From: Natronomonas halophila
GTDB lineage: Archaea > Halobacteriota > Halobacteria > Halobacteriales > Haloarculaceae
Direction of reading: 5' to 3'
Assembly: GCF_013391085.1 (NCBI RefSeq)
Contig: NZ_CP058334.1
Coordinates: 1,798,001-1,862,000, forward strand
DNA length: 64,000 nt
Part shown: positions 1 through 64,000 of the stretch, piece by piece
How positions within the stretch are numbered: the first letter of the stretch is position 1
Layout: each line of letters begins with the position of its first letter
Program-made: the position numbers and the translations under genes
The notes under the pieces: model-generated
Told to the model about the DNA's origin: nothing
The model's input: only the letters and a program-made list of their open reading frames with translations
The model's database searches: none

Positions 1-467
1 TCCTCCGGGACGGTGAGGCCATGCGCCGCGCCAAGTCTAATGCGCGGTTCGTAACCGGCCGCGACGGCCAGCGCAAGCGCATCGCCGACCAGCAGACGGT
101 CGTCATCACCACCGCCGGGATGCTCTCGGGCGGCCCCGCGATGACCTATATTCCCGAAATCTATGCGAACCCGGTCAACAAGATCTGTTTTTCGGGCTAT
201 CAGGTCGAGGGCACGCCCGGCCGCCAGTTGCTGGAGACGGGTGGTACCGAAATCAACGACCGGCACCTCCGCGTCAGCGCACAGGTCGAGAGTTACGACT
301 TCTCGGCCCACGCCGACAGCGAGGGCCTGCGCGACTTCCTGAGCGACTACGAGGACACGCCGCTTCTGGTCAACCACGGCGATTCCTGCGAGTGGTTCGC
401 CGAACAGTTGCGCGCCGACGGCCACGAGGCGGCTGCCCCCGAGTTGGGCGAGACCGTCGAAATCTGA
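1..467 (+). CDS. beta-CASP metallo-beta-lactamase RNase, C-terminal part (partial)
   Basis: The reading frame is open from the window edge (frame starting at base 3) to the stop at 465-467, so the 5' part of the gene lies outside. The visible ~154 residues carry the C-terminal beta-CASP signatures: GMLSGGPAMTYI, FSGYQVEGTPGRQL, the AHAD segment in YDFSAHADSEG, and LLVNHGD near the end. These belong to the archaeal CPSF/aRNase J group of RNA exo/endonucleases that process or degrade mRNA with two zinc ions held by histidines such as those in SAHAD and NHGD. Which of the archaeal paralogues this is cannot be told without the N-terminus (presence or absence of KH domains). The family call is secure from motifs; the exact activity (5'-3' exonuclease or endonuclease) is inference. 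Confidence 0.85.
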   Translation, partial: LRDGEAMRRAKSNARFVTGRDGQRKRIADQQTVVITTAGMLSGGPAMTYIPEIYANPVNKICFSGYQVEGTPGRQLLETGGTEINDRHLRVSAQVESYDFSAHADSEGLRDFLSDYEDTPLLVNHGDSCEWFAEQLRADGHEAAAPELGETVEI

Positions 468-547
468 ACCGCCGCCCCAACGTCGGTCGACGTACGATAC
501 CACGCGCCAAAGTGCGACTTAAGCCGCTCCAGCCCTAAATACCGATA

Positions 548-1114
548 ATGACGAACCGTCCGCTGGCCGCCGGGTCGACGCTTCTGGTCGACCTCGACGG
601 CGTCGTCGCCGACCAGCTCCCGCGGCTCTGTACCTACCTCAACGACGAGCTGGGCCTCGACGTCGCCCCGACCGATATCGACGACTGGAGCTACGACGTG
701 CCGGGCGTCGACGGCCACGTCGGCACGGTCATCACCGAACTGATGACCGACCACACGGAGTGGTACTTCGGCGGCATGGACCCGACGCCGGGCGTCGCCG
801 ACGCCCTCGCGGACCTCCGCTCGGAGTACCGCGTCGAAATCGCGACCCACCGCGTCCCCGACACCCACGACGTCTCGAAGGCGTGGCTCGACGACCACGG
901 CATCCCCTACGACGACTTCCACGAGGAGGTCCCCTCCGACAAGGGTGCGGTCCCCGGCGACGCGCTCATCGACGATTACCACCGCAACGTCGCCAACGCC
1001 CTCGATGCGGGCAAGACGGGCTTTCTGATGCGCCAGCCCTACAGCGACCCGACGGCCTGTGACGGCGCCCACGTCGTCGACTCGTGGGACGACGTGCGCA
1101 GCCTCCTGCTGTAG
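548..1114 (+). CDS. HAD-superfamily 5'(3')-deoxyribonucleotidase-like hydrolase
   Basis: This 188-residue protein starts with LLVDLDGVVADQ, the HAD motif I with nucleophile and acid aspartates, and is followed by a small cap region. IATHRV is compatible with motif II, and the DALIDDYHRN stretch gives the paired acidic residues of motif III/IV. The size and the DLDGVVAD opening fit the NT5C-like nucleotidase group (5'-nucleotidase, deoxy type). The substrate is inferred only from family resemblance; a general small-phosphate HAD phosphatase is the alternative. It lies 80 bp after the beta-CASP gene and 36 bp before the aldo/keto reductase, all on the plus strand. Confidence 0.75.
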   Translation: MTNRPLAAGSTLLVDLDGVVADQLPRLCTYLNDELGLDVAPTDIDDWSYDVPGVDGHVGTVITELMTDHTEWYFGGMDPTPGVADALADLRSEYRVEIATHRVPDTHDVSKAWLDDHGIPYDDFHEEVPSDKGAVPGDALIDDYHRNVANALDAGKTGFLMRQPYSDPTACDGAHVVDSWDDVRSLLL

Positions 1115-1119
1115 CCCCG

Positions 1120-1139
1120 ACTTTTTGCACGCTCCGCCG
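1120..1139. repeat. 20-nt copy of intergenic repeat also found at 9781-9800
   Basis: ACTTTTTGCACGCTCCGCCG is identical at 1120-1139 and 9781-9800. Both copies are preceded by GTAGCCC (1111-1117 and 9774-9780), with two extra bases in the first. Here the copy lies between a stop codon and the aldo/keto reductase start, followed by GCAAGGTGGGG, which can fold back on CCCC-ACTTTTTGC. It looks like a remnant of the dispersed element that is complete near the tatC genes. Confidence 0.6.
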
Positions 1140-1150
1140 CAAGGTGGGGT

Positions 1151-1969
<819 letters not shown>

Positions 1970-1970
1970 C

Positions 1971-2111
1971 ATGACGTGGCCGCCCGACGACTGTCCCGAA
2001 TGCGGGAGCCCGGACCTGCGAAAGCGGTATACGGTCGGTGGCGGCTGGCGAGTCGACGCCTACGTCTGTGGCGACTGCGGCAACCGGATTCGGCGGTCGG
2101 ACGGCGAGTAA
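1971..2111 (+). CDS. Small zinc-ribbon protein
   Basis: This is a 46-residue product starting at ATG 1971, directly after the aldo/keto reductase stop at 1969. It contains two CxxC knuckles, CPECGS near residue 8 and CGDCGN near residue 33, separated by about 20 residues with a basic patch between, the layout of a single rubredoxin-like zinc ribbon. Haloarchaea encode many such one-domain zinc finger microproteins; several affect metabolism or biofilm formation, but no function can be assigned here. Codon use matches the neighbours and the two perfectly spaced CxxC pairs argue that the ORF is real. Confidence 0.75.
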   Translation: MTWPPDDCPECGSPDLRKRYTVGGGWRVDAYVCGDCGNRIRRSDGE

Positions 2112-2129
2112 ATCGGCCCCGAGTATCCG

Positions 2130-2411
2130 TCAGTCCTGCGCCGCTTCGACCTTGTCGGCGTGGTCCTCTAGTTCGGCGGCGAGTTGGCGGGCCTCGTCGG
2201 CCGACAGCCGCACCGTGTCGGCGTGGGGCTGGAGGTTCTCCAGTTGGGTGTTGTCGAGTTCCAACTGCAGCGAGACGTGGTCGGGGTCCTCCCGTGGGCT
2301 GGTGACGTTGAGGACGGCGTAGGCCTCCTCCTCGAAGTCGTGGCCCTCGGCCTCGCCGTCGAGCAAATCGAGCGTCGTGAAGGCGTTGACCTTCATGATA
2401 CGGTCGACCAT
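2130..2411 (-). CDS. Conserved haloarchaeal protein (DUF6360-like)
   Basis: The product is 93 residues from the ATG at 2411. An in-frame ATG 45 bp upstream exists, but the internal start gives the MVDRIMKVNAFTTLDLLD opening that I recognise in related haloarchaeal proteins. The sequence is acidic, has no membrane segment or cysteine, and ends in a helical region (SADEARQLAAELEDHADKV). I believe it belongs to a small halophile-specific family of unknown function (DUF6360). It is convergent with the zinc ribbon gene, with an 18-bp gap. Confidence 0.65.
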   Translation of the reverse strand: MVDRIMKVNAFTTLDLLDGEAEGHDFEEEAYAVLNVTSPREDPDHVSLQLELDNTQLENLQPHADTVRLSADEARQLAAELEDHADKVEAAQD

Positions 2412-2534
2412 ATCGACCGAAAGGCGACTGGGCGGGGTAAGCGTGACGCTCGTCACTGTCGCCGCCGCTCGGCACTAAACGGGCCGTCTATCGACGCCGG
2501 AACCGTCAGGTATGCTGGCACGCATCGTGTGGGT

Positions 2535-3713
2535 ATGCAACCCTACGGGGCTTACCGCGCGGCGTTCGCGGACCGGTCGCTCCCGACGGCGTTTCTCGAC
2601 CGACGAGCCTTCGAGGCGAACGTCGAACGGACCGCCGAGCGCGCCGACGGCGTGCCCGTCCGTATCGCCTCGAAATCCGTCCGCTGTCGGGCCGTCCTCG
2701 AACGCCTCCTCGACGAACCCGACTTCGAGGGACTGATGTGCTACACCGGCGACGAGGCCGCCGATCTGGCTGCGGCGGGATTCGACGACCTGCTCGTCGC
2801 CTATCCGACCGTCGACGAAGGCGAACTCCGGCGAGTCGCTGAAACGGTCGCGGACGGCGCGCGCATCGTTCTGATGGTTGATTCGACCGAGCACGTCGAA
2901 CGAATCGGGGCGGTCGCCAGCGATGTCGGTGCCGACGTCCCGCTGTGTATCGACCTCGATTTATCGACCGAACACCTCGGAATCTACTTCGGCGTCCAGC
3001 GCTCGCCGATTCGGACGCCCGAACAGGCCACGAGCGTCGCCGACGTCATCGCCGAAACCGAGGGCGTTCATCTCTCGGGACTGATGGGCTACGAGGCACA
3101 ACTCGCCGGCCTGCCGGACCGCAACCCGGCGAACAACCCCGCGAAAAACGCGATTATCCGGCGCCTGAAGGAGCGTTCGAAGCCAATCGTCCGGGAGCGC
3201 CGGCAGGCCGTCGCCGAGGCGTTGGATGACGAATACGGACTGGCGTTCGTTAACGGCGGCGGAACTGGCAGCATCGAGTTCACCCGACAGGACCCATGGG
3301 TAACCGAGGTGACGGCGGGGTCGGCCTTCTATGCGCCCCGACAGTTCGACTGGTACGACGAGTTCGCCTACGAACCGGCCGCCGGCTACGCCGTCGAGGT
3401 GACGCGAGAGCCCGATTCGGGCGTCTACACCTGCCGTGGCGGCGGCTACGTCGCCTCCGGGCCCGTCGGTGAGGACAAGGCCCCGATTCCGTGGCTGCCC
3501 GAGGGTGCGACGCTCCGGGACGACGAAGGGGCGGGCGAGGTACAGACGCCGGTCCTCTACGACGGCGACCTCTCCGTCGGTGACCCGGTCGTGATGCGCC
3601 ACGGGAAGGCGGGCGAACTGTGCCGGTTCTTCGAGGAACTCGCGGTCGTCGACGGCGAGGAAATCGTCGACGTGTGGCCGACCTACCGGGGGGAGGGCAA
3701 ATGCTACATCTGA
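2535..3713 (+). CDS. PLP fold-III amino acid aldolase/deaminase/racemase-like enzyme
   Basis: From ATG 2535 the product has 392 residues. The N-terminal TIM-barrel has the PLP-lysine motif VRIASKSVR (Lys47), then LMCYTGDEA and LCIDLDLS, with NGGGTGSIEF as a phosphate-binding loop. A second beta domain follows with the CRGGGYVASGP and VMRHGKAGELCRFFEE segments of D-threonine aldolase-like proteins. PLP would form a Schiff base with Lys47; activity on D-hydroxy or D-amino acids is likely, but the substrate is not known. An upstream in-frame extension to 2184 overlaps the opposite gene and is not used. Its 3' end overlaps the FAD oxidase start by 13 bp, indicating translational coupling and a shared pathway. 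Confidence 0.8.
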   Translation: MQPYGAYRAAFADRSLPTAFLDRRAFEANVERTAERADGVPVRIASKSVRCRAVLERLLDEPDFEGLMCYTGDEAADLAAAGFDDLLVAYPTVDEGELRRVAETVADGARIVLMVDSTEHVERIGAVASDVGADVPLCIDLDLSTEHLGIYFGVQRSPIRTPEQATSVADVIAETEGVHLSGLMGYEAQLAGLPDRNPANNPAKNAIIRRLKERSKPIVRERRQAVAEALDDEYGLAFVNGGGTGSIEFTRQDPWVTEVTAGSAFYAPRQFDWYDEFAYEPAAGYAVEVTREPDSGVYTCRGGGYVASGPVGEDKAPIPWLPEGATLRDDEGAGEVQTPVLYDGDLSVGDPVVMRHGKAGELCRFFEELAVVDGEEIVDVWPTYRGEGKCYI

Positions 3714-4996
3714 CCGACGAGGGCGTCTGGCACAACTGGTCGAAGAGCGTGTCGGCGCGGCCGGAACACGTCCACTTCCCCGAAAGCGAGGACGCCCTCC
3801 GGACGGTCGTCACCAACGCCGAGGGCACGCTTCGGGTCGTCGGCGCGGGCCACTCCTTTCCGCCGGTGGCGAAAGCCGACGAGACGCTCGTTTCACTGGA
3901 GCGGTATACTGGTCTCGTGGACGTCGCCCCCGACGCACGGCGGGTGACGGTGCGAGCGGGCACGCCGCTGTCGGCCCTCACGAGTGCGCTGGCCGAACAC
4001 GGCCTCATGCTGGAAAACATGGGCGACATCGACGACCAATCGATTGCGGGCGCGCTCTCGACGGGCACCCACGGCACCGGCACCGACTTCGGCGTCATGC
4101 CGACCCAAATCGCGGGAATGCGGCTTATAAAGGCGAACGGGGAGGTGCTCGAACTCGACGAAGCAGACGACCGCTTCCCGCACGCACAGGTCTCGCTCGG
4201 CAGTCTCGGTGTCATCAGCACTGTCACGCTGGACGTGGTCGACGACTACCGCCTCGAAGAGCGGAAGTTCCCCGCCGATATCGACGACGTGCTGGCGAAT
4301 CTCGACTCCTACCGCGAGCACCGCAACTTCGAGTTCTGGTGGTTCCCGCACACCGATACGGCGCTGGTGAAGATTCTGGAGGAGACCGACGAAACGGGTT
4401 CGCCCGGCCGTCTCGACTCGGTTGAGGAGCGTCTCGAAAATCTCGCGTGGGAGGGGCTCTGCCGTGCCGGGACGCGGGTTCGGCGGGCCTCCCCGCTTTT
4501 AAGCAGGTTCACCGCGGGGACGTTCTCCGAGTCCGAACGCATCGGCCCCGCGCGCGAGGTGTACCCCACGACGCGTGCCGTCCGGTTCAACGAAACCGAA
4601 TACGGCGTCGCCCGCGAGGACGCGGTGGACGCCTTCGACGAACTCCGGAGCGTCGTCGAATCTCACGACGCCATGTTTCCGGTGGAGTTCCGCGACGTGG
4701 CCGGCGATGGGATTCCGCTGTCGCCCGCTTACGACCGTGAATCGACGTTCCTCGCCGTCCACGCCTATTATAAACGCGAGTGGGAACCGCTGGTTCGGGA
4801 CGCCGAAGCCGTCTTCGACCGATACGACGGGCGGCCACACTGGGGCAAACACCACACGAAGACGGCCGAGGAATTCGCGGGTTTGTATCCCGAGTGGGGC
4901 GATTTTCAGACGGTTCGGCGGGAACTCGACCCCGATGAGCTGTTCCTGAACGACCACCTTCGGGACGTGTTCGGCAAGTCGGGCGTCGAATCGTGA
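3701..4996 (+). CDS. FAD-linked oxidase, D-arabinono-1,4-lactone/L-gulonolactone oxidase family
   Basis: Starting at ATG 3701 inside the end of the upstream gene, the product has 431 residues. The N-terminal FAD-binding (VAO/PCMH) domain has VVGAGHSFPPVA, where His51 is the usual covalent FAD attachment site, and GALSTGTHGTG for the pyrophosphate. The C-terminal ALO domain has RVRRASPLLSRF and ends with RPHWGKHHT and DPDELFLNDHLRDVF, typical of sugar-lactone oxidases. Actinobacterial relatives are, as I recall, also found next to a fold-III PLP enzyme, so a joint oxidation and deamination of a polyol- or amino-acid-like substrate is plausible. The true substrate is unknown. Confidence 0.85.
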   Translation: MLHLTDEGVWHNWSKSVSARPEHVHFPESEDALRTVVTNAEGTLRVVGAGHSFPPVAKADETLVSLERYTGLVDVAPDARRVTVRAGTPLSALTSALAEHGLMLENMGDIDDQSIAGALSTGTHGTGTDFGVMPTQIAGMRLIKANGEVLELDEADDRFPHAQVSLGSLGVISTVTLDVVDDYRLEERKFPADIDDVLANLDSYREHRNFEFWWFPHTDTALVKILEETDETGSPGRLDSVEERLENLAWEGLCRAGTRVRRASPLLSRFTAGTFSESERIGPAREVYPTTRAVRFNETEYGVAREDAVDAFDELRSVVESHDAMFPVEFRDVAGDGIPLSPAYDRESTFLAVHAYYKREWEPLVRDAEAVFDRYDGRPHWGKHHTKTAEEFAGLYPEWGDFQTVRRELDPDELFLNDHLRDVFGKSGVES

Positions 4997-5033
4997 CGCT
5001 GGGCTTTTCTACGCGCGACACGACACCTGAGAC

Positions 5034-5912
5034 ATGACATCCGTCGAGGCGAAGCGGGAGGCCGCAATCGAGGACCTGCAGGAGTTCGATAGCGTCCTCA
5101 TCGCGTTTTCGGGGGGGGTCGACTCCTCGGTGGTCGCCGCGCTGGCCCACGAGGCGCTCGGCGAGGATGCCGTCGCCTGCACCGCCAAAAGCGAGACGCT
5201 GCCCGACGCCGAACTGACGGAGGCAAACCGGGTCGCCGACGAAATCGGCATCCGCTACGAGACGGTCTCCTTTTCGGAGTTGGACAGCGAGGCGTTCATC
5301 GAAAACGACGGCGAGCGCTGCTATCACTGCCGGTCGATGCGGCTGGGCCGGATGTTCGACAAGGCTCGCGAACTGGACATCGGCGTGGTCTGCGACGGGA
5401 CGAACGCCTCCGACCCCGGCGAGGGCCACCGGCCCGGCCTCCGCGCGGTCGAGGAGTTGGACGCCTACTCGCCGCTTCTCGAACACGGCATCACGAAAGA
5501 GGAGGTGCGTGAAATCGCCCGCCACTACGACCTCTCGGTGGCCGACAAACCGTCGATGGCGTGTCTCTCCTCGCGGATTCCGACGGGGCTGGAAGTGACC
5601 GAGGAGAAACTCTCCCGCATCGAGAAGGCCGAAACCCTGCTCCGGACGTGGGGCTTCGAGCAGTTCCGCGTGCGCGACCACGACGGCCTCGCGCGCATCG
5701 AGGTGGGCGAGGACGAACTGGAGCGTGCGCTGGACGCCGATTTCGCGGCGGCCGTCCGTGACCACCTCACCGATATCGGCTTCGACCACGTGACGCTGGA
5801 CCTGGAGGGTTATCGGACCGGGAGCGTCTCACCGGAGGACGCCGACGAGTCGACCGACGCCGAGACGGCCGACGACGTGTTGGATGCCGACTATCCGACC
5901 AGCGACGACTGA
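5034..5912 (+). CDS. larE: LarE-type ATP-dependent sulfur transferase
   Basis: The 292-residue protein has the PP-loop SGGVDSS (residues 26-32), Cys96 and Cys99 in CYHC, and Cys177 in MACLSSRIPTG. LarE adenylates pyridinium dicarboxylate-type intermediates and inserts sulfur during synthesis of the nickel-pincer cofactor of lactate racemase. The Lactobacillus enzyme sacrifices one cysteine; versions with a CxxC plus a third cysteine bind a [4Fe-4S] cluster and can act catalytically. This protein has all three cysteines, so I predict the cluster type. No larA, larB or larC is visible nearby. The acidic tail after about residue 265 is low complexity. Confidence 0.88.
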   Translation: MTSVEAKREAAIEDLQEFDSVLIAFSGGVDSSVVAALAHEALGEDAVACTAKSETLPDAELTEANRVADEIGIRYETVSFSELDSEAFIENDGERCYHCRSMRLGRMFDKARELDIGVVCDGTNASDPGEGHRPGLRAVEELDAYSPLLEHGITKEEVREIARHYDLSVADKPSMACLSSRIPTGLEVTEEKLSRIEKAETLLRTWGFEQFRVRDHDGLARIEVGEDELERALDADFAAAVRDHLTDIGFDHVTLDLEGYRTGSVSPEDADESTDAETADDVLDADYPTSDD

Positions 5913-5984
5913 TTCTGGATGGTGGCCGACACAGCACGATGAACGATTCACGCAAAATATCACCGGGCAGGCCGTAGCTACGGT

Positions 5985-7037
5985 ATGAATCTCGCGTCGC
6001 TCCGGCGCCGGTCGTGGCTCCTCGTCGCTGGCTTCGGAGTGCTGCTGTTAGCCGCCGACGTGGGCAACTACCTGTCCGAACTGGCGGACCCATCGGTGAC
6101 CGGCGGGCCGATGGCTGCCCTGTTTCTCGATAGTCTGCCCGCCCTCGGACTCGTCTACGCCGGCTACTGGCTGTCAACTTCCGACTTCGGGCCGGAGGCG
6201 CGATTACGCATCAGCGGGTGGTGCCTCGCGGGCGGGGCGATATTCGGCAGTGCTATCGGCGCGACAATCGTCGTCCGTCTCTTCGAGAACCGGCCTATCG
6301 GCGAACCGGCGTTTCCGCTGTTGGTCGCCGTCGGCGTGGGCGGGCTGGCCGGCTTCGCCGCCGGATACTACAACGCTCGGGCGCGAGCGGAGGCGGCACA
6401 GGCCCAGTCGATGAACGACGCGTTCGCGTTCGTCAACGACCTCATCAGACACGACCTGCGGAACGACCTGACGGTCATCAGCGGCTATGCCGACCTGCTG
6501 GAGGGCGAGAACGCCGAGATTATCTCCAAGAAATCCGAGGAAGCCCTCACCCGCATCGAAGTCTCGAAGGCAATCGCGGAGACGCTCACGACCAAACGGG
6601 ACGAGGAGACCGTCGACCTGGCCGGTATCACCGCCGAGGTGGCCGAGAAAATCGACGACACCTACGACCTGACGGTGACGACCGACCTGCCCGACCACGC
6701 GCGAGTCGAGGCCAACATCGGCGTCCGGTCGGTCATCGACAACCTGCTGGAAAACGCCGCCGAGCACAACACCGCGGCGGACCCGCGGGCACACGTCACG
6801 ATAGACTGCGCCGACGACACCGTCCGCCTCGCCGTTCGCGATAACGGGTCGGGAGTCCCCGAGGAACAGACCGAGGGCCTCTTCGAAGCACCGACATCGG
6901 GGCCACGGGGCGGCCTCGCGCTTGCGAAGACTCTCATCGAACGCTACGGCGGCCGCATTCGCTACGAGGGCGGCGATTCCCGAGGGTCGAACTTCATCGT
7001 CGAACTCCCACGAGCGGACCCCGTCCCGTCGAGATAG
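5985..7037 (+). CDS. Membrane-bound histidine kinase
   Basis: The protein has 350 residues. The N-terminal ~130 residues contain four hydrophobic segments (about 12-30, 43-63, 78-99, 110-128), with no obvious extracellular sensor loop. The H-box is NDLIRHDLRNDL with phosphoacceptor His156, the N-box is LLENAAEHN (about 254-262), the G1 box is RDNGSG (285-290), and a shortened G2 region is GPRGGLALAKTLIERYGG. The HATPase domain therefore looks intact. It is an orphan: no response regulator is adjacent, although a lone receiver protein is encoded at 49277-49648. Signal and target are unknown. Confidence 0.85.
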   Translation: MNLASLRRRSWLLVAGFGVLLLAADVGNYLSELADPSVTGGPMAALFLDSLPALGLVYAGYWLSTSDFGPEARLRISGWCLAGGAIFGSAIGATIVVRLFENRPIGEPAFPLLVAVGVGGLAGFAAGYYNARARAEAAQAQSMNDAFAFVNDLIRHDLRNDLTVISGYADLLEGENAEIISKKSEEALTRIEVSKAIAETLTTKRDEETVDLAGITAEVAEKIDDTYDLTVTTDLPDHARVEANIGVRSVIDNLLENAAEHNTAADPRAHVTIDCADDTVRLAVRDNGSGVPEEQTEGLFEAPTSGPRGGLALAKTLIERYGGRIRYEGGDSRGSNFIVELPRADPVPSR

Positions 7038-7130
7038 CACCTCTCGGCCGCCGGCGGCGGAGGGATTCGGTCGGCCACGCGATACCCCGCGCTTCCCATA
7101 GCCTTTGCCCGTGGGACTCCTGGTATCGAT

Positions 7131-7748
7131 ATGGACCCCTCCGACAATCACCAGAACTGGGCCGACCGCTCCGGGGAGTTCTCACCGGAGTATTACGCCC
7201 GCCTCGGCCCCAACGAGGTCAGCGAGACCCTCGCCGAGGTGTTCGCCCACTACGTCGAGGAGGACGCCGCCGTCCTCGAACTCGGCTGTAGTTCCGGCCG
7301 CCACCTCGCGCATCTCCGCTCGCAGGGCTACGAGAACCTCACCGGCATCGACCTCAACGACGAGTCCTTCGACGTCATGGCCGACCACTACCCGGAACTC
7401 GCCGAGACGGGCACGTTCTATACGGGCGCAATCGAGGATATCCTGCCCGATTTCGACGATGACGCCTTCGACGTCGTCTATTCGGTCGAGACCCTCCAGC
7501 ACGTCCATCCCGACAACGAGTGGGTCTTCGAGGAGGTCATCCGCGTCACCGAGGACCTGCTAATCACGGCCGAAAACGAGGGCAACAGCCCGAACCGCGG
7601 CCGCGGCGACACCGACGTGAGTTACGTCAACGACGATTTCCCGCTGTATCACCGCAACTGGAAGGACGTCTTCTCGGAGTACGGCCTCGCGCAACTGCTC
7701 AAAGAACCCGGCAAACGCGACACGGTGCGCGTCTTCCGGCTGCTGTGA
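7131..7748 (+). CDS. Class I SAM-dependent methyltransferase
   Basis: The product has 205 residues with a Rossmann SAM fold: motif I VLELGCSSGRHL near residue 50, the acidic end of strand 2 in LTGIDLNDESFDVM, GAIEDILPDF, and motif IV VVYSVETLQHV, where the typical D/N-PPY is absent. That pattern fits the UbiE/type-11 small-molecule methyltransferases rather than nucleic-acid enzymes. The substrate is unknown. It stands between the histidine kinase and the opposite-strand phosphatase, which ends 11 bp away. Confidence 0.8.
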   Translation: MDPSDNHQNWADRSGEFSPEYYARLGPNEVSETLAEVFAHYVEEDAAVLELGCSSGRHLAHLRSQGYENLTGIDLNDESFDVMADHYPELAETGTFYTGAIEDILPDFDDDAFDVVYSVETLQHVHPDNEWVFEEVIRVTEDLLITAENEGNSPNRGRGDTDVSYVNDDFPLYHRNWKDVFSEYGLAQLLKEPGKRDTVRVFRLL

Positions 7749-7758
7749 GCCGCCGGCG

Positions 7759-8379
7759 CTATTCCAGCCAGACCCGCTCGTTTTCCCGGACCACGCGCAA
7801 CTCGCCGTCCTCGGCGACGAGTTCGTTGACGCCGCAGTTGTCCTGATGGTGCTGTTTCAGCCCCTCGTGGAGCGGCAGCCCCTTCGCGTAGCCGAGCATG
7901 ACGTGCAGCGGGCCGCCGTGGGTGACCAGAAGGACGGTCTCGCCCGCGTGGTCGGCGACGACCTGGTCGAGTCGCTCGGTGACGCGGTCGGCCAAATCGC
8001 GGAGCGATTCGCCGCCCTCGGGGACCGCCATCGCGGCCTCGTAGGCGGCGTCCCCAAGCGAGAATTTCGGGAAGCGCTCCTGTACCTCGTGGTATTCGAA
8101 GCCCTGATAGACGCCGATATCCCGTTCGCGCCAGTGTGGCTCGTAGGTAACGTCGAAGTCGGCGTCGAACGCGTCCAGAACCAACTCGGCGGTCTCCTCG
8201 GTGCGGTCGAGGTCCGACGCGTAGACGGTGTCGATATCGTACTGGTCGGCGAGCCACTGGCCCGCCCCTTCGGCCTGCTCGCGCCCGGTTTCGTTGAGTT
8301 TGGTCGGCGCCCAGCCCTGCATCCGACCGTTGCGGTTCCAGTCCGTCTCGCCGTGGCGGACGGCGACGACACGTGTCAT
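7759..8379 (-). CDS. Histidine phosphatase family protein (phosphoglycerate mutase-like)
   Basis: The 206-residue protein starts at ATG 8379 with TRVVAVRHGETDWN, the RHG motif with the phosphoacceptor histidine. Other signatures are DLDRTEETAELVL, the catalytic Glu region AVPEGGESLRDL, and the second histidine in LLVTHGGPLHVML. It is a cofactor-independent acid phosphatase-type fold acting on small phosphoesters. Members include alpha-ribazole phosphatase, phosphoglycerate mutase-like and broad phosphatases; sequence alone does not separate these. The longer open frame upstream to 8751 overlaps the next gene and is not used. Confidence 0.85.
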   Translation of the reverse strand: MTRVVAVRHGETDWNRNGRMQGWAPTKLNETGREQAEGAGQWLADQYDIDTVYASDLDRTEETAELVLDAFDADFDVTYEPHWRERDIGVYQGFEYHEVQERFPKFSLGDAAYEAAMAVPEGGESLRDLADRVTERLDQVVADHAGETVLLVTHGGPLHVMLGYAKGLPLHEGLKQHHQDNCGVNELVAEDGELRVVRENERVWLE

Positions 8380-8466
8380 TGGCTGGCCGTACTCCACGGG
8401 GGGCAATGAGCCTTCGGCCACCGTTTCCGGCAGTAGTTCTATACCCCCGAGCGGTGTGGCTCGCGT

Positions 8467-8952
8467 ATGGCGACCGAGTCGTCCGTCGACCCGACCGAAC
8501 GCCTCCTGTGGTCGCTGCTGGCGGGCGTCTGTTTCGCGGCCTCGGCGTCGATGTTCGTCGTTCCCTTCATGGGTGCCGAGAAGATGTGGCCCAACCCGCT
8601 GTCGAACAGCGACGGCGCGATGGGCGCCGCGGCACTGCTCGCCGCGTTTCTCGTCGGCGGTGCGTGCTGGTTCTATATCGAGGGGAACGCGGAACGGCGC
8701 TACGTCAGGGCCGGCGTCGTCGCTGGCGTCGTCACCGGGACGGTCGCCCATCCGGTGATGTGGTTCCTCTGGGGGCTGCTGAACGGGTCGCTCTATATGG
8801 CCGTCCTGTTCCTCGTCCCGCTGTTTTGGCTGCTCGGGCTGCTGTTCTTCGGGATAATCACCGTCCCGCTCGCGGTCGGTGCGGGCGTGGTCGTGGGCCT
8901 GCTTCGGGTCGGTTCAAAACGATACGGGCAACGCGGGCAAGACGCGGCGTGA
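8467..8952 (+). CDS. Four-helix integral membrane protein of unknown function
   Basis: The 161-residue product has hydrophobic segments near residues 14-33, 50-70, 80-101 and 105-148, the last long enough for two helices. A short acidic N-terminus and a basic tail (RVGSKRYGQRG) suggest that both ends lie inside the cell. There are no recognisable catalytic motifs. It starts 87 bp from the divergent phosphatase gene and its stop touches the end of the convergent tatC gene (8953). I do not recognise the family beyond a halophile membrane protein. Confidence 0.7.
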   Translation: MATESSVDPTERLLWSLLAGVCFAASASMFVVPFMGAEKMWPNPLSNSDGAMGAAALLAAFLVGGACWFYIEGNAERRYVRAGVVAGVVTGTVAHPVMWFLWGLLNGSLYMAVLFLVPLFWLLGLLFFGIITVPLAVGAGVVVGLLRVGSKRYGQRGQDAA

Positions 8953-9726
8953 CTACCGCTTGACCCACCGTAACGTGAGCAGCGTCGCCTCGAAGAGGCC
9001 GATCATCGTCGCGGCGACGATGATGGGTGCCATCCCGGTCGGGTCGGGGCTGAACAGGAACGCGATGCCGAGGAACGCGCCCCAGAAGTAGAGGCGCTTG
9101 TCGGCCAGCCACCGGCGGGTCGTCAACCCCATCATGATGGCGAGCATGATGAACAGCGGAATCTGGAACACCGCCGCGAACAGCCCCATCATGAGGACGA
9201 TGAGGTCGAACGTCTGGCTCAGACCGAAGGCGATAGTCGCCGCGTCCTGCGAGTAGGTGAGGAAGTACGTGAAAATCGCGGGCAGCACGAGGAAGTACGC
9301 GAAGAGGACGCCGACGCCAGCCAAGACGAGGCTGGCCGGCACGGAAGCGAGGTAATACCGCCGTTCGTGCTCGTAGAGACCGGGCCGCATGAACAGGTAG
9401 GTCTGGTAGACGAACACCGGCAGCGCGACGATGAAGCCGCCCAGCGTGGCGACTTTCAACCGCGCGAGGATGAGCCCAAGCGGGTGGTACACGCGGGGGC
9501 GGGCGATGTCGCCGCCCGGAAGCACCGAGTACCACAGGAAGTTGATGATGAACTCCGCGAAGGGAAAGACGATACCGGAGATGATGGCCATGACGACGAT
9601 GACGATGCCGAGCCGGTAGACCATCTCCTCGATGTGGTCCGCGAGCGGCATTTCCTCGTCGCTGGCGGGGCCGTCGCCGACGACTCCTTCGTCGACGTTG
9701 TGGCTCCCCTCCGGCGTCTCTGCCAT
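8953..9726 (-). CDS. tatC: Sec-independent translocase TatC (single-domain, TatCo type)
   Basis: The 257-residue protein starts at ATG 9726; an upstream in-frame ATG at 9771 would add 15 residues that do not resemble the family. After an acidic N-terminus comes the TatC opening PLADHIEEMVYRL and six membrane segments. Conserved elements are FMRPGLYEHERRY in the first cytoplasmic loop and FGLSQTFDLIVLMMGLF before segment 4. TatC recognises the twin-arginine signal and forms the translocon with TatA. Haloarchaea export much of their secretome folded through Tat, and several substrates are encoded in this window (15273, 40556, 41355). The second TatC is divergent. Confidence 0.95.
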   Translation of the reverse strand: MAETPEGSHNVDEGVVGDGPASDEEMPLADHIEEMVYRLGIVIVVMAIISGIVFPFAEFIINFLWYSVLPGGDIARPRVYHPLGLILARLKVATLGGFIVALPVFVYQTYLFMRPGLYEHERRYYLASVPASLVLAGVGVLFAYFLVLPAIFTYFLTYSQDAATIAFGLSQTFDLIVLMMGLFAAVFQIPLFIMLAIMMGLTTRRWLADKRLYFWGAFLGIAFLFSPDPTGMAPIIVAATMIGLFEATLLTLRWVKR

Positions 9727-9778
9727 GTGTTCCGGTCGGCCCCCGGTGTTTGTAAGCCTTCTCCTAGTCACTTGTAGC

Positions 9779-10260
9779 CCACTTTTTGCACGCTCCGCCG
9801 GTCTGGCGCGCTACGGCGCCAGACCCGGCTCCGCGGCAAAAACGTGGGGAAAATATGCGCGACTCGTTCCCGTCGCGCGCCTGACGGCGCGCGGTGGTCA
9901 CTCGTCGCTACGGCGCCTCACTACGTTCGGCGCCGCGAACCGCCTCGGGGGTGACCTTCGGACACCCCCTCGGCGGATGCCACCTCTGATCTCTCGTTGA
10001 GTCTGTTTTAGTTCTGTTCTACCCCGAACCTTCGAGTTACACCCGATTCGAGCCGGACACAGTAACAACGTAGTGAGCATCCGCCGAGCGGGGCGTTTGA
10101 AAAACGCCCCCGAGGCGGTTCCCCGGACAAGGGCGCCGAAGGCGCCCGCAGTCCGGTAGCGCCGACCGACTAACGCGGCCCGCAGGGCCGCGGCTGGAGG
10201 GAGGCGCGCATATTTTCCCCAGTTTTTGCCGGGCGCCGCAGGCGCCCGTGCAAAAAGTGG
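9779..10260. repeat. 482-bp imperfect inverted element between the divergent tatC genes
   Basis: The ends 9779-9792 and 10247-10260 are a perfect 14-bp inverted repeat (CCACTTTTTGCACG). Further inward, 9835-9861 matches 10205-10230 in reverse complement with one inserted base, 9938-9951 matches 10107-10120, and 9969-9980 matches 10077-10088. The segments between are not conserved but are themselves hairpins (for example GGCGCC-rich stems near 10225-10250). About 96 bp of lower-GC sequence (9981-10076) lies in the centre. There is no protein-coding frame that looks real and no clear target-site duplication. It fills the whole 575-bp gap apart from the two tatC promoters, which lie just outside each end. 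Confidence 0.8.
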
Positions 10261-10301
10261 AAGCGAAAAGGTTGATAACTGCGAGCAGACAACCTTCCCG
10301 C

Positions 10302-12521
10302 GTGTCTAGCGCCGTCGACGACGATGTGAAGCGGACGGTCGCGGAGGGGCGACAACATCTCGGGACGCTCCTTCGGGGCCTGCAGAAGCATCTGCAGAAG
10401 GTTTTCATCGTCTTCCTCATCGGCTTTATCGGGACGTTCACGGTCCTGCGCCTCTACGTCTGGGAGATACTCAAACAGGACCTCAACGCCCACCCCGACA
10501 TCGTCGTCGTCGCCATCACGCCGTTCGAAGTCATTCTACTGCAGGCGAAAATCGGCCTCGCGGCCGGCGTCGTCTTCGCCATCCCGCCCATCCTCTATCT
10601 GAGCCGCGATTCGCTCAAGGCACGGGGTCGATGGCCGGAGAACCTGCCCCGCTGGAAGGCCATCGGCTTCGGTATCGCCAGCGCGGCGCTGTTCGCCGGC
10701 GGCGTCGCCTACGCCTACTACCTCTTCTTCCCGCTGATGTTCGCGTTCCTCGCGAGTAACGCCGTCGGCGCGGGTTTCGAGCCCACCTACTCCATCTCGA
10801 TGTGGGCGCAGTTCATCTTCCTGCTGTCGATGTCGTTCGGCCTGGCCGCCCAGTTGCCGCTGGCGATGAGTTCGCTGTCCTACAGCGGTATCGTCCAGTA
10901 CGAGACCTTCCGTGACAAATGGAAGTACGCGGTCATCGCCATCTTCGTCTTCGGCGCACTCTTCTCGCCGCCGGACCCCTTCACCCAGATTATGTGGGCG
11001 GTGCCGCTTGTGACGCTGTACGGCATCTCGCTGTACATCTCGAAAATCGTCGTCACCACGAAACGCTCCAGCAGTTCCATCGACATCCCCGCGACCGCCC
11101 GCGAGCGATGGAACGCCCTCGCGGGCCTGTTCCTCGTCGGCGTCGCGCTGGTCTATGCGTTCTACACCTACGGCGGCTACGAACTGGTCAATAGCGTCCT
11201 CGCCGCCGTAAACTCCAGTTATCGGTTCCTACCAACTGGCGGCGCCTACGACGTCCCCGACACCACCTACATCGGCGTCCTCGGCGCCATTTACGGCCTC
11301 ATCTTCACCGCCGTCGGCCTCGGCTACTTCGTCTACGACGGCCTCGAAGAGCCGACCCGAAACCAGTATGCGGTCCCCGGCGGCACGCCCGGCGACCCCG
11401 CCGCTATCGACCTCTCGCAACTCGATGAGGCGGGCATCCGGGCGGCCCCTGTTGCGGCCTTCGCCCGCCTCGAAGAGGAAGAAGCCCTCGCCCTCGCCGA
11501 AGAGGCGATGAAGGACGACGACCCCGAGCGCGCACAGGCCATCCTCGACCGCTTCGATAACGTGAATCCGCCCGAAGGCGACGTTTCCCCGAAGGAACAC
11601 GGAATGGGAACAGGCGAAGGCGGGGACGGAGCCGAAGCCGGAACCGCCGAGGCTGCCGAAGACGAGGAGGATGCCGGCATCCTCGCCCGGCGGAGTGCGG
11701 GTATGCTCGACGCCTTCAGCGAGGACGAAATCGACGAGGACGACGTGGGCGGCTACGCCTACGACATCGCCTTCGTCGTCGACAGCCTCACCTCGAAGGC
11801 ATTCGCCCTCGTCGGCGTCTTCATGGCCGTCATGGCCGCCGTGTTCTTCGTCCTCTATCAGGGCGGTATCGGCGAACTGAGCAAGCAGTTCGTCAGCCGG
11901 ATGCCATCCGAGTTCGCCGCCGAACAGGTCTCCATCGTCACGCTGCATCCGGTCGAGGCGCTCATCTTTATGATCAAGGTCTCGGTCATCGCGGGCGCGG
12001 TCGCCACGCTCCCGCTGGTGCTCTACTACGCGTGGCCCGCGCTGAAGGAACGCGGCCTCGCCCGCGGTGACCGTCGGGTCCTCCTGCTGTGGGGCGGTAC
12101 CCTGCTGTTCGGGTTGACCGTCGGGAGCATCGTCGGCTTCATCTACGTCGCGCCGGCGGTCATCTCGTGGCTCGCGGCCGACGTCCTCGGGGCGAACATG
12201 ATTATTGCCTACCGCATCAGCAACTACGGCTGGATGATCTTCTTCCTCACAGCCGGTATCGGCATCCTCTCGGTCATCCCCGTCTCGATGTTCCTCTTCC
12301 ACCGCGGGAACATCGTTCCCTACTCCGTGATGCGGAACCGCTGGCGGGAGTTCACCATCGCCGTCCTCGCGATTGGGGCGTTCTTCTCCCCGCGCGGCGT
12401 CTTCACGATGTTCCTGCTCGGCATCCCCGTCATCGTCGCCTACCTGGCCGGCCTGGGGGTACTGTGGGCCTACACGCTGGGCGGCCGCCGGACGTTCGAA
12501 CCCGCAGAGGGCGCGGACTAG
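10302..12521 (+). CDS. tatC: Fused double TatC translocase (TatCt type)
   Basis: From GTG 10302 the product has 739 residues. GTG is preferred over the in-frame ATG at 10248 because that ATG lies in the inverted repeat and family members begin with SSA followed by acidic residues. The first TatC-like domain spans about residues 30-260, followed by two more membrane segments (about 271-291 and 326-346), an acidic linker at about 366-486, and a second TatC domain at about 490-725. This double TatC is a hallmark of haloarchaea and is essential in Haloferax. Its own promoter probably includes GTTGATAAC near 10271-10279, just downstream of the inverted element. Confidence 0.95.
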   Translation: MSSAVDDDVKRTVAEGRQHLGTLLRGLQKHLQKVFIVFLIGFIGTFTVLRLYVWEILKQDLNAHPDIVVVAITPFEVILLQAKIGLAAGVVFAIPPILYLSRDSLKARGRWPENLPRWKAIGFGIASAALFAGGVAYAYYLFFPLMFAFLASNAVGAGFEPTYSISMWAQFIFLLSMSFGLAAQLPLAMSSLSYSGIVQYETFRDKWKYAVIAIFVFGALFSPPDPFTQIMWAVPLVTLYGISLYISKIVVTTKRSSSSIDIPATARERWNALAGLFLVGVALVYAFYTYGGYELVNSVLAAVNSSYRFLPTGGAYDVPDTTYIGVLGAIYGLIFTAVGLGYFVYDGLEEPTRNQYAVPGGTPGDPAAIDLSQLDEAGIRAAPVAAFARLEEEEALALAEEAMKDDDPERAQAILDRFDNVNPPEGDVSPKEHGMGTGEGGDGAEAGTAEAAEDEEDAGILARRSAGMLDAFSEDEIDEDDVGGYAYDIAFVVDSLTSKAFALVGVFMAVMAAVFFVLYQGGIGELSKQFVSRMPSEFAAEQVSIVTLHPVEALIFMIKVSVIAGAVATLPLVLYYAWPALKERGLARGDRRVLLLWGGTLLFGLTVGSIVGFIYVAPAVISWLAADVLGANMIIAYRISNYGWMIFFLTAGIGILSVIPVSMFLFHRGNIVPYSVMRNRWREFTIAVLAIGAFFSPRGVFTMFLLGIPVIVAYLAGLGVLWAYTLGGRRTFEPAEGAD

Positions 12522-12583
12522 TCTCTCTGCTTACTACGGCGTATGTGCCGTCTAACAAAGCAGCCGTGTCCTGTACGGTAGGT

Positions 12584-12793
12584 ATGGTATCCCTGAGAGC
12601 GCTGCTCGTCAACGCCATCGTCGGACTCATCATTCTGGTCGTCGCCAACGCCATCGGTCTGGGCGTCGAGATTTCGATACTCACGCTCCTGATTTGTGCA
12701 ATTTTGGGCGTGCCCGGGGCGATACTCGTCATCCTGCTCGCAGTGCTCGATATCGCCTTCGCGGCGTCGATGGCGCCTCTATTTATCGGGTAG
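12584..12793 (+). CDS. BofA-family small membrane protein
   Basis: The 69-residue product begins with MVSLRALLVNAIVGLIILVV and is almost entirely two hydrophobic helices separated by LGLGVEIS. The LLVNAIVGL...NAIGLGVEISILTLLICAILG pattern matches archaeal proteins classed with the pro-sigmaK processing inhibitor BofA family. Archaea have no sigmaK, so the role must differ and is unknown. Halophile members are often somewhat longer at the N-terminus, so a different start cannot be excluded. It lies 62 bp after the fused tatC gene. Confidence 0.75.
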   Translation: MVSLRALLVNAIVGLIILVVANAIGLGVEISILTLLICAILGVPGAILVILLAVLDIAFAASMAPLFIG

Positions 12794-12803
12794 GTCGTCC
12801 CCG

Positions 12804-13205
12804 CTACTCGTGGTCGCGTATCGCGGCCACGGCCCGCTGTCGTTTCTCGACGATGGCGTGGACGCGGTCCTTCTTGTCCTCGATGTCCTGCTGGTCGCGC
12901 AGCCAGTAGAGGTCCGTATAGAACGCCACCAGCGCCTCGATTTCCGCCCCGGAGAGGTGGCCGATGTCGTCGGCGTTGCTCTCGTAGATGACTGGTGTTT
13001 CGACGGTCTCGGTCAGCGTTTCGTATGCGCCCCGTTCGGCCAGGTCGTCGAGATACGAGAGCGCGTCCAGTTCCGTCTCGAAGGCCTGCCGGAGATGCGT
13101 GCGGGCCAGCCGCCGCCGGCGCCAAAACAGGAAGTACGACCCCGCGATGGTCGCAACGGCGCCGATGATACTCCCGAGGACGAATCCGGTGATGGTTCCA
13201 GCCAC
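12804..13205 (-). CDS. Membrane-anchored helical protein of unknown function
   Basis: This 133-residue protein has one N-terminal transmembrane helix (about residues 5-27, TGFVLGSIIGAVATIAGSYF) followed by RRRR, giving a cytoplasmic body. The body is helical and charged (HLRQAFETELDALSYLDDLAER; VEKRQRAVAAIRDHE) and probably forms a coiled coil. No catalytic motif is recognised. It is convergent with the BofA-like gene (10-bp gap) and divergent from the ribbon-helix-helix gene. Confidence 0.6.
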   Translation of the reverse strand: MAGTITGFVLGSIIGAVATIAGSYFLFWRRRRLARTHLRQAFETELDALSYLDDLAERGAYETLTETVETPVIYESNADDIGHLSGAEIEALVAFYTDLYWLRDQQDIEDKKDRVHAIVEKRQRAVAAIRDHE

Positions 13206-13293
13206 GCTATCGGTTCACACGGCCACGGCAAAGGCGTTGCCGCCTATCTATATGCCCTGAGTGTTCTCCAGATAAGGACTCAAGAAGAAATCC

Positions 13294-13306
13294 GAGTCGT
13301 ATATAC
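13294..13306 (+). promoter_or_regulatory. TATA box and adjacent inverted repeat before the RHH gene
   Basis: GTATATACC at about 13299-13307 lies 31 nt before the ATG at 13330, the spacing expected for a leaderless haloarchaeal transcript. Directly upstream, GACTC (13277-13281) and GAGTC (13294-13298) form an inverted repeat with a 12-nt spacer, next to the TATA/BRE. That is a suitable place for autoregulation by the ribbon-helix-helix protein, but the arms are short. Confidence 0.45.
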
Positions 13307-13329
13307 CGCCATACCCGTAACCGGAAGAT

Positions 13330-13506
13330 ATGCCAAAAATAAGCGTCGAGATTCCGCAGGAACTGCTCGACGACCTCGACGACCATGTCGGGGACGACGG
13401 CAAGTACGTCAACCGGAGCGACGCCATCCGCGCGTCGATTCGCAAGAACCTCGATATCATCGACGAAATCGACGCCCGCCACGGGCGACTGGAGGACGAT
13501 GAGTAG
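13330..13506 (+). CDS. Ribbon-helix-helix (CopG/MetJ/Arc) transcriptional regulator
   Basis: The 58-residue product starts PKISVEIPQELLDDLD, the beta-strand and helix 1 of a ribbon-helix-helix domain, then GDDGKYVNRSDAIRASIRKNLD, with the NRSDAIR motif of helix 2. It would bind DNA as a dimer with the beta-ribbon in the major groove. Its last codons overlap the start of the transporter gene by 8 bp (13499-13506), so the two proteins are very probably translated together and the regulator may control the transporter. Confidence 0.88.
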   Translation: MPKISVEIPQELLDDLDDHVGDDGKYVNRSDAIRASIRKNLDIIDEIDARHGRLEDDE

Positions 13507-14212
13507 CGCTCACGTACGGCAGCGGTTGCTGCCGACCGGCGCCGTCGCGCTCGCGGCGATGTTCGTCACCGCGCTGGTCACCTCGCAGGTCACCGCCTCG
13601 AAGTTGCTCCTGTTCCAGTCGCCGGTCGCCCTGCCGGTGACGGGGACCGCTCTCGTGTTGCCCGGCGCGGCGCTGGCGTACGCGCTGACCTTCCTCGCGA
13701 CCGACTGTTACACCGAACTGTACGGCAAGCGCGCCGGACAGGTCCTCGTCAACATCGGGTTCCTGATGAACTTCCTGTTGCTCGCGCTGGTGTACAGCAC
13801 CATCGCCGCCCCGGCGGTTCCCAATCAGCCTATCGACCCCGCCACTTTCGCGGCGGTCCTCGGCCAGAGCGGCCCGCTTGTGGTCGCCAGCCTCGCGGCG
13901 TATCTCGTCAGCCAGAACTACGACGTGCTCGTCTTCCACAAACTCAAGGAACTCACGGACGGCGAGATGCTCTGGCTCCGCAACATCGCCTCGACGGGAA
14001 CGAGTCAGGCCATCGACACGGTCATCTTCGTCGGACTGGGGTTCTACGTCCTCCCGCAGGTCGGCTTCGGTGCGACCTACGAACTCGGGTTCGTGCTCTC
14101 GCTTATCGTCGGCCAGTACGCCCTGAAACTCCTCATCGCGCTGGTGGATACGCCCTTCGTCTACCTCATCACCGGCGTGATTCGCCGCAGCGAAGAGCCA
14201 CAAATCACCTAA
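13499..14212 (+). CDS. Queuosine/archaeosine precursor transporter (YhhQ/DUF165 family)
   Basis: The 237-residue protein has six or so membrane segments and the family signatures LVTSQVTASKL near residue 30, FLATDCYTELYGKRAGQVLVNIGF, and NIASTGTSQAIDTVIFV. In bacteria YhhQ imports preQ0/preQ1; in archaea the same family is thought to supply the 7-deazaguanine base for archaeosine in tRNA. The start at ATG 13499 overlaps the upstream regulator gene. Halophiles usually make preQ0 de novo as well, so this would be a salvage route. Confidence 0.88.
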   Translation: MSSAHVRQRLLPTGAVALAAMFVTALVTSQVTASKLLLFQSPVALPVTGTALVLPGAALAYALTFLATDCYTELYGKRAGQVLVNIGFLMNFLLLALVYSTIAAPAVPNQPIDPATFAAVLGQSGPLVVASLAAYLVSQNYDVLVFHKLKELTDGEMLWLRNIASTGTSQAIDTVIFVGLGFYVLPQVGFGATYELGFVLSLIVGQYALKLLIALVDTPFVYLITGVIRRSEEPQIT

Positions 14213-14230
14213 AAGAGCCGCCGACTCGAC

Positions 14231-14989
14231 CTATGCCTTCTTCTCGGCGAAGCCGTACCGCGGCTTCACGTCGGTGACGGTCACCTCGACCGTCTCCCCT
14301 TCGTCGGCGTCCCCGACGAAGAGCGTGTAGCCGTCGACCTTGGCGATGCCGTCGCCCTCGCTGCCGACGTCCTCGATGTCGACTTCGAGTTCGTCGCCCT
14401 CGCGGACGGGCGCCGTGATGCGGCTCTTGGCCACCATGAACAGCTCCGAGGAGGAATCCCGGGAGGCCTTCGGGTGGATGGTCCGGACGTACTCGAACTC
14501 CTCGTCGATATCGGCCCGGAGGTCGTCGGTGTCGGGGCCCTCGAAGACCTTCGCGACGAAGTCGCCGCCCGGCGCCAGCAGTTCGAGGCTGGTCTCGAAG
14601 GCCATCCGCGCGAGATGGACCGACCGCGCGTGGTCAAGCGAGTACTCGCCGGTCATGTTCGGCGCCATGTCCGAGATGACGACGTCGGCCTCACCGACCA
14701 TGTCGACGACCTGCTCGCGGGTCTCCGCTTCGGTCATGTCGCCGCGGACGGTCTCGACGCCGTCGATGGGCTTGATACGCTGGAGGTCGACGCCGACGAC
14801 GCTTCCGTCCTCGCCGGCCAGTTCCTTGGCGACCTGCAGCCACCCGCCCGGCGCGGCGCCGAGGTCCACCACGGTGTTGCCGGGGTTGATGAGGTTGGCC
14901 TCCTCGTCGAGTTGCTTCAGTTTGTAGGCGGCACGGGAGCGGTAGCCCTCCTGTTTCGCCCGGTTGTAGTAGTCGTCCTTACGCGTCAT
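14231..14989 (-). CDS. rlmE: RlmE-like 23S rRNA 2'-O-methyltransferase with TRAM domain
   Basis: From ATG 14989 the protein has 252 residues. The RrmJ/FtsJ domain shows the entry lysine in YRSRAAYKLKQLDE, motif I VVDLGAAPGGW, the catalytic aspartate region VISDMAPNMTGEY, the catalytic lysine in DFVAKVFEG, and a final Glu in SSELFMVAKSR. A C-terminal TRAM RNA-binding domain (about residues 198-250, VREGDELEVDIEDVG) is added, as is usual in haloarchaea but not in bacteria. It methylates the 2'-OH of a uridine in the 23S rRNA A-loop in the bacterial model; the archaeal site is inferred. Confidence 0.92.
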   Translation of the reverse strand: MTRKDDYYNRAKQEGYRSRAAYKLKQLDEEANLINPGNTVVDLGAAPGGWLQVAKELAGEDGSVVGVDLQRIKPIDGVETVRGDMTEAETREQVVDMVGEADVVISDMAPNMTGEYSLDHARSVHLARMAFETSLELLAPGGDFVAKVFEGPDTDDLRADIDEEFEYVRTIHPKASRDSSSELFMVAKSRITAPVREGDELEVDIEDVGSEGDGIAKVDGYTLFVGDADEGETVEVTVTDVKPRYGFAEKKA

Positions 14990-15272
14990 ACGTCCCTCAC
15001 CACGTCCTCCGATACGTCTCCATCCGCTACAAACGAACGTGCGCTCATACACGTCTTGACGGGGTCAACGCGGAAAGACGTGCCGGATTCGGGGCTCTCT
15101 GGGCCACGTTGGTTCGGTTCGTCTTCGGGGCCAATCGACCCGAGTAATTCGCCGCCGTAGTAGCATACACCGTCAGTTGATATCAGTAATAAAAACAGTG
15201 ATTTTAGAAACTTCTGCAAAACTTCATCCATCCGTTGACCCTTAACTACAAGGACGTCTACCTGACGCCGAC

Positions 15273-16049
15273 ATGTCCTTTGAAGGGGTGACGTCGCGCC
15301 GAGCGTTCCTCGGCACGGTCGTTGGGGGAGCTACTGTAGCTCTCGCTGGCTGTAGCAACGATTCGAATAACGGAAGCACAGGGACACCGACGAATACACC
15401 GACGCCGACGTCGTCCGGGCTGGAGGCACAACTCCAGACGGTCCGCGAGGCGACGGCCGACTTCGAGGACCCGCAGGCGGCCCTCCAGAACGGGTTCCAG
15501 CCGGGCGGACCGTACGTTCCGGGCATGGGGTGGCACTTCCAGAACCCCGAGTGGGCCCAGGAGGCGGCCCAGAACGGGTTCGACCTCGAGAAGCCGCCGA
15601 CGCTTACCTACGTGGAGACGGACGACGGACTGACGCTGGGGTCGGTCGAGTACGCCGGTCCCGCACAGGCTGTCCCCGAGTCGCCGGACCTCTTCGACGA
15701 CGCCGATGCCGACGCCACCGAATCGTGGGGCACCCACGCCGCTGCTACCCACGTTTTCGCGACGCCCGACGGCGAGCAGACCAATCCGGAGGACGTCACC
15801 TTCGATGAGTGGACGACTCCGGACTACTGGGCGGAGTTCAGCCCGCCGGACAGCGACCTCGAAGCCGGGGATACCGTCTCGCTGAACTGGGGGACGGCCA
15901 GCGGCAAGGAGGGCGACCGGACCGAGCGGGTCGCCGACGTCGTCACTACCCATCCGGAACTCCGGGCGCTCCACGTCTGGACGCACATGGAGAACCCGGA
16001 GGGCGTGTTCGCGCCGGTCAATCCCCGCCTCACGAGCGATAGCGGGTGA
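15273..16049 (+). CDS. Tat-exported lipoprotein of unknown function next to multicopper oxidase
   Basis: The 258-residue protein has a clear Tat signal (TSRRAFLGTVVGGATVALAGC) with lipobox LAGC at Cys27, followed by a Thr/Pro-rich linker (about 28-48) and a soluble domain. The domain has conserved-looking His and Trp elements: GMGWHFQNPEW, WGTHAAATHVF and ALHVWTHMENP, which could bind metal. I do not recognise a named family. The multicopper oxidase gene starts 54 bp downstream on the same strand, so a role as a surface partner in metal or electron handling is plausible inference. Confidence 0.75.
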   Translation: MSFEGVTSRRAFLGTVVGGATVALAGCSNDSNNGSTGTPTNTPTPTSSGLEAQLQTVREATADFEDPQAALQNGFQPGGPYVPGMGWHFQNPEWAQEAAQNGFDLEKPPTLTYVETDDGLTLGSVEYAGPAQAVPESPDLFDDADADATESWGTHAAATHVFATPDGEQTNPEDVTFDEWTTPDYWAEFSPPDSDLEAGDTVSLNWGTASGKEGDRTERVADVVTTHPELRALHVWTHMENPEGVFAPVNPRLTSDSG

Positions 16050-16103
16050 AGGCTGGCCGGCAGACTGGGGGTAACGGGTGAGAAACGAGAGTATACTTAT
16101 TTT

Positions 16104-18290
16104 ATGAACGACACGACTGACGACCGAACGCGGATACTCGTCTGGGGGTTTACCGTCGCCGCCGTCCTCGCCGTCCTCGTCGGCGGGGTCGGATTGCTCG
16201 CGGACCCCGTCGCGGCCCACGGCGAGGACGGAGGGGGTAACGCATCGCAACCGACGCAGTCGCTCTGTGAGTTCCCGAACCCGGAGTGGCGTGAGGCCCA
16301 AACGATTGCGGGGGTGGATATCCAGCAATCCCGGCATTGTCGACCGGACAACCCGAACGCCGTCGCGGCGTCGGTCGCCGGGACGAACAACGTCCCCATG
16401 GACGTCCTGATGCGGACGGGCTATGCCCGGGACGCCGTCGAGAAGTGCTGTGACAGGGACGGCGACGGTGACCCGGACGTCATCCGCATCACCCTCGAAA
16501 TCAACGAACTGAACGGCGGCGCCGTCGAACACCACATCGCGCCGGGCGTCTCGCCGGGCATGTGGGTCTTCTCGCCCAAGACGCGGGGGATGGTCGAGAA
16601 CGGGTCGGCGTCGTCCCGCCTCGTCCGCGCGCCGTCGCCGTCCATCCGTCTCGAGGCGGGCGATACGGTCTACGTGACCGTCGAGAACACCCACTACCAG
16701 CCGCATACGGTCCACTTCCACGGCACCGACCACCCATACGAGAGCAACGGCACGGACGTCGACGGCAACGACGGCGTCCCGCAGACGAGCGAACGACCGA
16801 TCAAACCGGGCGAGAATCGGACGTACAAGTTCACGCCCGGCGAGCCCGGGACGATGTTCTACCACTGCCACGTGGCCCCGGACGTCCACATCCCGATGGG
16901 GCTCTCGGGGATGTTCGTCATCACTGAGAACGCCTCGGACAACCGCGTCCAGACGTTCAACAACGGCGCGGGGAAGGTCCGCCACCCGTCACGGGCGGAA
17001 GGAAACGACACCGCCGGGGTCTACGACCTCCACTATCAGGCGCTGGATAAGAACCTCTCGCGGATTCCGGCGACCCACGACGACCCGCGGCGCGTGGCGA
17101 CGCTGATGAACCGCCGCCACGACGCCACCGACGCGTCGATGGATTACTACCTCCTGAACGGGCGGTCGTTCCCCTACACGCTGCAGGAATCACCCATCGT
17201 CGTCGACCCCGGACGGGAATACCGGCTTCGGGTGCTGAACTCCGGGCCGCGCGACGTGGCCGTCCACACGCACGGACACAAGGCCACCGTCGAGGCCTAC
17301 GACGGCGTCACGCTGAACGAGTCGAACGAAATCCAGCGTGACGTTATCGACGTCGCGCCGGCCCAGCGCGTCGACCTGACGCTCAACACGACTGACGACG
17401 GCCGCAATTCCTACGGCCCCGGCGTCTGGTTCATGCACGACCACCGCGAACCGGGGGTGACGACCGACGGCATCTCGCCGGGTGGCAACATCAACACCAT
17501 CACCTACGCCTCGTATCTCGACGAGCGGACGGAACTCCCGCAAACGGAGACCGACCTCGGCCGCTACTTCAACAGCTCCTACTACGCCGGCGAGGTTCCG
17601 TACTGGAGTAACCTCGACGAGAAACTGGCCGCGGGCAACGCGACGAGTACGGCCACGGCCGGCGCCGTCGACCACTGGGTCGGCGCGAACGAGATGCGGA
17701 TGGAGATGCGAATGGCCGAGGGCGGACTGGTCGTAAACGAGAACGAAAAGGACCCGCCGTACGGCTGCGACGAGATTCGGGGCACGCGCAACGTCACGGT
17801 CGAGGCGGGCGAGCAGTTCGCCGAACCGGGCGAGATGTTCGCCTACAACCGCAGCCAGTGGCAGTTCGACACCTGCACCCGGGTAAACGTCACGCTCGTC
17901 AACACCGACGAGGTGCGACACCAGTGGATGATACACGGGCTGCTCCGGACGAGCTATCCGGGCGGAATGTTCAACATCGAAGCCAACGGCGGGACGTCCG
18001 TCACCGGGACGTTCGTCACCCCCGGCGTCGACACGCGCTTGCAACTCCATTGTTCGGTGCCGTCCCACGACATGTCCGGCATGAACGGGACAGTCGTCGT
18101 CGGCAACCCGTCCAGCGGGAACACGAGCGCCGACGCCGCAACCGCAACCGACGACGCGAACGAGTCGACGGCGACGGCGGCCGTCGGGACGGGGGCGTTA
18201 CTGTCCAGTAGTCCCCCGAGCGTCGCACTCGGGGCCGTCGTCCTCGCCCTTCTCTCCGGTGTGTTGCTGGCGAGACGGCGGTGGAACTGA
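16104..18290 (+). CDS. Large membrane-anchored multicopper oxidase
   Basis: The 728-residue protein has an N-terminal hydrophobic signal/anchor (about 11-33) and a C-terminal helix (about 700-722) ending RRRWN, so it is cell-surface bound. Cupredoxin signatures occur in three places: HTVHFHG (His204, His206) with MFYHCHVAPDVHIPMGLSGM (His254, His256 and a type-1-like Cys/His/Met set); AVHTHGHK and FMHDHREP in the middle; and HQWMIHG with LHCSVPSHDMSGM at the end. The last motif has Ser where the HCH pattern normally has its second His. The many Asn-X-Ser/Thr sites suggest glycosylation. It may oxidise metals, phenolics or act as a NirK-like enzyme; substrate unknown. Confidence 0.85.
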   Translation: MNDTTDDRTRILVWGFTVAAVLAVLVGGVGLLADPVAAHGEDGGGNASQPTQSLCEFPNPEWREAQTIAGVDIQQSRHCRPDNPNAVAASVAGTNNVPMDVLMRTGYARDAVEKCCDRDGDGDPDVIRITLEINELNGGAVEHHIAPGVSPGMWVFSPKTRGMVENGSASSRLVRAPSPSIRLEAGDTVYVTVENTHYQPHTVHFHGTDHPYESNGTDVDGNDGVPQTSERPIKPGENRTYKFTPGEPGTMFYHCHVAPDVHIPMGLSGMFVITENASDNRVQTFNNGAGKVRHPSRAEGNDTAGVYDLHYQALDKNLSRIPATHDDPRRVATLMNRRHDATDASMDYYLLNGRSFPYTLQESPIVVDPGREYRLRVLNSGPRDVAVHTHGHKATVEAYDGVTLNESNEIQRDVIDVAPAQRVDLTLNTTDDGRNSYGPGVWFMHDHREPGVTTDGISPGGNINTITYASYLDERTELPQTETDLGRYFNSSYYAGEVPYWSNLDEKLAAGNATSTATAGAVDHWVGANEMRMEMRMAEGGLVVNENEKDPPYGCDEIRGTRNVTVEAGEQFAEPGEMFAYNRSQWQFDTCTRVNVTLVNTDEVRHQWMIHGLLRTSYPGGMFNIEANGGTSVTGTFVTPGVDTRLQLHCSVPSHDMSGMNGTVVVGNPSSGNTSADAATATDDANESTATAAVGTGALLSSSPPSVALGAVVLALLSGVLLARRRWN

Positions 18291-19313
18291 TTAGACGAGG
18301 CCGACGCCTTCGGCGATGAGTTCGTGGGACCGAAGCGCGTCCTCGTGGCCGTCGTGGACGTGCTGAATCATCATCTCGTCGACGCCGACGCGGTCGGCGA
18401 GTTGGTCTAGCAGGCTCGAAATCGTCTCCGGGCTACCGGAAATCGCTCGCGGCCACTCGTTTTCGTCGAGCGTCGCGGGCGTCGGCTCCGGAACGCCGCC
18501 GAGTTCGTCGATGGCCTCCTCGATTGACGGTCGCGTGCCGACGATGCCGCGTTCCATCCGCTTGTAGGTCGCTTCGGCGACCGCCCGAATCCGTGCGGCC
18601 TCCTCGTCGGTGTCGGCACAGACGGCGTTGACGGCGACCATCCCCTGCGGTTCGTCGATACTCCCGCCAAGTTCCGAGGGCTGGAACGTCTCGCGATACT
18701 TCTCGAAGGCGTGGGTGGCGAACTGCGGCCGGATGAAGGCCGCAAAGCAGAATCGAAGGCCGAGTTCGCCGGCGATGGCCGCACTGGAAGGGCTGGAGCC
18801 GAGCACCCATGGTACCGGCTCGTCGGCGCCGGAGCGGGGAATCTCGATATCACTGTAGGCGTGGTTGTCGGGGTAGTCGTCGTAGAGGTGGTTGATGACG
18901 GCCTCTATCTTCTCGGCGTGGTCCTTGTCGGGGTTCTGGACGTGGCGGTCCGTCCCGAGCGCACGGTCGACCGCGGGCGAGCCGTTCGCGCGCCCGAGGC
19001 CGGCGTCGATGCGGCCCGGTGCGAGCGCGTCTAAGGCGCCGAACTGTTCGGCGACCTTGAAGGGACTGTAGTGGTTGAGCAGAACGGCGCCGGAACCGAG
19101 ACGAATCGAGTCGGTTTCGGCGGCGAGATGGCCGAGCAACACTTCGGGCGTCGTCCCGGCGAGGGTGTCGGCCATGCCGTGGTGTTCGGCGACCCAGAAC
19201 CGTTCGAAGCCGAGGTCTTCGGCCTGCTGGGCGGCTTCGACGGTGTTCGCGTAGGCCTCGGTCGCGGTGCCGTCGTCGGGAACCGGCGAGAGGTCGACAG
19301 CGGAGAGCTTCAT
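18291..19313 (-). CDS. LLM-class flavin-dependent oxidoreductase
   Basis: The 340-residue protein is a luciferase-like TIM-barrel monooxygenase. Signatures include RFWVAEHHGMADTLAGTTPEVLLGHLAAET near residue 40, LGSGAVLLNHYSPFKVAEQF, and GRIDAGLGRANGSPAVDRALG, and PVPWVLGSSPSSA binds the FMN phosphate. It is of the group without F420-specific signatures, probably FMN- or F420-dependent; substrate unknown. Its stop codon abuts the stop of the convergent multicopper oxidase with no gap. Confidence 0.88.
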   Translation of the reverse strand: MKLSAVDLSPVPDDGTATEAYANTVEAAQQAEDLGFERFWVAEHHGMADTLAGTTPEVLLGHLAAETDSIRLGSGAVLLNHYSPFKVAEQFGALDALAPGRIDAGLGRANGSPAVDRALGTDRHVQNPDKDHAEKIEAVINHLYDDYPDNHAYSDIEIPRSGADEPVPWVLGSSPSSAAIAGELGLRFCFAAFIRPQFATHAFEKYRETFQPSELGGSIDEPQGMVAVNAVCADTDEEAARIRAVAEATYKRMERGIVGTRPSIEEAIDELGGVPEPTPATLDENEWPRAISGSPETISSLLDQLADRVGVDEMMIQHVHDGHEDALRSHELIAEGVGLV

Positions 19314-19363
19314 ACCCGGAGTCGGGGACTGCGGGAGATAACGGTTGGGCTATCAGCAGACGC

Positions 19364-21721
19364 TTATCGCTCTTCGGGGCTGATTCGCGAGAGCCGCATC
19401 GCGTTGCCCGTCACGCCGAGGCTCATGCCCATGTCGCCGACAACGACGGCCAGGGCGACGCTGACCAGCCCCAGCGGCACGCCCAGCGCGAGCAGGAACT
19501 TCACGCCGAGGCTCGCCCAGATGTTCTGCCGGATGACGCCGTTGGCGGTGTGCGACAGCGAGTACAGATACGGGAGTTTGCCGATATCGTCGCCCATCAG
19601 CGCGATATCGGCCGTTTCGAGGGCGGTGTCGGTGCCGGCGGCGCCCATCGCGATGCCGACCTCGGCGGTCGCCAGCGCGGGCGCGTCGTTGATGCCGTCG
19701 CCGACCATCGCCACGTCGCCGTACTCCGTCTGTAGTTCCTCGATGGCCTCGACCTTCTCCTCGGGCAGGAGTTCGGCGCGGTACTCGTCGACGCCGACCT
19801 CCTCGGCGATGGCGCGTGCCGTCCCCTCGTTGTCGCCGGTCAACATTACGACGTGTTCGACGCCCAACTCCTGAAGGCGCTCGACGGCGCGCTTCGAAGT
19901 CGGCCGCACCTCGTCGGCGATGGCGATGGCACCCAGCAATTCGGTCTCCGTACCGACGAGGACGACGGTCTTGCCCTCCCGTTCGAGCGCGGCGAGGGTG
20001 CCCTCGTCGAAGGTCGCCCCGGCCGTCGGGTCCTGCTCGGGTTCGGGAACCGCGCCGCCGTCGGTTCGTCGGCCGCGGTCGAGTGCGAAACCGAACTCCT
20101 CGAAGAGCGCCGGCTTGCCGGCGTAGTAGGTCTTGCCGTCCAATTCGCCGCGGATGCCCTTGCCGGTCAGGCTCTCGAAGGCCGCAGGTTCCGGAACGTC
20201 GCCCACGCCCGATTCCTCGGCGCGGTCGAGAATCGCGGTGGCGATGGGGTGTTCACTCCGCCGTTCGAGGCCGGCGGCAGAGCGGAGCAGCGTCGCCTCG
20301 TCGGTTTTGCCGACCGGCACGACGTCGGTGACGGTGAGTTCGCCTTTCGTCAGCGTCCCGGTCTTGTCGAGGGCGATGGCGTCGACCTCGCCCATCGCTT
20401 CGAGGTGGTTGCCGCCCTTGACGAGGACGCCGTTTTTCGCGGCGCTGGTGATGCCCGAGACGACGGAGACGGGCGTCGAGATGACGAACGCGCAGGGACA
20501 GGCGATGACCAACAGCGTGAGGCCGCGGATGAACCACGTCCCCCAGTCGCCGACGAAGGTGATGGCATAGCCGGCCGCGCCGACCGACACCGGGTCGGAA
20601 ATCGCCAGCGGCGGGAGGACGGCGGTCAGAATCGCCAGCACGACGACGGTCGGCGTGTAGTAACCCGCAAAGCGGTCGACGAACTGCTCGGTTTCGGTCT
20701 TCTTCGCCTGTGCGCCCTGAACCATCTCGATGATGTGGGCGAGCGTCGATTCGCCGGCCGTCGAGGTGACCTCGATTTCCAGATACCCGCCCTCGTTGAT
20801 GGTGCCGGCGTACACCTCGTCCTCGACGCTCTTGTCGACGGGGACGCTCTCGCCGGTTATCGGCGACTGGTCGACCGCGCTTTCGCCCTCAAGCACCACG
20901 CCGTCCAGCGGAATCTTGTCGCCGGGGCGGACGACGACAGTCTCGCCGATGTCGACGTCGTCCGCGGGGACGGTCACCTCCTCGCCGTCGCGCCGGACGG
21001 TCGCCTCGTCGGGCGACAGTTCCATCAACTCCCGGAGGGAGTCGCGTGCGCGGTCCATCGCGTAGTCCTCCAGCAGTTCGGCGATGCTGAAGAGGACCGC
21101 CAGCGTCGCCGCCTCGACGAAGTAGCCGATGGCCGTCGCGGCGATGATGGCCGTCCCCATCAGCAGGTCGATATCGAGACTCAGGTTCTTCGCGGAGTAG
21201 TAGCCGCCCCGGACGACCGGGAACCCGCTTGCGATGACGGCGCCGAGAAAGAGCACGTCAGCGAGCGTCAGCGGGATGTCGAGAACGCTCGCCACGACGA
21301 GGTTGCTCCCCGTGAGGACGAACTCGAAGAGGAGGCCGACCGTGACGAAGACGGTGCCGACCCACGTTTTGATGGCACGCGGACTCGTCCAGATTTCGGA
21401 GGGTGGGGCGACGTCGACGCCCTCCGAGGTCTCGTCTATCCCGTCGCCCTCGTCGTCGGTTTCCCGAACCACCTCGTAGCCCGCGTTCTCGATGGCGTCG
21501 ATGACCGCACTTTCGCTCACGCGGTCCGGGTCGTAGGTGACGGCGGCGGTTCCGGTCGTCGGCTGGAGGGTCGCTTCGATGATGCCGTCGACCCGCTGGA
21601 GGCTCTTGTCGACCTTCCGCGCACAGGACGGACAGTCCATCTCGGGGACGGCGAGGCGAGCGGTGAGTTCCCGCCGCCGTCCGTCGTCCGTCCGGTCCGC
21701 GGCGTCTGCATCGTCGGTCAT
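19364..21721 (-). CDS. P1B-type heavy-metal ATPase, probable Zn/Cd exporter
   Basis: The 785-residue protein starts at ATG 21721. An HMA domain (about 20-88) has EMDCPSC (Cys30, Cys33). The transmembrane metal motif is ACPCAFVISTPVS, the phosphorylation site is DKTGTLT, the nucleotide-binding part includes the GERRSEHPIATAIL-type SEHP motif and MLTGDNEGTA, and the hinge is MVGDGINDAPAL. The CPC followed by VISTP and the aspartate in VVGDMGMSLGVTGNAMRL of the last helix are typical of P1B-2 zinc/cadmium/lead exporters (ZntA), not copper pumps. It lies just downstream of the HTH-10 regulator and has a 16-bp palindrome at its promoter. Confidence 0.93.
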   Translation of the reverse strand: MTDDADAADRTDDGRRRELTARLAVPEMDCPSCARKVDKSLQRVDGIIEATLQPTTGTAAVTYDPDRVSESAVIDAIENAGYEVVRETDDEGDGIDETSEGVDVAPPSEIWTSPRAIKTWVGTVFVTVGLLFEFVLTGSNLVVASVLDIPLTLADVLFLGAVIASGFPVVRGGYYSAKNLSLDIDLLMGTAIIAATAIGYFVEAATLAVLFSIAELLEDYAMDRARDSLRELMELSPDEATVRRDGEEVTVPADDVDIGETVVVRPGDKIPLDGVVLEGESAVDQSPITGESVPVDKSVEDEVYAGTINEGGYLEIEVTSTAGESTLAHIIEMVQGAQAKKTETEQFVDRFAGYYTPTVVVLAILTAVLPPLAISDPVSVGAAGYAITFVGDWGTWFIRGLTLLVIACPCAFVISTPVSVVSGITSAAKNGVLVKGGNHLEAMGEVDAIALDKTGTLTKGELTVTDVVPVGKTDEATLLRSAAGLERRSEHPIATAILDRAEESGVGDVPEPAAFESLTGKGIRGELDGKTYYAGKPALFEEFGFALDRGRRTDGGAVPEPEQDPTAGATFDEGTLAALEREGKTVVLVGTETELLGAIAIADEVRPTSKRAVERLQELGVEHVVMLTGDNEGTARAIAEEVGVDEYRAELLPEEKVEAIEELQTEYGDVAMVGDGINDAPALATAEVGIAMGAAGTDTALETADIALMGDDIGKLPYLYSLSHTANGVIRQNIWASLGVKFLLALGVPLGLVSVALAVVVGDMGMSLGVTGNAMRLSRISPEER

Positions 21722-21757
21722 TACCTGACGGTTCGGCCGACACGTCGATAAGCCTTC

Positions 21758-21773
21758 GTTGGAATATTCCAAC
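21758..21773. promoter_or_regulatory. 16-bp perfect palindrome upstream of the P1B ATPase gene
   Basis: GTTGGAATATTCCAAC is fully self-complementary. It lies 37 bp before the ATPase ATG (21721) and directly upstream of a TATA-like CTTAT (read on the minus strand, about 21748-21752) that sits about 28-30 nt before the ATG. Placement next to the BRE/TATA is typical for a transcription-factor site. The HTH-10 regulator ending at 21791 is the obvious candidate to bind it. Confidence 0.65.
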
Positions 21774-21790
21774 TCCCGCCCTCGGCCCCG

Positions 21791-22540
21791 CTACAGCGGC
21801 GTCGACGGTTCCGCGCCGAGCTGCGAGTCCGCGACGTGGCGCTTCGCCAGTTGTTCTTCGGCCCGTCGAAGGCGATAGGTAAGCGTCGACCGCGGCACGC
21901 CCAGATGGTCGGCCAGTTCGCCGACGTCGACCTCCCGGGGTGACTCGTAGTAGCCGTGTTCGACGGCGGCCTGCAGCGCGGCCTCCTGTTCGGGCGAGAG
22001 GTCGTCACTGCGGCCGGCCGCATCGCCCGTCGAGGCCGACGTCTCGGCGGTTCGCAGCATCTCGGTTCGGGCACAGTCGCCGACAGCCGCTTCGAGGTCA
22101 GCGAAGAAGGCGGCGACGTCGCCCTCGCCGGAGTGGATGACGCGCCAGGTGTAGTGGCGGCCCTCGTGACGCGTCTCGAAGAGAACACCGTCGCCGAGGT
22201 GGTCACGGGCGATGTGGGGAACCGACGCGCAGTCGGGCGTCCGCTCCCAGTCGGAGTAGAGTACGAGCGTATCGTCGGTGTGGTCGAGCACGCGCGTGGT
22301 CTGGGTGGCGCCGCAGTCGCCCGTCGCGAGACAGTCCGCGTAGTAGTCGCTGTTCAGGAAGGCATCCTCGATGGCGTCGAGCGCCTCCGGCGTGCCGGTG
22401 GCGTGGTCCACACGCCAGAGGCGCTCGGGGGTCGCATGGAGGGACAGCGAGCGAATCCGGGCGTCCGGGTGCTCCGCTAGCGTGTCGGCCACCCGGTTGC
22501 ACCCCGGTTCGTATTCGAGGGCGAAGACGAGTTCGCGCAT
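21791..22540 (-). CDS. HTH-10 (bat-type) helix-turn-helix regulator, possible metal sensor
   Basis: From ATG 22540 the product has 249 residues. The N-terminal ~165 residues are a ligand-binding region of the kind found in bacterio-opsin activator-like proteins, with cysteines in YYADCLATGDCGATQT, TPDCAS and VGDCART. The C-terminal HTH-10 domain starts at DLSPEQEAALQAAVEHGYYESPREVDVGELADHLGVPRS and ends with RAEEQLAKR. It is 69 bp upstream of the metal ATPase gene, on the same strand. The cysteine cluster and the location suggest a metal-responsive activator of the ATPase; this is inference from context. Confidence 0.85.
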   Translation of the reverse strand: MRELVFALEYEPGCNRVADTLAEHPDARIRSLSLHATPERLWRVDHATGTPEALDAIEDAFLNSDYYADCLATGDCGATQTTRVLDHTDDTLVLYSDWERTPDCASVPHIARDHLGDGVLFETRHEGRHYTWRVIHSGEGDVAAFFADLEAAVGDCARTEMLRTAETSASTGDAAGRSDDLSPEQEAALQAAVEHGYYESPREVDVGELADHLGVPRSTLTYRLRRAEEQLAKRHVADSQLGAEPSTPL

Positions 22541-22638
22541 AGGCTTCCTTGGTGACGAGTGGACAAAACCTGTCGGCTTCATTTATAAGTCGAGCGTGAC
22601 GACTTCCTGACCGCAAACAGGCGACTCTCTAGCCGCAA

Positions 22639-22760
22639 ACAGCCGGAAAGCCCTCGGCCCGGAGACGGTCGCTAAGGAGGATATCCTCGCTCGCGTTGCT
22701 CGCTCGGATAGGGCCTCCTTAGCGACTATATAAACGCCTCCGGGCCTCGCCCTTTCATTC
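22639..22760. repeat. Long hairpin with internal TATA box (left part of palindromic element)
   Basis: GTCGCTAAGGAGG (22668-22680) and CCTCCTTAGCGAC (22714-22726) are a perfect 13-bp inverted repeat; TATCC (22682-22686) and GGATA (22706-22710) continue the stem inside. Outside, GGCCCGGAG at 22657-22665 pairs with CTCCGGGCC at 22738-22746 and GAAAG with CTTTC. A strong TATA sequence CTATATAAA starts at 22725, right at the right arm, and would place a transcription start near 22755-22760 on the plus strand. I recall similar sequences dispersed in other haloarchaeal genomes. Confidence 0.7.
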
Positions 22761-23100
22761 CTCCAGGGACCGCACAACCCTGCCCTTCCCCGGGTCGGAT
22801 GGTCGGCCGTGCGGCCGACCCATCCTCCCGGCCAAGTGTTTATTTATAAATGGCGCGCGCTGGCCGACCGCCGCGAGCAGAACGCGAGCGGCGGTCAGGC
22901 CGGCCAGCGCGCGAGGGACGACCGACTGAGCGCAGCGAAGGAGGGAGTCGGTTGGGGAGGTTCGTGGTGCGGTCGCGGTGCTGTCCTGATGGAATCGAAG
23001 GGCGAAGCCGGGTAGCGCTTGTCTTGGGCGCTCAGCGGGCACTACTCGACCGAAGGGAGAGTATCCCGCTGAGCGACCGCCAGCCGGCTGAGGGCTTCGG
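22755..23100 (+). other. Candidate structured non-coding RNA region upstream of trpS
   Basis: The ~680-bp gap between the HTH-10 gene and trpS has no convincing protein frame but a series of nested palindromes. GGTCGGCC/GGCCGACC at 22801-22808/22813-22820; GCGCGCTGGCC/GGCCAGCGCGC at 22855-22865/22902-22912 enclosing GACCGCCGC/GCGGCGGTC at 22866-22874/22888-22896; ACCGACT/AGTCGGT at 22921-22927/22946-22952; and CGCTCAGCGGG/CCCGCTGAGCG at 23029-23039/23065-23075 enclosing TACTC/GAGTA. A second TATA-like TTTATTTATAAA is at 22839-22850. Either a structured RNA or a mobile-type repeat island would explain this. Strand is given from the TATA at 22725. Confidence 0.5.
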
Positions 23101-23223
23101 GGGTAGTGTGGTCGAGACAGTCGCCACGCTTTCTTTATAATCAGATACACCACAATCAGACTGCTCCACAAGCCCTCTCACGCAAGCGAACGGTTTTTGG
23201 GCGGACCACCCCGACGGATGCGT

Positions 23224-24804
23224 ATGGCAGACGACGAAACCCACGCTGACGAGGGCACCCCTGCCGGGGCGGACCGCGAGGTCCGACCCGACGGCGGGGC
23301 GAAGGGAGCCGACGACGTTGCCCTCGACCCGTGGGGCTCGTCGACGGTCGCCGACTACCGGAAACTCTTCGACCAGTTCGGCATCGAGGAGTTCGACGAT
23401 GTCCTCCCCGAGGTGCCGACGCCCCACTATCTCATGCGTCGGGGCGTCATCTTCGGCCACCGCGATTACCGCCCCGTCGCCGAGGCGATGGTCAACGACG
23501 AGCCGTTCGCCGCGCTGTCGGGCTTCATGCCGACCGGCGACCCCCACATCGGCCACAAACTCGTCTTCGACGAACTCATCTGGCACCAACAGCAGGGCGG
23601 CGACGCCTACGGCCTCATCGCCGACATGGAGGCCCACGCGGCCCGCGACATCCCGTGGGACGAAATCGACGAACACACCGAGAGCTACCTGCTGTCGCTC
23701 ATCGCGCTGGGTTTCGACCCCGAGGAGGGCGAAATCTATCGGCAGTCGACCAACCGCGACGTTCAGGACCTCGCCTTCGAACTCGGAACGCAGGCGAACT
23801 TCTCGGAGTTGGGCGCCATCTACGACTTCGACGGCGAGACCGAGGTCTCCTACATGCAGTCGGTCGTCACCCAGATGGCCGATATCCTCTATCCGCAACT
23901 GGACGAACCCAAGCCGACGGTCATCCCCGTCGGTCCCGACCAAGACCCCCACATGCGGCTCGCTCGGGACCTCGCCGGTCGGATGCGCTACTTCAAGGTA
24001 ACCGAGGCCTACGCGAGTTTCGAACTCGACGACGGGGAACGTGAACTCGTCGGCCGGGCCTACGAGGCGCTCGCGGCGGACGCCGCCGACCCCGAAACCG
24101 ACGTCCGCTGTACCGACGCCGCCGACTGGCTCGAGGACGAATCGCCGGACCACCCGGCGCTGTGGAACACCGTCGAGAAACTCCGCTCGGGCGGCAAGGA
24201 ACCGCTTCGCCCCCGCGTGCGCTTCCTCGACCGTAACGCGACCGAGGACGCCTTCGAGGCGCTCATCGACGCAGTCGACGGCGAAAAGCGCGTCTACGAG
24301 GGCCACATCGACAGTTTCGACCTCGATGCCGAGGCAGCCGAGGAACTCGCCCGACAGGTCGAGGTCGACCACGGGGGCTACGGCTTCCTGCCGCCGTCCT
24401 CGATTTATCACCGCTTCATGACCGGCCTCACCGGGGGCAAGATGTCCTCCTCGGAGCCGGCCAGCCACATCAGCCTGCTCGACGACCCCGAGGGCGGCTA
24501 CGACAAGGTCAAAGCAGCGACGACCGGCGGCCGCGAGACGGCCGAAAAGCAGCGCGAGTTGGGCGGAAAAGCCGACGAGTGTCCGGTCTACGAACTCTAC
24601 GCGTACCTGCTGGCGAACGACGACGACGATTTCGCCGCCGAGGTCTACGAGGAGTGTGTCACCGGCGAGCGGCTCTGTGGCGGCTGCAAGGAGCAGGCCG
24701 CCGAGTTGATGAAGGAGTTTCTGGCGGAACACCAGGAAAAGCGGGAGGAGGCACGTGAACTGCTGGAAGCGGCCGATATCGAACTCGACAGCCCGCGGAA
24801 GTAA
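23224..24804 (+). CDS. trpS: Tryptophanyl-tRNA synthetase
   Basis: From ATG 23224 the product has 526 residues (ATG 23218 is an equally possible start, adding two residues). The class I signatures are present: GDPHIGHK as the HIGH motif and GGKMSSSEPASH as the KMSKS loop, with the archaeal/eukaryotic TrpRS context VIPVGPDQDPHMRLARDLAGRM. A halophile-typical acidic N-terminal extension and a large acidic insertion (about residues 260-400) make it longer than the ~370-residue archaeal average. CxxC in ERLCGGCKEQA near the C-terminus may bind zinc. TTTATAAT at 23134-23141 is a possible TATA box, giving a leader of about 60 nt. Confidence 0.96.
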   Translation: MADDETHADEGTPAGADREVRPDGGAKGADDVALDPWGSSTVADYRKLFDQFGIEEFDDVLPEVPTPHYLMRRGVIFGHRDYRPVAEAMVNDEPFAALSGFMPTGDPHIGHKLVFDELIWHQQQGGDAYGLIADMEAHAARDIPWDEIDEHTESYLLSLIALGFDPEEGEIYRQSTNRDVQDLAFELGTQANFSELGAIYDFDGETEVSYMQSVVTQMADILYPQLDEPKPTVIPVGPDQDPHMRLARDLAGRMRYFKVTEAYASFELDDGERELVGRAYEALAADAADPETDVRCTDAADWLEDESPDHPALWNTVEKLRSGGKEPLRPRVRFLDRNATEDAFEALIDAVDGEKRVYEGHIDSFDLDAEAAEELARQVEVDHGGYGFLPPSSIYHRFMTGLTGGKMSSSEPASHISLLDDPEGGYDKVKAATTGGRETAEKQRELGGKADECPVYELYAYLLANDDDDFAAEVYEECVTGERLCGGCKEQAAELMKEFLAEHQEKREEARELLEAADIELDSPRK

Positions 24805-24825
24805 GCGTCAGGGGGACTACGACCG

Positions 24826-25344
24826 TTAGGCGGCGAGCAGTTCTTCGAGGCCGTCGAGCCCCGGCGTGGTGGGCACGTCGTTGCCGGGCAGTTCGGGGAC
24901 CTCATCGCCCGGCAGTTCGGGCGCGTCGCCGCCCGGCGTGTCGGTTTCGCAGGCGCCCTGCGGGTTCTGCGCCGAGTCGGGGCTCAGCTCACAGTCGATG
25001 CCGCCGGCAACGCTCTGGTTGTTCGCCGACCCGTCGCCGCTGGCCGCGACTTCGACGCCGTTCTGGGAAACCGAAACCGACCCCTCGGCGGAGGCGCTTC
25101 CCTGGTCGCTTTCGACGCTGACGGAGCCGTCGCCACCGCCGCCGTTACCGCCGGCTTCGGGGTCCTCGATTTCGGGAATCTCGTCGGTCAGGTTGGTGCT
25201 GTCGCCGACGCCGTCGGTAATCCCGTCGGTGACGTCAGTCGCGTCGTCGAGTCCGGCCGCGGCGGCCGACCCCGCGAACATCGTCGCGACACAGAGGGCG
25301 ATCAAAACCGATACGAGCGCTCGTGATGTGAGTCGTGTACTCAT
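24826..25344 (-). CDS. Secreted low-complexity acidic protein
   Basis: The 172-residue protein has a Sec-type signal peptide (residues 1-29, VLIALCVATMFAGSAAAA) and no further membrane helix. The mature part is rich in Gly, Ser, Asp and Pro, with a Gly-rich stretch near residue 70, two cysteines (in GIDCELSP and GACETD) that could form a disulfide, and repeated ELPGDE/ELPGND units near the C-terminus. No enzyme motif is visible. It is a halophile extracellular protein of unknown role, convergent with trpS (21-bp gap). Confidence 0.65.
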   Translation of the reverse strand: MSTRLTSRALVSVLIALCVATMFAGSAAAAGLDDATDVTDGITDGVGDSTNLTDEIPEIEDPEAGGNGGGGDGSVSVESDQGSASAEGSVSVSQNGVEVAASGDGSANNQSVAGGIDCELSPDSAQNPQGACETDTPGGDAPELPGDEVPELPGNDVPTTPGLDGLEELLAA

Positions 25345-25474
25345 ACAACAGGCAACCGGTGCGACGATAAATAGAAGGTCGTTACTCGGGACATTGACGG
25401 CATTTTAAATACTGGGGTGGACGAACGCGTGGTTTCCGTGTCGTACCTCGGGCCGAAAACGAGGGGGAAAATCG

Positions 25475-26569
25475 CTACGAGTTCGTATCCGGGTCGAACT
25501 CCGTCAGTTCGGAGTCGGCGTCTTCGGGGTCGTCGATGTCGTCGTGAACGCGCGCGTAGGCGCTCCGGTAGCGGGCGATTTTCCGGTAGAGGGCATAGAA
25601 GAACACGCCGTCGTAAACGACGACGAAGGCGACGAAGATGATGAAGACGGGGATGGGAAGCAGCGCGCCGATTACGACGGGGACGATGCCGACGAGGATG
25701 TTGTAGGTGCCGTGGATGAAGGCCGCGATGAGCAGGCCCTTGGCGACGATGGGGCCGGCATTATCGGGGTTGAACTTCGCGAGGCCGAGGTAGTAGCCCG
25801 CGAAGGCCGAGTAGATGACGTGGCCCGGCCCGGCGAGGCTTCGGACGGCCGTAATCTCGCCGCCCGCATCCAGTGTCTGGAGGAACGCGGCGGCGAAATC
25901 GGTTGCGGTCTGGGTGATGACGGCGCTCGGACCGCTGATGTTCTGTGTGATGTAGAGGACGTTCTCGATGGAGGCGAAGCCGAGGCCGGCGACGGCGCCG
26001 TACACCGCGCCGTCGATGACCGAGTCGAACCGGCTGTCGCGGTAGGCATGGAGGCGCACCGCCAGCAGTTTCACCGCCTCCTCGCCGGGGCCGACGACGA
26101 GGTAGTAGAACAGCACCATCACGAGTAACTGGAGGCCGGGTACGGGACCGACGACGGCGACGATACCGCCGGCACCGACGCCGAACAGTCCCCTGAAGGT
26201 GGTGTTGATGATGGCCGCAAAGCCGGCAAAGAGGACGGCGAGCACGAAGGTCATCGCCAGCAACGACGCGGGTTCGTCGGTCGTGATGTCGGTCGTGTAG
26301 ATGTACACCGCCAGCAACCCGGCCGGCACCACCGACAGCGCGACCAACGCGAGAATGAAGGGGTTCTCGAAGAAGGCAGCGGCCGCGCCGCCGCCGAGAA
26401 TCAAAAGCAGAATGAACACGCCCAGCGCGACGAGCAGCGCCCGTCCAGCCTTGAGGACGCCCTGATGTGTCTTCACCGCCAGTCGGTCGAGCCGACTCCG
26501 CGGTTCCCACGACGTGACGTCGTAGAGGTCCTCCGACTCGTCGGCGCGAGCCTCCACCGGGTCTTTCAT
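25475..26569 (-). CDS. PrsW-family intramembrane metalloprotease
   Basis: The 364-residue protein has about eight membrane segments and the PrsW motifs in order: VVGPGEEAVKLLAV (EE), LGFASIENVLYI (E in a helix), GPGHVIYSAFAGYYLG (His) and AAFIHGTYNIL (His), which are the predicted zinc ligands and catalytic residues. In Bacillus, PrsW cleaves an anti-sigma factor; archaea lack that target, so the substrate is unknown. The N-terminal 45 residues are cytoplasmic and charged, the C-terminal 40 are acidic. Confidence 0.88.
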   Translation of the reverse strand: MKDPVEARADESEDLYDVTSWEPRSRLDRLAVKTHQGVLKAGRALLVALGVFILLLILGGGAAAAFFENPFILALVALSVVPAGLLAVYIYTTDITTDEPASLLAMTFVLAVLFAGFAAIINTTFRGLFGVGAGGIVAVVGPVPGLQLLVMVLFYYLVVGPGEEAVKLLAVRLHAYRDSRFDSVIDGAVYGAVAGLGFASIENVLYITQNISGPSAVITQTATDFAAAFLQTLDAGGEITAVRSLAGPGHVIYSAFAGYYLGLAKFNPDNAGPIVAKGLLIAAFIHGTYNILVGIVPVVIGALLPIPVFIIFVAFVVVYDGVFFYALYRKIARYRSAYARVHDDIDDPEDADSELTEFDPDTNS

Positions 26570-26692
26570 AGCGGCAATGCGGCCGGCGGACTCCTAACGT
26601 TTTGGCCCGAGCGCGCGGCGACTCGAATGTGATAATACAACATTATGACCTTCAGGGGCAGGTTGAAATAGGACAATCGAACACATCGGGCC

Positions 26693-26851
26693 ATGACGCG
26701 CTACAGCGCCAGCCGAGGGATTCTCTACTCCGCGCCGCCGGGACCGAACGGGAACCGCGGGAACGAGAAAGCAAGCGAGGACGCCAGCACGGAGGAACCG
26801 ACCGCCGAAACCGAGGCCGACGCGGCCGCGGACGCGACCGCCGACGACTGA
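26693..26851 (+). CDS. Short acidic hypothetical protein
   Basis: A 52-residue frame starts at ATG 26693: a basic, Gly/Pro-containing first half (YSASRGILYSAPPGPNGNR) and an acidic Ala/Thr/Glu-rich tail (TEEPTAETEADAAADATADD). The tail composition is typical of halophile proteins and the upstream sequence is AT-rich. No family is recognised, and the reading frame could be fortuitous. It lies between the PrsW gene (divergent) and the 124-residue hypothetical gene. Confidence 0.4.
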   Translation: MTRYSASRGILYSAPPGPNGNRGNEKASEDASTEEPTAETEADAAADATADD

Positions 26852-26909
26852 AGAACCCACCGGCGTTCCAAGCCGGGACGCTTTCGGTCCCCGCCTTCGA
26901 ACGAGGCGT

Positions 26910-27284
26910 ATGCACTTCGACCAGCGAACCCAGCAGGCGCTTCGGGAGTTCGGGCTCTCGACGGCGGAGATAGAGGAGGTCTCCGAGGCCGTCGTCGAGG
27001 CCACCGCCGAGGACGCCAACGCCATCGAAGCGTTCTTCGAGGGCGTCGATACCGTCTACTCGGATATGGAGATGGCCCATTCGGCCAGCGACTTCCCCGA
27101 ACACGGCCTCGAATACGTCGACCTCTACACTCACGCCGACGATCTCCGGGGCTACATCAAGTTCGACGGCTGGGGCGCTTACGTCGAGGGCGGCCGCGTC
27201 CTCTCGGATAGCGTCGTCGAACTCACGCTCGGCCCGACGGTCGACGACCGCGTGCGCTTCGCCGCCGACCGCGACGACTTATGA
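26910..27284 (+). CDS. Conserved haloarchaeal protein upstream of FAU-1
   Basis: The 124-residue acidic protein has a helical N-terminus (LREFGLSTAEIEEVSEAVVEAT) and a beta-rich C-terminal half (GLEYVDLYTHADDLRGYIKF). There is no cysteine, membrane helix or known catalytic motif. The stop overlaps the FAU-1 start by 4 bp (ATGA at 27281-27284), so it is co-translated with an RNA-degrading protein and may act in RNA metabolism; that is guilt by association only. Confidence 0.7.
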   Translation: MHFDQRTQQALREFGLSTAEIEEVSEAVVEATAEDANAIEAFFEGVDTVYSDMEMAHSASDFPEHGLEYVDLYTHADDLRGYIKFDGWGAYVEGGRVLSDSVVELTLGPTVDDRVRFAADRDDL

Positions 27285-28663
27285 CCGACCGCGACAGCGT
27301 CCGTATCCGCGGCATCTACACGACTGCCCTCACCGAACTGCTCCGCGAGGAGTACGACGTGGTACAGGCTTCCCCGCCCATCCGCGAGCGGTTCGACGCC
27401 GAGTTCGAGGCCGCGCCCGCCGATGTCACCCTCCGCACCACCGACGACCGACAGGGCGTCGGGGTCGCTGGCGCGCCCGATGCGGTCGCCGACGTCTCCG
27501 ACCGCCTCGCGGACCTCGCGCTCGACGTCTTCGTCTGGGACGACCCGGCCCCGCAGGGCGCGGTCTTTCAGGGCGTCGTCGAGGAGACGCTCGGTTCCGG
27601 TGCCGTCGTCGATTTGGGGGACACGGAGGGATGGCTCCCCTACGACCGAACCGAGGGCTACGTCAACGAAGGCGACACCTACCGCGTACAGGTCGCGGTC
27701 CCGAAACCGCCGTGGGACGACGACCGCCCGTCGCTGGCGACGGACCTCCGAATCCCGGGCGGCCTCGTGGAGTTGCGTCGCGACGGCGACCCGGACCGCG
27801 GCGAGACGGCCCGGATGGCCGACCTCCTGCCGGTCGACCCCGCGGAGGGCTGGACGCCGAAGTGGTCCCGCACCGCCGACGACGCCTCGCTGGACGCGAT
27901 GGCCGACGCGCTCGAAGCAGCCAACGACCGCGCCGAGGACGTGATGAGCGCCGTCGCCGACTTCGATTCGGACGACGCGCCCGGCCGTATCGTCGCTCCC
28001 GAGGCGGGCAGATGGGTCTGGTTCGGCCGCGAGACGCGCTTTGCCCTCGACGAGCACCGCCGCGACGTCGAGACGACGATGCCCGGCCACCACCGCGTCA
28101 AGGCCGCGACCGACCGCGCCAGCGCCGCCGTTGACTTCGCGGAGGCGCTCTGCGAGCCGTCGGGTCAGTTCCCCTTCGCCGTCACGACCCGCCAGTTCGG
28201 CCCACAGGAGGGCGACACACTCGCCATCAGCCACGGCAAGCCCGACGGCCGGAACATCACGCTCGGCCGCGGCGAGGTGGTCGACTGGGACCCCGATGGG
28301 TCGATTACCCTCGAACGCGAGATGACCGGCGGCGGCACCTACGACGCCTTGGGCGTCGAGCGGCACGCCGGCGACATCGCCCGCACCACCTTCGTCGAGG
28401 GTCGCTGGTGGTACGCCACCGTCTACGAAGGCACGGACGGAACCCGTCGCGGGACCTACGTCAACGTCTGTACGCCCGTCGAAATCTTCCCGCATGCCGT
28501 CCGCTACGTCGACCTCCACGTCGACGTCGTCAAAGGGCCGGACGGCGAGGTCCGCCGCGTCGACGACGACGAACTCGACGAAGCAGTCGAGGTCGGCCAT
28601 ATCGCCGAAGACCTTGCTGACCGTGCGCGGACGGTCGCCGGTTCTATCGAAAACGGCCTTTGA
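27281..28663 (+). CDS. FAU-1 family RNA-binding protein/ribonuclease (S1 + DUF402)
   Basis: The 460-residue protein matches the archaeal FAU-1 (RNase E/G-like) layout: an N-terminal region (RIRGIYTTALTELL), an S1-like segment around residues 95-145 (FQGVVEETLGSGAVVDLGDTEGWLPYD), a central helical region, and a C-terminal DUF402 domain with WWYATVYEG and RRGTYVNVCTPVEIFPHAVRYVDLHVD. FAU-1 binds AU-rich RNA and a Thermococcus/Pyrococcus relative was shown to process rRNA precursors. The gene is coupled to the preceding small gene by a 4-bp overlap. Confidence 0.92.
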   Translation: MTDRDSVRIRGIYTTALTELLREEYDVVQASPPIRERFDAEFEAAPADVTLRTTDDRQGVGVAGAPDAVADVSDRLADLALDVFVWDDPAPQGAVFQGVVEETLGSGAVVDLGDTEGWLPYDRTEGYVNEGDTYRVQVAVPKPPWDDDRPSLATDLRIPGGLVELRRDGDPDRGETARMADLLPVDPAEGWTPKWSRTADDASLDAMADALEAANDRAEDVMSAVADFDSDDAPGRIVAPEAGRWVWFGRETRFALDEHRRDVETTMPGHHRVKAATDRASAAVDFAEALCEPSGQFPFAVTTRQFGPQEGDTLAISHGKPDGRNITLGRGEVVDWDPDGSITLEREMTGGGTYDALGVERHAGDIARTTFVEGRWWYATVYEGTDGTRRGTYVNVCTPVEIFPHAVRYVDLHVDVVKGPDGEVRRVDDDELDEAVEVGHIAEDLADRARTVAGSIENGL

Positions 28664-28681
28664 GAACGTAACTCTCGCGTC

Positions 28682-29818
28682 CTATTCTTCCCGAAACCCG
28701 ACGCGCTCGGCCTCGGCCGTCGCGCGCTCCGAAGCCTCCTCGAGGTCGAACTCCGCGACGATGTCCCCGTCTCGAATCAGCGGCTCCATGAGCGATTCGC
28801 CGTCCTCGGGCCCCTCTTCGTCGGCCAGCGCGATGTGGTGGCCGCCGTCGGGCGTGCGGTAGACCTCCTTTCTGCCCGAGAGTTTGCCCTTCTTGGCGGC
28901 GGGTTCGCCCTCGATTTCGACGATGTCGAGGGCGAAATCCAGCGGGTCTGCGTTGGAAACGTGGCTGCCGACGCCGAAGCCGTCGGCGACGTCCTTGAGT
29001 TCCCGAATCGTTTCGGGTGTGATTCCCCCGCTGACGAAGATATCCACGTCCTCGTAGCCCTCGGCGTCGAGTTTCCAGCGCGTCTCCTTGATGATGTGGC
29101 GGAAGTCGCCGCGGCGGGAACTCGTCGTATCGAGACGAACGCTGTCGAAGCCCAGTTCGGCGGCCCGCAGGGCTTCGTCGGTCTCGTCGTCGTAGGTGTC
29201 ACACAGCGCGATGCGGGGGACGTCCTCGTCGACGGCCTCGTCGAAGGCGCGCCAGGCCTCTTCCTGATTGCCGTGGCCGAAGCAAATCATGAGCGCGTGC
29301 GGCATCGTCCCGGAGGCCTCGTGGTCCATGAACTCCTCGGCGGCGACGAGCGAGAAGCCGTCGAGGCCGGCCAGCATCGCCGAACGGTCGACGACGCCGC
29401 CGATAGCGGGGTGGACATGGCGGGCGCCGAAACTCAAAAGCGAGGTCTCGGGCGCGGCGCGGCGGGCTTCGAGGGCGGCCGTCGCCATACCTGAGGCGTG
29501 CGAGAGGAATCCGAGCAGCGCGGTTTCGAGTCGACAGAACTCCAGATACGACCCTTCGATGCGCATGACGGGGCCGCCGTCGAACAGCGTCCCTTCGGGA
29601 ACCGCGTCGGCGTCGAGGTCGTAGCCCGCAAGCAGGTTCGCGGCGTCTTTCAGGCCGGCAAAGCAGTCGAACTCGCCGGTCGGAAACTGGTCCTGAGTGA
29701 GTTCGGCGACGACGGTCGGATTTCGCCCGGCGTGTTCCAGTGCCTCCTCGGTCCGCAGGAAATACGCGTCCGTGGCCCGCCCCTCGACGATGGCGGACTC
29801 CGGGACGATGTCGAACAT
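28682..29818 (-). CDS. pncB: Nicotinate phosphoribosyltransferase
   Basis: The 378-residue protein has the type II phosphoribosyltransferase signatures of archaeal NAPRTase: the N-terminal TDAYFLRTEEAL, LSFGARHVHPAIGGVVDRSA near residue 128, the catalytic His region, CDTYDDETDEAL, VRLDTTSSRRGD, and the phosphate-binding IFVSGGITPETIREL and FGVGSHVSNADPLDF. It makes nicotinate mononucleotide from nicotinate and PRPP. A nicotinamidase-like gene lies about 1.6 kb away on the opposite strand, giving the nicotinamide-to-NaMN salvage route. Confidence 0.93.
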   Translation of the reverse strand: MFDIVPESAIVEGRATDAYFLRTEEALEHAGRNPTVVAELTQDQFPTGEFDCFAGLKDAANLLAGYDLDADAVPEGTLFDGGPVMRIEGSYLEFCRLETALLGFLSHASGMATAALEARRAAPETSLLSFGARHVHPAIGGVVDRSAMLAGLDGFSLVAAEEFMDHEASGTMPHALMICFGHGNQEEAWRAFDEAVDEDVPRIALCDTYDDETDEALRAAELGFDSVRLDTTSSRRGDFRHIIKETRWKLDAEGYEDVDIFVSGGITPETIRELKDVADGFGVGSHVSNADPLDFALDIVEIEGEPAAKKGKLSGRKEVYRTPDGGHHIALADEEGPEDGESLMEPLIRDGDIVAEFDLEEASERATAEAERVGFREE

Positions 29819-29855
29819 ATCGACCCATCGACGCGCGCGGCGAAAAAGGTAGCCG

Positions 29856-31313
29856 TTATCGGCCGTCGTCGGTGCCGCTCCCCGCGGGCGCGTACACGTC
29901 GTCGAGACTCCCCCGCGTCGGTGCCTTCACGACGGTGAAACTGGTGCCGTCCCGCTGTACCCAGACGGCGCCGCGGAACCGCTCCTCGTCGCCGAACCGC
30001 CAGACTTCGGCGCCGCCGTCGGTCGCGACCCGCTGGCCGCCCCAGAACTCGAAGACCTGCTCGTAGCCGTTGCCGAACTCCGTGGCGTTGGTCCGGTCGT
30101 TGAACGTCACGTTCCAGACGAAGGCCGTGCGGTCGCCGTCGGCGTAGGCGTGGAGGCGGTCGGCGTACCACCCCTCGGCGTAGCTCACGTCGTAGGTGAA
30201 CGGCCGCTCGCGGTCAAGCCCGTTCTGCCCGGAGTTCAGGAACTCGTTTCGGTCGATGACGGGACTGTTCCCGCTTGCCCCGTCGACGTAGAGCGTGTAG
30301 GCGAACATCGACGCCAGACCGCTCTGGCCGACCGTCGCGTAGTCCGGCCCTCGTTCGGTCCGGACGCGCTCCCAGTCGGCGTCGTTGCGGTCGGTCACCG
30401 TCGCGTTCCCGTAGGTGTCGGTGTCGTAGGTCGCGGGATAGATGATTTCGGCGGCGTCGGTCGGCAGGTCCTCGTGCATCGCGTTGACGGCATCCCAGCC
30501 GCCGCGTTCGCGGTGGTGGTCGACGAACGAGGGGCCCTCGGCGTAGGGGAAGAACCCGGTGAAGTAGACGCCCCAGTGGAAGCTCGACCCGGCGGAGGCG
30601 CCCGACCCGCCGCCGGTGCCGATACACTGCCACTCGCCGCTCGCACAGCGGTCCTCGTAGTCGTGCTGGACCGACGTGGCGTCGCCCTCGATGAGGCCGT
30701 TGCGGGCGTTGACCGAATCCAGTGTCCCGGGACCGAGCGATTCGAGGCCGAACTGCTGGTCCTGCAGCGCGTGGACGAGTTCGTGAGCGAGGGTGTACTC
30801 GTCGACCAGCGTCGCCGGTTCCGTGGGGCTGACGAGAACGAGCCGGCCGGTCCCGGGCAGATAGTAGCCGAGGACGGTCCCGCCGCGGTTCCCGCCCCGG
30901 ACGTCGACGATGTCCCGGTCGGGCCCGACGAGGAACAGCGCCTCGAACTGGGCGTTGTCGAGACGGCGAGCACTCGCGTTCGGCGCGGTCCAGACGTCGT
31001 CGTTCTCCGCGCGGAACTCCTCGCGGGTCAGGAGTTCGACTTCGATGTCCTCCTCGAATTCGAGGCCCCGGAGGAGTTGGACCCGGGCCATCGCTCGGGA
31101 GACGACGGCCTCGGTTTCGGATTCGGTGAGGCCGTTCGAGGCGTTGATGTCGAAGGTGTCGTTGTGCCAGTAGCCATCGTAGTAGCCCAGCCGGTCGTTT
31201 TCGGGGGATTCTGAGGTAGGGGGTTCCGCCGTAGAGGGCTGGTAGCCGGCCGAACAGCCGGCAAGCGCCAACAGGACGGCGAGGGCGATGGCCGCCATCG
31301 GGCGTCGGTTCAT
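29856..31313 (-). CDS. Surface lipoprotein with HEXXH zinc-protease motif (Hvo_1808 family)
   Basis: From ATG 31313 the product has 485 residues. The lipobox LALAGC places the lipidated cysteine at residue 20, followed by a Ser/Thr/Pro linker. The body has the zinc motif AHELVHALQDQQF (His177, Glu178, His181) and a probable third ligand, Glu209 in GLIEGDATS, as in gluzincins. Ser/Gly-rich CIGTGGGSGAS follows a cysteine pair. The family is haloarchaeal surface proteins named after Haloferax Hvo_1808; proteolysis has not, to my knowledge, been shown. It is 37 bp upstream of pncB, on the same strand. Confidence 0.82.
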   Translation of the reverse strand: MNRRPMAAIALAVLLALAGCSAGYQPSTAEPPTSESPENDRLGYYDGYWHNDTFDINASNGLTESETEAVVSRAMARVQLLRGLEFEEDIEVELLTREEFRAENDDVWTAPNASARRLDNAQFEALFLVGPDRDIVDVRGGNRGGTVLGYYLPGTGRLVLVSPTEPATLVDEYTLAHELVHALQDQQFGLESLGPGTLDSVNARNGLIEGDATSVQHDYEDRCASGEWQCIGTGGGSGASAGSSFHWGVYFTGFFPYAEGPSFVDHHRERGGWDAVNAMHEDLPTDAAEIIYPATYDTDTYGNATVTDRNDADWERVRTERGPDYATVGQSGLASMFAYTLYVDGASGNSPVIDRNEFLNSGQNGLDRERPFTYDVSYAEGWYADRLHAYADGDRTAFVWNVTFNDRTNATEFGNGYEQVFEFWGGQRVATDGGAEVWRFGDEERFRGAVWVQRDGTSFTVVKAPTRGSLDDVYAPAGSGTDDGR

Positions 31314-31451
31314 TACCCTAACGCAGGGCCGACGCGGGCAAAAAGCCACGGCAGTCGTCCGGCACTGCCGGAACCGTGGGTTCGGTGCCGCCCGGCACGC
31401 GCGGACTGCCCGCGGGGTAACGGTTTTGCGCTTCCGTTCGAAGTACCGCAT

Positions 31452-32024
31452 ATGCAACTGGCCCCCGACAGCACCGCGGTCGTCGTCGTCGACATGCAGA
31501 ACGGCTTCTGTCATCCCGACGGCTCGCTGTACGCGCCAAACAGCGAGGCGGCCATCGAGCCGTGTGTGGAGATGGTCGACACCGCCCGCGAAGCCGGTGC
31601 CTCGGTCGTCTTCACCCGGGACGTCCACCCGCCCGAACAGTTCGAGGACAACCACTACTACGACGAGTTCGACCGCTGGGGCGAACACGTCGTCGAGGGG
31701 TCGTGGGACGCCGAACTCGTCGAGGAACTGGACCCGGACGACGCTGACCTCGTCGTCGTGAAACACACCTACGACGCCTTCTATCAGACGGAACTGGAGG
31801 GGTGGCTGGAGAGTCACGGAATCGACGATCTGGTCATCTGCGGCACGCTGGCGAACGTCTGCGTCCTCCACACCGCCGGGTCGGCCGGCCTTCGGGATTA
31901 TCGGCCCCTCCTGCTGGAGGATGCCGTCGGCTGTATCGAGGATGACCACCGCGAATACGCCCTGGAGCACGCCGACTGGCTGTTCGGCGAGGTCCACGCC
32001 CGTGAGGATATCGAGTTCGTCTGA
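31452..32024 (+). CDS. pncA: Cysteine hydrolase, probable nicotinamidase
   Basis: The 190-residue isochorismatase-fold protein has the catalytic Asp in VVVVDMQNGFCHPDGS (Asp14), the Lys in LVVVKHTYDAF, and the nucleophile in LANVCVLHTA, with the cis-peptide before it. The metal-binding pattern of nicotinamidases, DVHPPEQFEDNHY, is close to the D-x-H-x(n)-H motif. Deamidation of nicotinamide would feed the neighbouring nicotinate phosphoribosyltransferase, which supports the specific call; a general isochorismatase-like hydrolase remains possible. Confidence 0.8.
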   Translation: MQLAPDSTAVVVVDMQNGFCHPDGSLYAPNSEAAIEPCVEMVDTAREAGASVVFTRDVHPPEQFEDNHYYDEFDRWGEHVVEGSWDAELVEELDPDDADLVVVKHTYDAFYQTELEGWLESHGIDDLVICGTLANVCVLHTAGSAGLRDYRPLLLEDAVGCIEDDHREYALEHADWLFGEVHAREDIEFV

Positions 32025-32051
32025 GTCCCGCGTTCCCTACGCGACGTCGGG

Positions 32052-32504
32052 TCAGGCAGCGTCGATAGTCCCATCGGGCTGGACGGTGACGACGGGAACC
32101 GGCGCCGTCCGAATGACCTTGTCGGTCACACTTCCGAGGACCGTCTTCTCGAAACCGCTGCGGCCGGCCGTCCCGATGACGACCATGTTAGCCCCTATTT
32201 CGTCCGCGTAGTTCGAAATCTCCTCTGCGGGCGTCCCCGTGCGAACGACGACTGCCGCGTCGAGTCCCTCCGCTTCAGCCGCGTCGGCCAGTTCGGATGC
32301 CCACTCGGACGCCCGTTCGGCAACGTCGTCTTCCGTCATCGGCCCGGAGCCACCGATCGACGAACGATGTGTTAAACTCGTGTCCCCGACCGAGAGCGCG
32401 TGGACGGTCGCATCGAGGTCCTCGGCAAGCCCGAATCCAACTTCGGCAGCAGACATGGCGTACTCGCTTCCATCCGTTGGGATAATAATCGAATTTTGAG
32501 TCAT
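32052..32504 (-). CDS. Universal stress protein (UspA family)
   Basis: The 150-residue protein has the Usp fold signatures: IIIPTDGSEYAMSAAEVGF at the N-terminus and the nucleotide-binding loop VIGTAGRSGFEKTVLGSVTDKVIRTAPVPVV (G-2x-G-9x-G-S/T), so it belongs to the ATP-binding class. Haloarchaea have many Usp paralogues; the specific stress is unknown. It is convergent with the nicotinamidase gene (27-bp gap). Confidence 0.9.
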   Translation of the reverse strand: MTQNSIIIPTDGSEYAMSAAEVGFGLAEDLDATVHALSVGDTSLTHRSSIGGSGPMTEDDVAERASEWASELADAAEAEGLDAAVVVRTGTPAEEISNYADEIGANMVVIGTAGRSGFEKTVLGSVTDKVIRTAPVPVVTVQPDGTIDAA

Positions 32505-32596
32505 TCGTTTCGTACGTTCTGGTTGATAGACTCAATCGTATAGTTGTGTTGACTAGCGTGGATATTGCGCGAGTCCGGTCGTGCTGGGGACGGCGA

Positions 32597-33607
32597 TTAC
32601 GGCGTCAGCCGCGCAACCGACACCCACCGCATATCGCCGTTCCCGTCGACCAGCGCATAGACCATTTCCTTGCGGACGCCATGGGCCAGCCGAACGTCCA
32701 GCGCGAGGTCACGCGGCGAGAGGATTTCGTCGGCGGGCAACACCCGAATCAGCAACTCCGAGTGGCCCAACTCCTCGACGCTTTCGACGTCGGCGTAGGT
32801 CCGGAAATCGGCGCCGAATTTGAAGCCGGTCTTCGGAACCAGCCCCCGCTCGCGGAGTTCCCGATAGACCGTCAGCCGCCGGTCGAACCGCTCGCCCTCG
32901 ACGGCACGCCCGCGGTTGAGAAGCGCCTCGGCGCCGCCATCGACGTTCAAATGGCCCGTCTCGGCGAGATAGGTCGCTTCCAGCAGCGACAACTGAAGGG
33001 TGTCGTCGTCACGCCCCATCTGCTGGCCGTAGAACCCCCGTTCGTAGAGGTCAGTGGGTGGCTCCCAGCAGAGCACGCGGTCCTCCAGCAGATGTCCCTG
33101 CGTACTGCCGTCGAAGGCCATCGAACTTTCCCCCGCGACGGGTTCGTCGTCGGTGTCGAGATACGTGATCTCGCTTTCCTCGTCGACGACGGCGAGGACG
33201 ACGTCCCCGAGGGAGGCAAGCGGGATCGAGGCCCGTTCGCCGACGACGCTGACGCGGTGTTCGACGGTGTCGTCCCACGGGCCGTCCCCGCGCGGGTGGA
33301 CGACGAAATCGATGTCCGCGGGGTCGTCGACCCAGCCATCGCGGGCCGGTGAGAGGTAGAAGCCGCGGTCCCGCAAATCCCGGTAGACGAGGAAGTCGAC
33401 GACGATGTCCTCGTGTTGGGCGAGGAACGCGGCGAAATCCTGCCCGTCGACGGCATCGAGGTCCCCGCGATAGAGGAGATGCGCAGCCTCGACCCGCGAG
33501 AGGACGACGCCGTCGCCGCGCGGTCGGCCGTAGCCCCGCGAATCGTAGTACCGCTCGCGGGCGTTGGCGCCGACCTCGACGGTGCCGTCGATGAGTTGGC
33601 CCTGCAT
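32597..33607 (-). CDS. endA: tRNA-intron lyase (tRNA splicing endonuclease)
   Basis: From ATG 33607 the protein has 336 residues and consists of two endonuclease repeats fused, the homodimeric alpha2 type used by haloarchaea. The C-terminal repeat holds the catalytic triad: Tyr in KFGADFRTY, His in ELGHSELLIRV and Lys in VRKEMVYALV. The N-terminal repeat has the degenerate parallel DFLVYRDLRDRGFYL and lacks the triad. It cuts the bulge-helix-bulge of introns in pre-tRNAs (tRNA-Trp and others) and of pre-rRNA. trpS is on the other side of the region, about 8 kb away. Confidence 0.94.
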   Translation of the reverse strand: MQGQLIDGTVEVGANARERYYDSRGYGRPRGDGVVLSRVEAAHLLYRGDLDAVDGQDFAAFLAQHEDIVVDFLVYRDLRDRGFYLSPARDGWVDDPADIDFVVHPRGDGPWDDTVEHRVSVVGERASIPLASLGDVVLAVVDEESEITYLDTDDEPVAGESSMAFDGSTQGHLLEDRVLCWEPPTDLYERGFYGQQMGRDDDTLQLSLLEATYLAETGHLNVDGGAEALLNRGRAVEGERFDRRLTVYRELRERGLVPKTGFKFGADFRTYADVESVEELGHSELLIRVLPADEILSPRDLALDVRLAHGVRKEMVYALVDGNGDMRWVSVARLTP

Positions 33608-33677
33608 GGGCGGTTGTCGCGGCCCCGGTCGTATAGCCGCTACGGTCGGCGGAAAGGCGTGGCGCTGCCGTTCGCTG

Positions 33678-34400
33678 CTACGTCCCGCAGGTCGCGTCGA
33701 GACACCGTCGACCGCTGGCGGTCTCGAAGACCGGGAGCCCGCAATCGCACTCCTCGACGATGCGGCCATCGGGAATCGAAAAGCCGGTCTCGCAGTCGGG
33801 GTAGTCCGCACAGCCAGCGATGAGACCGCCGCGCCGGAGGATTTCGAGGGGGCTTCCGCACTCCGGGCAGTCCCATTCGCGGTCGAACCGTTCGGTGACG
33901 GCCTCCGTGAGGGAGCCACAATCGTAGTCCAGACACAACTCGAAGGTCTCGCCGCGGTCGGCGCGGAACTTCGGCAGGCCGCAGTCACAGGTGTCGTCAG
34001 TGACGCTGGCGCCGCTCGGAAGCCCGAAGACAGCCTCGCAATCGAGACAGACGACCTCGCCGGCGGTACGGACGAGGTGGCCGCCACAGCGACAGTCGCC
34101 GACTGGGATTCCGGCACGGCTCACGTCGTGGTTCTGAGTGGTAAGGTCGCCGTCCTCGTCGCCTGCGGCCTCGATTTGCAGGCTCTCGTCGCCGTCGGTC
34201 GCAACGACCCACAGCGGGTCGGTCGTCACCGAGAGTTCCGCCGGGCGGGTGAGCCACGCGACGGGCTGATAGCCGTCGGCGTCGTGGACGAGGACGGTGT
34301 CATCGGGCTTGATGAGGACGTGAACCCGGCCGCGCTGGATCCGGTCGCGGCGGCCGCTGGCGTGGACGATACAGTCGCCGGTGATGGTGCGAATCGACAC
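33678..34400 (-). CDS. NucS N-terminal-like domain fused to topoisomerase-type zinc ribbons
   Basis: The 240-residue protein begins with a domain that resembles the N-terminus of NucS: HVLIKPDDTVLVHDADGY here versus HLMLKPDGAALVHTDEGQ in the NucS encoded at 45134-45898. It lacks the NucS nuclease domain. Four cysteine-rich modules follow: CRCGGHL...CLDC, CDCGLPKF...CLDYDC, CPECGSPL...CADYPDC and CDCGLPVF...CLDATC, the pattern of the C-terminal zinc ribbons of bacterial-type topoisomerase I. This suggests single-stranded or damaged DNA binding; function unknown. It is 70 bp upstream of endA, same strand. Confidence 0.8.
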   Translation of the reverse strand: MSIRTITGDCIVHASGRRDRIQRGRVHVLIKPDDTVLVHDADGYQPVAWLTRPAELSVTTDPLWVVATDGDESLQIEAAGDEDGDLTTQNHDVSRAGIPVGDCRCGGHLVRTAGEVVCLDCEAVFGLPSGASVTDDTCDCGLPKFRADRGETFELCLDYDCGSLTEAVTERFDREWDCPECGSPLEILRRGGLIAGCADYPDCETGFSIPDGRIVEECDCGLPVFETASGRRCLDATCGT

Positions 34401-34446
34401 GGGGCCGCTGGCCGCGGCTTCCTATATAAGTACGCGGACGCGAGAA

Positions 34447-35259
34447 TCAGGCCGCGGAAACGCTCTCTGCGAGGCCCAGCAGTTGGACGGGGTCAGCTTC
34501 GTCGACGTCGGTGCCGAGGACGAGTCGCTGGCGGGGGCGACCGATGTCCTTCGGAATTTTCTCGGTGTCGATGAGGCCGACGTCCTCCAGTTTTCGCTTT
34601 TCGCGGGAGAACTTCGCCTTGCTGCCGACGCCGGTGGATTCGCCCCAGTTGCCGAGTTCGTAGAACTGGACCTCGTTTTTCGCCCCCATCAGGATACTGA
34701 GGCGGACGGGGTCGACGGAGGTTTCGTCGCTTCGGGTCTCAACGGCCGCGCTCAGCACCGTCTCGACGTCGTCCCGCATCGTCGTGCCGAGTTTCTCGTC
34801 GAGTTGGTCGAGCATTCCCGTGTAGGCGGGCGTCCGAAAGGAGACGTCAGCGGCGGTGTCGAATTGCTCTTCGACGGTCTCGCGCGTGCCGGCGACGAAC
34901 GATTCGTCGTCGTCCATTACCACGGTCAGTGTCGTCTCGTCGACGCCCGTAATCGTGGTTACTGCGCCGTCGGTGATGACGAACGAGGGTAGGTGGCCCT
35001 CCCGTCGCCGGACGCTGACGGTGCCCCGCTCGATATAGTCGACCAGATACGAAGCGACCAGAAACCGACGACGGACTGCTTTTGCCGTCTCATCGTCCGT
35101 CAGAATGCGAATCTCCCCCTCCGGGTCGTGTTCTTCGAGTGCAGACAGAATATCCGTGAAATCGGAGACACGAGAAGACGTAATGAACACGTCGCTGTCG
35201 GCCTTGAAGACGTCAGCATAGGCCGAGACGCGTTCATTATTGATACTCTTTAAGGGCAT
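34447..35259 (-). CDS. TbsP/DUF5821-family transcriptional regulator
   Basis: From ATG 35259 the protein has 270 residues. The N-terminal half resembles a Rossmann-like sensor (DVFITSSRVSDFTDILSAL; EIRILTDDETAKAVRRRFLVASYLVDYI), the middle has TVVMDDDESFVAGT, and the C-terminal part has a winged-helix ending LEDVGLIDTEKIPKDIGRPR, which I recognise from haloarchaeal TbsP proteins. TbsP in Haloferax represses the glycolytic gene gap in response to sugar; this is likely a paralogue. It is divergent from the CHAT protease gene with a 193-bp shared intergenic region, so it could control that gene. Confidence 0.75.
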   Translation of the reverse strand: MPLKSINNERVSAYADVFKADSDVFITSSRVSDFTDILSALEEHDPEGEIRILTDDETAKAVRRRFLVASYLVDYIERGTVSVRRREGHLPSFVITDGAVTTITGVDETTLTVVMDDDESFVAGTRETVEEQFDTAADVSFRTPAYTGMLDQLDEKLGTTMRDDVETVLSAAVETRSDETSVDPVRLSILMGAKNEVQFYELGNWGESTGVGSKAKFSREKRKLEDVGLIDTEKIPKDIGRPRQRLVLGTDVDEADPVQLLGLAESVSAA

Positions 35260-35420
35260 ACCTCTAGACACGTCGATACCTGAGTTAAATCTTCGGCAAA
35301 CGGTCGGGGGATAATCCCTCCCGTTCGGCGTGATGGCCGACCTTCCGTCCGGTTTGGACGTACGCCCCCCCATCCCGTGTTATCCTCTATCGAACCGTCG
35401 GCGACTGATTCGATGGGCAA

Positions 35421-35429
35421 CTTTATACA
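35421..35429 (+). promoter_or_regulatory. TATA box for a leaderless CHAT-protease transcript
   Basis: CTTTATACA is centred about 28 nt before the ATG at 35453, the distance typical for TBP-driven initiation at or next to the start codon in haloarchaea. There is no Shine-Dalgarno sequence before 35453. This position supports ATG 35453 over the upstream GTG at 35444. Confidence 0.6.
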
Positions 35430-35452
35430 TGGAAATTGGGTAGGTGGAACTA

Positions 35453-37525
35453 ATGACTGGTGTCGTCTTCGAGTCGCTGTCGTCGCCACCGCGGATTCGC
35501 GTCGCGGATACCGTCGGTCACGAACAGACCGACCTCTATACCGACCAGCCCTGCACGCTGACGCCCACGACTGCTGACTTTCCCTTCCGTGTTACCGACG
35601 CCGTGGAGACGACGATATCGGGGTTCGAGACCTCGAAAGCGATTCAGGTGTATGTTCGGGACCGTTCTGGTCGGATGGTTCTTAGCGCTGAACATGACTG
35701 CGAACACTCGTTACCGGCTGATGACTACTTCATCGAGCTCTCTGCCTCGGTTAAAATCTACATAGAGGTATCCAGCAGCATATCTATTGACGCGAACCTG
35801 GAGCGATCGCGTGTTTCATTCGACGGCCCGACACGGCTGGTGATCGGATCTCGATCGCCTCGGAGCCAACCCCCCGAGACTGTCACCACGACTGGTGACC
35901 CCGAAGACCTGATGACTGCGTTGTCGTGTCTGGGTGAAGGTATTCTGGCTGACTCTCCTGACCGCTCGTATCCAACTATTCGGGGACATCCGCCAGAGAT
36001 AGCGCTCGGCTCGGAACTCGAGGTCCCAGACAACATCGAGCCACACGATTCCGATGTCGTCTTCGAACTCCCACCTCGTATTGACGCGCTCTACCCTGCT
36101 GTTCCGCTAGTCTACTATCTCGATGCAGCCATCGAACCGGGTGAAACCCCTCGAATCGTCGCTGACGGCGAGACTATCTATGAGACGTCCCTCGAAGAGT
36201 TCCCATCAGCCGTCAAAGAAATCCTTCCGCATGTGTTCCTGCTTGACTGTCTCGCTCGTCGGGCTGGCTTTTACCCATTCAAAATCGGCGTTCACGAACG
36301 CGTAACTGATGATTTACCCTTTGCCCCAGCTGACTACTACGACCGACCACTGGCAGAGCAATTGCGGGCGTATCTGGATGTTCCTTTCGAGACGCTGAAA
36401 CCATATCTTCCACAGTGGTCGGTTACCGCTCACGTCGAACCAGATATCGAACATGTAACCGCGATGCCGTATCTCGCGGCGCAGTTGGCCTTCGTCGAAT
36501 GTACGACGTATCCACGGGTGACAGGTGACGACGCCCGCAAGGCGAGCATACAGGCCTTTGTTGAGGGTGGAAGTAGCGCGACTCGAGCAACGACCGACGT
36601 ATTCAACGAGGATGCCGCTTTCGTCGATGTCTCACCTGATCCTCGAACACTCTCCGATATCTGGGTCGGCGATGATATCCCGCTCCGAGCGAGCGAGTTC
36701 ATGGCTGAGGGTCACCAGAACCGTCACAACCGGGAGCCGCTCGAAGAGAGGACCGTCACGGTGACCATCGTCTGCAACGAATCGTGGATGGACGGTGAGG
36801 CGGCTGCTGTCGAGGAACTATACGGTACGCGAGAGGACCTTCCTTTCAATATTCGCACCCATGACGGGTTAACCTGCGACGAATTGGCCGAGGTCCTTCA
36901 GCGCGATACTGACTTCTTCCATTATATCGGTCATGCCGAGCCCAAAGGATTGCAGTGTACGAACGGCTTTCTCGATATCCAGAATATTTCGTCAGTTGGC
37001 ACGGATATCTTCTTCCTCAATGCTTGCCAGTCTTATCAACAGGCGGCCGCTCTGGTCGAAGCCGGTGCGATTGGAGGTATCGCCACGCTCAGCGATGTAA
37101 TCGATGAACCGGCTAGCGCTGTTGGCCGGACAACTGCTCGCATGCTGAATCAAGGTTTCGGGCTTCGTGATGCTCTTTCGATTGCACGAAGCCGTTCATT
37201 CACTGGCGGGCAGTATCTGACTATCGGTGACGATAGTGCCACATTTCTACACGCAGAGAGTCATCTTCCGAACCGATGTATCGTTGCTGAATCAGGAAAT
37301 GAGTACCATCTCTCGATGCTTCCCTATACGGACCAATACGGGCTCGGAGGAATGATAACACCATATACCGACTCCGAGGGTAAGCGATATCTTAGCGGCA
37401 CCTTGATTGGCCCCTACAATCTTTCCAGAGACGAACTCGTGGACTTCCTCGAACTCCAAGACGTCCCCGTCGAATTCGAAGGCGAGTTCTATTGGGCGTC
37501 GGACTTAGCCGAAGAACTGGAATAA
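35453..37525 (+). CDS. CHAT-domain (caspase-like) protease of halophile type
   Basis: The product from ATG 35453 has 690 residues. The C-terminal part is a CHAT domain: FFHYIGHAEP with predicted catalytic His494, and FFLNACQSYQQ with Cys525, followed by EAGAIGGIATLSDVIDEPA and ARMLNQGFGLRDALSIARS, all characteristic. The first ~135 residues look beta-rich; residues ~135-430 are helical and unassigned, and about 90 residues follow the protease core. There is no TPR repeat or membrane helix. CHAT proteases act in cell-death and defence systems (for example TPR-CHAT of Craspase) or regulated proteolysis. The coding sequence is visibly lower in GC than its neighbours, suggesting transfer. Confidence 0.85.
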   Translation: MTGVVFESLSSPPRIRVADTVGHEQTDLYTDQPCTLTPTTADFPFRVTDAVETTISGFETSKAIQVYVRDRSGRMVLSAEHDCEHSLPADDYFIELSASVKIYIEVSSSISIDANLERSRVSFDGPTRLVIGSRSPRSQPPETVTTTGDPEDLMTALSCLGEGILADSPDRSYPTIRGHPPEIALGSELEVPDNIEPHDSDVVFELPPRIDALYPAVPLVYYLDAAIEPGETPRIVADGETIYETSLEEFPSAVKEILPHVFLLDCLARRAGFYPFKIGVHERVTDDLPFAPADYYDRPLAEQLRAYLDVPFETLKPYLPQWSVTAHVEPDIEHVTAMPYLAAQLAFVECTTYPRVTGDDARKASIQAFVEGGSSATRATTDVFNEDAAFVDVSPDPRTLSDIWVGDDIPLRASEFMAEGHQNRHNREPLEERTVTVTIVCNESWMDGEAAAVEELYGTREDLPFNIRTHDGLTCDELAEVLQRDTDFFHYIGHAEPKGLQCTNGFLDIQNISSVGTDIFFLNACQSYQQAAALVEAGAIGGIATLSDVIDEPASAVGRTTARMLNQGFGLRDALSIARSRSFTGGQYLTIGDDSATFLHAESHLPNRCIVAESGNEYHLSMLPYTDQYGLGGMITPYTDSEGKRYLSGTLIGPYNLSRDELVDFLELQDVPVEFEGEFYWASDLAEELE

Positions 37526-37527
37526 CT

Positions 37528-38331
37528 CTAAACGACGTGTTCGGTGTCGTAGGAGCCCAAAACGCGCACCCAGCCGTTTTCGGCGAGGCCGCGCAACTCG
37601 TCGATTGCTTCCTGTGCTCGTTCCTCGTAGAGGCCGGCGGCGAAATCGAAGTGGAAGATGTAGTCGCCGAGGCGTTCGCCGCTGGGGCGGGATTCCACGC
37701 GCGAGAGGTTGATGTCCCGGTCGGCAAACGGTTCGAGCATCTCCAGGAGGAGACCGGGATAGTTGGTGTTCGGATAGACGATGACGGTGCTCTTGCCGCC
37801 GGCATCGGAGCGCTCGGTTTCGGGCGCCAGCACGACGAACCGGGTGGCGTTGGAGGTGCTGTCCTGGATGCCCTGTGCGAGCACTTGCAGGTCATCGCCG
37901 GCGTTTTCCGGATGGCCGATGGCCGCGACGGTCGGGTCCTCGCGGGCGCGTTCGACACCACGGGCGGTGGAGGCGACGGCCTCGGTCTTGGCGCTGGGGT
38001 ACTCGCTGGCGAGGTACTCGCGGCACTGGGCCAGCGCCTGCGGGTGGCTGGCGACGATATCGAACTCGCTGGTCTGGGCGAGCAGCGCGTGTTTGATCGG
38101 CGTGACGATCTCGCGGACGACGGCGACGTTGCGGTCCGCCAGCGCGTCCAGCGATTCGGTGACTGACCCCTCGATGCTGTTCTCGATGGGGATGACGCCG
38201 CGTTCGTACTCGCCGCCGGCGACGCCTTCGACGATGCTGGTCACCGACTCGACGAAGTCGATTTCGTCGGCAACCGCCTGCGTCGCGCGATGGGAGTACG
38301 TTCCTTCGGGACCGAGCGTGAGGGCCTTCAT
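37528..38331 (-). CDS. pheA: Prephenate dehydratase
   Basis: The 267-residue protein starts at ATG 38331. The dehydratase part has LGPEGTYSHRATQAVAD at the N-terminus, the VIPIENSIEGSVTESLD motif, and the SNATRFVVL motif with the catalytic Thr (T-R-F) near residue 165. A C-terminal ACT domain includes YPGLLLEMLEPFADRDINLSRVESRPS, the ESRP signature for phenylalanine feedback binding. It converts prephenate to phenylpyruvate in phenylalanine synthesis. Its stop is 2 bp from the end of the CHAT gene (convergent). Confidence 0.95.
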   Translation of the reverse strand: MKALTLGPEGTYSHRATQAVADEIDFVESVTSIVEGVAGGEYERGVIPIENSIEGSVTESLDALADRNVAVVREIVTPIKHALLAQTSEFDIVASHPQALAQCREYLASEYPSAKTEAVASTARGVERAREDPTVAAIGHPENAGDDLQVLAQGIQDSTSNATRFVVLAPETERSDAGGKSTVIVYPNTNYPGLLLEMLEPFADRDINLSRVESRPSGERLGDYIFHFDFAAGLYEERAQEAIDELRGLAENGWVRVLGSYDTEHVV

Positions 38332-38448
38332 CGATTCACGGTAGATGGGGAGGTATGAAAAGGGCGTCGGGGGCGTGGTCCGACCGCAGGGAGGACCACG
38401 ATAGCGAGCGCTGCGGACTTTTAAACATCGCCGCCGGAAAGGCCAGCC

Positions 38449-38997
38449 ATGAACCGAGTCACCGTCGACGCGTGTGACGTTGCGTCTTACGCGGGCATCG
38501 AGCGTCGAAATCTCGGTGAGGCGGTAGAGACCGATGCGGTGGCGCTCAACCACTACGCGGTCGACCCGGGCGAGCGCATCGCGGGCCTCCACACACATCT
38601 CGACCAGGAAGAGGTGTTCGTCGTGCTGTCGGGGTCGGCGGTGTTCGAGACGCTCGACGGGAAACGGGCCGTCACCGAGGACGAGGCTATCCGCTTTGCA
38701 CCCGGCGAATTCCAGTCCTGTACGAACCGGGCGGACGAGCGACTCGTCGTACTCGCGGTCGGCGCGCCCGCCGGCACCGACGAACTCCGGGTTCCAGTCG
38801 GCTGTCACGCCTGCGAAGCCGACGCGATGGCGCTCGAATTCGCCGCCGGCGAGGAACGTCTCGTCTGCCCGGAATGCGACGCCGAACGGGTGCCCGAATG
38901 TCCCGAGTGTGGGGGTGGTGAATTGCGCGCGGAACTGGTCGAAGGCCGCCCCGCCAGCGTCTGCCAGTCCTGCGGTGCGGCCGACCCTGCTCGATAG
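38449..38997 (+). CDS. Cupin domain protein with C-terminal zinc ribbons
   Basis: The 182-residue protein has a cupin barrel (about 20-105) with GLHTHLDQEEVFVVLSGSAVFE, the G(X)5HXH(X)3,4E metal motif, and a second motif around RFAPGEFQSCTNRADER. After it come two CxxC pairs in VGCHACEA and LVCPECDAERVPECPECGG plus VCQSCGAA, forming one or two zinc ribbons. Similar cupin-zinc ribbon fusions occur in halophiles; substrate unknown. It is divergent from pheA. Confidence 0.85.
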   Translation: MNRVTVDACDVASYAGIERRNLGEAVETDAVALNHYAVDPGERIAGLHTHLDQEEVFVVLSGSAVFETLDGKRAVTEDEAIRFAPGEFQSCTNRADERLVVLAVGAPAGTDELRVPVGCHACEADAMALEFAAGEERLVCPECDAERVPECPECGGGELRAELVEGRPASVCQSCGAADPAR

Positions 38998-39042
38998 CGT
39001 CCACGCTCCGAGTTTTATATATCCGCCCGCCGGAGTGCCGGC

Positions 39043-39921
39043 ATGAACCGCGATAAAGCGGCGCTTGCCGGGGTAGGACTCGGCCTGCTCGCGTCCGCGC
39101 TGGCGCTCGCGTACGCGTTCGTCGTCGACCTCATCGGGCTGCCGCCCACGCCCGGCGTCCCCTACGGAACGATACTGGCAGTCGCGGCGGTCGCCGTCGT
39201 CCCCTTCGCCGTCGCGGGCGGGTCGGCCTACGTGGCCGCTCGCCACGGCGTCTTCGCGCCGTTGGTACTCGTCGCCGTACTCGCGCTTGCGCCCGCCGTG
39301 CTCGGCTGGACGGGCGACGAACTGCTGGTCGGGCTCTTCGTCGTCGGCCCGTTCGTCGTGGTGGCGGGCCTCGCCGACGCGCTCGTTCGGGCGCGAGTCG
39401 ATCGCCTGAAAAACCCACCCTCGGAGGCCGGCTACCGGGCGCTTTCGGTCGGCGTGATGGCGGCTATCGTCTACTTCGGCGTGTTCACGCTGCGGGCGGT
39501 CCTGCCGCTGTGGCGCATCGACACCGGCGCGCCCCAGACTCTGCCACCGTCAGTCGACCTCTTGCTCATGCTGTGGTACGTCTTCGGCATCGCACTCGTC
39601 CTCGTCGGCCTTCCGGTCGCGCTCAACCGGCGATTCGGCCTCGTCGCGCCGCTTTTCGGCCTTGCCGCGTACCTGCTGGTCGACCTCGCGTACCTCCAAC
39701 CGCTGGTCGCGGAAGGTGCCGAACTCGTCGTCGTGCTCCTGCTGGCCGTCTGGCCCCTGTTGGCGTCCGTTCTTGGGGGTGTCGGTGCTATCGAGTGGTG
39801 GGTCCGAAAGCGTCGCGGGGAGTACGAGCAACCCGACGAGGAAGGCGGCGAGGGGGGCGACGGCGGCGATGGCGGCGGCAGATTCACCGTCGAAGGCGGC
39901 CTCTTCGGCGACCGCGTCTAG
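39043..39921 (+). CDS. Polytopic membrane protein of unknown function
   Basis: The 292-residue protein has about seven hydrophobic segments (starting near residues 8, 44, 68, 100, 136, 168, 200 and 225). The C-terminal tail after about residue 255 is acidic and Gly-rich (EEGGEGGDGGDGGG) and should be cytoplasmic. No transport or enzyme signature is recognised. It stands 45 bp after the cupin gene, same strand. Confidence 0.7.
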   Translation: MNRDKAALAGVGLGLLASALALAYAFVVDLIGLPPTPGVPYGTILAVAAVAVVPFAVAGGSAYVAARHGVFAPLVLVAVLALAPAVLGWTGDELLVGLFVVGPFVVVAGLADALVRARVDRLKNPPSEAGYRALSVGVMAAIVYFGVFTLRAVLPLWRIDTGAPQTLPPSVDLLLMLWYVFGIALVLVGLPVALNRRFGLVAPLFGLAAYLLVDLAYLQPLVAEGAELVVVLLLAVWPLLASVLGGVGAIEWWVRKRRGEYEQPDEEGGEGGDGGDGGGRFTVEGGLFGDRV

Positions 39922-40000
39922 CGGTTTTTCGCTTCCTGTGCCGTGGTATTATCTCCCGCGGACATCGATGTTACTTGGTTGTGCTCATGTTGGCGAGAGA

Positions 40001-40007
40001 ATATATA
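40001..40007 (+). promoter_or_regulatory. TATA box of the doxX transcript
   Basis: ATATATA at 40001-40007 lies about 30 nt before ATG 40034 and about 100 nt before the DoxX start at 40105. The spacing suggests that transcription begins at or next to 40034, so that the short ORF there is the first thing translated. Confidence 0.55.
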
Positions 40008-40033
40008 GGTTCCATATCCTACCTGGTAACGTA

Positions 40034-40105
40034 ATGAAACCAGATATCGAAATGAGTGCTGTATCGCCCGCCAACCGTTCGACGCTCACGGCGGTGGTCG
40101 CCTGA
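40034..40105 (+). CDS. 23-residue leader ORF coupled to doxX
   Basis: A 23-codon frame starts at ATG 40034 and ends at TGA 40103-40105; the A of that stop is the first base of the DoxX ATG. The TATA box at 40001 would make this a leaderless first ORF. The peptide (MKPDIEMSAVSPANRSTLTA plus three residues) has no known motif. Translation of it could re-initiate at DoxX or regulate it. It may also be just a 5' UTR without function. Confidence 0.4.
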   Translation: MKPDIEMSAVSPANRSTLTAVVA

Positions 40106-40518
40106 TGTTCGACGCTGCAGGCGCCGACATCGTGTTCCTCATCGCGCGAGTCCTCTTCGGCGGCGTCCTCGCGTTCATGGGTCTCAACCACTTCCTGAAC
40201 CTCGAGGACATGACCGGCTACGCCCAGTTCAAGGGCCTGCCGGCGCCGAAGGCGTCCGTCCTCTTCAGCGGCGGCCTGCTGGTCTTCGGCGGCCTCTCGC
40301 TTATTACGGGGGTCCTCCCGGCCATCGGCGCGGGCGCTATCGCCCTGTTCCTCGTCGTCTCGGCAATCACGATGCACGACTTCTGGAACCAGGAGGGCGA
40401 GGAGGCCCAAAACGAGATGACCGCGTTCCTCAAGAACATCTACGGCGCCGGCGCCGCGCTGGCGTTCCTCGCGGTCGCGAACGCCGTCTGGCCCTACGCG
40501 GTCAACGTCGGCCTGTAA
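40105..40518 (+). CDS. DoxX-family membrane protein
   Basis: The 137-residue protein has four membrane segments and the DoxX pattern: FLIARVLFGGVLAFMGLNHFLN near the N-terminus, GYAQFKGLPAPKASVLFSGGLLV, GAIALFLVVSAITMHDFW and a final helix. DoxX proteins are linked to thiosulfate/quinone oxidoreduction, redox protection or small-molecule movement in different organisms; the specific role is not evident here. Confidence 0.85.
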   Translation: MFDAAGADIVFLIARVLFGGVLAFMGLNHFLNLEDMTGYAQFKGLPAPKASVLFSGGLLVFGGLSLITGVLPAIGAGAIALFLVVSAITMHDFWNQEGEEAQNEMTAFLKNIYGAGAALAFLAVANAVWPYAVNVGL

Positions 40519-40555
40519 ACGCGGTCCGACTGTCCACGCGAGTCCCTTTTCCCCT

Positions 40556-41272
40556 TTATAATCGAACGACGTCCCCGAGCAGGTTTCCGAGCGGTTGCTC
40601 CGTCTCGGCAGCCGGCGTCGTCACGCGAATCTCCGAATCGCGCGTCACGTCGTAGAACTTGATTTCGAGCGTGAACCCGCCGTCCTCGGCGATGGGGACC
40701 GCCTCGCGCTGGCCCGTCGGGTCGTGGCGCGCCCACGCGTACTCGCCGGCGTAGGTGGCGTCGGTTCGGCCGCGAATCTCGTAGACGTCGGGCCGCTGTT
40801 CGACGGCGTCACCTGCCAGCGGATAGCCGGCGTCGACCCACGCGCCGAACCCCTCGTCGATGGCGTAGGTGTCGACGTAGCCGTTCTCGATGAGCGTGGC
40901 GCCGCGCATCGCCGAGAGATGGTGCGGACAGCCACAGTAGGTGACGATGCGGGTGTCCGTCGAGCGGTCCGCGAGCGGGTCGCCGCCCTCCTGGCCGTCG
41001 GGCGCCGGACTGAGGACGGCCGCTTCGATATGGGCGCGCTGGTAGGCGGTCAGGCTTCGAGCGTCGGCGAAGACGGTGTCGTTGTCCGCGCGATACCACT
41101 CGATAGCGTCGTCGATGGGGACCAAAGGGACCTCGACGCCGTCGTCGGTGGTCGTCGTCTCGTAGCCGTATTCGTTGGCGGCCTCAGGAGTGTCATCGCC
41201 GCCACCGAGACAGCCAGCGGTCGCGACTGCGCCGGCCGCGACGCCGGTTTGGAGGAACGTTCGCCGGTTCAT
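40556..41272 (-). CDS. Tat lipoprotein with rhodanese domain
   Basis: The 238-residue protein starts at ATG 41272 with NRRTFLQTGVAAGAVATAGC, a Tat signal with lipobox (Cys21). A rhodanese domain follows (about residues 45-145): VFADARSLTAYQRAHIEAAV, and the active-site loop IVTYCGCPHHLSAMRG with the catalytic Cys. The region after it (TYAGEYAWARHDPTG...FTLEIKFYDV) is an extra beta domain. It would transfer sulfur or act on thiols outside the cell. A second Tat lipoprotein gene is divergent, 82 bp away. Confidence 0.85.
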   Translation of the reverse strand: MNRRTFLQTGVAAGAVATAGCLGGGDDTPEAANEYGYETTTTDDGVEVPLVPIDDAIEWYRADNDTVFADARSLTAYQRAHIEAAVLSPAPDGQEGGDPLADRSTDTRIVTYCGCPHHLSAMRGATLIENGYVDTYAIDEGFGAWVDAGYPLAGDAVEQRPDVYEIRGRTDATYAGEYAWARHDPTGQREAVPIAEDGGFTLEIKFYDVTRDSEIRVTTPAAETEQPLGNLLGDVVRL

Positions 41273-41354
41273 GCCAGCGGATACGACCCGCGTGGACAAA
41301 ACGGTTCCCTGCGGCGGCGATAGCGTTTTGCGTCGGTCGCTCCTGCGAGGGGAT

Positions 41355-42197
41355 ATGCAACGCCGTGCGTTCCTCGCGGCGACGGCCTCGGTCGCCGGTG
41401 CTGGCGCTGCCGGATGTATCACGCGGTCCGACAGCGAGGAGCGGGTCAACGCCGCCGGCGACATTACCGTCCGCATCGACGGCGACGCCCTCGACCTCTC
41501 GGCGGACCGTTTCCAGTCCGAACACGCCGACGAATCCGTCGCCTTCCACCTCCACGACGGCGACGACGACTGGTATATGGAGGGCGACGAGCGCGTCACT
41601 CCCGCCGAGGGCCTCGATTTGCTCCCTCACTTCGCTTACGGCCGCGACGGCGGGTATCGCCGTCTCACCATCGACGGCACCACTTACGATGCGTCGTCGC
41701 CCGGCACCGAACTCGCCGTCTTCGTCAACGAGCGCCTCATCGACCCGGCAGCCTACCGCCTCCGCGACGGCGACGACCTGCTCGTAGTCGTCACGACGAC
41801 CGGCCGCCAGCAACTCGGCGTCGAGGGCGACCGGGTCTCGGCGAGCGGCGATATCGGCCTCCGCATCGACGGCGACCCGTTCGACCTCACGGCCGACCGC
41901 TTCCAGTCCGAACACGCCGACGAGTCCGCCGCCTTCCACCTCCACGCCGGCGACGGCAAGTGGTACATGGAGGGCGAAGACCGCGTCACCGTCGGCGAGG
42001 GACTGGCCCTGTTGCCCCACTTCGACTACGACCGCGAGGAGGGCTTTCACGTCCTCACCATCGACGACACCACCTACGACCAGCGGGAGTCGGGCACCGA
42101 TTTCGCCGTCTTCGTCGACGACACGATCGTCGACCCCACTGCGTGGGAACCCGCCGACGGCGAGGCTATCCGCGTCGACGTGACGACCGGTGCCTAA
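41355..42197 (+). CDS. Tat lipoprotein with two tandem ~118-residue repeats
   Basis: The 280-residue protein has a Tat signal and lipobox (QRRAFLAATASVAGAGAAGC, Cys21). The rest is two copies of one module, about residues 32-148 and 153-278. Each has ADRFQSEHADES, AFHLH, WYMEG, GLxLLPHF and TxYD in the same order. The conserved HLH and PHF histidines could bind metal, but that is conjecture. I know no named family. It is divergent from the rhodanese lipoprotein gene. Confidence 0.75.
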   Translation: MQRRAFLAATASVAGAGAAGCITRSDSEERVNAAGDITVRIDGDALDLSADRFQSEHADESVAFHLHDGDDDWYMEGDERVTPAEGLDLLPHFAYGRDGGYRRLTIDGTTYDASSPGTELAVFVNERLIDPAAYRLRDGDDLLVVVTTTGRQQLGVEGDRVSASGDIGLRIDGDPFDLTADRFQSEHADESAAFHLHAGDGKWYMEGEDRVTVGEGLALLPHFDYDREEGFHVLTIDDTTYDQRESGTDFAVFVDDTIVDPTAWEPADGEAIRVDVTTGA

Positions 42198-42250
42198 CGA
42201 ACCGCGAGTCGGCCGGCGGTCTTTTGGTTCCCGCCGTTGGAACGCCGATA

Positions 42251-43570
42251 GTGACCCTGCTGGACGGCCTTTCGGGTTTCGAATTCGAGGACGCAGTCTC
42301 CTCGCTGTTCCGCGCCCACGGCTACGAGAACGTGCAGGTCGGGACCCGCGTCGCCGACGAGGGACGGGATATCACGATGTACGACGGCGATACCGCCTAC
42401 GTCGTCGAATGCAAGCACACCGACACCGTCTCCCGGCCGGTCGTCCAGAAACTCCACTCGGCCATCGCAACCTTCGACCACGACGGCCCGAAACGCGGCA
42501 TGGTCGTCACCTCGGGCCGCTTTACCGGCCCCGCCGAGGAGTACGCCGACCGACTCCGAAAGCGGGACGACCCACATCTAATCGACCTCGTTGACGGCCG
42601 CGAACTCCGCAAACTCGGCGAGGAGGTCGGGATGGACCTCTACAACGGCCGCATCGAAATCCTCTGTGAGGAGACGCTGCCCGTCGGCGACCCCGAAACG
42701 GTCTTCGTCGATGTCTTCGAGGACGTCGCCAACGCCCCCTCACGAGCGGACCTCCCGACGCCGGACTACGACGTGCGCTACCGCCCCGTCGTCGACGTCG
42801 AGGCAGTCACCCGCGCCACCTTCGAAACGAGCGTCGGCGTCATCCACCGCATCGACCGCCGGGACCACCTCGTCGTCGAAGCCGACGGGCCTGCCCCGCG
42901 ACTGGCGTCGGACCTCGTTGACCTGACCGGCGTCGAGACGGTCAACCTCGAAACCGCCCAACAGCGCCACGGCGGAGAGGCCGTACGCTTCCAGCACACC
43001 GAAAGCGAATACCGGGAATGGGCGACCGACCGCCTCTGTGACCTGCTCGAAACGACGGTCACCTACACCGGCGACAACAACGTCACCTACCACAAGGACT
43101 GCCGCCCGTCGCCGAACGACGTGGCGGTCCGCCGGGCCAACCCGCTCTACATCCCTCGCGTCGATGCCGGCGTCGGGTTGGGCGAGTACACCCATAATCT
43201 CGAATACGCCGCCGCGGGCAACCGCTACGTCACCCGCGAGGACGGGATTCGACGCTGTGTCCATTGTGATACCGCCGGCCCCGAAGCGGCCGAATACACC
43301 TACTGCGAGAACTGCGGCAGTATCAGTTGTGCAACCCACACCGAGGAGGAGCGACTCACCGGCGACCCGGTCTGTACCGGCTGTGCGGTGACCGGTGACT
43401 TCTTCTTCGCGACGAAGTACTTCTTCGACGAGGGGAACCGCGAGACGTTCCGCGAGGAATACGAGGCGATGCCCTTCTACCGCAAACCGCTGGAGAACCC
43501 TTACCTCGCGGCGGGTGTGGCCGTCGCACTGGTGCTCGTGTTGCTGGTGCTCGTCGGAGCGTTCGTTTGA
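42251..43570 (+). CDS. Membrane-tethered Mrr/restriction-endonuclease-like protein
   Basis: From GTG 42251 the protein has 439 residues. The N-terminal domain has the PD-(D/E)XK fold of Mrr-type enzymes: GFEFEDAVSSLFRAHGYENV, then GRDITMYD (Asp40), VVECKH (Glu53, Lys55) and VVQKLHSAI (Gln66), with all catalytic residues intact. A middle region of about 230 residues is unassigned. A zinc-ribbon-like cluster follows (CVHCDTA, YCENCGSISC, CTGC), and a single transmembrane helix near residues 412-435 ends the protein. No modification methylase is adjacent. Confidence 0.85.
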   Translation: MTLLDGLSGFEFEDAVSSLFRAHGYENVQVGTRVADEGRDITMYDGDTAYVVECKHTDTVSRPVVQKLHSAIATFDHDGPKRGMVVTSGRFTGPAEEYADRLRKRDDPHLIDLVDGRELRKLGEEVGMDLYNGRIEILCEETLPVGDPETVFVDVFEDVANAPSRADLPTPDYDVRYRPVVDVEAVTRATFETSVGVIHRIDRRDHLVVEADGPAPRLASDLVDLTGVETVNLETAQQRHGGEAVRFQHTESEYREWATDRLCDLLETTVTYTGDNNVTYHKDCRPSPNDVAVRRANPLYIPRVDAGVGLGEYTHNLEYAAAGNRYVTREDGIRRCVHCDTAGPEAAEYTYCENCGSISCATHTEEERLTGDPVCTGCAVTGDFFFATKYFFDEGNRETFREEYEAMPFYRKPLENPYLAAGVAVALVLVLLVLVGAFV

Positions 43571-43688
43571 CGACAGCTAGTCGTTCGCGGTGGGACTACC
43601 GCGTATTCCCCCGTTTCGGGAGCGCGTGTCGCTACGACCATCGCCATTTCAGCGATTAGATGGCGGGCTGACCGGGGGCAGGCAACGT

Positions 43689-44528
43689 TCAGGCGCGAAA
43701 CCGCATCTCGATTTCGTCCGGCCCCGTAACCGAGATGCCGTCGTCCGTCTCGGTTACCGCGTACTCACTCTCCGCGATTCGGTCCCGAACCGCATCGAGC
43801 GTCTCCGTTCGGGGTAGAACCACTTCGAACCACGACAACCCTCTGCCGTCGACTGGTCCGGTTCGGTTGTTCCACGTGTTCGCGCCGAGATGGTGGTGGT
43901 ATCCGCCGGCAGATACGAAAAGGGCTGCCGGGAGTTCGGTTTGGACCTCGAACCCGAGCGTCTCCACGTAGAACTCCCTGAACGACGCAAGTGAGGACAC
44001 TTCGAGGTGCACGTGGCCCACGTCCGTTCCGGCAGGGGCCTCCGACTCGCCCGCAGCGGCCGCTTCTATCGGTTCGAGGTCGAGGTGATACGTGCCGATA
44101 CGAACCGTCCCGTCGTCGTTGCGAGGCCATTCCTCCCGCGGGTAATCCCGGTAAATTTCGATGCCATTGCCCTCCGGGTCCGTCAGATATAGCGCCTCGC
44201 TCACCCCGTGGTCGGACGCGCCACCGAGTTGCCAGTGGTCCCTGATTCGGTTTAAGGCGTCACCCAGCGCTGCACGCGACGGGACCCTGAACGCGTTGTG
44301 AAAGAGCCCCGCCCCCGACCGGTGTCGGGTGGGCGCATCCGGTTCGTGTTCCAACACGAGAAGCGGGGTCTCCACGCCACCGAGAACTGCCCGGGTGTCG
44401 TCGCGGCTGAGCACGGTGAGTCCGACGACGTCCCGATAGAAGTCGGCCATCTCCGTGAGGTCCGATACGCCGAGTGCTGTCCGCCCGATGCGCGTTCCCG
44501 AGGGCAATCTATCTCCGTCCGAATACAT
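43689..44528 (-). CDS. VOC-family (glyoxalase/extradiol dioxygenase) protein, CatE-like
   Basis: From ATG 44528 the protein has 279 residues, two VOC modules. The first (about 14-130) has ALGVSDLTEMADFYRDVVGL and YLTDPEGNGIEIYRD; the second (about 165-275) has VGHVHLEVSSLASFREFYVETLGF, HHHLGANTWN and GISVTGPDEIEMRF. This matches the CatE/ring-cleaving dioxygenase type rather than a single-domain glyoxalase. The VOC metal ligands His and Glu appear present. It is divergent from an HxlR regulator, a pairing common in halophiles, so it is probably the regulated target. Confidence 0.88.
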   Translation of the reverse strand: MYSDGDRLPSGTRIGRTALGVSDLTEMADFYRDVVGLTVLSRDDTRAVLGGVETPLLVLEHEPDAPTRHRSGAGLFHNAFRVPSRAALGDALNRIRDHWQLGGASDHGVSEALYLTDPEGNGIEIYRDYPREEWPRNDDGTVRIGTYHLDLEPIEAAAAGESEAPAGTDVGHVHLEVSSLASFREFYVETLGFEVQTELPAALFVSAGGYHHHLGANTWNNRTGPVDGRGLSWFEVVLPRTETLDAVRDRIAESEYAVTETDDGISVTGPDEIEMRFRA

Positions 44529-44642
44529 GGTTCCTCGATGTGGCGTGTTCGGTGAAGACCCCCTCCGCTCCATCGGTACCCGCCCCCGATTGGCTATCGA
44601 TTACGAGTACCGCCGTGTTTCGTGGTTTCGTCATATTACCTA

Positions 44643-44664
44643 GTTTGGCTCCAAACCTACATAT
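44643..44664. promoter_or_regulatory. Palindrome and TATA in the VOC/HxlR divergent promoter
   Basis: GTTTGG (44643-44648) and CCAAAC (44651-44656) form a 6-bp inverted repeat around CT. CATATA at 44659-44664 follows directly and lies about 32 nt before the HxlR ATG at 44694, a normal TATA position for a leaderless transcript. The palindrome is therefore beside the BRE of the regulator gene and also within the divergent VOC promoter region; it is a good candidate HxlR site. Confidence 0.5.
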
Positions 44665-44693
44665 AGCTCAGCCAATAACCGTGTGAGTAGGTT

Positions 44694-45047
44694 ATGGCGA
44701 CCCAACCACCGGAGGATGCGGACGAACGGTCCGACGTCGAACGGCGCAATGCGGACGTCTGTAACGTCGTCGAGGCGGTCGAAGAGGTCGGCTCGAAGTG
44801 GAAACTCGTCGTCCTCAACGACTTACGGGGTGGAGAAAAGCGGTTCAACGAACTCAAGCGGTCGACGGGCGCGAGTTCCTACACGCTGTCTCGCGTCCTC
44901 GATAGTCTGGAAGAGGACGGGTTCATCGACAACCGCAAGGAGTTGGAGTCGCCCGTCGCCAGTTACTACACGCTGACCGAGAAGGGCAGCGAACTCTGTC
45001 CCGTGTTCGATGCCCTAGACGAATGGGGAGCGGACTGGCTCGAATAG
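44694..45047 (+). CDS. HxlR-family winged-helix regulator
   Basis: The 117-residue protein has the HxlR core: VVEAVEEVGSKWKLVVLNDLRGGEKRFNELKRSTGASSYTLSRVLDSLEEDGFI, with the wing and YTLTEKGSELCPVFDAL. There is one cysteine near the N-terminus (ADVCNVVEA), the position that senses redox or aldehyde stress in HypR/YodB relatives, and another near the C-terminus. It probably regulates itself and the divergent VOC gene. Confidence 0.9.
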   Translation: MATQPPEDADERSDVERRNADVCNVVEAVEEVGSKWKLVVLNDLRGGEKRFNELKRSTGASSYTLSRVLDSLEEDGFIDNRKELESPVASYYTLTEKGSELCPVFDALDEWGADWLE

Positions 45048-45133
45048 ACCGACCCTCTCGGAGTCGCCCACCGTTCGGCGGGGCCGATTCTCGTTCGGTA
45101 ACCGTACTACGACGGCCCCTCTTTGCCCGCCCG

Positions 45134-45898
45134 CTATTCGCCCTCGGGCGTCAGCGAGACGAACTCCAGTCCTTTCTCGGCCAGCAGCGCCTCGGCACGG
45201 TCGGTAACCGACGGCGCCACGAGAACCCCGCGCACCTCGGCGTCGGCGTGCAAGTCCCGCTGGAGCGCCTCGACGTACCGATTCAGTTGGCCGACGGCAT
45301 CGGGGCCGACACGCCGGCGTTTCAACTCCAGCACGACCGTCCGCCCTTCGTCGTCCTCGCCGTAGACGTCGACGGCGCCGGCCGGCGTCTCGCGTTCGGT
45401 CGCCAGCGGGGTGAATCCCGCTTCGACCAGTCCCGGCTCGTCCAGAATCCGCTCTTTGAGGTCGGCTTCGGTGCCGACCACTTCGAGGGACTCGGGGTCC
45501 GACCCGGCGAAAGCGGCGGCGTGGGCGACCGACGAGAAACGAACGACGAGCGACTCCTCGGGCGTCGAGCGGTGGCTCTCGACGACGAGTTCCTCACCAT
45601 CCGTTCGACAGCTGTGCTCACAACCGGGTGGCTGCCAGTTGACCGGCTTCTGGCCCTCGTCGGTGTGGACCAGCGCCGCGCCGTCGGGTTTGAGCATGAG
45701 ATGGCGGTCGCCGGGGCCCAACTCGGATGCCGCACGACCCTCGTAATCGACGCTACAGCGGCCGAACAGCGTCACGAGCGCCTCGCGGTCGAGGCCGTCG
45801 CGGACGAGTTCGGCCGCTTCCGCGGGCGTGGGGTCGGTGCGGGTACGCGCCGCTGCCGCCCCGGCTGGCTCCCCCGTCACCGTCTCGTCGTTCGACAC
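45134..45898 (-). CDS. nucS: Endonuclease NucS
   Basis: From GTG 45898 the protein has 254 residues. The N-terminal DNA-binding domain has GDRHLMLKPDGAALVHTDEGQKPVNWQPPG; the C-terminal nuclease domain has GAVDVYGEDDEGRTVVLELKRRRVGPDAVGQLNRYVEALQR-type D-E-K residues with a Gln/Tyr pair. NucS (EndoMS) cleaves both strands at certain mismatches and binds PCNA, and is the non-canonical mismatch repair enzyme of many archaea and actinobacteria. An acidic-free N-terminal ~40 residues are variable. Related N-terminal sequence occurs in the protein at 33678-34400. Confidence 0.94.
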   Translation of the reverse strand: MSNDETVTGEPAGAAAARTRTDPTPAEAAELVRDGLDREALVTLFGRCSVDYEGRAASELGPGDRHLMLKPDGAALVHTDEGQKPVNWQPPGCEHSCRTDGEELVVESHRSTPEESLVVRFSSVAHAAAFAGSDPESLEVVGTEADLKERILDEPGLVEAGFTPLATERETPAGAVDVYGEDDEGRTVVLELKRRRVGPDAVGQLNRYVEALQRDLHADAEVRGVLVAPSVTDRAEALLAEKGLEFVSLTPEGE

Positions 45899-45923
45899 GC
45901 CCGAGCGTAGTGGCGTCGGGCGT

Positions 45924-46472
45924 TTAAGCGTCGCGTTCGTCGCTCGCGCGTGGCGATTCATCGGCCAGCCAGACGACCGTCCCCCGGTCGGCGTCCAGCC
46001 AGCGAAGCGCCCGCGCGATGGCCGTTCCGTCGAGGCCGCTGGTATCCCGGACGGCGCGGGCCCCCGCCAGCCAGCCCCGGAGGTAGGATGCGTCCCGCTG
46101 GCCGTCGTAGCCCACGAGCGTGCCGGTCCGTCGGCCGTCGATGTCGATGGGGAAGACCAGATAGGTTCGCACCGAGAAATCCGGTGCGACGACGAACAGC
46201 GCCTCGTGTTCCAGCGGGTCGACGCGCTCACAGACCTCGGCGAAGGTGAGGCCGGTCGCTATCGGGTCGGGGTCGACCGCCCGGTCGTGGTCTTCGGCGA
46301 GCCGGCCGCCCCTGACGTCGACGAGGTCAGCCGCACGGTCGGCGGCCCACTTGTCGTCGGGCGGCCCGCCGAAGGGGGTTTCAGGTGTGAGGTCGGCGGG
46401 GTTCGGCCCCCAGTGTGCGTAATGCAGGTCGTAGCCGTCGCGGTCGTAGGCGACGAGGACGCGGTGGCCCAT
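45924..46472 (-). CDS. Conserved haloarchaeal protein (DUF6735-like)
   Basis: The 182-residue protein begins MGHRVLVAYDRDGYDLHYAHWGPN and continues with acidic sequence and a DYLVFP-like strand (VRTYLVFPIDIDGRRTGTLVGYDG). It contains no membrane helix or catalytic motif. The opening MGHRxLVAYxxxGxYxLHYxHWG is one I associate with a halophile-specific family of unknown function (possibly DUF6735); this is from memory. It lies between nucS and the M50 protease gene, same strand. Confidence 0.65.
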   Translation of the reverse strand: MGHRVLVAYDRDGYDLHYAHWGPNPADLTPETPFGGPPDDKWAADRAADLVDVRGGRLAEDHDRAVDPDPIATGLTFAEVCERVDPLEHEALFVVAPDFSVRTYLVFPIDIDGRRTGTLVGYDGQRDASYLRGWLAGARAVRDTSGLDGTAIARALRWLDADRGTVVWLADESPRASDERDA

Positions 46473-46505
46473 GGGGGCCGTCTGGCCGCGCTTTCCCTGA
46501 TAAAA

Positions 46506-47666
46506 TCAGGCGTAGCCGTCGGGTGCCTCGATGTCGACGCGGCGCGTGCCGATACCCTGCAGGACCTCGATGGCCGACAGGAAGTCCTCGGAGGTTATCT
46601 GGCCGACGAACCGGCCGTCTTCGATGACGAGCACGCGGTCGCCCTTCGATTCGCCGAGGGTTCGCATCGCCTCGAAGGCGTCGTCGTCCGGGCCGACGCT
46701 CGGTGGGGCCGGGCCCATCACGTCGGCGACGGTGGTCGAGGACCGCTTTGTGGAGTCGACGTTTCGGACCGTACTCAGCGTCACGAGGCCGGTGACGGTC
46801 CCTTTGTCCATGACGGGGTAGGCCGTCGTTCGCTCGGTGACGACCCGGTCGAGGAACTCGTCGACGGTCGTCTCGGGGGTGACCGTCCGCAGGTCCGTCG
46901 ACATGAGGTCACGAGCGGTCATGTCCGCCAGCAGGTCCCGCATGACTGTCGCGCGGGACTCGGCACCGGCGGCGACGTAGACGAACATCGCGACCAGCAG
47001 CATAATCGGCGCGAAGGCGAGGACGGCCACGACGGCCAGCAGGATGGCCATGCCCTTGCCGACGGCGGCCGCGGTCTGGGTCGCTTCGGCGTAGGGCCGC
47101 GAACGTGCGAGAAGTGCCCGAAGGACGCGGCCGCCGTCCATCGGGAACGCGGGAATCATGTTGAAGATGGCCAGCGTGAGGTTGATGACCGCGAGCCAGC
47201 CGATGACGAAGACCACAACGGGTTGGGCCGGGACGACGAACAGCAGCGCGTAACAGACGGCGGCGACGAGGACGCTCATCGCGGGGCCGGCCAAGGCGAC
47301 GTAGAACTCGACGTTCCAGTCCTCCGGCAGGTCCTCCATGTGAGCCATGCCGCCGAAAATCCACAGCGTGATGGAGGTGATGGTGATGCCGTAGCGGCGG
47401 GCGGTCCACGAGTGGCCGAGTTCGTGCAACAGGACACCGACGAACAGGCCGAGGGCGGCGGCGACGCCGATAACGATGGGCGTGTTGCCGGTCTGCAGCA
47501 GCGCGATATCGACCTCGTGTGGCGAGATGCTCGCGACGAAGCCGGCGTAGGCGGCCAGCTGTGCCGGGCGGCTAATGAGCCACGCGAGGACGGGCAGGAA
47601 AATCACGAACGTGATGTTGAGTCGGATGGGAATGCCGGTGATCGTGCCGACGTGGAAGTTGCGCAT
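46506..47666 (-). CDS. M50-family site-2-like protease with CBS pair
   Basis: The 386-residue protein has six membrane segments in the first 240 residues, with the zinc motif LLHELGHSWTARRYG (His81, Glu82, His85) and the second motif NMIPAFPMDGGRVLRALL supplying the Asp ligand. A cytoplasmic CBS pair follows: DLMSTDLRTVTPETTVDEFLDRV and VMGPAPPSVGPDDDAFEAMRTL with VIEDGRFVGQITSEDFL. CBS domains in this class bind adenine nucleotides and gate proteolysis in relatives. The substrate is unknown. Confidence 0.93.
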   Translation of the reverse strand: MRNFHVGTITGIPIRLNITFVIFLPVLAWLISRPAQLAAYAGFVASISPHEVDIALLQTGNTPIVIGVAAALGLFVGVLLHELGHSWTARRYGITITSITLWIFGGMAHMEDLPEDWNVEFYVALAGPAMSVLVAAVCYALLFVVPAQPVVVFVIGWLAVINLTLAIFNMIPAFPMDGGRVLRALLARSRPYAEATQTAAAVGKGMAILLAVVAVLAFAPIMLLVAMFVYVAAGAESRATVMRDLLADMTARDLMSTDLRTVTPETTVDEFLDRVVTERTTAYPVMDKGTVTGLVTLSTVRNVDSTKRSSTTVADVMGPAPPSVGPDDDAFEAMRTLGESKGDRVLVIEDGRFVGQITSEDFLSAIEVLQGIGTRRVDIEAPDGYA

Positions 47667-47705
47667 TGGTGTGGGTTGTCCGTAAAAAGGCCCGAAGCCG
47701 GGTAG

Positions 47706-47882
47706 TTATTCGCCTTCGTCGGCGCCGGGAGCGTTCCGCTTGACGCCGTCGACGGCGTCCTGTGCGGAGCTTCGCGAAGAGTAGCCCTCGCCGGAGTCGG
47801 CGATGATGTTGCCGTTGTCGTGGCGGAGTCGCCAGCGATACTCGCCGCGGTTGTCCTCGTAGAGTTCGAAGGTTGCGGTCAT
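47706..47882 (-). CDS. Single DUF1508 (YegP-like) protein
   Basis: The 58-residue product from ATG 47882 is one DUF1508/UPF0339 module: FELYEDNRGEYRWRLRHDNGNIIADSGEGYSSRSSAQDAVDGVKRN. It starts 2 bp after the stop of the larger gene, which carries three copies of the same module, so this looks like a fourth, separately encoded copy. The module in other organisms is a small beta-rich fold of unknown role. Confidence 0.85.
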   Translation of the reverse strand: MTATFELYEDNRGEYRWRLRHDNGNIIADSGEGYSSRSSAQDAVDGVKRNAPGADEGE

Positions 47883-47884
47883 GG

Positions 47885-49105
47885 TTATTGCTCCTCGATA
47901 TCCGCATCGCCCGCGTTGGTTCGGACGCTGTCCAGACCCTGCCGTGCCTTCTGTCGGCTGGCGTAGCCCTCGCCGGAATCGGCGAGGATGTTGCCGTTCT
48001 CGTGGACGAGCCGCCAGCGCCACTGGCCGGCCTTGTCGCGGTAAACCTCAAAGCCGGCGGGGTCGATTTTGAGGTAATCACCCGCGGCGGCGTGCTCGCG
48101 GACGCCGGCCATCGCGCGCTTCGCGTTGGATTTCGAGGCGTAACCCTCGCCGGAATCGGCGAGGATGTTCCCGTTGTCGTGGACGAGTCGCCAGCGGTAG
48201 TCACCCGCGTTGTCCTCGTAGAGTTCGAAGGAGGCCTGACTCTCGTATTCGATAGGCTCGGTTTCGACTTCCTCGGCGGCTTCCTCCGGGTCCTCGGGTT
48301 CGATGATGCGGACTTCCGCGCCCAGCGCGTTCCGCATCACGCTGTGCATGCCCTGCTGGCACTTCTGTCGGCTGGCGTAGGCCTCCGCGGAGTCGGCGAT
48401 GATGTTGCCGTTGCGGTGCCGGAGCCGCCAGCGGTAGCCGCCCGCCCGGTCCTCGAAGAGTTCGAAACGGGCCTGCGACTGCCGAAGGGCTTCGAGTTCG
48501 GCCGCGGAGGCTTCGGCCGATGTACGGGCCTCGTCGCGTTCCTCGCGCGTGCTCGCGAGTTCTTCGCGAGTTTCGGCGCCCTCCCGCTCGGCCGCTTCGC
48601 GAGTCTCCCGTTCGCTTGCGGTCTCGGTTTCGGCACGCGAGAGCATCGGGACCAGCACCGCGCCCGCGGCGATAACCACCAGTCCGAGGACGTACAGCGC
48701 GATAACGCCGGTGTTGCCCGTCGCGAAGGTCCAGTCGGCCGGATAGACCGTCAGGAACCACACGAGTGCGAGCAGACACAGGGCCATGCCGCCGTAGGTC
48801 AGGTACGTCGCCAGGTTCCGCAGCGGCAATCGAAGCGCGATGCCGCCGAGCATGAGCGGGACGCCACCGGCCGCCAGTACGATGGCCAACTGCCGAACCG
48901 TCCAGAAGGTGGCCGGTTCGGCGACCGGCGGACGCTGGGTCACCAGCGTCGAACTGTAGAGGAACAGCGCGACGCCGATGACGCTGGCGACGAGGCCGGC
49001 CACGAACAGCCAGTAGCCGTACACCTCGTCGTCCGTCGAGGGTTCCGTGATGCGCTCGCGGTACAGCGACACGAGCGCACTATCGTCTGCTGGTCTCTCT
49101 GCCAT
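47885..49105 (-). CDS. Membrane protein with coiled coil and three DUF1508 repeats
   Basis: The 406-residue protein has four membrane helices (about 30-50, 68-90, 95-115, 128-152), a charged coiled coil (about 158-215, AETETASERETREAAEREGAE...), and three DUF1508 modules near 216-262 (FELFEDRAGGYRWRLRHRNG), 288-333 (FELYEDNAGDYRWRLVHDNG) and 346-395 (FEVYRDKAGQWRWRLVHENG). The C-terminal modules should be cytoplasmic. Function is unknown; the repeated module and the coiled coil suggest a scaffold or sensor. Confidence 0.85.
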   Translation of the reverse strand: MAERPADDSALVSLYRERITEPSTDDEVYGYWLFVAGLVASVIGVALFLYSSTLVTQRPPVAEPATFWTVRQLAIVLAAGGVPLMLGGIALRLPLRNLATYLTYGGMALCLLALVWFLTVYPADWTFATGNTGVIALYVLGLVVIAAGAVLVPMLSRAETETASERETREAAEREGAETREELASTREERDEARTSAEASAAELEALRQSQARFELFEDRAGGYRWRLRHRNGNIIADSAEAYASRQKCQQGMHSVMRNALGAEVRIIEPEDPEEAAEEVETEPIEYESQASFELYEDNAGDYRWRLVHDNGNILADSGEGYASKSNAKRAMAGVREHAAAGDYLKIDPAGFEVYRDKAGQWRWRLVHENGNILADSGEGYASRQKARQGLDSVRTNAGDADIEEQ

Positions 49106-49165
49106 ACTACTAAATATCTCGGTGAGGAGACATAAATGTTGACACGGATACTATTATGGCTGGTG

Positions 49166-49175
49166 TACCATGGTA
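49166..49175. other. 10-bp palindrome in an AT-rich promoter gap
   Basis: TACCATGGTA at 49166-49175 lies in the 171-bp AT-rich gap between the DUF1508 membrane gene and the response regulator gene. It is about 60 bp upstream of the membrane gene start at 49105, close to a TATA-like TTTATG (minus strand). It may be a regulator site, but a 10-bp palindrome has limited significance. Confidence 0.25.
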
Positions 49176-49276
49176 TGAGGGCGTATATTCGGTGATATCA
49201 GTAGAAATATGCTATTATTGATATATTGGATAGTTGTTTGACAGGTGGTAACGTTAAACGCGATAGGGGGCCGCGG

Positions 49277-49648
49277 CTACGCCAGTCGGTCGATTCGTTC
49301 CCGGAGTTCCGTCGGGCTGAACGGCTTGGTGATGTAGTCGTCCTCGTTGACGTCGACGCCGTCCGGGATGGTCTCTTCCCGGTCCCTCCCCGAGAGGAAG
49401 ACGACCGGCACGTCGGCGAGTCGGTCCTCGGCGTGAATCTTTCTCAGCACGTCGAGGCCGTTAATGCTGGGGAGCATGATATCCAGCAGGACGAGGTCCG
49501 GGACCTCGCCGTCCCGGAGTCGTTCCCAGCAGGCCGTCCCGTCGCTGTAGGCTTCGACGGTGTAGCCGTTCGATTCGAGCGTGTAGGTGAGAAGGTCCCG
49601 CAGGTCCGCCTCGTCTTCGGCGATAACGACCGTCGCTCCCGTACCCAT
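49277..49648 (-). CDS. Single-domain response regulator (receiver only)
   Basis: The 123-residue receiver from ATG 49648 has all active-site residues: AEDEADLRDL (acidic pair), LLDIMLPSINGLDVL (phospho-accepting Asp), FLSGRDRE (Ser in place of Thr) and YITKPFSPTELR (Lys). No output domain is attached, and no kinase gene is adjacent, although an orphan kinase is encoded at 5985-7037. Stand-alone receivers in haloarchaea often feed into phosphorelays or taxis; the partner is unknown. Confidence 0.92.
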   Translation of the reverse strand: MGTGATVVIAEDEADLRDLLTYTLESNGYTVEAYSDGTACWERLRDGEVPDLVLLDIMLPSINGLDVLRKIHAEDRLADVPVVFLSGRDREETIPDGVDVNEDDYITKPFSPTELRERIDRLA

Positions 49649-49737
49649 TGACGAACGGAGGCGACGCTCGGTAATAACGTGTGGGCTACGCGGACTGTGA
49701 GACGAACGCGAAAAACCGCGAGAACGGCCGAAACGGC

Positions 49738-50328
49738 TTATTTGCCGCGGTTGTTGTTCGAGCGGAGGCTCGGACGGGTGTGTTCGGTCCCTTTGCCACG
49801 CTTCTGCTGGCCGCGGCCACGCTGGCCGGCGGAGGTGCGGCCGCGGTAGGCGCGGCCACGGTGGCTGTCGTCGCAGATCCAGTTGAGGTCGTCGTCGTTC
49901 TGGATGGCGCCGTGTTCGGGGTCCAGCAGGATTACCTCGAACCACTTCTGGGAGCCGTCCTCACCGACCCAGTAGCTGTTGAGGACCCGCAGGTTGCGGA
50001 ACTTCCGGCCGGAACGCTCCTCGGCGATGCGCTGGAGGTTCTTCCGGCGGGTAATCTTGTTGACACCCTGGCGCTTCGACCGGCGGCCGGCCTTGAAGCG
50101 CTGTTTGCGAGCGGTACCTTTGCGGACGGACACCCGAGCGACGACGACGCCCTGCTTGGCCTTGTAGCCGAGCGAACGGGCCTTGTCGAGGCGGGTGGGG
50201 CGTTCGACGCGCTCGATAGCGCCCTGGTCGCGCCATTCCTGCTGGCGCTGCCACTGTAGTTCAGCGAGCTTTCCGTCCTTGGGCGTCTGCCACGCCTCTC
50301 GGATGTGCGAATAGAAGCTTCGTGCCAT
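49738..50328 (-). CDS. rpl15e: Large-subunit ribosomal protein L15e
   Basis: The 196-residue basic protein begins [16 protein letters not shown] and contains the L15e core: [26 protein letters not shown] and [21 protein letters not shown], ending in a basic RG-rich tail. It is a 50S protein shared by archaea and eukaryotes. It is an isolated gene here. A GGTGA Shine-Dalgarno sequence precedes the start with a 6-nt spacer, and two alternative hairpins overlap it. Confidence 0.97.
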
Positions 50329-50329
50329 T

Positions 50330-50366
50330 GTGTTTCACCACGGGCGTTGCGTGGTTCAATCCACAC
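50330..50366 (-). promoter_or_regulatory. Two mutually exclusive hairpins in the rpl15e leader
   Basis: On the minus strand, ACCACG-N7-CGTGGT (50355-50350 with 50342-50337) forms hairpin A, in which the right arm covers the GGT of the SD GGTGA. Upstream GTGG (50364-50361) can instead pair with CCAC of the same left arm (50354-50351) around ATTGAA, hairpin B, with two additional flanking pairs including one wobble. Only one can form at a time; B would free the SD. This is a possible autoregulatory leader. Confidence 0.4.
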
Positions 50367-50632
50367 CGCGGCCGTCCGCGCGTGCGAATCACATCCCGAC
50401 CTGCGTAGACAGGTGCCCGCTGGTGCCCGTCGTCCAGCGAGTTATCGAACATTCCCTACGATATCGGTTAAGGGCTTCGAAAGCCGGTTGGTTCGGCCCT
50501 GACAGTGGCAGGGATATGCTGGCTTTTCTCCCGCGTGACTGTCACTCCCATTACCCGGTCACACTCCTGATATCCGGTGGTAGCGGGGTTAGCGAGAGTA
50601 TTTCCGATGGAATCGGCTAGACGGGGACACAC
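50367..50632. other. Gap between rpl15e and the nitroreductase gene
   Basis: The intergenic stretch of about 300 bp holds the rpl15e leader hairpins at its left end. The remainder has GC-rich and moderate-GC parts and no convincing short ORF, tRNA or inverted repeat. GTATTTCC near 50609 might serve as a promoter element, but I cannot support it. Confidence 0.3.
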
Positions 50633-51310
50633 GTGAAGTCCCCATCTAACGCTGCGACTGGCACTGCCGATATCGATACTGACGCCGACGTCCGGTTCCC
50701 CGGTGCCCTCGAAGCACTCCGAACGCGCCGCTCCGGGCACAACTTCGACCCCGAGACGGACATCGACGACGAGACGCTGGAAGCCCTCGTCGAGGACGCG
50801 ACGCTCGCGCCCTCCTCGTATAACCTCCAGCCGTGGGAGTTCGTCGCCGTGCAGGATGACGACCGCCTCGACGAACTCGTCGACCTTGCCTACGGGCAGG
50901 AACACATCCGAGAGGCCGGCACCGCCGTCCTCGTCGTTGGCCACGACGAACCCAAGACCGCCGACCGCGTCTTCGACGAGTGGGTCGAGGCCGGCCGGAT
51001 GGACGAGGAAACCGCCCAGGCAACCAAGGAACAGGCCGTCACGATGTACGACGACGAGCGGATGGGCCGGGACTACGCGGTCCGCAACGCCTCTCTTGCC
51101 GCCCAGAACTTCCTGCTTTCCGCCCACGCGCGTGGCCTCACCGCCACGCCGATGATCGGTTTCGATATCGAGGGTGCCGCAGAGTTCCTCGAACTCCCCG
51201 AGGACGCGGTCCCCGTCGTCCTCATCGCCGTCGGCCCGAACGGCGGCGACGAACCCGAGCGACTCCCCCGACGCGACGTCGAGGAAGTCCTCCACCGCGA
51301 AACCTTCTAA
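50633..51310 (+). CDS. Nitroreductase-family flavoprotein
   Basis: From GTG 50633 the protein has 225 residues. Signatures include ALRTRRSGHNFDPETDIDDETLEALVEDATLAPSSYNLQPWEFVAV at the N-terminus (FMN phosphate binding by RRS), NASLAAQNFLLSAHARGLTATPMIGFD, and VVLIAVGPN at the end. It reduces nitro compounds, quinones or related acceptors with NAD(P)H and FMN; the physiological substrate is unknown. Confidence 0.9.
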   Translation: MKSPSNAATGTADIDTDADVRFPGALEALRTRRSGHNFDPETDIDDETLEALVEDATLAPSSYNLQPWEFVAVQDDDRLDELVDLAYGQEHIREAGTAVLVVGHDEPKTADRVFDEWVEAGRMDEETAQATKEQAVTMYDDERMGRDYAVRNASLAAQNFLLSAHARGLTATPMIGFDIEGAAEFLELPEDAVPVVLIAVGPNGGDEPERLPRRDVEEVLHRETF

Positions 51311-51502
51311 GGTCGCTTTTCGTCTGTTCCATTGCGGTTTCGACGTTTCGAGCCCGTAGCGACGGCATTTCGACACTCTACAGCCGACCCACTCAGCCCC
51401 GACTCCCTCAATTCTATATCGCACAATTTGATTTATTAGGGGTTCAACACGGCTATCCTCGAACACGCGAGAACACGTCGAAAAACGGCGAAAAGATACG
51501 TC

Positions 51503-52408
51503 TCAGGCGAAATTACGGACCGTCTCGAACTCGTCGTCCGCGAGTGCGCTCGCGAGGGCGGCTCGGTCGACCTCCGGCGTTTCGCGAGGGTACTTCCGCT
51601 CGAAGTAGCCGACGATATTGTCGACATCCCGCTGCAGCAGTTCCTCGCTGTTTTCGTGTTCGGTCGGCACCGACTGGGGCCAATCGAAGACGGTCACGCC
51701 TTCGCTGGAGACGAAGACGTTGTACTCGCTCATGTCGGCGTGGACGTAGCCCTCCCGGTAGGCGATCGCCATCTCCTCCAGGATTAGATCGAGGACGCCG
51801 ACGACCTGCTGGGATTCGAGTTTCGCCTGCGAGAGTTCGACGCCGTCGAGTTTCTCCATTATCAGGGCGTGTCGGTTCTGGTCGACCGGTCGGGGGACCG
51901 ACACCTCGGGATAGAGGGTTTCGAGGGCCTCGTACTCCCGTTCGGCGGCCTTTCGGGCGGTGTAGAACCACGAGCGGTGTTCCTTGTCGGCGGTGTATTC
52001 CCGCTCCTTCTGGACCTCCCGGAAGTTGGTGTAGCCCTCGCGGTGGTATTTGAGAGCCAGCGACTGGAAGGACCGGGCCTCGTAGACGTCGCTTTCCTTG
52101 CCCACACCCAGGGGTGCGCCGACGCCATCGATGGTGTCTCGTTCCGAGAAGGTCCGCAACGCGAGCGCGTCGTACCCCTCGAAGGTGAGCCGATAGCCGG
52201 TGTACTGAATCGTTTTCCGTTCGACGAGTTCGCGGTCCATACAGCGGTCGATGCGGTAGGTGACCTCCTCCTCGTCGAGCCGGGAGAACTTGGGGAGTTT
52301 CCCCTCGCTGACCCACCGCGAGAACCGCATCCCGTGTTCGATGCCCGACAGCAGATGGAAATCGCCCTCCTCCAACTCGGCCATCTGCGCAGCGACGTTC
52401 TGAACCAT
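51503..52408 (-). CDS. RIO2-type serine/threonine protein kinase
   Basis: The 301-residue protein has the RIO2 N-terminal winged helix (about 1-90), then the ATP loop LGVGKESDVYEARS, the Lys in SLALKYHREG, the hinge IMEKLDGVELSQ, the catalytic loop YVHADMSEYNVFV and metal loop VTVFDWPQSVPTEH. RIO2 is an atypical kinase/ATPase required for maturation of the small ribosomal subunit. It stands alone, with 136 bp to the next gene. Confidence 0.94.
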   Translation of the reverse strand: MVQNVAAQMAELEEGDFHLLSGIEHGMRFSRWVSEGKLPKFSRLDEEEVTYRIDRCMDRELVERKTIQYTGYRLTFEGYDALALRTFSERDTIDGVGAPLGVGKESDVYEARSFQSLALKYHREGYTNFREVQKEREYTADKEHRSWFYTARKAAEREYEALETLYPEVSVPRPVDQNRHALIMEKLDGVELSQAKLESQQVVGVLDLILEEMAIAYREGYVHADMSEYNVFVSSEGVTVFDWPQSVPTEHENSEELLQRDVDNIVGYFERKYPRETPEVDRAALASALADDEFETVRNFA

Positions 52409-52544
52409 CTCAGCGTGTCTAGCGTCCGAACCCTCAAAAGCACCTCGCGTCGAGGATAGGCCGAGATAAACCGTATATAACGATATAAAATCCGGCTCGT
52501 CAGCTCACTCTCCTAAATCGCGGAAACGAACGAGAACGGAGAAC

Positions 52545-53480
52545 TCAGGCCTGTTCGTGGTCGGTTTCGAACAGTTCGTCAGCGAGTGATTCGAGTTCGT
52601 CGCGGATGGCCAACTCCGAAAGCCACCGCTCGGGCAGTGCTTCGACTCCGAATCTGGCGCCGGCAAGCGCGCCGGTTACCGCGGCGATGGTGTCGGTGTC
52701 GCCGCCCATCATCACGGCGTCGACGATTGCGGCCTCGGCGCTCGTGGTCGTCAGGGCGTGATAGAGCCCGGCCTGCAGTGTCGTGACGACGTATCCCGAG
52801 TTCTGGAGGCCGACGCTGTCGGTTTCGCCGTCTCGGTAGGCGACTACCTCGGTCGCTGCGGTTTCGATTTCTTCCGGGAGATTATCGCCGAGCGTGTCGA
52901 GTGCGGTCTCCAGCGGCCGGTCGTTACCACCCAACTGCTCGGCGAGGACGTCGTTGAACAGCACACAGCCCCACTGACACCGGGGGTCGGCGTGGGTAAT
53001 CGCCGACGATTCGCGGCTGACCGTCCCGCGTGTTTCGGGGTCGTTGCGGTAGGCCACCGCGTAGGGTGCACAGCGCATGAGACTGCCGTTGCCGGCGTTG
53101 CTGCCCTCCCGACTGGCTTCCCATTCGTTGTGGCCGGCTTCGTCCCAGGGTTCGCCGTTCTCGATTCGCCGGAGGGCGCTGCTGGTCATGATGCCGATAT
53201 CGAAGGGCCCGGACCGTTTCCACTCGACGAACCGCTCGGCGATATCTGCCGGGTCGAACTCGCCGTTCTCTGCGAGGCTTCGGGCGATACAGAGGGCCAT
53301 CTCGGTATCGTCGGTGATAGTCCCCGCCGGCTGGCCGTGCGTGCCGTCGGCCAGCATCTCAGTCACGCGGCCGTGCCGCCGCTCGATCGCCTCCGGCGAG
53401 GAGAACTCGACCGGCCGGCCGAGCGCGTCCCCACAAGCCAACCCCAGCAGTACCCCGCGTGCGCGTGTGCGTTCGTCCAT
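52545..53480 (-). CDS. ADP-ribosylglycohydrolase (DraG-like)
   Basis: From ATG 53480 the protein has 311 residues. The motifs are GVLLGLACGDALGRPVEF, ITDDTEMALCIARSL (metal ligands Thr/Asp/Asp), SREGSNAGNGSLMRCAPYAV, ITHADPRC and MMGGDTDTIAAVTGALAG (Asp/Thr metal ligands). It removes ADP-ribose from Arg or other acceptors, or hydrolyses related ADP-ribose compounds, with divalent metals. No ADP-ribosyltransferase is visible in the window. Confidence 0.92.
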   Translation of the reverse strand: MDERTRARGVLLGLACGDALGRPVEFSSPEAIERRHGRVTEMLADGTHGQPAGTITDDTEMALCIARSLAENGEFDPADIAERFVEWKRSGPFDIGIMTSSALRRIENGEPWDEAGHNEWEASREGSNAGNGSLMRCAPYAVAYRNDPETRGTVSRESSAITHADPRCQWGCVLFNDVLAEQLGGNDRPLETALDTLGDNLPEEIETAATEVVAYRDGETDSVGLQNSGYVVTTLQAGLYHALTTTSAEAAIVDAVMMGGDTDTIAAVTGALAGARFGVEALPERWLSELAIRDELESLADELFETDHEQA

Positions 53481-53684
53481 CCTGTGCGGCTTGCGGGCCG
53501 AGTCCCAAACTACTGTCGCTGATTCGAGTGAAACGACCGATATCGCGAGGTAAACGGCTTCGCTGCGGGCTCTCGCGAACGCCCCTCGATTCTCGCCGCC
53601 ATCAATTTGATATAGCGATATACAGTTTATCGATTCTTTCGTCGCGACCCACAGTTTCATCGCGCTGACTGCCCAATTCGTCGC

Positions 53685-54269
53685 ATGAACGTTGCTATCC
53701 TGCTTTTTGAGGGATTCGACGAACTCGATGCGGTCGCGCCCTACGAGGTCTTCGAGACGGCCGGCGATTTCGGCGCCGACGTCGACGCACGGTTCGTCAC
53801 GCTGAACGGCGCCGAAACCGTCGAAGCGACCCACGGCATGCGAATCGAGCCGGACGGCGTGTTGGCCGATACCGACCCGGACCTGCTCGTCGTCCCGGGC
53901 GGTGGGTGGAACAACCGGGACTCGCCCGGCGTCTGGACTGAATACGAAGATGGCGCGATTCCCGACGCCATCGCTCGGTTCCACGACGAGAGCGTGACCG
54001 TCGCCTCGGTCTGTACCGGCGCGATGCTGCTCTCGAAGGCGGGCCTGCTGGACGGCCGCCCGGCGACGACCCACCACAGCGCGCTCGATGACCTCCGGGA
54101 GACGGACGCCTCAGTTCGCGAAGCCCGGTTCATCGACGACGGCGACGTGCTGACGGCCGCCGGCATCACCTCGGGGTTCGACCTCGCGTTACACCTCGTC
54201 GAGCGGGAGTTCGGCGAGGAAGTCGCCGCAGACGTCGCCCGCGAACTGGAGTACGAGCGAACGGTTTAG
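53685..54269 (+). CDS. DJ-1/PfpI family protein (isonitrile hydratase-like)
   Basis: The 194-residue protein has the nucleophile elbow TVASVCTGAMLLSKAG (Cys110) and the N-terminal FEGFDELDAVAPYEVF with the acidic residue that contacts the cysteine in isonitrile hydratase-like members. PDLLVVPGGG and THHSALDDL continue the fold. It is divergent from the ADP-ribosylglycohydrolase gene across a 204-bp AT-containing gap. Activity is unknown. Confidence 0.9.
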   Translation: MNVAILLFEGFDELDAVAPYEVFETAGDFGADVDARFVTLNGAETVEATHGMRIEPDGVLADTDPDLLVVPGGGWNNRDSPGVWTEYEDGAIPDAIARFHDESVTVASVCTGAMLLSKAGLLDGRPATTHHSALDDLRETDASVREARFIDDGDVLTAAGITSGFDLALHLVEREFGEEVAADVARELEYERTV

Positions 54270-54294
54270 GAGGGTCGACCCCCGAGGAGTGGTC

Positions 54295-55026
54295 GTGCGA
54301 CTGGAGAACTCCTACATTCCCGTGGACGGCGTCGGCGAGGCGACGGAGCGAAAGCTCTGGGAGGCCGGGGCCCGGACCTGGGACGCATTCGAGCCCTCGC
54401 TGTGCGGGCCGACGACGGCCGACCGAATCGAATCCTTCATCGAAACCGCGCGCCCGCGGCTCGAATCGGGCGATTCGGCCTTCTTCGACCGGCAACTGCC
54501 CTCCTCGGAGCGGTGGCGCCTCTACGAGGACTTCCGCGACGAGGCCTGCTTTTTCGACATCGAGACGACCGGGCTGAACCACACCCACGACGACGTCACC
54601 TGCGTCACGTTCCATCAGGGCGGCGACACCGAGACGCTCGTTCGCGGCGACGACCTCACTCCCGAGAACGTCCGCGAGTTGCTGGACGCGCCGCTGCTGG
54701 TGACGTTCAACGGCGCGCGCTTCGACGTCCCCTTCCTCGAGGAGTCGTTCGACCTCTCAATCGACGCGCCGCATCTCGATTTGATGTATCCCTGCAAGCA
54801 GGCCGACCTGACGGGCGGCCTGAAGACCATCGAGACCGAGGTCGGTATCGAGCGTGACCGCCCGGACCTCTCCGGGGAGGACGCGGTCCGCCTCTGGCGG
54901 GAACACGAACGCGGCGTCGACGGGTCCCTGGAGACGCTCGTCTCCTACAACCGCGAGGACACGGTCAACATGAAGACGGTCGCCGACCGGACCGTCGAGC
55001 GCCTCGACGAACGGCTCCTGCCGTAG
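54295..55026 (+). CDS. DnaQ-like exonuclease with N-terminal HhH motif
   Basis: From GTG 54295 the protein has 243 residues; the purine-rich CCCGAGGAG sequence ahead acts as an SD, and an earlier in-frame GTG at 54289 is too close to it. A helix-hairpin-helix-like GVGEATERKLWEAGARTWDAF is at the N-terminus. The RNase H-like DEDD core has FFDIETTGLN (D and E), LVTFNGARFDVPFLEE (D) and LVSYNREDTVNMKTVAD (Y and D), a DEDDy pattern. It fits predicted archaeal exonucleases of the YprB/RNase_H_2 group; substrate unknown. Confidence 0.87.
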   Translation: MRLENSYIPVDGVGEATERKLWEAGARTWDAFEPSLCGPTTADRIESFIETARPRLESGDSAFFDRQLPSSERWRLYEDFRDEACFFDIETTGLNHTHDDVTCVTFHQGGDTETLVRGDDLTPENVRELLDAPLLVTFNGARFDVPFLEESFDLSIDAPHLDLMYPCKQADLTGGLKTIETEVGIERDRPDLSGEDAVRLWREHERGVDGSLETLVSYNREDTVNMKTVADRTVERLDERLLP

Positions 55027-55081
55027 CCGATTCGTCCCGTTCGGGCACAATCGCTTTCCCTGCCGGTTGCCAAGCGCGGGT

Positions 55082-55927
55082 ATGGACTGGCGGCTCATTC
55101 CCGAGGAGATGCAGGACGGCGCGATGGCGATGGCCTTCGACGAGGTGGCCGCCGAAACCGTCGCGTCGGGCGGCCCCGCGACGGTTCGGCTCTACCGCTG
55201 GATGCCGAGCACGCTCTCGCTTGGCTACGGCACCGACGCCTCGGTCGTCGATTGGGACTTCTGCGAGAAATGGAACATCACCGTCACCCGCCGGCCGACC
55301 GGCGGCGGCGCCATCTACCACGACACGGCCGGCGATATCGCCTACTCGATTATCGCGCCGGCAGACGAGTATCCCGGCGACGTCACCGAGTGCTACCGGG
55401 AGTTCATGCAGCCGATTTTGGACGCCTTCGACGCCTGCGATATCGACGTCTCCTTTGCCGACGAGGAGCGCGAGGCGCTGTGGTCGCCCTCCTGCTATCT
55501 CCGCGCCATCGACCCGGTCCACGACCTGACGGGCCCGGACGGCCGGAAGATAGCCGGAAACGCCCAGTATCGGACCCGCGACGCCATCGTCCAGCACGGC
55601 TCGCTGACCTTCGACGTCGACGCCGAGAAGCACCTCGGCTGTTTCGAGGACCCGCCCGTCACGCCCGAGGAGTTCGAAGAGCGGGTCTGCGGCGCCGTCG
55701 AATCGGTCGACTACGACGACTCCGTCGAGACGGGGCTGGGCACCTTCGGCGGCTACGACCTCCAGCGGTCCCGCCTCGTGGCCGAACTCGAAGACGCGCT
55801 GGCCGAGTGGGCCGGCGCCGAGGAGGGCGAATGGACCGACGCGGAATGGGACCGCGCCAAGGAGATCTCGGGCGGCAAGTACCGGACCGACGAGTGGGTT
55901 CGCGAGCGGACGGACCCGCTGGACTGA
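55082..55927 (+). CDS. lplA: Lipoate-protein ligase A
   Basis: From ATG 55082 the protein has 281 residues with the LplA fold: RLYRWMPSTLSLGYG, the RRPTGGGAIYHDTAGDIAYSI loop, and the conserved Lys segment GRKIAGNAQYRTRDAIVQHGSL. The C-terminal accessory-like region includes FGGYDLQRSRL. It attaches lipoate (or octanoate) to E2/GcvH proteins for 2-oxoacid dehydrogenase complexes and glycine cleavage. A family relative, octanoyltransferase, is a less likely alternative. Confidence 0.9.
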   Translation: MDWRLIPEEMQDGAMAMAFDEVAAETVASGGPATVRLYRWMPSTLSLGYGTDASVVDWDFCEKWNITVTRRPTGGGAIYHDTAGDIAYSIIAPADEYPGDVTECYREFMQPILDAFDACDIDVSFADEEREALWSPSCYLRAIDPVHDLTGPDGRKIAGNAQYRTRDAIVQHGSLTFDVDAEKHLGCFEDPPVTPEEFEERVCGAVESVDYDDSVETGLGTFGGYDLQRSRLVAELEDALAEWAGAEEGEWTDAEWDRAKEISGGKYRTDEWVRERTDPLD

Positions 55928-55976
55928 CCGACGAACCGGGCAAACCCTTTGTCGGTGCCGACTGCACTCTGCCGGT

Positions 55977-56849
55977 ATGGGCGCAGTCGCGGACCTGAAG
56001 CGACGGACCGGCGTCGGACTCGGCGGCATCCTCCTCTATTCGCTGCTTCTCGCGGGCGGCATCGTCGCAGCGACGGCCACCGGACAGGTCGACTGGACCG
56101 ATGGCAACCTCGGGCTGTTTTTCGCGGGCCTGCTCTACGGCGTGGGCCTGCTCGGCGTCGTGTCCGCGGTGTCGAACCTCCCTCGCTTCCTGCTCGTGGC
56201 GGTCGGCCGACGCCGTGGCCCGATGGAGGGCCTGTCGGCAGTCACCGGCACCATCGAGACGATCGAGGGGACGCTGACGGCGCCGCTACACGACGCGCCG
56301 GCGGTCTGCTATACGTACCGCGTACTCGATACCACGGAATCGGAAGGAGACGACGAGGCCGGAGAGGACGCTGCTTCCGATTCGTCGGAGGACGACGAAA
56401 TCGACGAGGGGAACTGGTCGCTGACCGCGATGGGCGAGGACGGCGTTCCCTTCGCTGTCAGCGCGGCCGACGGCACCGAACGCGTACGCGTCGACCCCGC
56501 GGCGGCCACCGTCCACCTCGACGACCGAACCGAGGTCATGGTCGAGGCTGGCGAACACCCCTCGGGCGGGGCCGAGGCGCTCCGCCGGGAAGCCGACCTC
56601 GCGCCCGCTCCCTCGGGGGTGCCCCGTCGCTATCAGGAGGCGACGCTCACGCCGGGCGAGGAGGCCTTCGTCGTCGGCCGCGCCCGGTCGGACGGCGGCC
56701 TCCGCATCGACGACGGGACGCCCTTCGTCGTCGCCGACGCGGACTACCCCTCGCGGCTTCGGGGCCGCGTCACGGTCGGCTTCGGCGCCGGCATCCCGGT
56801 GAGCGCCCTCGGAATCGCCGCGATGCTGTTCGCTGCCGGCGGGTTGTGA
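55977..56849 (+). CDS. Membrane protein with GIDE/BAM-like domain
   Basis: The 290-residue protein has two N-terminal helices (about 14-34 and 45-67), a soluble domain and a C-terminal hydrophobic segment (about 268-288). The soluble domain has VTGTIETIEGTLTAPLHDAPAVCYTYRV and ends with YQEATLTPGEEAFVVGRA, the pattern of the GIDE (BAM) domain of MULAN-type E3 ligases, whose RING finger is absent here. An acidic Ser/Glu-rich insertion lies at about 123-145. Function is unknown. Confidence 0.75.
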   Translation: MGAVADLKRRTGVGLGGILLYSLLLAGGIVAATATGQVDWTDGNLGLFFAGLLYGVGLLGVVSAVSNLPRFLLVAVGRRRGPMEGLSAVTGTIETIEGTLTAPLHDAPAVCYTYRVLDTTESEGDDEAGEDAASDSSEDDEIDEGNWSLTAMGEDGVPFAVSAADGTERVRVDPAAATVHLDDRTEVMVEAGEHPSGGAEALRREADLAPAPSGVPRRYQEATLTPGEEAFVVGRARSDGGLRIDDGTPFVVADADYPSRLRGRVTVGFGAGIPVSALGIAAMLFAAGGL

Positions 56850-56900
56850 GGGCCGGCCCGGGACGAACCATTTTTGCGCGAACCGGCCGCAGGCACGGCC

Positions 56901-57683
56901 ATGTCTTCGGTCCCCGACCACGCCGAATCGGTCGCTATCGACGCCTGTCTCCGCGGTGGCCGGTATCTCCGTGCGGCCTTCCGCGACGGCGAGACGGACG
57001 CCGACCACTCCGCGACGGACGTGAAATCGAGCGCGGACGTCGAATCGGAATCGCGGATGCTCAACGTCCTGAAACGGGCTTTTCCGGACCACACTATCGA
57101 CGCCGAGGAATCGGGCCGCCACCCCGGCGACGACCGGTATCGCTGGATCGTCGACCCGCTCGACGGGACCAACAACTTCGAGGCGGGACTGCCCGCCTTC
57201 GCCGCGGCGGTCACGCTGCTGGTCGACGGCGAGCCGGAACTCGGCGTCGTCTACGTCCCCAGCACCGACGAGTTGTACGTCGCCCGTCGCGGGGCGGGCC
57301 TCCGGTACGACGGCGAGCGAGTCGACGGCGCGGAGACGCCACCGCCGACCCCCGAATCGGCGACGGTGATGTCGGTCATCGGCCACGGCGTCAAGCGGGA
57401 CGCGGCCGCCAGCGCAGTCTCCGAGGCCATCAACCGCGGCATCGAAACCGCCTGCAAGCGGCGCCTCGAAAGCTGGAGTCCGACCGTCCACTGGGGCCTG
57501 CTCGCTCGCGGCTGCATCGACGGCGCGGTCTGTTATCGCCCCGACGCCGAAGAGCAGGCGCTCGGCGAACTGTTCGTCGAGGCGGTCGGCCACGAGACGG
57601 CCGCGGGCGAGGAGTGGTTCGTGGCGGCCCGAACCGCGGACCTCCGCGAGCGACTGGTTGACGTCGTCACGGACGCGGTCTGA
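56901..57683 (+). CDS. Inositol monophosphatase/FBPase-family phosphatase
   Basis: The 260-residue protein from ATG 56901 has metal-binding motifs DAEESG and WIVDPLDGTNNF (Asp, Asp, Gly, Thr), and SWSPTVHWGLLARGCIDGAV. The usual WDxAAG motif is RPDAEEQALGE, with the Asp kept but the Trp lost. Archaeal members often act on both inositol phosphates and fructose-1,6-bisphosphate; which applies here is not decidable from sequence. Confidence 0.87.
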   Translation: MSSVPDHAESVAIDACLRGGRYLRAAFRDGETDADHSATDVKSSADVESESRMLNVLKRAFPDHTIDAEESGRHPGDDRYRWIVDPLDGTNNFEAGLPAFAAAVTLLVDGEPELGVVYVPSTDELYVARRGAGLRYDGERVDGAETPPPTPESATVMSVIGHGVKRDAAASAVSEAINRGIETACKRRLESWSPTVHWGLLARGCIDGAVCYRPDAEEQALGELFVEAVGHETAAGEEWFVAARTADLRERLVDVVTDAV

Positions 57684-57719
57684 TTCGCGCTGGTACCACC
57701 GGCCCCCGAAGCAGGGGTC

Positions 57720-59240
57720 TCAGAAGGGGTTGGAGCCGCCGTCGCCGACAGTCCGGGTGACCCACCCCGAGGGCCCGCTCGGGAAGGGGTCGGTTTCTTC
57801 GGCGGGCTGGACGGTCCCGTCGGCCTCGATGGCCCGGACGACCACGTCGTGGGCACCCTCGGGCGCGTCGTATGCGTGAACCCACTGGCGCCAGACGTCC
57901 TCGCCGGGCAGCGGCTCCGAGAGGGTCGCGTCGGTCCACGTCTCGCCGCCGTCGGTCGATACTTCGACGCCGCCGATACCGCGCGTGCCGGCGTAAGCGT
58001 GGCCGCCGACGCGGACGCGGCCGCCGTCGAGTTCCTCGACGAGGTGGAGTTTCGCGACGGTCTTGACGGGGCCGGTGCCGTGCCAGCCGCGTTCCTCCCA
58101 GTAGCCCTGTGCTTCCTCGTCGAGCACTTCGATTTCGGTGACCCACTTGACGTTGATTTCGCCCCAGTGGCCCGGGATGAGGACGCGGGCGGGGTAGCCG
58201 TGGCCGCGGGGGAGCGTCTCGCCGTTCATGCCGTAGGCGAGAAAGCCGTCTTCGAGCGCCGCCAGCGGGAACTCCTGATAGTAGCCGTCCGTCGCGTGAA
58301 GCATGACACAGCATTCGTCGGCGGGGCCCGCCGGGTCGACGAGGTCCATGATGGGGACGCCGGTCCACAGCGCGTTGTCGAGTTTCCGGGCGTTGAGTTT
58401 CTCACCGACACACCGGAGGGTGACAAAGCGGTTCTCGGCGTCCATCCCCGTGATTTCGTCGTAGGTGTAGGACACTTCCTCGTCGACGGCGCCGGTGACC
58501 GACAGCGTCCAGTCGTCGGGCGAGACGGTCGGGTCGGTGGTGTTGATGTCCACCTCGTAGAACCGTTCGGAGACGAGCGGCTCCAAGTCCGGCACGTCGA
58601 GGCTCTTCTCGTCGGCCTCCTGCAGCAGCGGCCCGATTTCGGCCTCCGCGCCGTCGTCGTCGACGGCGGACCGCTCGGGTCTTGCGGCCGAGAGGTCCCC
58701 GCTTCCGAGGAGGTAGCCGCCGCCGAGGGCGCCGATGGCGCTGACGACGCCCCCGAGGACGCTTCGGCGGTCCCGAAAGCCCGCTTCGCGGTCGGTAATC
58801 GACACGAGGTTCGCCGCCGCGACGACCAGCGCAACGGCGACGCCAGCGGCGAGGGAGGGCAGCGTCGCCGCCGTCACGGTGACGGTGACGCCGGCAGCCA
58901 GCACGCCCGCAATCGGGGCGGCCGCGGCGGCGACTTCCAGCCGTTCGGCGGTGGCGATGCCCACGCCGGCGGCCACGGCCAGCAGCCCCGCCGAGAGCAC
59001 CAGCGCGACGATGAGGTTGAGGCGGCTACCGAGGTCACCGAGAAGGAGGATGCTGTAGGTGACGACGACCGCCGGCAACCGCCGGGCCAGCAGGCCGGCT
59101 ATCGGCCCCGCGATGAACGAAGGGGTGAACGATGCGACGGCGTAGGACCCCGCGACGCCGGCGACGCCGGCGGCCAGCGACACCGCAGCTGGCCCGGCGG
59201 GGACGGCATCGAGGATGTCGGTTCGCGATGGCGGATTCAT
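57720..59240 (-). CDS. Membrane-anchored sulfite-oxidase-type molybdopterin oxidoreductase
   Basis: From ATG 59240 the protein has 506 residues. About six helices fill residues 20-190, then RDRRSVLGGVVSAIGALGGG, a Tat-like twin-arginine motif within the chain, leads into the exported domain. The Moco domain has FVTLRCVGEKLNARKLDNALW, with the Cys molybdenum ligand, CVMLHATDGYYQEFPLAAL and GYPARVLIPGHWGEINVKW, and a C-terminal Mo-co dimerisation domain (VGGHAYAGTRGIGGVEVSTDGG). It resembles YedY/sulfite oxidase enzymes; substrate unknown. Confidence 0.88.
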   Translation of the reverse strand: MNPPSRTDILDAVPAGPAAVSLAAGVAGVAGSYAVASFTPSFIAGPIAGLLARRLPAVVVTYSILLLGDLGSRLNLIVALVLSAGLLAVAAGVGIATAERLEVAAAAAPIAGVLAAGVTVTVTAATLPSLAAGVAVALVVAAANLVSITDREAGFRDRRSVLGGVVSAIGALGGGYLLGSGDLSAARPERSAVDDDGAEAEIGPLLQEADEKSLDVPDLEPLVSERFYEVDINTTDPTVSPDDWTLSVTGAVDEEVSYTYDEITGMDAENRFVTLRCVGEKLNARKLDNALWTGVPIMDLVDPAGPADECCVMLHATDGYYQEFPLAALEDGFLAYGMNGETLPRGHGYPARVLIPGHWGEINVKWVTEIEVLDEEAQGYWEERGWHGTGPVKTVAKLHLVEELDGGRVRVGGHAYAGTRGIGGVEVSTDGGETWTDATLSEPLPGEDVWRQWVHAYDAPEGAHDVVVRAIEADGTVQPAEETDPFPSGPSGWVTRTVGDGGSNPF

Positions 59241-59383
59241 GGGCGGTGTGACGACCGTTGGCACAGTAATGGCTCCGAGACGGATAATTCATGGCCTGCC
59301 GGCCGGATACCGTGCTTTCCCGCCCGTTCCGGTCCAGGGGCGTGCCCACGAAATTCAAGTCGCGGCCCCCGATAGGTCCGGTC

Positions 59384-59998
59384 GTGGCAGTTACCTTCGA
59401 CCTCTTCGGCACGCTCGTCGACGCGGACACACCCGCCGACCCCGCCGCGGCCGTCGCCCGCGAGTTACGCGACCGCGACGTGGCCGTGCCCGACGATTTC
59501 GACGAGGCCTACCGCGAGGTCCACATCGACGCGCCGCCGGGGGCCGAAGTCCCGCTGCCGGCACACGTCTCGGCGGCGCTTGGCTCTCGGGGCGTCGACG
59601 GGCCGAACAACGCCGCCCGGCGGGCCGTCGTCGCGGCCTTCGACCCCGACGTCGAACGCCGCCCCGGCGCCGAGGCCGCAATCGAGGCGGCGAGGGAGGT
59701 CGGCCCGGTCGCCGTCTGCTCGAACTGTAGCGTTCCCGAGTTGGTCCGCCGGACGCTGATTCGTGCGGACCTGAAAGGGGCCTTCGACGGCGTCGTCACG
59801 AGCGTCGGTTGCGGCTGGCGGAAGCCCGATTCCCGCGCCTTCGAGGCCGTAGCGCGCCGAATCGAGGTCTCCCCCGCCGACCTCGTCCACGTCGGCGACG
59901 ACCCCGAGACCGACGGCGGGGTCACCGAGGTGGGCGGCCACTTCGTCGACGTGGCCGAGACGCCGCTGGCCGAGTTCGACCCGGAGGTACTGCGGTGA
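59384..59998 (+). CDS. HAD-family phosphatase at the head of the cobamide operon
   Basis: From GTG 59384 the product has 204 residues. HAD motif I is VAVTFDLFGTLVDAD, motif II is VAVCSNCSV (Ser), motif III is GCGWRKPDSRAF (Lys) and motif IV is HVGDDPETDGG (Asp pairs). Its stop overlaps the cbiB start by 4 bp (GTGA), so it belongs to the operon. The operon lacks a known alpha-ribazole-phosphate or cobalamin-5'-phosphate phosphatase (CobC/CobZ), a role this protein could fill; that is inference. A phosphoglycolate-type HAD is the alternative. Confidence 0.85.
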   Translation: MAVTFDLFGTLVDADTPADPAAAVARELRDRDVAVPDDFDEAYREVHIDAPPGAEVPLPAHVSAALGSRGVDGPNNAARRAVVAAFDPDVERRPGAEAAIEAAREVGPVAVCSNCSVPELVRRTLIRADLKGAFDGVVTSVGCGWRKPDSRAFEAVARRIEVSPADLVHVGDDPETDGGVTEVGGHFVDVAETPLAEFDPEVLR

Positions 59999-60906
59999 GC
60001 ACCGCGGGGCTTGCTGTCGCTATCGCCGCCGGCCTCGCGCTGGCGCTCGACTGGACGTTTCGGGAACCGCCCGCCGAATACCACCCCGTGACCCTGTTCG
60101 GCCGGGTGGTCGACTGGGCCGACCGCGAGTACCGACGCCCGCGACTGGCGGGGGCCGCGCTGGCGTTCGTCCTGCCTGCTGCTGCGGCACTTCTCGTCTA
60201 CGGTGTGCTGTGGCTGGCGTGGCCGTGGGTCGTGACTGGTCTCGTCGCCGGTCTCCTGCTGTGGTCGACGTCGAGTTTCCGCCTCCTGCTGGATATCGCC
60301 GGCCGCGCTCTCGTCGAAAGCGAGCGGGACATCGAGGCGGCCCGCGAGGCGCTGCCGGCGCTCGTGGGGCGGGACGTCGAGGACCTCTCGCCGGAACTCG
60401 TCCGGAGCGCGGCCGTCGAAAGTGCCGCGGAAAACCTCTCGGACGGCCTCGTCGCGCCGTTGCTGGCCTTCGGGCTTCTGTCCGCCGTCTCCCTGCCGGC
60501 GGCGGGCGCCGCCGCGGCGTACGTCAAGGCGGTCAACACGATGGATTCGATGCTCGGCTACCCCGGCGCCTTCGGGTGGGGCAGCGCCCGCCTCGATGAC
60601 CTCGTGATGTTCGTCCCTGCGCGGGTGACGGCGCTGCTACTGGCCGTCGTCACGGGCGCGCCGGCCGCGTGGTGGCGTGCCCGCCGCTACGCCGCGACGA
60701 CCGACTCGCCCAATGCCGGGTGGCCGATGGGGACGCTGGCGGCGGCACTGAACGTCCGCCTCGAAAAGCAGGGCGTCTACACGCTCAACGAGGTGGCCGA
60801 TTACCCCTCGGTGGCCGACGGCGACGCGGCACTGGCGGCAGTCAAACGCGTCGGACTCGTAAGTTACACGCTGGTCGCGCTCGTCGGCGTGATACGGTGG
60901 CTCTAA
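59995..60906 (+). CDS. cbiB: Adenosylcobinamide-phosphate synthase CbiB
   Basis: From GTG 59995 the product has 303 residues. About eight membrane segments and CbiB signatures are present: FREPPAEYHPVTLFGRVVDWADR, AVESAAENLSDGLVAPLLAF and AAYVKAVNTMDSMLGY, with LNVRLEKQGVYTLNE near the end. It joins adenosylcobyric acid with aminopropanol (or its phosphate) to make adenosylcobinamide (phosphate), at the membrane. It overlaps both neighbours (4 bp and 10 bp). Confidence 0.95.
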   Translation: MSTAGLAVAIAAGLALALDWTFREPPAEYHPVTLFGRVVDWADREYRRPRLAGAALAFVLPAAAALLVYGVLWLAWPWVVTGLVAGLLLWSTSSFRLLLDIAGRALVESERDIEAAREALPALVGRDVEDLSPELVRSAAVESAAENLSDGLVAPLLAFGLLSAVSLPAAGAAAAYVKAVNTMDSMLGYPGAFGWGSARLDDLVMFVPARVTALLLAVVTGAPAAWWRARRYAATTDSPNAGWPMGTLAAALNVRLEKQGVYTLNEVADYPSVADGDAALAAVKRVGLVSYTLVALVGVIRWL

Positions 60907-61649
60907 CCGAACTCGGCTCGGCCGTCCGCGGCGGGGCGGCCTTCCTGACGCGTTTGCCCGTTACGACCAGCGAAGGCGACTGGCTCCAGTTTCAGGGGAC
61001 GCCAGCGGTCTTCCCGCTGGTCGGCTATCTCATCGGCGTACTCGTGGCGTTGCCGTTCGTCCTGCTTGGAGGTCACGCTGCGGCCGCCGGCTTCCTGCTC
61101 GCGTTGTTCGTCGTTGCCGGCATCAACCACATGGACGGCGTCGCCGACCTCGGAGACGCCGCGGCGATTCACGACGCCGAGGACCGAAAGCAGGCGCTCA
61201 AGGACACGACCACGGGTGTCGGCGGCACCGTCGCCGTCGCCGTCATCGTCGCCGGTCTCGCGCTGGCCGGCCTCGCGCTGGCGTCGATGCCTTTCCGGGC
61301 GGCCGTCGCCTTGGTCGTCGCAAGCGAGGTCGGCGCGAAACTCGGCATGGCGACGGTAGCCTGTCTCGGCACCGCGAGCCACGAGGGGCTCGGCTCGCAG
61401 TTCACGCGCAACGCGAGCCGGCAACTCCTCCTCGGGCCGGCCCTCGTCGCGGTGCCCGCGGCGATGCTGACGGGCTTTTCGCCGGCCGCGCTCGTCGCGG
61501 TGCTGGCCGGTCCGGCCGTCGCCGTCGGGCTTGTCCGGTGGGCCGACGACGCCCTCGGCGGCGTCAACGGCGACGTCTTCGGCGCGACGAACGAACTCGG
61601 CCGCGTCGTCGCGCTACACGCGGGGGTGTACGTATGGATGTACTTCTGA
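60897..61649 (+). CDS. cobS: Adenosylcobinamide-GDP ribazoletransferase CobS
   Basis: From GTG 60897, inside the end of cbiB, the product has 250 residues. It has the CobS pattern: LGSAVRGGAAFLTRLPVTT, INHMDGVADLGDAAAIHDAEDRKQALKDTTTGVGG (the metal-binding DGxxD core) and FGATNELGRVVALH. It is a polytopic membrane enzyme that joins adenosylcobinamide-GDP to alpha-ribazole (phosphate) to give adenosylcobalamin (phosphate). Confidence 0.95.
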   Translation: MALTELGSAVRGGAAFLTRLPVTTSEGDWLQFQGTPAVFPLVGYLIGVLVALPFVLLGGHAAAAGFLLALFVVAGINHMDGVADLGDAAAIHDAEDRKQALKDTTTGVGGTVAVAVIVAGLALAGLALASMPFRAAVALVVASEVGAKLGMATVACLGTASHEGLGSQFTRNASRQLLLGPALVAVPAAMLTGFSPAALVAVLAGPAVAVGLVRWADDALGGVNGDVFGATNELGRVVALHAGVYVWMYF

Positions 61650-62200
61650 TGTGCGGCGGTCGGGGGACCCGTCTGGACCGCGGCGAGAAACCGCTGTTCG
61701 AAATCGGCGGCGAGCCGATGGTCGACCGCGTGCTCGCGGCACTGGAGGCCAGTCGCGCCGGGACGGTTCACGCCGTCACCGCGCCACACGCCCCGGAGAC
61801 GGCCGACCATCTGGACGGCCGGGTTCCCCGCATCGAGACGGCCGGCGAGGGGTACGTCGAGGATTTGACGACGGCGCTGGACCGCGTCGAGTTGCCGGTC
61901 ATGACGGTGGTTGCCGACCTCCCGCTGTTGGCCGGCGAGGTGGTCGACGAGGTACTCGACGCCCACGAGTCGGGGCCGCTGACGGTCTGTGTCCCGAGGG
62001 AGCTGAAAGAGGCTCTGGACGTGAGCGCTGATACGACCCGCGCCCACGGCGGCCACGAACTCGCGCCGACGGGGCTCAATATCGTGGGCGCCGAGGATGC
62101 CGACGAGACACTCCACGTCAGTTACGACGCCCGCCTCGCGGTCAACGTCAACCGCCCGGCGGACGCCGAAACCGCGGAGGTGCTCGCGGATGGACCCTGA
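61634..62200 (+). CDS. cobY: GTP:adenosylcobinamide-phosphate guanylyltransferase CobY
   Basis: The 188-residue protein from ATG 61634 overlaps cobS by 16 bp. It has a nucleotidyltransferase start MDVLLMCGGRGTRLDRGEKPLFEIGGEPMVDRV, the VVADLPLLAGEVVDEVL acidic metal site, and TGLNIVGAEDADETLH. CobY is the archaeal, non-orthologous replacement of bacterial CobU; it makes adenosylcobinamide-GDP but does not have kinase activity. Confidence 0.94.
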   Translation: MDVLLMCGGRGTRLDRGEKPLFEIGGEPMVDRVLAALEASRAGTVHAVTAPHAPETADHLDGRVPRIETAGEGYVEDLTTALDRVELPVMTVVADLPLLAGEVVDEVLDAHESGPLTVCVPRELKEALDVSADTTRAHGGHELAPTGLNIVGAEDADETLHVSYDARLAVNVNRPADAETAEVLADGP

Positions 62201-63203
62201 CAGCGTCGCCGACGCCGAGCGGGTCCCTCACGGCTCCAGCGACGACCCCGGCGTGCTGGATTTGAGCGCGAACATCAATCCTCGCGTGCCCGACGGCTCC
62301 CGGGCCGTCTACGAGGCGGCGTTCGACGACGCTCGCTCGTATCCCAACGACGGTTATCCCGACTTTCGAGCGGCCGCCGCCGAGTACGTCGGCTGTGACG
62401 CGGATGCGGTCGTTCCAACCGCGGGCGGCCTCGCGGCGATTCGCCTCGCAATCGGCGTCGTCGTTTCGCCGGGCGACAGCGTCCTCGTCCCCTACCCCTC
62501 CTTCGGCGAATACGCCCGCGAGGTCGAGTTGGCGGGCGGCGACCCTCATCTCGTCCCCCACGACGAACTGCTTGATGCCGACCCGACCGACCACGCGATG
62601 GCTATCGTCTGTACGCCGAACAACCCGACCGGCGAGTTGCCGCCCGCCGACGAACTGGCGGCCTTCGCCGACCGATGTGTGGCCGCCGATACCGTCCTGC
62701 TGGCCGACGAGGCGTTCCTCGGCTTCACCGACCGCGCCTCGCTGGCCGGCCGCGAGGGGTGCGTCGTCGCCCGCTCGCTGACCAAACTGTTCGGCCTGCC
62801 CGGCCTCCGGGCGGGCTTTGCGGTCGCTTCCGGCGAACTGCTGGAGCGTCTCAAAACCGCCCGTCGCGCGTGGTCGGTCGGCGGCCCTGCTGCTGCTGTC
62901 GGCGCCCACGCCATGGCCGATTCGGCCTTTATAAATGAGACGCGCGAGCGGGTCCGGGAGGAACGCCAGTATCTCCACGAGGGACTGGAGTCCCGCGGCT
63001 TCGAGGTCTACCCCTCCGACGCGCCCTTCCTGCTGTGTGACGTTGGCGAGGACCCGGCGGCCCTGCTCGATGCCTGCCGCGAGCACGGGGTCGTCCTGCG
63101 GGATGCCACGACGTTCCGTGGCCTCGACAGTCACGTCCGCATCGCCGTCCGGGACCGCGAGGCGACCGAGGACCTGTTCGCCGTCCTCGACGAGGTGTGG
63201 TGA
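62190..63203 (+). CDS. cobD: L-threonine-O-3-phosphate decarboxylase CobD
   Basis: From ATG 62190 (11-bp overlap with cobY) the product has 337 residues, a fold-I PLP aminotransferase-like enzyme. Signatures are LDLSANINPR, YPNDGYPDFRAAAAEYVG, CTPNNPTGELPPADELA, LADEAFLGF and ARSLTKLFGLPGLRAGF with the PLP lysine. CobD makes aminopropanol phosphate from threonine phosphate. The aminotransferase HisC is the general alternative, but the operon and the SANINPxxPD opening support CobD. Confidence 0.93.
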   Translation: MDPDSVADAERVPHGSSDDPGVLDLSANINPRVPDGSRAVYEAAFDDARSYPNDGYPDFRAAAAEYVGCDADAVVPTAGGLAAIRLAIGVVVSPGDSVLVPYPSFGEYAREVELAGGDPHLVPHDELLDADPTDHAMAIVCTPNNPTGELPPADELAAFADRCVAADTVLLADEAFLGFTDRASLAGREGCVVARSLTKLFGLPGLRAGFAVASGELLERLKTARRAWSVGGPAAAVGAHAMADSAFINETRERVREERQYLHEGLESRGFEVYPSDAPFLLCDVGEDPAALLDACREHGVVLRDATTFRGLDSHVRIAVRDREATEDLFAVLDEVW

Positions 63204-63895
63204 TGTTCGAGTACGACCGCACTGACGATCGACTCACGCTTTTCCGGCCTGACACCCGGTGGCTCTCGAACGGTTTCGACGGCGGCTATCGCGATGCCGA
63301 CGCCGCCCACAACCTCACGGTGCCGGAGGGGTTCGACCGGACGGACCTCGGGGCGTACGCCGCGGAACGCCTCGGCGAGCGGCCGTCGGGGCCGACCCTT
63401 TTAACCGGCGTCAGCCAGCGGCACGCCCGCGGCGCTCGCTGTGGCCCCGTCGAGGCGGTGGCGACGGTCGGTCTCTCGAATCCCGCGGTGTTACCGGTGG
63501 AGGGCGACGCCGAACCGGCTGCAGGGGAAACGATGGCCGACGGCTGGCGACCGGGTACGGTCAACGTCTTCGTCGGGACGACGCGCGCCCTCGACGACGG
63601 CGCCATGGCCGGCCTGCTGGCGACCGCGGTCGAAGCGAAGACGGCGACGCTGCTCGCGGCGGCGGACGTGCCGGGCACCACGAGCGACGCCGTCGTCGTC
63701 GGCTCTGCCCCCGAGGGGTCTCCGTCGGCCTTCGCCGGCAGCGCGACGGAGGTCGGCGATTCGGCGCGGGCCTGCGTCCGCGATGCGGTGCTGGCCAGCC
63801 TCGATGCGCGCTACGACGGCGAGCGTCCGCCGACGCCCGAGGAGGCCCGCTACGGGCTGAGGACGACCCGCGAGCCGTCGGGCTTCGAACCGTGA
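63203..63895 (+). CDS. cbiZ: Adenosylcobinamide amidohydrolase CbiZ
   Basis: From ATG 63203 (overlapping the cobD stop by one base, TGATG) the product has 230 residues. It has the CbiZ pattern: TRWLSNGFDGGYRDADAAHNLTVPEGF, LTGVSQRHARGARCGPVEAVATVGLSNP, GTVNVFVGTTRAL and TATEAKTATLLAAADV-like segments followed by TSDAVVVG. It hydrolyses adenosylcobinamide to adenosylcobyric acid so that salvaged cobinamide can re-enter the pathway at CbiB. Confidence 0.94.
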   Translation: MFEYDRTDDRLTLFRPDTRWLSNGFDGGYRDADAAHNLTVPEGFDRTDLGAYAAERLGERPSGPTLLTGVSQRHARGARCGPVEAVATVGLSNPAVLPVEGDAEPAAGETMADGWRPGTVNVFVGTTRALDDGAMAGLLATAVEAKTATLLAAADVPGTTSDAVVVGSAPEGSPSAFAGSATEVGDSARACVRDAVLASLDARYDGERPPTPEEARYGLRTTREPSGFEP

Positions 63896-64000
63896 CTACT
63901 TCTCGGCGACGACGACCAGTCGCTCGGCGTCCTCGTCGAAGTCGCGACCGTCGAGGTCGCCGTAGACCTCGACCGCCGAGAAGCCGACTTCCCGGAGCAG
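63896..64000 (-). CDS. C-terminus of a probable SAM-dependent methyltransferase (partial)
   Basis: On the minus strand a frame is open from the window edge to the stop at 63896-63898, directly after cbiZ. The ~34 residues read LLREVGFSAVEVYGDLDGR followed by DFDEDAERLVVVAEK, a pattern common at the end of class I methyltransferases (final strand of the Rossmann fold and its ending VVAxK). The N-terminus is outside the window, so the call is tentative. Confidence 0.5.
   Translation of the reverse strand: MLREVGFSAVEVYGDLDGRDFDEDAERLVVVAEK

Follow-up and report, generated by a model that had tools for sequence, protein, structure and literature searches.

The window analysed here, a stretch of 64,000 nucleotides from the Natronomonas halophila genome (contig NZ_CP058334.1), contains a divergent gap between a minus-strand gene with HVO_2928_N and HTH_10 domains and the plus-strand trpS gene (tRNA-synt_1b). 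This gap is occupied by a composite element, a 560-base stretch at window positions 22582–23140, which is one copy of a dispersed family. The element is bounded by TTTATAA at 22582–22588 and again at 23134–23140, i.e., at the ends of the sequence shared by 16 aligned own-genome copies. A sequence-only reading of this DNA had placed a palindrome-rich element at 22639–23100; this interval lies inside the composite element, whose true extent is slightly larger. Its features are the following:

22582–23140, no strand: whole composite element; ends set by the shared sequence of the 16 aligned copies (47% deviation in the left flank versus 0.4–2% in the core motifs)
22646–22662, plus: outer stem P1, 5' strand (GAAAGCCCTCGGCCCGG); pairing with 23083–23098 read from the sequence
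22668–22726, no strand: left palindromic hairpin with a perfect 13-bp stem; 12 of 13 extracted copies fully paired, five variable positions
22727–22734, plus: TATATAAA, the TATA of the sequence-only reading, a non-conserved linker (7 of 16 copies)
22732–22767, plus: inner stem P3, 5' arm (CTCGCCCTTTCATTCCTCCAGG), pairing with 22985–23020
22779–22833, minus: core B (CCGGGAG-hairpin-CGACCCGGGGAAGGGCAGG on the minus strand); in 15 of 16 copies, alone in locus L050
22843–22850, no strand: TTTATAAA, self-complementary, between both cores; read from the sequence and from copy comparison
22846–22974, plus: core A; 77.7 bits with covariance model R1, the window copy being one of the sequences from which R1 was built
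22853–22913, plus: core A hairpin 1; inverted repeat and covariation
22917–22949, plus: core A hairpin 2, ladder GAC-GA-CC-GA ... GG-GA-GTC; Watson-Crick and tandem G.A pairs
22950–22967, plus: GG tracts 3' of the ladder (GGTTGGGGAGGTTCGTGG); conserved alignment columns, putative G-quadruplex
22985–23020, plus: inner stem P3, 3' arm, pairing with 22732–22767
23026–23078, no strand: right palindromic hairpin; inverted repeat
23083–23098, plus: outer stem P1, 3' strand (GCCGGCTGAGGGCTTC), partner of 22646–22662; pairing read from the sequence

Of the inverted repeats reported earlier, the three with named positions were all found: 22668–22680/22714–22726 (13 nt, 100%), 22854–22869/22898–22913 (16 nt, 94%) and 23026–23039/23065–23078 (14 nt, 93%). 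They are accompanied by larger nested arms at 22732–22767/22985–23020 (36 nt, 75%) and 22646–22667/22735–22756 (22 nt, 77%). The folding energy of 22757–23140 lies 6 sd below that of 100 dinucleotide shuffles, all of them folding less well, and the hairpin at 22655–22740 has a folding z of –2.56. The palindromes of the element are genuine and non-random. As had been supposed, no convincing protein frame is present: the frames at 22850–23137 (plus strand) and 22758–23171 (minus strand) have no Pfam family match. No tRNA was detected within the element, and no Rfam covariance model overlapped it at E values up to 1; in four other loci searched against Rfam at gathering scores, tRNA was the sole match.

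Minus-strand BLAST pieces show that the left half of a copy can be aligned, when inverted, with the right half of other copies; hence the element resembles an inverted pair of units, the left one with core B on the minus strand and the right one with core A on the plus strand. At the left end of the window copy (22600–22643), about 22 bases are duplicated in tandem (CGACTTCCTGACCGCAAACAGG / CGACTCTCTAGCCGCAAACAGC), and a longer repeated left end occurs in other copies, e.g., at locus L006.

The genome of N. halophila consists of one contig of 3,211,682 bases, in which a BLAST search with positions 22583–23230 returned 65 matching pieces. Long matches between own-genome copies are 72–83% identical, and no near-identical long copies were seen. 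Covariance model R1 found 19 core A matches. The own-genome alignment comprises 16 of 30 fetched loci; in many copies the shared sequence begins and ends at TTTATAA, and outside it the copies are unrelated. Among 15 of these copies, the unpaired motifs deviate by 0.4–2%, the hairpins by 12–16% and the sequence outside the element by 47%. Core B, present in nearly all of the aligned copies, also occurs on its own in a genome of another family. Two end types were observed among the own-genome copies, TTTATAA...GAGCTTGGCGACT and one with ACTCAAAAGGGACC (on the right in L004, L009, L013 and L014, on the left in L010 and L012), and these may mark two sub-families.

The outer and inner parts of the element vary in different ways. 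The left outer hairpin is fully paired over 13 bp in 12 of 13 own-genome copies despite its variable positions, and shows no wobble pair; this count covers 13 of the 16 copies, the remaining three not fitting the extraction pattern. Such a pattern is expected of a DNA-level palindrome. For the right hairpin, five of nine copies were extracted out of register, and the wobble count obtained there (10 and 10) is set aside. An own TATA had been proposed near 22725, and the motif TATATAAA does stand at 22727–22734, but it was rejected as the promoter of the element, being present in only 7 of 16 own-genome copies with other letters elsewhere. At the start distance that we assume for haloarchaeal promoters in general, a transcript from TTTATAAA would begin inside hairpin 1.

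Core A has Watson-Crick and tandem G.A pairs in alternation. Among 122 distinct matches to a pattern of the core (GAGGGAYGASCGA-N5-35-ARTCGGYTGGGGAGG), the two positions of one pair that vary independently were T-A in 92, C-G in 25, T.G in 5 and C.A in none, and the next pair, whose second partner is unconstrained by the pattern, was G-C in 93, C-G in 17, G.T in 11, G.G in 1 and C.A in none. Together, these two pairs yield 16 G.T wobbles and no A.C. The covariation analysis that had been suggested for the copies gave a strong signal. In alignment A1, 12 core pairs were paired in 96.8% of cases, with a covariation of 0.382 versus 0.149 after shuffling; for 18 pairs, including the inner stem of hairpin 1, the values were 90.2% paired and 0.455 versus 0.165 shuffled, with slid versions not exceeding 0.103. 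The tandem G.A on the right side, mostly free of the pattern, was kept in 83–84 of 84 sequences. Besides, new compensated pairs were seen in 20 BLAST-derived copies that had not been chosen by motif, namely A-T at 101–129 and T-A at 102–128, each in 3 of the 19 parsed. Over 15 pairs, 90 G.T wobbles were counted versus 19 A.C, 44 of the 90 lying at one pair; since the copies share ancestry, the p value of this difference is overstated. The G.T excess over A.C nonetheless indicates that the plus strand of core A is the one that folds. That folding strand is RNA or single-stranded DNA, the wobble pattern fitting both. The larger folding energy of the plus strand was discarded as evidence of strand because composition explains it. 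A kink-turn reading of core A was likewise discarded, no three-base bulge being seen beside the G.A pairs in the alignment. The last GG tract after the ladder is invariant in the alignment although free of the pattern, and GG tracts occur in core B too, which suggests that those of both cores could form a G-quadruplex. The substitution patterns in these alignments show that core A is kept for a strand-specific single-strand fold.

These patterns bear on the simplest alternative, namely that the palindromes are due to chance or are kept solely by mutational template switching, without selection. Template switching could account for the continued pairing of the perfect left hairpin. In core A, however, palindrome correction does not produce the conserved unpaired stretches, the kept tandem G.A or the strand-specific wobbles, and chance is opposed by the folding z of –6. 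This explanation is contradicted for core A and is extremely improbable as a whole.

Related sequences had been thought to be scattered in halophile genomes, and the surveys bear this out. The pattern was found in at least 120 DNA stretches, and the 80 matches listed were all haloarchaeal, e.g., from Natrinema, Halosimplex, Halolamina, Haladaptatus, Halococcus, Natronococcus and Natronorubrum. Covariance model R1, built from alignment A1, rests on 84 of 137 core occurrences, 53 being omitted by limits on hairpin length and position. With R1 at an E value of 1e-4, core A was present in 140 of 242 sampled genomes of the class and in 43 of 73 genera; at most 14 candidates were scored per genome in this survey, so that its copy numbers are lower bounds. 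In a survey of the phylum, 29 of 344 genomes were positive, every one in the window's own order. The core A family is dispensable to the class, since 102 of 242 genomes gave no match at this threshold. In three Natrinema genomes, 70, 37 and 40 cores were counted; in this genus the core is found with no outer shell around it, and in Natrinema zhouii 69 of 70 cores lie on the main chromosome versus about 50 expected by its length. In Natronococcus (L131 and L146, L061 and L065), the shell motifs GAAAGCCCCTGG and CCCCTTTCAGTCCCACC stand directly downstream of core A instead of surrounding it; shell and core can therefore be combined in different ways. No viral contig matched the core A pattern and no phage record matched the element, of which few matches were found in plasmid records.

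With regard to genomic context, only 7 of 116 cores in named loci of at least 6 kb overlap a gene called by a codon-usage predictor. For the 97 non-overlapping cores with genes on both sides, the gaps are convergent in 33 cases, divergent in 17 and tandem in 47. No protein family recurs next to the cores: among 777 predicted proteins, no cluster supplied more than three immediate neighbours. In six orthologous pairs among the named loci, the core was kept while the flanks had diverged, both members of each pair having been chosen by motif. Cores less than 700 bp apart are arranged tail-to-tail in 13 of 13 cases (three Natrinema genomes); head-to-head arrangements were found at two Haladaptatus loci and between the two different cores of the window composite. 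In locus L194 (G188:C22, about 1342–1513), CTGTCTCTTATACACATCT stands beside an N between two tail-to-tail cores. We take this to be a Nextera mosaic-end adapter sequence, and the scaffold join consequently looks artefactual.

The position of the element between the start sites of trpS and of the divergent HTH gene could point to cis-regulation of one of them. This reading is very unlikely, and regulation of trpS was rejected because relatives lack the element and copies share no common neighbour. Indeed, none of the 10 same-genus relatives examined carries the element upstream of trpS, one of them being represented by a short stretch only; as the upstream genes mostly differ, the site in these relatives is not a clean empty site.

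A possibility to be taken seriously is that the family is a non-autonomous mobile DNA element of REP/REPIN or PATE type, in which the folded single-stranded DNA would be the substrate of a moving or copying enzyme and any RNA would be incidental. Copies occupy differing sites and come and go between species: at one Natrinema site compared in 29 genomes, the core is intact in 2, a remnant in 1 and absent in 17, with 9 that could not be judged. The perfect outer palindromes, the tail-to-tail arrangement of close cores and the symmetric inverted ends (TTTATAA...GAGC..GGCGACT at both ends, in several copies) are also as expected of such an element. As to a target-site duplication of the MITE kind, the terminal TTTATAA may belong to the repeat or to the target, and no clean empty site was found for a composite copy. 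Against mobility stand the modest identity of the long own-genome matches, the dearth of viral and plasmid matches, the concentration on the N. zhouii main chromosome and the lack of a recurrent enzyme gene nearby. Y1 transposase genes were detected in 166 of 242 genomes, with no association to core A (both in 99, core only in 41, Y1 only in 67, neither in 35; Fisher p 0.48), and in 15 of 45 core-rich genomes no such gene was matched. In the N. halophila genome, one match is to Y1 and three are of TnpB type, and the smallest distance between any of them and a core is 5.5 kb. The terminal inverted repeats were compared, as candidates for a MITE partnership, with the TnpA/TnpB (IS200/IS605) loci of this genome only; the element matched none of the four better than E 0.26, so that the mere homology to a known IS or MITE named by the sequence-only reading as contrary evidence was not observed with these loci. 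In view of the independence from Y1, the lack of TnpA/TnpB similarity and the absence or scarcity of phage and plasmid matches, a RAYT-type system and viral spread are both unsupported. A DNA-level chromosomal role like that of bacterial BIMEs, with palindromes that serve topology or the organisation of the chromosome by forming cruciforms or binding proteins, would agree with the near-confinement to the main chromosome in N. zhouii, the intergenic location with more convergent than divergent gaps, and the perfect outer palindromes. This is rather improbable: core A folds on one strand, which is unexpected for a cruciform, and three Natrinema genomes show no orientation bias relative to replication.

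Among described systems, PATEs are the nearest named haloarchaeal kind and REP/BIME the nearest bacterial kind by lifestyle. PATEs, the palindrome-associated transposable elements of haloarchaea, are likewise non-coding, dispersed and of similar length in the available parts of PMC3119063, and the left and right hairpins of the element match their near-terminal palindromes. By the definition given there, however, PATEs have no inverted ends, and their palindromes are related to IS605-type transposons, whereas the element has inverted ends and is unlike the TnpA/TnpB loci of its own genome, which are those that the comparison covered. The element also differs in its covarying core common to 43 genera. 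In the accessible text of PMC10544981, expression from one strand is described for a 489-bp PATE of a Halorubrum virus and its host, and a PATE of Halobacterium is referred to as ncRNA. Bacterial REP/BIME/REPIN sequences with TnpA-REP (RAYT), as presented in the consulted sections of PMC6006769, share the many intergenic chromosomal copies and foldback units, often in inverted pairs. REPs are defined there as a short hairpin preceded by a GTAG or GTGG foot, and are described as species-specific. Core A differs from them in its roughly 120 positions, its conservation over many genera and the lack of a link to Y1 genes. Haloarchaeal MITEs and SMRs resemble the element in their inverted ends and lack of coding capacity (PMC3119063, parts available); no known transposon with the element's ends was found, and the element differs in its conserved internal core. 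Structured RNA candidates from comparative genomics (e.g., PMC2864571) share strong covariation, several helices and no protein frame, but the element has no Rfam match and no word in the text of PMC2864571 begins with 'Halo'. Full-text searches, including the letters of the core and covering literature other than subscription journals and preprints, returned no published description of the family, and it is unmentioned in the available portions of PMC3733652, PMC2841640 and PMC3402447. An overlap with the 22 unassigned conserved Halobacteria sRNAs reported in the accessible part of PMC7002113 is possible.

Taken as a class of sequence, the element is best read as a REP/PATE-like dispersed palindromic repeat with a conserved strand-specific fold, as judged by comparing copies, and a core that is probably transcribed. 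The explanation that we tentatively prefer, at somewhat below an even chance, is a dispersed non-coding intergenic repeat whose core A RNA would work through its fold. The folded strand would be RNA made from the copies. It would most likely act through a host protein that it binds, with no particular neighbour gene as its target, and the outer hairpins, perfect palindromes without wobbles, would form a shell at the DNA level that either serves the spread of the element or is a remnant of it. The spread over copies and genera, the covariation, the sign of the wobbles, the kept G.A, the compensated pairs, the conserved unpaired motifs, the lack of a recurrent neighbour and the precedent of PATE expression speak for this explanation. 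The lack of a conserved promoter, the compatibility of G.T with single-stranded DNA, the left hairpin without wobble and the absence from 102 of 242 genomes speak against it. A bolder version is doubtful: core A would be a new haloarchaeal ncRNA class, with about 20–70 structured main-chromosome copies in some species and a Watson-Crick/tandem G.A helix ending in a G-quadruplex, serving a host protein as a platform present in many copies throughout the genome.

Haloarchaeal intergenic DNA is left mostly blank by annotation. The present analysis shows that a repeat occurring in 43 of 73 sampled genera is maintained for its strand-specific fold, without a gene partner and with hardly any trace in plasmid and viral records. 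If transcribed, core A would be a large new archaeal RNA class; if a single-strand DNA element, it would be a case of REP-like biology that lacks Y1, the enzyme believed to drive REPs. For tests, a concrete structure and a covariance model are at one's disposal, together with growable host species.

Finally, the orientation of the cores relative to replication was considered. In the N. halophila genome, 15 of 19 cores point towards the orc1 cluster (permutation p 0.05 with all origins allowed); a replication-orientation bias was dropped, since the three Natrinema genomes show none (p 0.33–0.91). In the same genome, two places (447461–448450 and 488665–489654 of the contig) have equal scores for the orc1/cdc6 family and lie 41 kb apart, a pair that looks like a duplicated gene.

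Follow-up and report, generated by a model that had tools for sequence, protein, structure and literature searches.

A 690-residue protein resembling CHAT proteases is encoded on the forward strand (35453-37525) of the 64-kb stretch of haloarchaeal DNA analyzed here, hereafter termed the window, and its presence raises the question of what such a protein does in this setting and whether its gene acts alone. The original prediction assigned the gene to a lower-GC island of its own, "alone between pheA and a TbsP-like regulator", and considered a defense or a regulated-proteolysis module plausible. The two neighbors were correctly named, but "alone" proved misleading: the TbsP-like gene recurs as a partner of this protein family.

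A CHAT-fold protease homolog and its predicted domains

The ORF begins with an ATG at position 35453, and a TTTATA box (35422-35427) lying ~28 bp upstream fits a leaderless haloarchaeal transcript starting at that ATG. The box is located in a divergent intergenic region of 193 bp (35260-35452, GC 0.544). The encoded protein is acidic (Asp plus Glu 17% vs Lys plus Arg 7%) and carries, exactly as originally described, His494 in a YIGHA motif and Cys525 in an LNACQS motif. The earlier statement that TPRs and membrane helices are absent also holds: the highest Kyte-Doolittle value among all 19-residue windows is 1.52, indicating no membrane helix, and the Pfam scan returned neither a TPR nor a SAVED domain. 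In fact, that scan yielded zero domains above cut-off, only a chance match to DUF4964 and a sub-threshold match to CHAT (PF12770) that spans the dyad region (residues 449-582) at 18.3 bits vs a curated cut-off of 24, leaving the first ~430 residues outside the CHAT match.

The N-terminal region (residues 1-139; 35453-35869, + strand) is predicted by AF2 to form an all-beta sandwich domain (mean pLDDT 89.9), for which a fold search of the PDB gave only insignificant beta-sandwich matches, mostly to glycosidases. A conserved middle region (residues ~131-345; 35843-36487, + strand) is delineated by near-invariant positions in the family alignment, namely G132, R134, R171, S172, P174, R177, D265, R269, G272, W322 and L345. 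The putative CHAT catalytic region (residues ~440-600; 36770-37252, + strand) contains both His494 and Cys525, and is identified by the PF12770 match, the dyad and the fold match. The full-length AF2 model, built from 3 sequences, is poor (pLDDT 46.5), and the best Foldseek matches in the PDB, obtained with a low-confidence partial model and at low TM-scores, were to SAVED-CHAT (8tl0, E 1.6e-5) and then, more weakly, to TPR-CHAT (7y84), separase and gingipain. Sequence searches of the PDB with the window protein and with the family profile found nothing relevant. Given that every part of the active branch of the family retains the dyad, and that CHAT, separase and gingipain structures head the fold matches, assignment of the window protein as a caspase-like cysteine protease homolog of clan CD, with a putative CHAT fold, is supported at the level of sequence and model.

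With the SAVED-CHAT protein of CRISPR type III, the best fold match, the window protein shares a Cys/His dyad and, as far as the low-confidence model goes, a putative CHAT protease fold, but it has a different N-terminal domain with no SAVED domain detected, and no CRISPR genes were seen beside it. The TPR-CHAT protein Csx29 of Craspase (7y84, 8eey) is a CHAT protease that is connected to a transcription factor through its established cleavage target (Csx30/CASP-sigma), whereas the window system lacks both TPRs and Cas7-11 and is instead partnered with an archaeal TbsP-type regulator. Separase, gingipain and caspase of clan CD share fold matches and the His-then-Cys order, but are distant.

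A locally foreign two-gene segment

The neighbor on the opposite strand (34447-35259, - strand) encodes a 270-residue TbsP-like (DUF5821) transcription regulator in which both TbsP_N (76.7 bits) and HTH_TbsP_C (130.4 bits) pass their cut-offs of 27.1. It thus resembles TbsP of Haloferax volcanii in having both domains, but scores 203 against the cut-off of 300 for the TbsP equivalog (NCBIfam NF047393); judged by these scores, it is a divergent TbsP-like protein. In Haloferax, TbsP acts together with TrmB in regulating gapII, and it also affects motility and the formation of biofilms (PMC13286277). Two further genes in the window may be recorded here: one between endA and the TbsP-like gene (33678-34400, - strand) encodes a NucS_N-like domain with topoisomerase-type zinc ribbons, and another (42251-43570, + strand) encodes an Mrr_cat restriction-endonuclease-like protein whose C-terminal part includes a hydrophobic stretch.

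The unusual composition noted in the original prediction is real, but it is not restricted to a single gene. The CHAT gene has a GC content of 0.551 and a GC3 of 0.58, vs a mean GC3 of 0.857 (sd 0.042) for the other long ORFs of the window, and no other among 51 long ORFs (mean 0.696, sd 0.065) has a codon adaptation as low as its value of 0.391. The TbsP-like gene ranks third lowest among the same 51 (0.546), so that the odd segment comprises a two-gene unit together with its 193-bp spacer. Low GC is not a trait of the family, as the difference in GC between gene and locus has a median of -0.006 across 77 members. Additionally, in the regions fetched around pheA from eight congeners, none of the window genes that lie on the CHAT side of pheA was present; this absence, in combination with the odd composition, marks the two-gene segment as locally foreign. 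No convincing flanking repeats that would mark an insertion were found, and the 64-kb window contains no tRNA genes. The best reading is that the two-gene unit was horizontally acquired.

A near-universal family and its recurrent partner

The CHAT family has members in 271 of 292 haloarchaeal genomes, frequently in multiple copies and with ~25-46% identity. Four other genomes of the same genus among the 292 have no member, while the host genome has a second copy (L002) and Halobacterium salinarum has three. Homologs also reside on 25 plasmid records, where most carry the label "hypothetical protein"; one annotation reads CHAT domain-containing and another caspase family. PF12770 detects 12 of 30 family representatives at E<=0.1 (best E 2.2e-5); it had no match in a Haloferax control genome, a miss that is uninformative because the same profile also misses the second copy in the host genome. 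A search of the available literature on CHAT domains in haloarchaea and on DUF7504 found nothing. The family is nearly universal in haloarchaea yet almost unstudied.

The dyad, in HYIGH- and LNAC-type motifs, is retained by 78 of the 79 full-length members; only a divergent ORF in one genome (G006) departs from this pattern. Eleven paralogs at nine loci (L183-L191), first met as partial matches and sometimes arranged in tandem (e.g. L185:888-2909, L189:999-3044, and L191:1009-3072 and 3202-5241), form a separate branch of pseudo-proteases. All eleven have lost the catalytic pair, one retaining a Cys without the His, and they keep R171, P174, R177 and D265, save that one has Cys at position 171. 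Retention of these motifs without the dyad implies that the N-terminal half is constrained apart from catalysis, and this half may accordingly serve for sensing or binding. Since the branch shows that the family has functions without catalysis, one might suppose that the window protein is itself a non-proteolytic scaffold whose CHAT fold is kept for binding and whose dyad goes unused. We consider this very unlikely, as both residues, within their motifs, are retained in the window protein and in 77 further members, a pattern hard to explain without catalysis. The original prediction had made its protease and island proposals depend on homologs keeping the His/Cys pair and on the region being unusual in GC or in synteny; homologs do keep the pair outside the separate pseudo-protease branch, the GC is odd, and the locus is non-syntenic in congeners, outcomes that refute neither proposal.

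A search for co-occurring neighbors across halophile genomes, as originally proposed, showed that, among the matches listed, 35 of 50 genera have a gene with TbsP_N no more than 2.5 kb from a family member, the remaining 15 lacking such a pair among those matches. By our estimate, with a few copies of each gene per ~3.6-Mb genome, chance pairing would be expected in well under one genome in 50. The regulator is nearly always directly downstream: 37 pairs are arranged CHAT->TbsP on one strand, although most of these may share one ancestral pairing and so do not represent 37 independent events, and 2 are divergent. In Halobacterium salinarum DSM 3754 the paired genes are ~130 bp apart, the TbsP-linked protease gene being located at G400:C7:35387-37036. 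One genome (G124) has 16 TbsP-like and 12 CHAT-family matches, four of them paired. The original prediction, which saw no obvious cognate target, thus overlooked a recurrent partner next door. Some congeners have TbsP without the protease, which indicates that the regulator can work on its own.

The window pair belongs to a separate and rare clade of four, with a pair in G295, a plasmid-borne pair of Halobaculum salinum and a pair in G121. The two trees agree on this clade and on its inner topology (CHAT tree, SH-aLRT 94; TbsP tree, UFBoot 97 and SH-aLRT 78), although long branches in each call for caution. The G295 regulator is row L075 of the TbsP tree, where separate retrieval of its locus is the sole reason for its "canonical" label. 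Across 391 genomes only three members of the clade were found, at 1125 bits or above, the next best match scoring 748. Three of the four pairs are divergent and that of G295 is convergent, and such mixed orientations show that the link between CHAT and TbsP-like genes survives rearrangement.

Other family members adjoin signaling genes, including DUF7504, HalX response regulators and a PAS-type group, the last assigned by sequence clustering rather than by Pfam scan. At four loci (L056, L057, L052 and L058), DUF7504 lies upstream of the CHAT gene and a HalX response regulator lies downstream on the opposite strand, constituting a second recurrent signaling context. At others (L032, L036, L037, L039, L045, L107 and more), an unannotated gene of ~220 aa is found immediately upstream; this third syntenic context also features a nearby glyoxalase-like gene and a small conserved protein.

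Proposed regulated proteolysis and a candidate source of caspase-like activity

We favor, at about even probability, a reading in which the clan CD CHAT protease and its TbsP-type partner form a horizontally acquired regulated-proteolysis unit; from the features above we infer the proteolysis, the substrate, the signal and the direction of control. The N-terminal beta sandwich and the conserved middle region would sense a signal or bind a partner, and this event would activate the His494/Cys525 site. Cleavage of a regulatory protein by the protease would follow, with the TbsP-like regulator itself or something that it binds as the likeliest target, and transcription would be altered as a result. 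The divergent promoter region that the two genes share is probably a target of the regulator as well. To name the TbsP-like protein as the substrate is a guess; pairing establishes linkage and is not proof of a substrate. There is a precedent in the TPR-CHAT protein Csx29, whose cleavage substrate Csx30 inhibits the sigma factor CASP-sigma (PMC10028731).

The part of the original prediction that envisaged a proteolysis module is backed by the recurrent pairing, while nothing found supports the part that envisaged defense. As an anti-virus or cell-death effector, the protease would be triggered by infection to cleave essential proteins. CHAT proteases do act in CRISPR type III defense (Csx29, SAVED-CHAT), the copy in the window has the look of a horizontal acquisition, homologs occur on plasmids, and the Mrr_cat nuclease gene is only 4.7 kb away. 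However, the family occurs in nearly all haloarchaea instead of being patchily distributed, and its neighbors are regulatory genes; PADLOC matched the protein to 0 families and, among ten neighbors scanned, matched only the Mrr protein, and searches of phages and viral contigs returned zero homologs. We therefore judge a defense role quite unlikely, and linkage to one regulator type, and to signaling genes in other clades, favors regulated proteolysis over it.

The main rival to a regulated-proteolysis unit, possible though we lean against it, is that the two genes are coupled by transcription only, such that the protease gene is under the control of the TbsP-like regulator while its product serves as a housekeeping or stress protease on other substrates. 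The divergent arrangement of the window pair, with the CHAT gene possessing its own promoter box, is consistent with such coupling, as is the near universality of the family. In most pairs, however, the regulator lies downstream on the same strand, unlike a regulator of its neighbor's promoter. A protease of this kind might also account for an orphan caspase-like activity that is linked to stress and has been reported in Haloferax volcanii and also in Halorubrum and Haloarcula (PMC3615174). From substrate and inhibitor data, Seth-Pasricha et al. described the caspase-4-like activity of H. volcanii as dominant and zVAD-sensitive, and they state that the responsible protein remains to be identified (PMC3615174). 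Against this attribution, caspase-like cleavage is also known from the proteasome (work cited in PMC3615174), and caspase-like activity has been reported in archaea beyond the haloarchaea as well.

The CHAT family is nonetheless a candidate for the haloarchaeal activity. A broader proposal, which we regard as improbable, is that the near-universal CHAT proteases and their pseudo-protease relatives control TbsP-type and two-component circuits by proteolysis and also supply the caspase-like activity for which a gene has yet to be assigned. With a near-universal clan CD family represented by three copies in Halobacterium salinarum, the origin of this activity becomes testable by gene deletion. 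More generally, the recurrent pairing with TbsP suggests proteolytic control of transcription in archaea, through a logic that resembles that of Craspase but stands apart from CRISPR.
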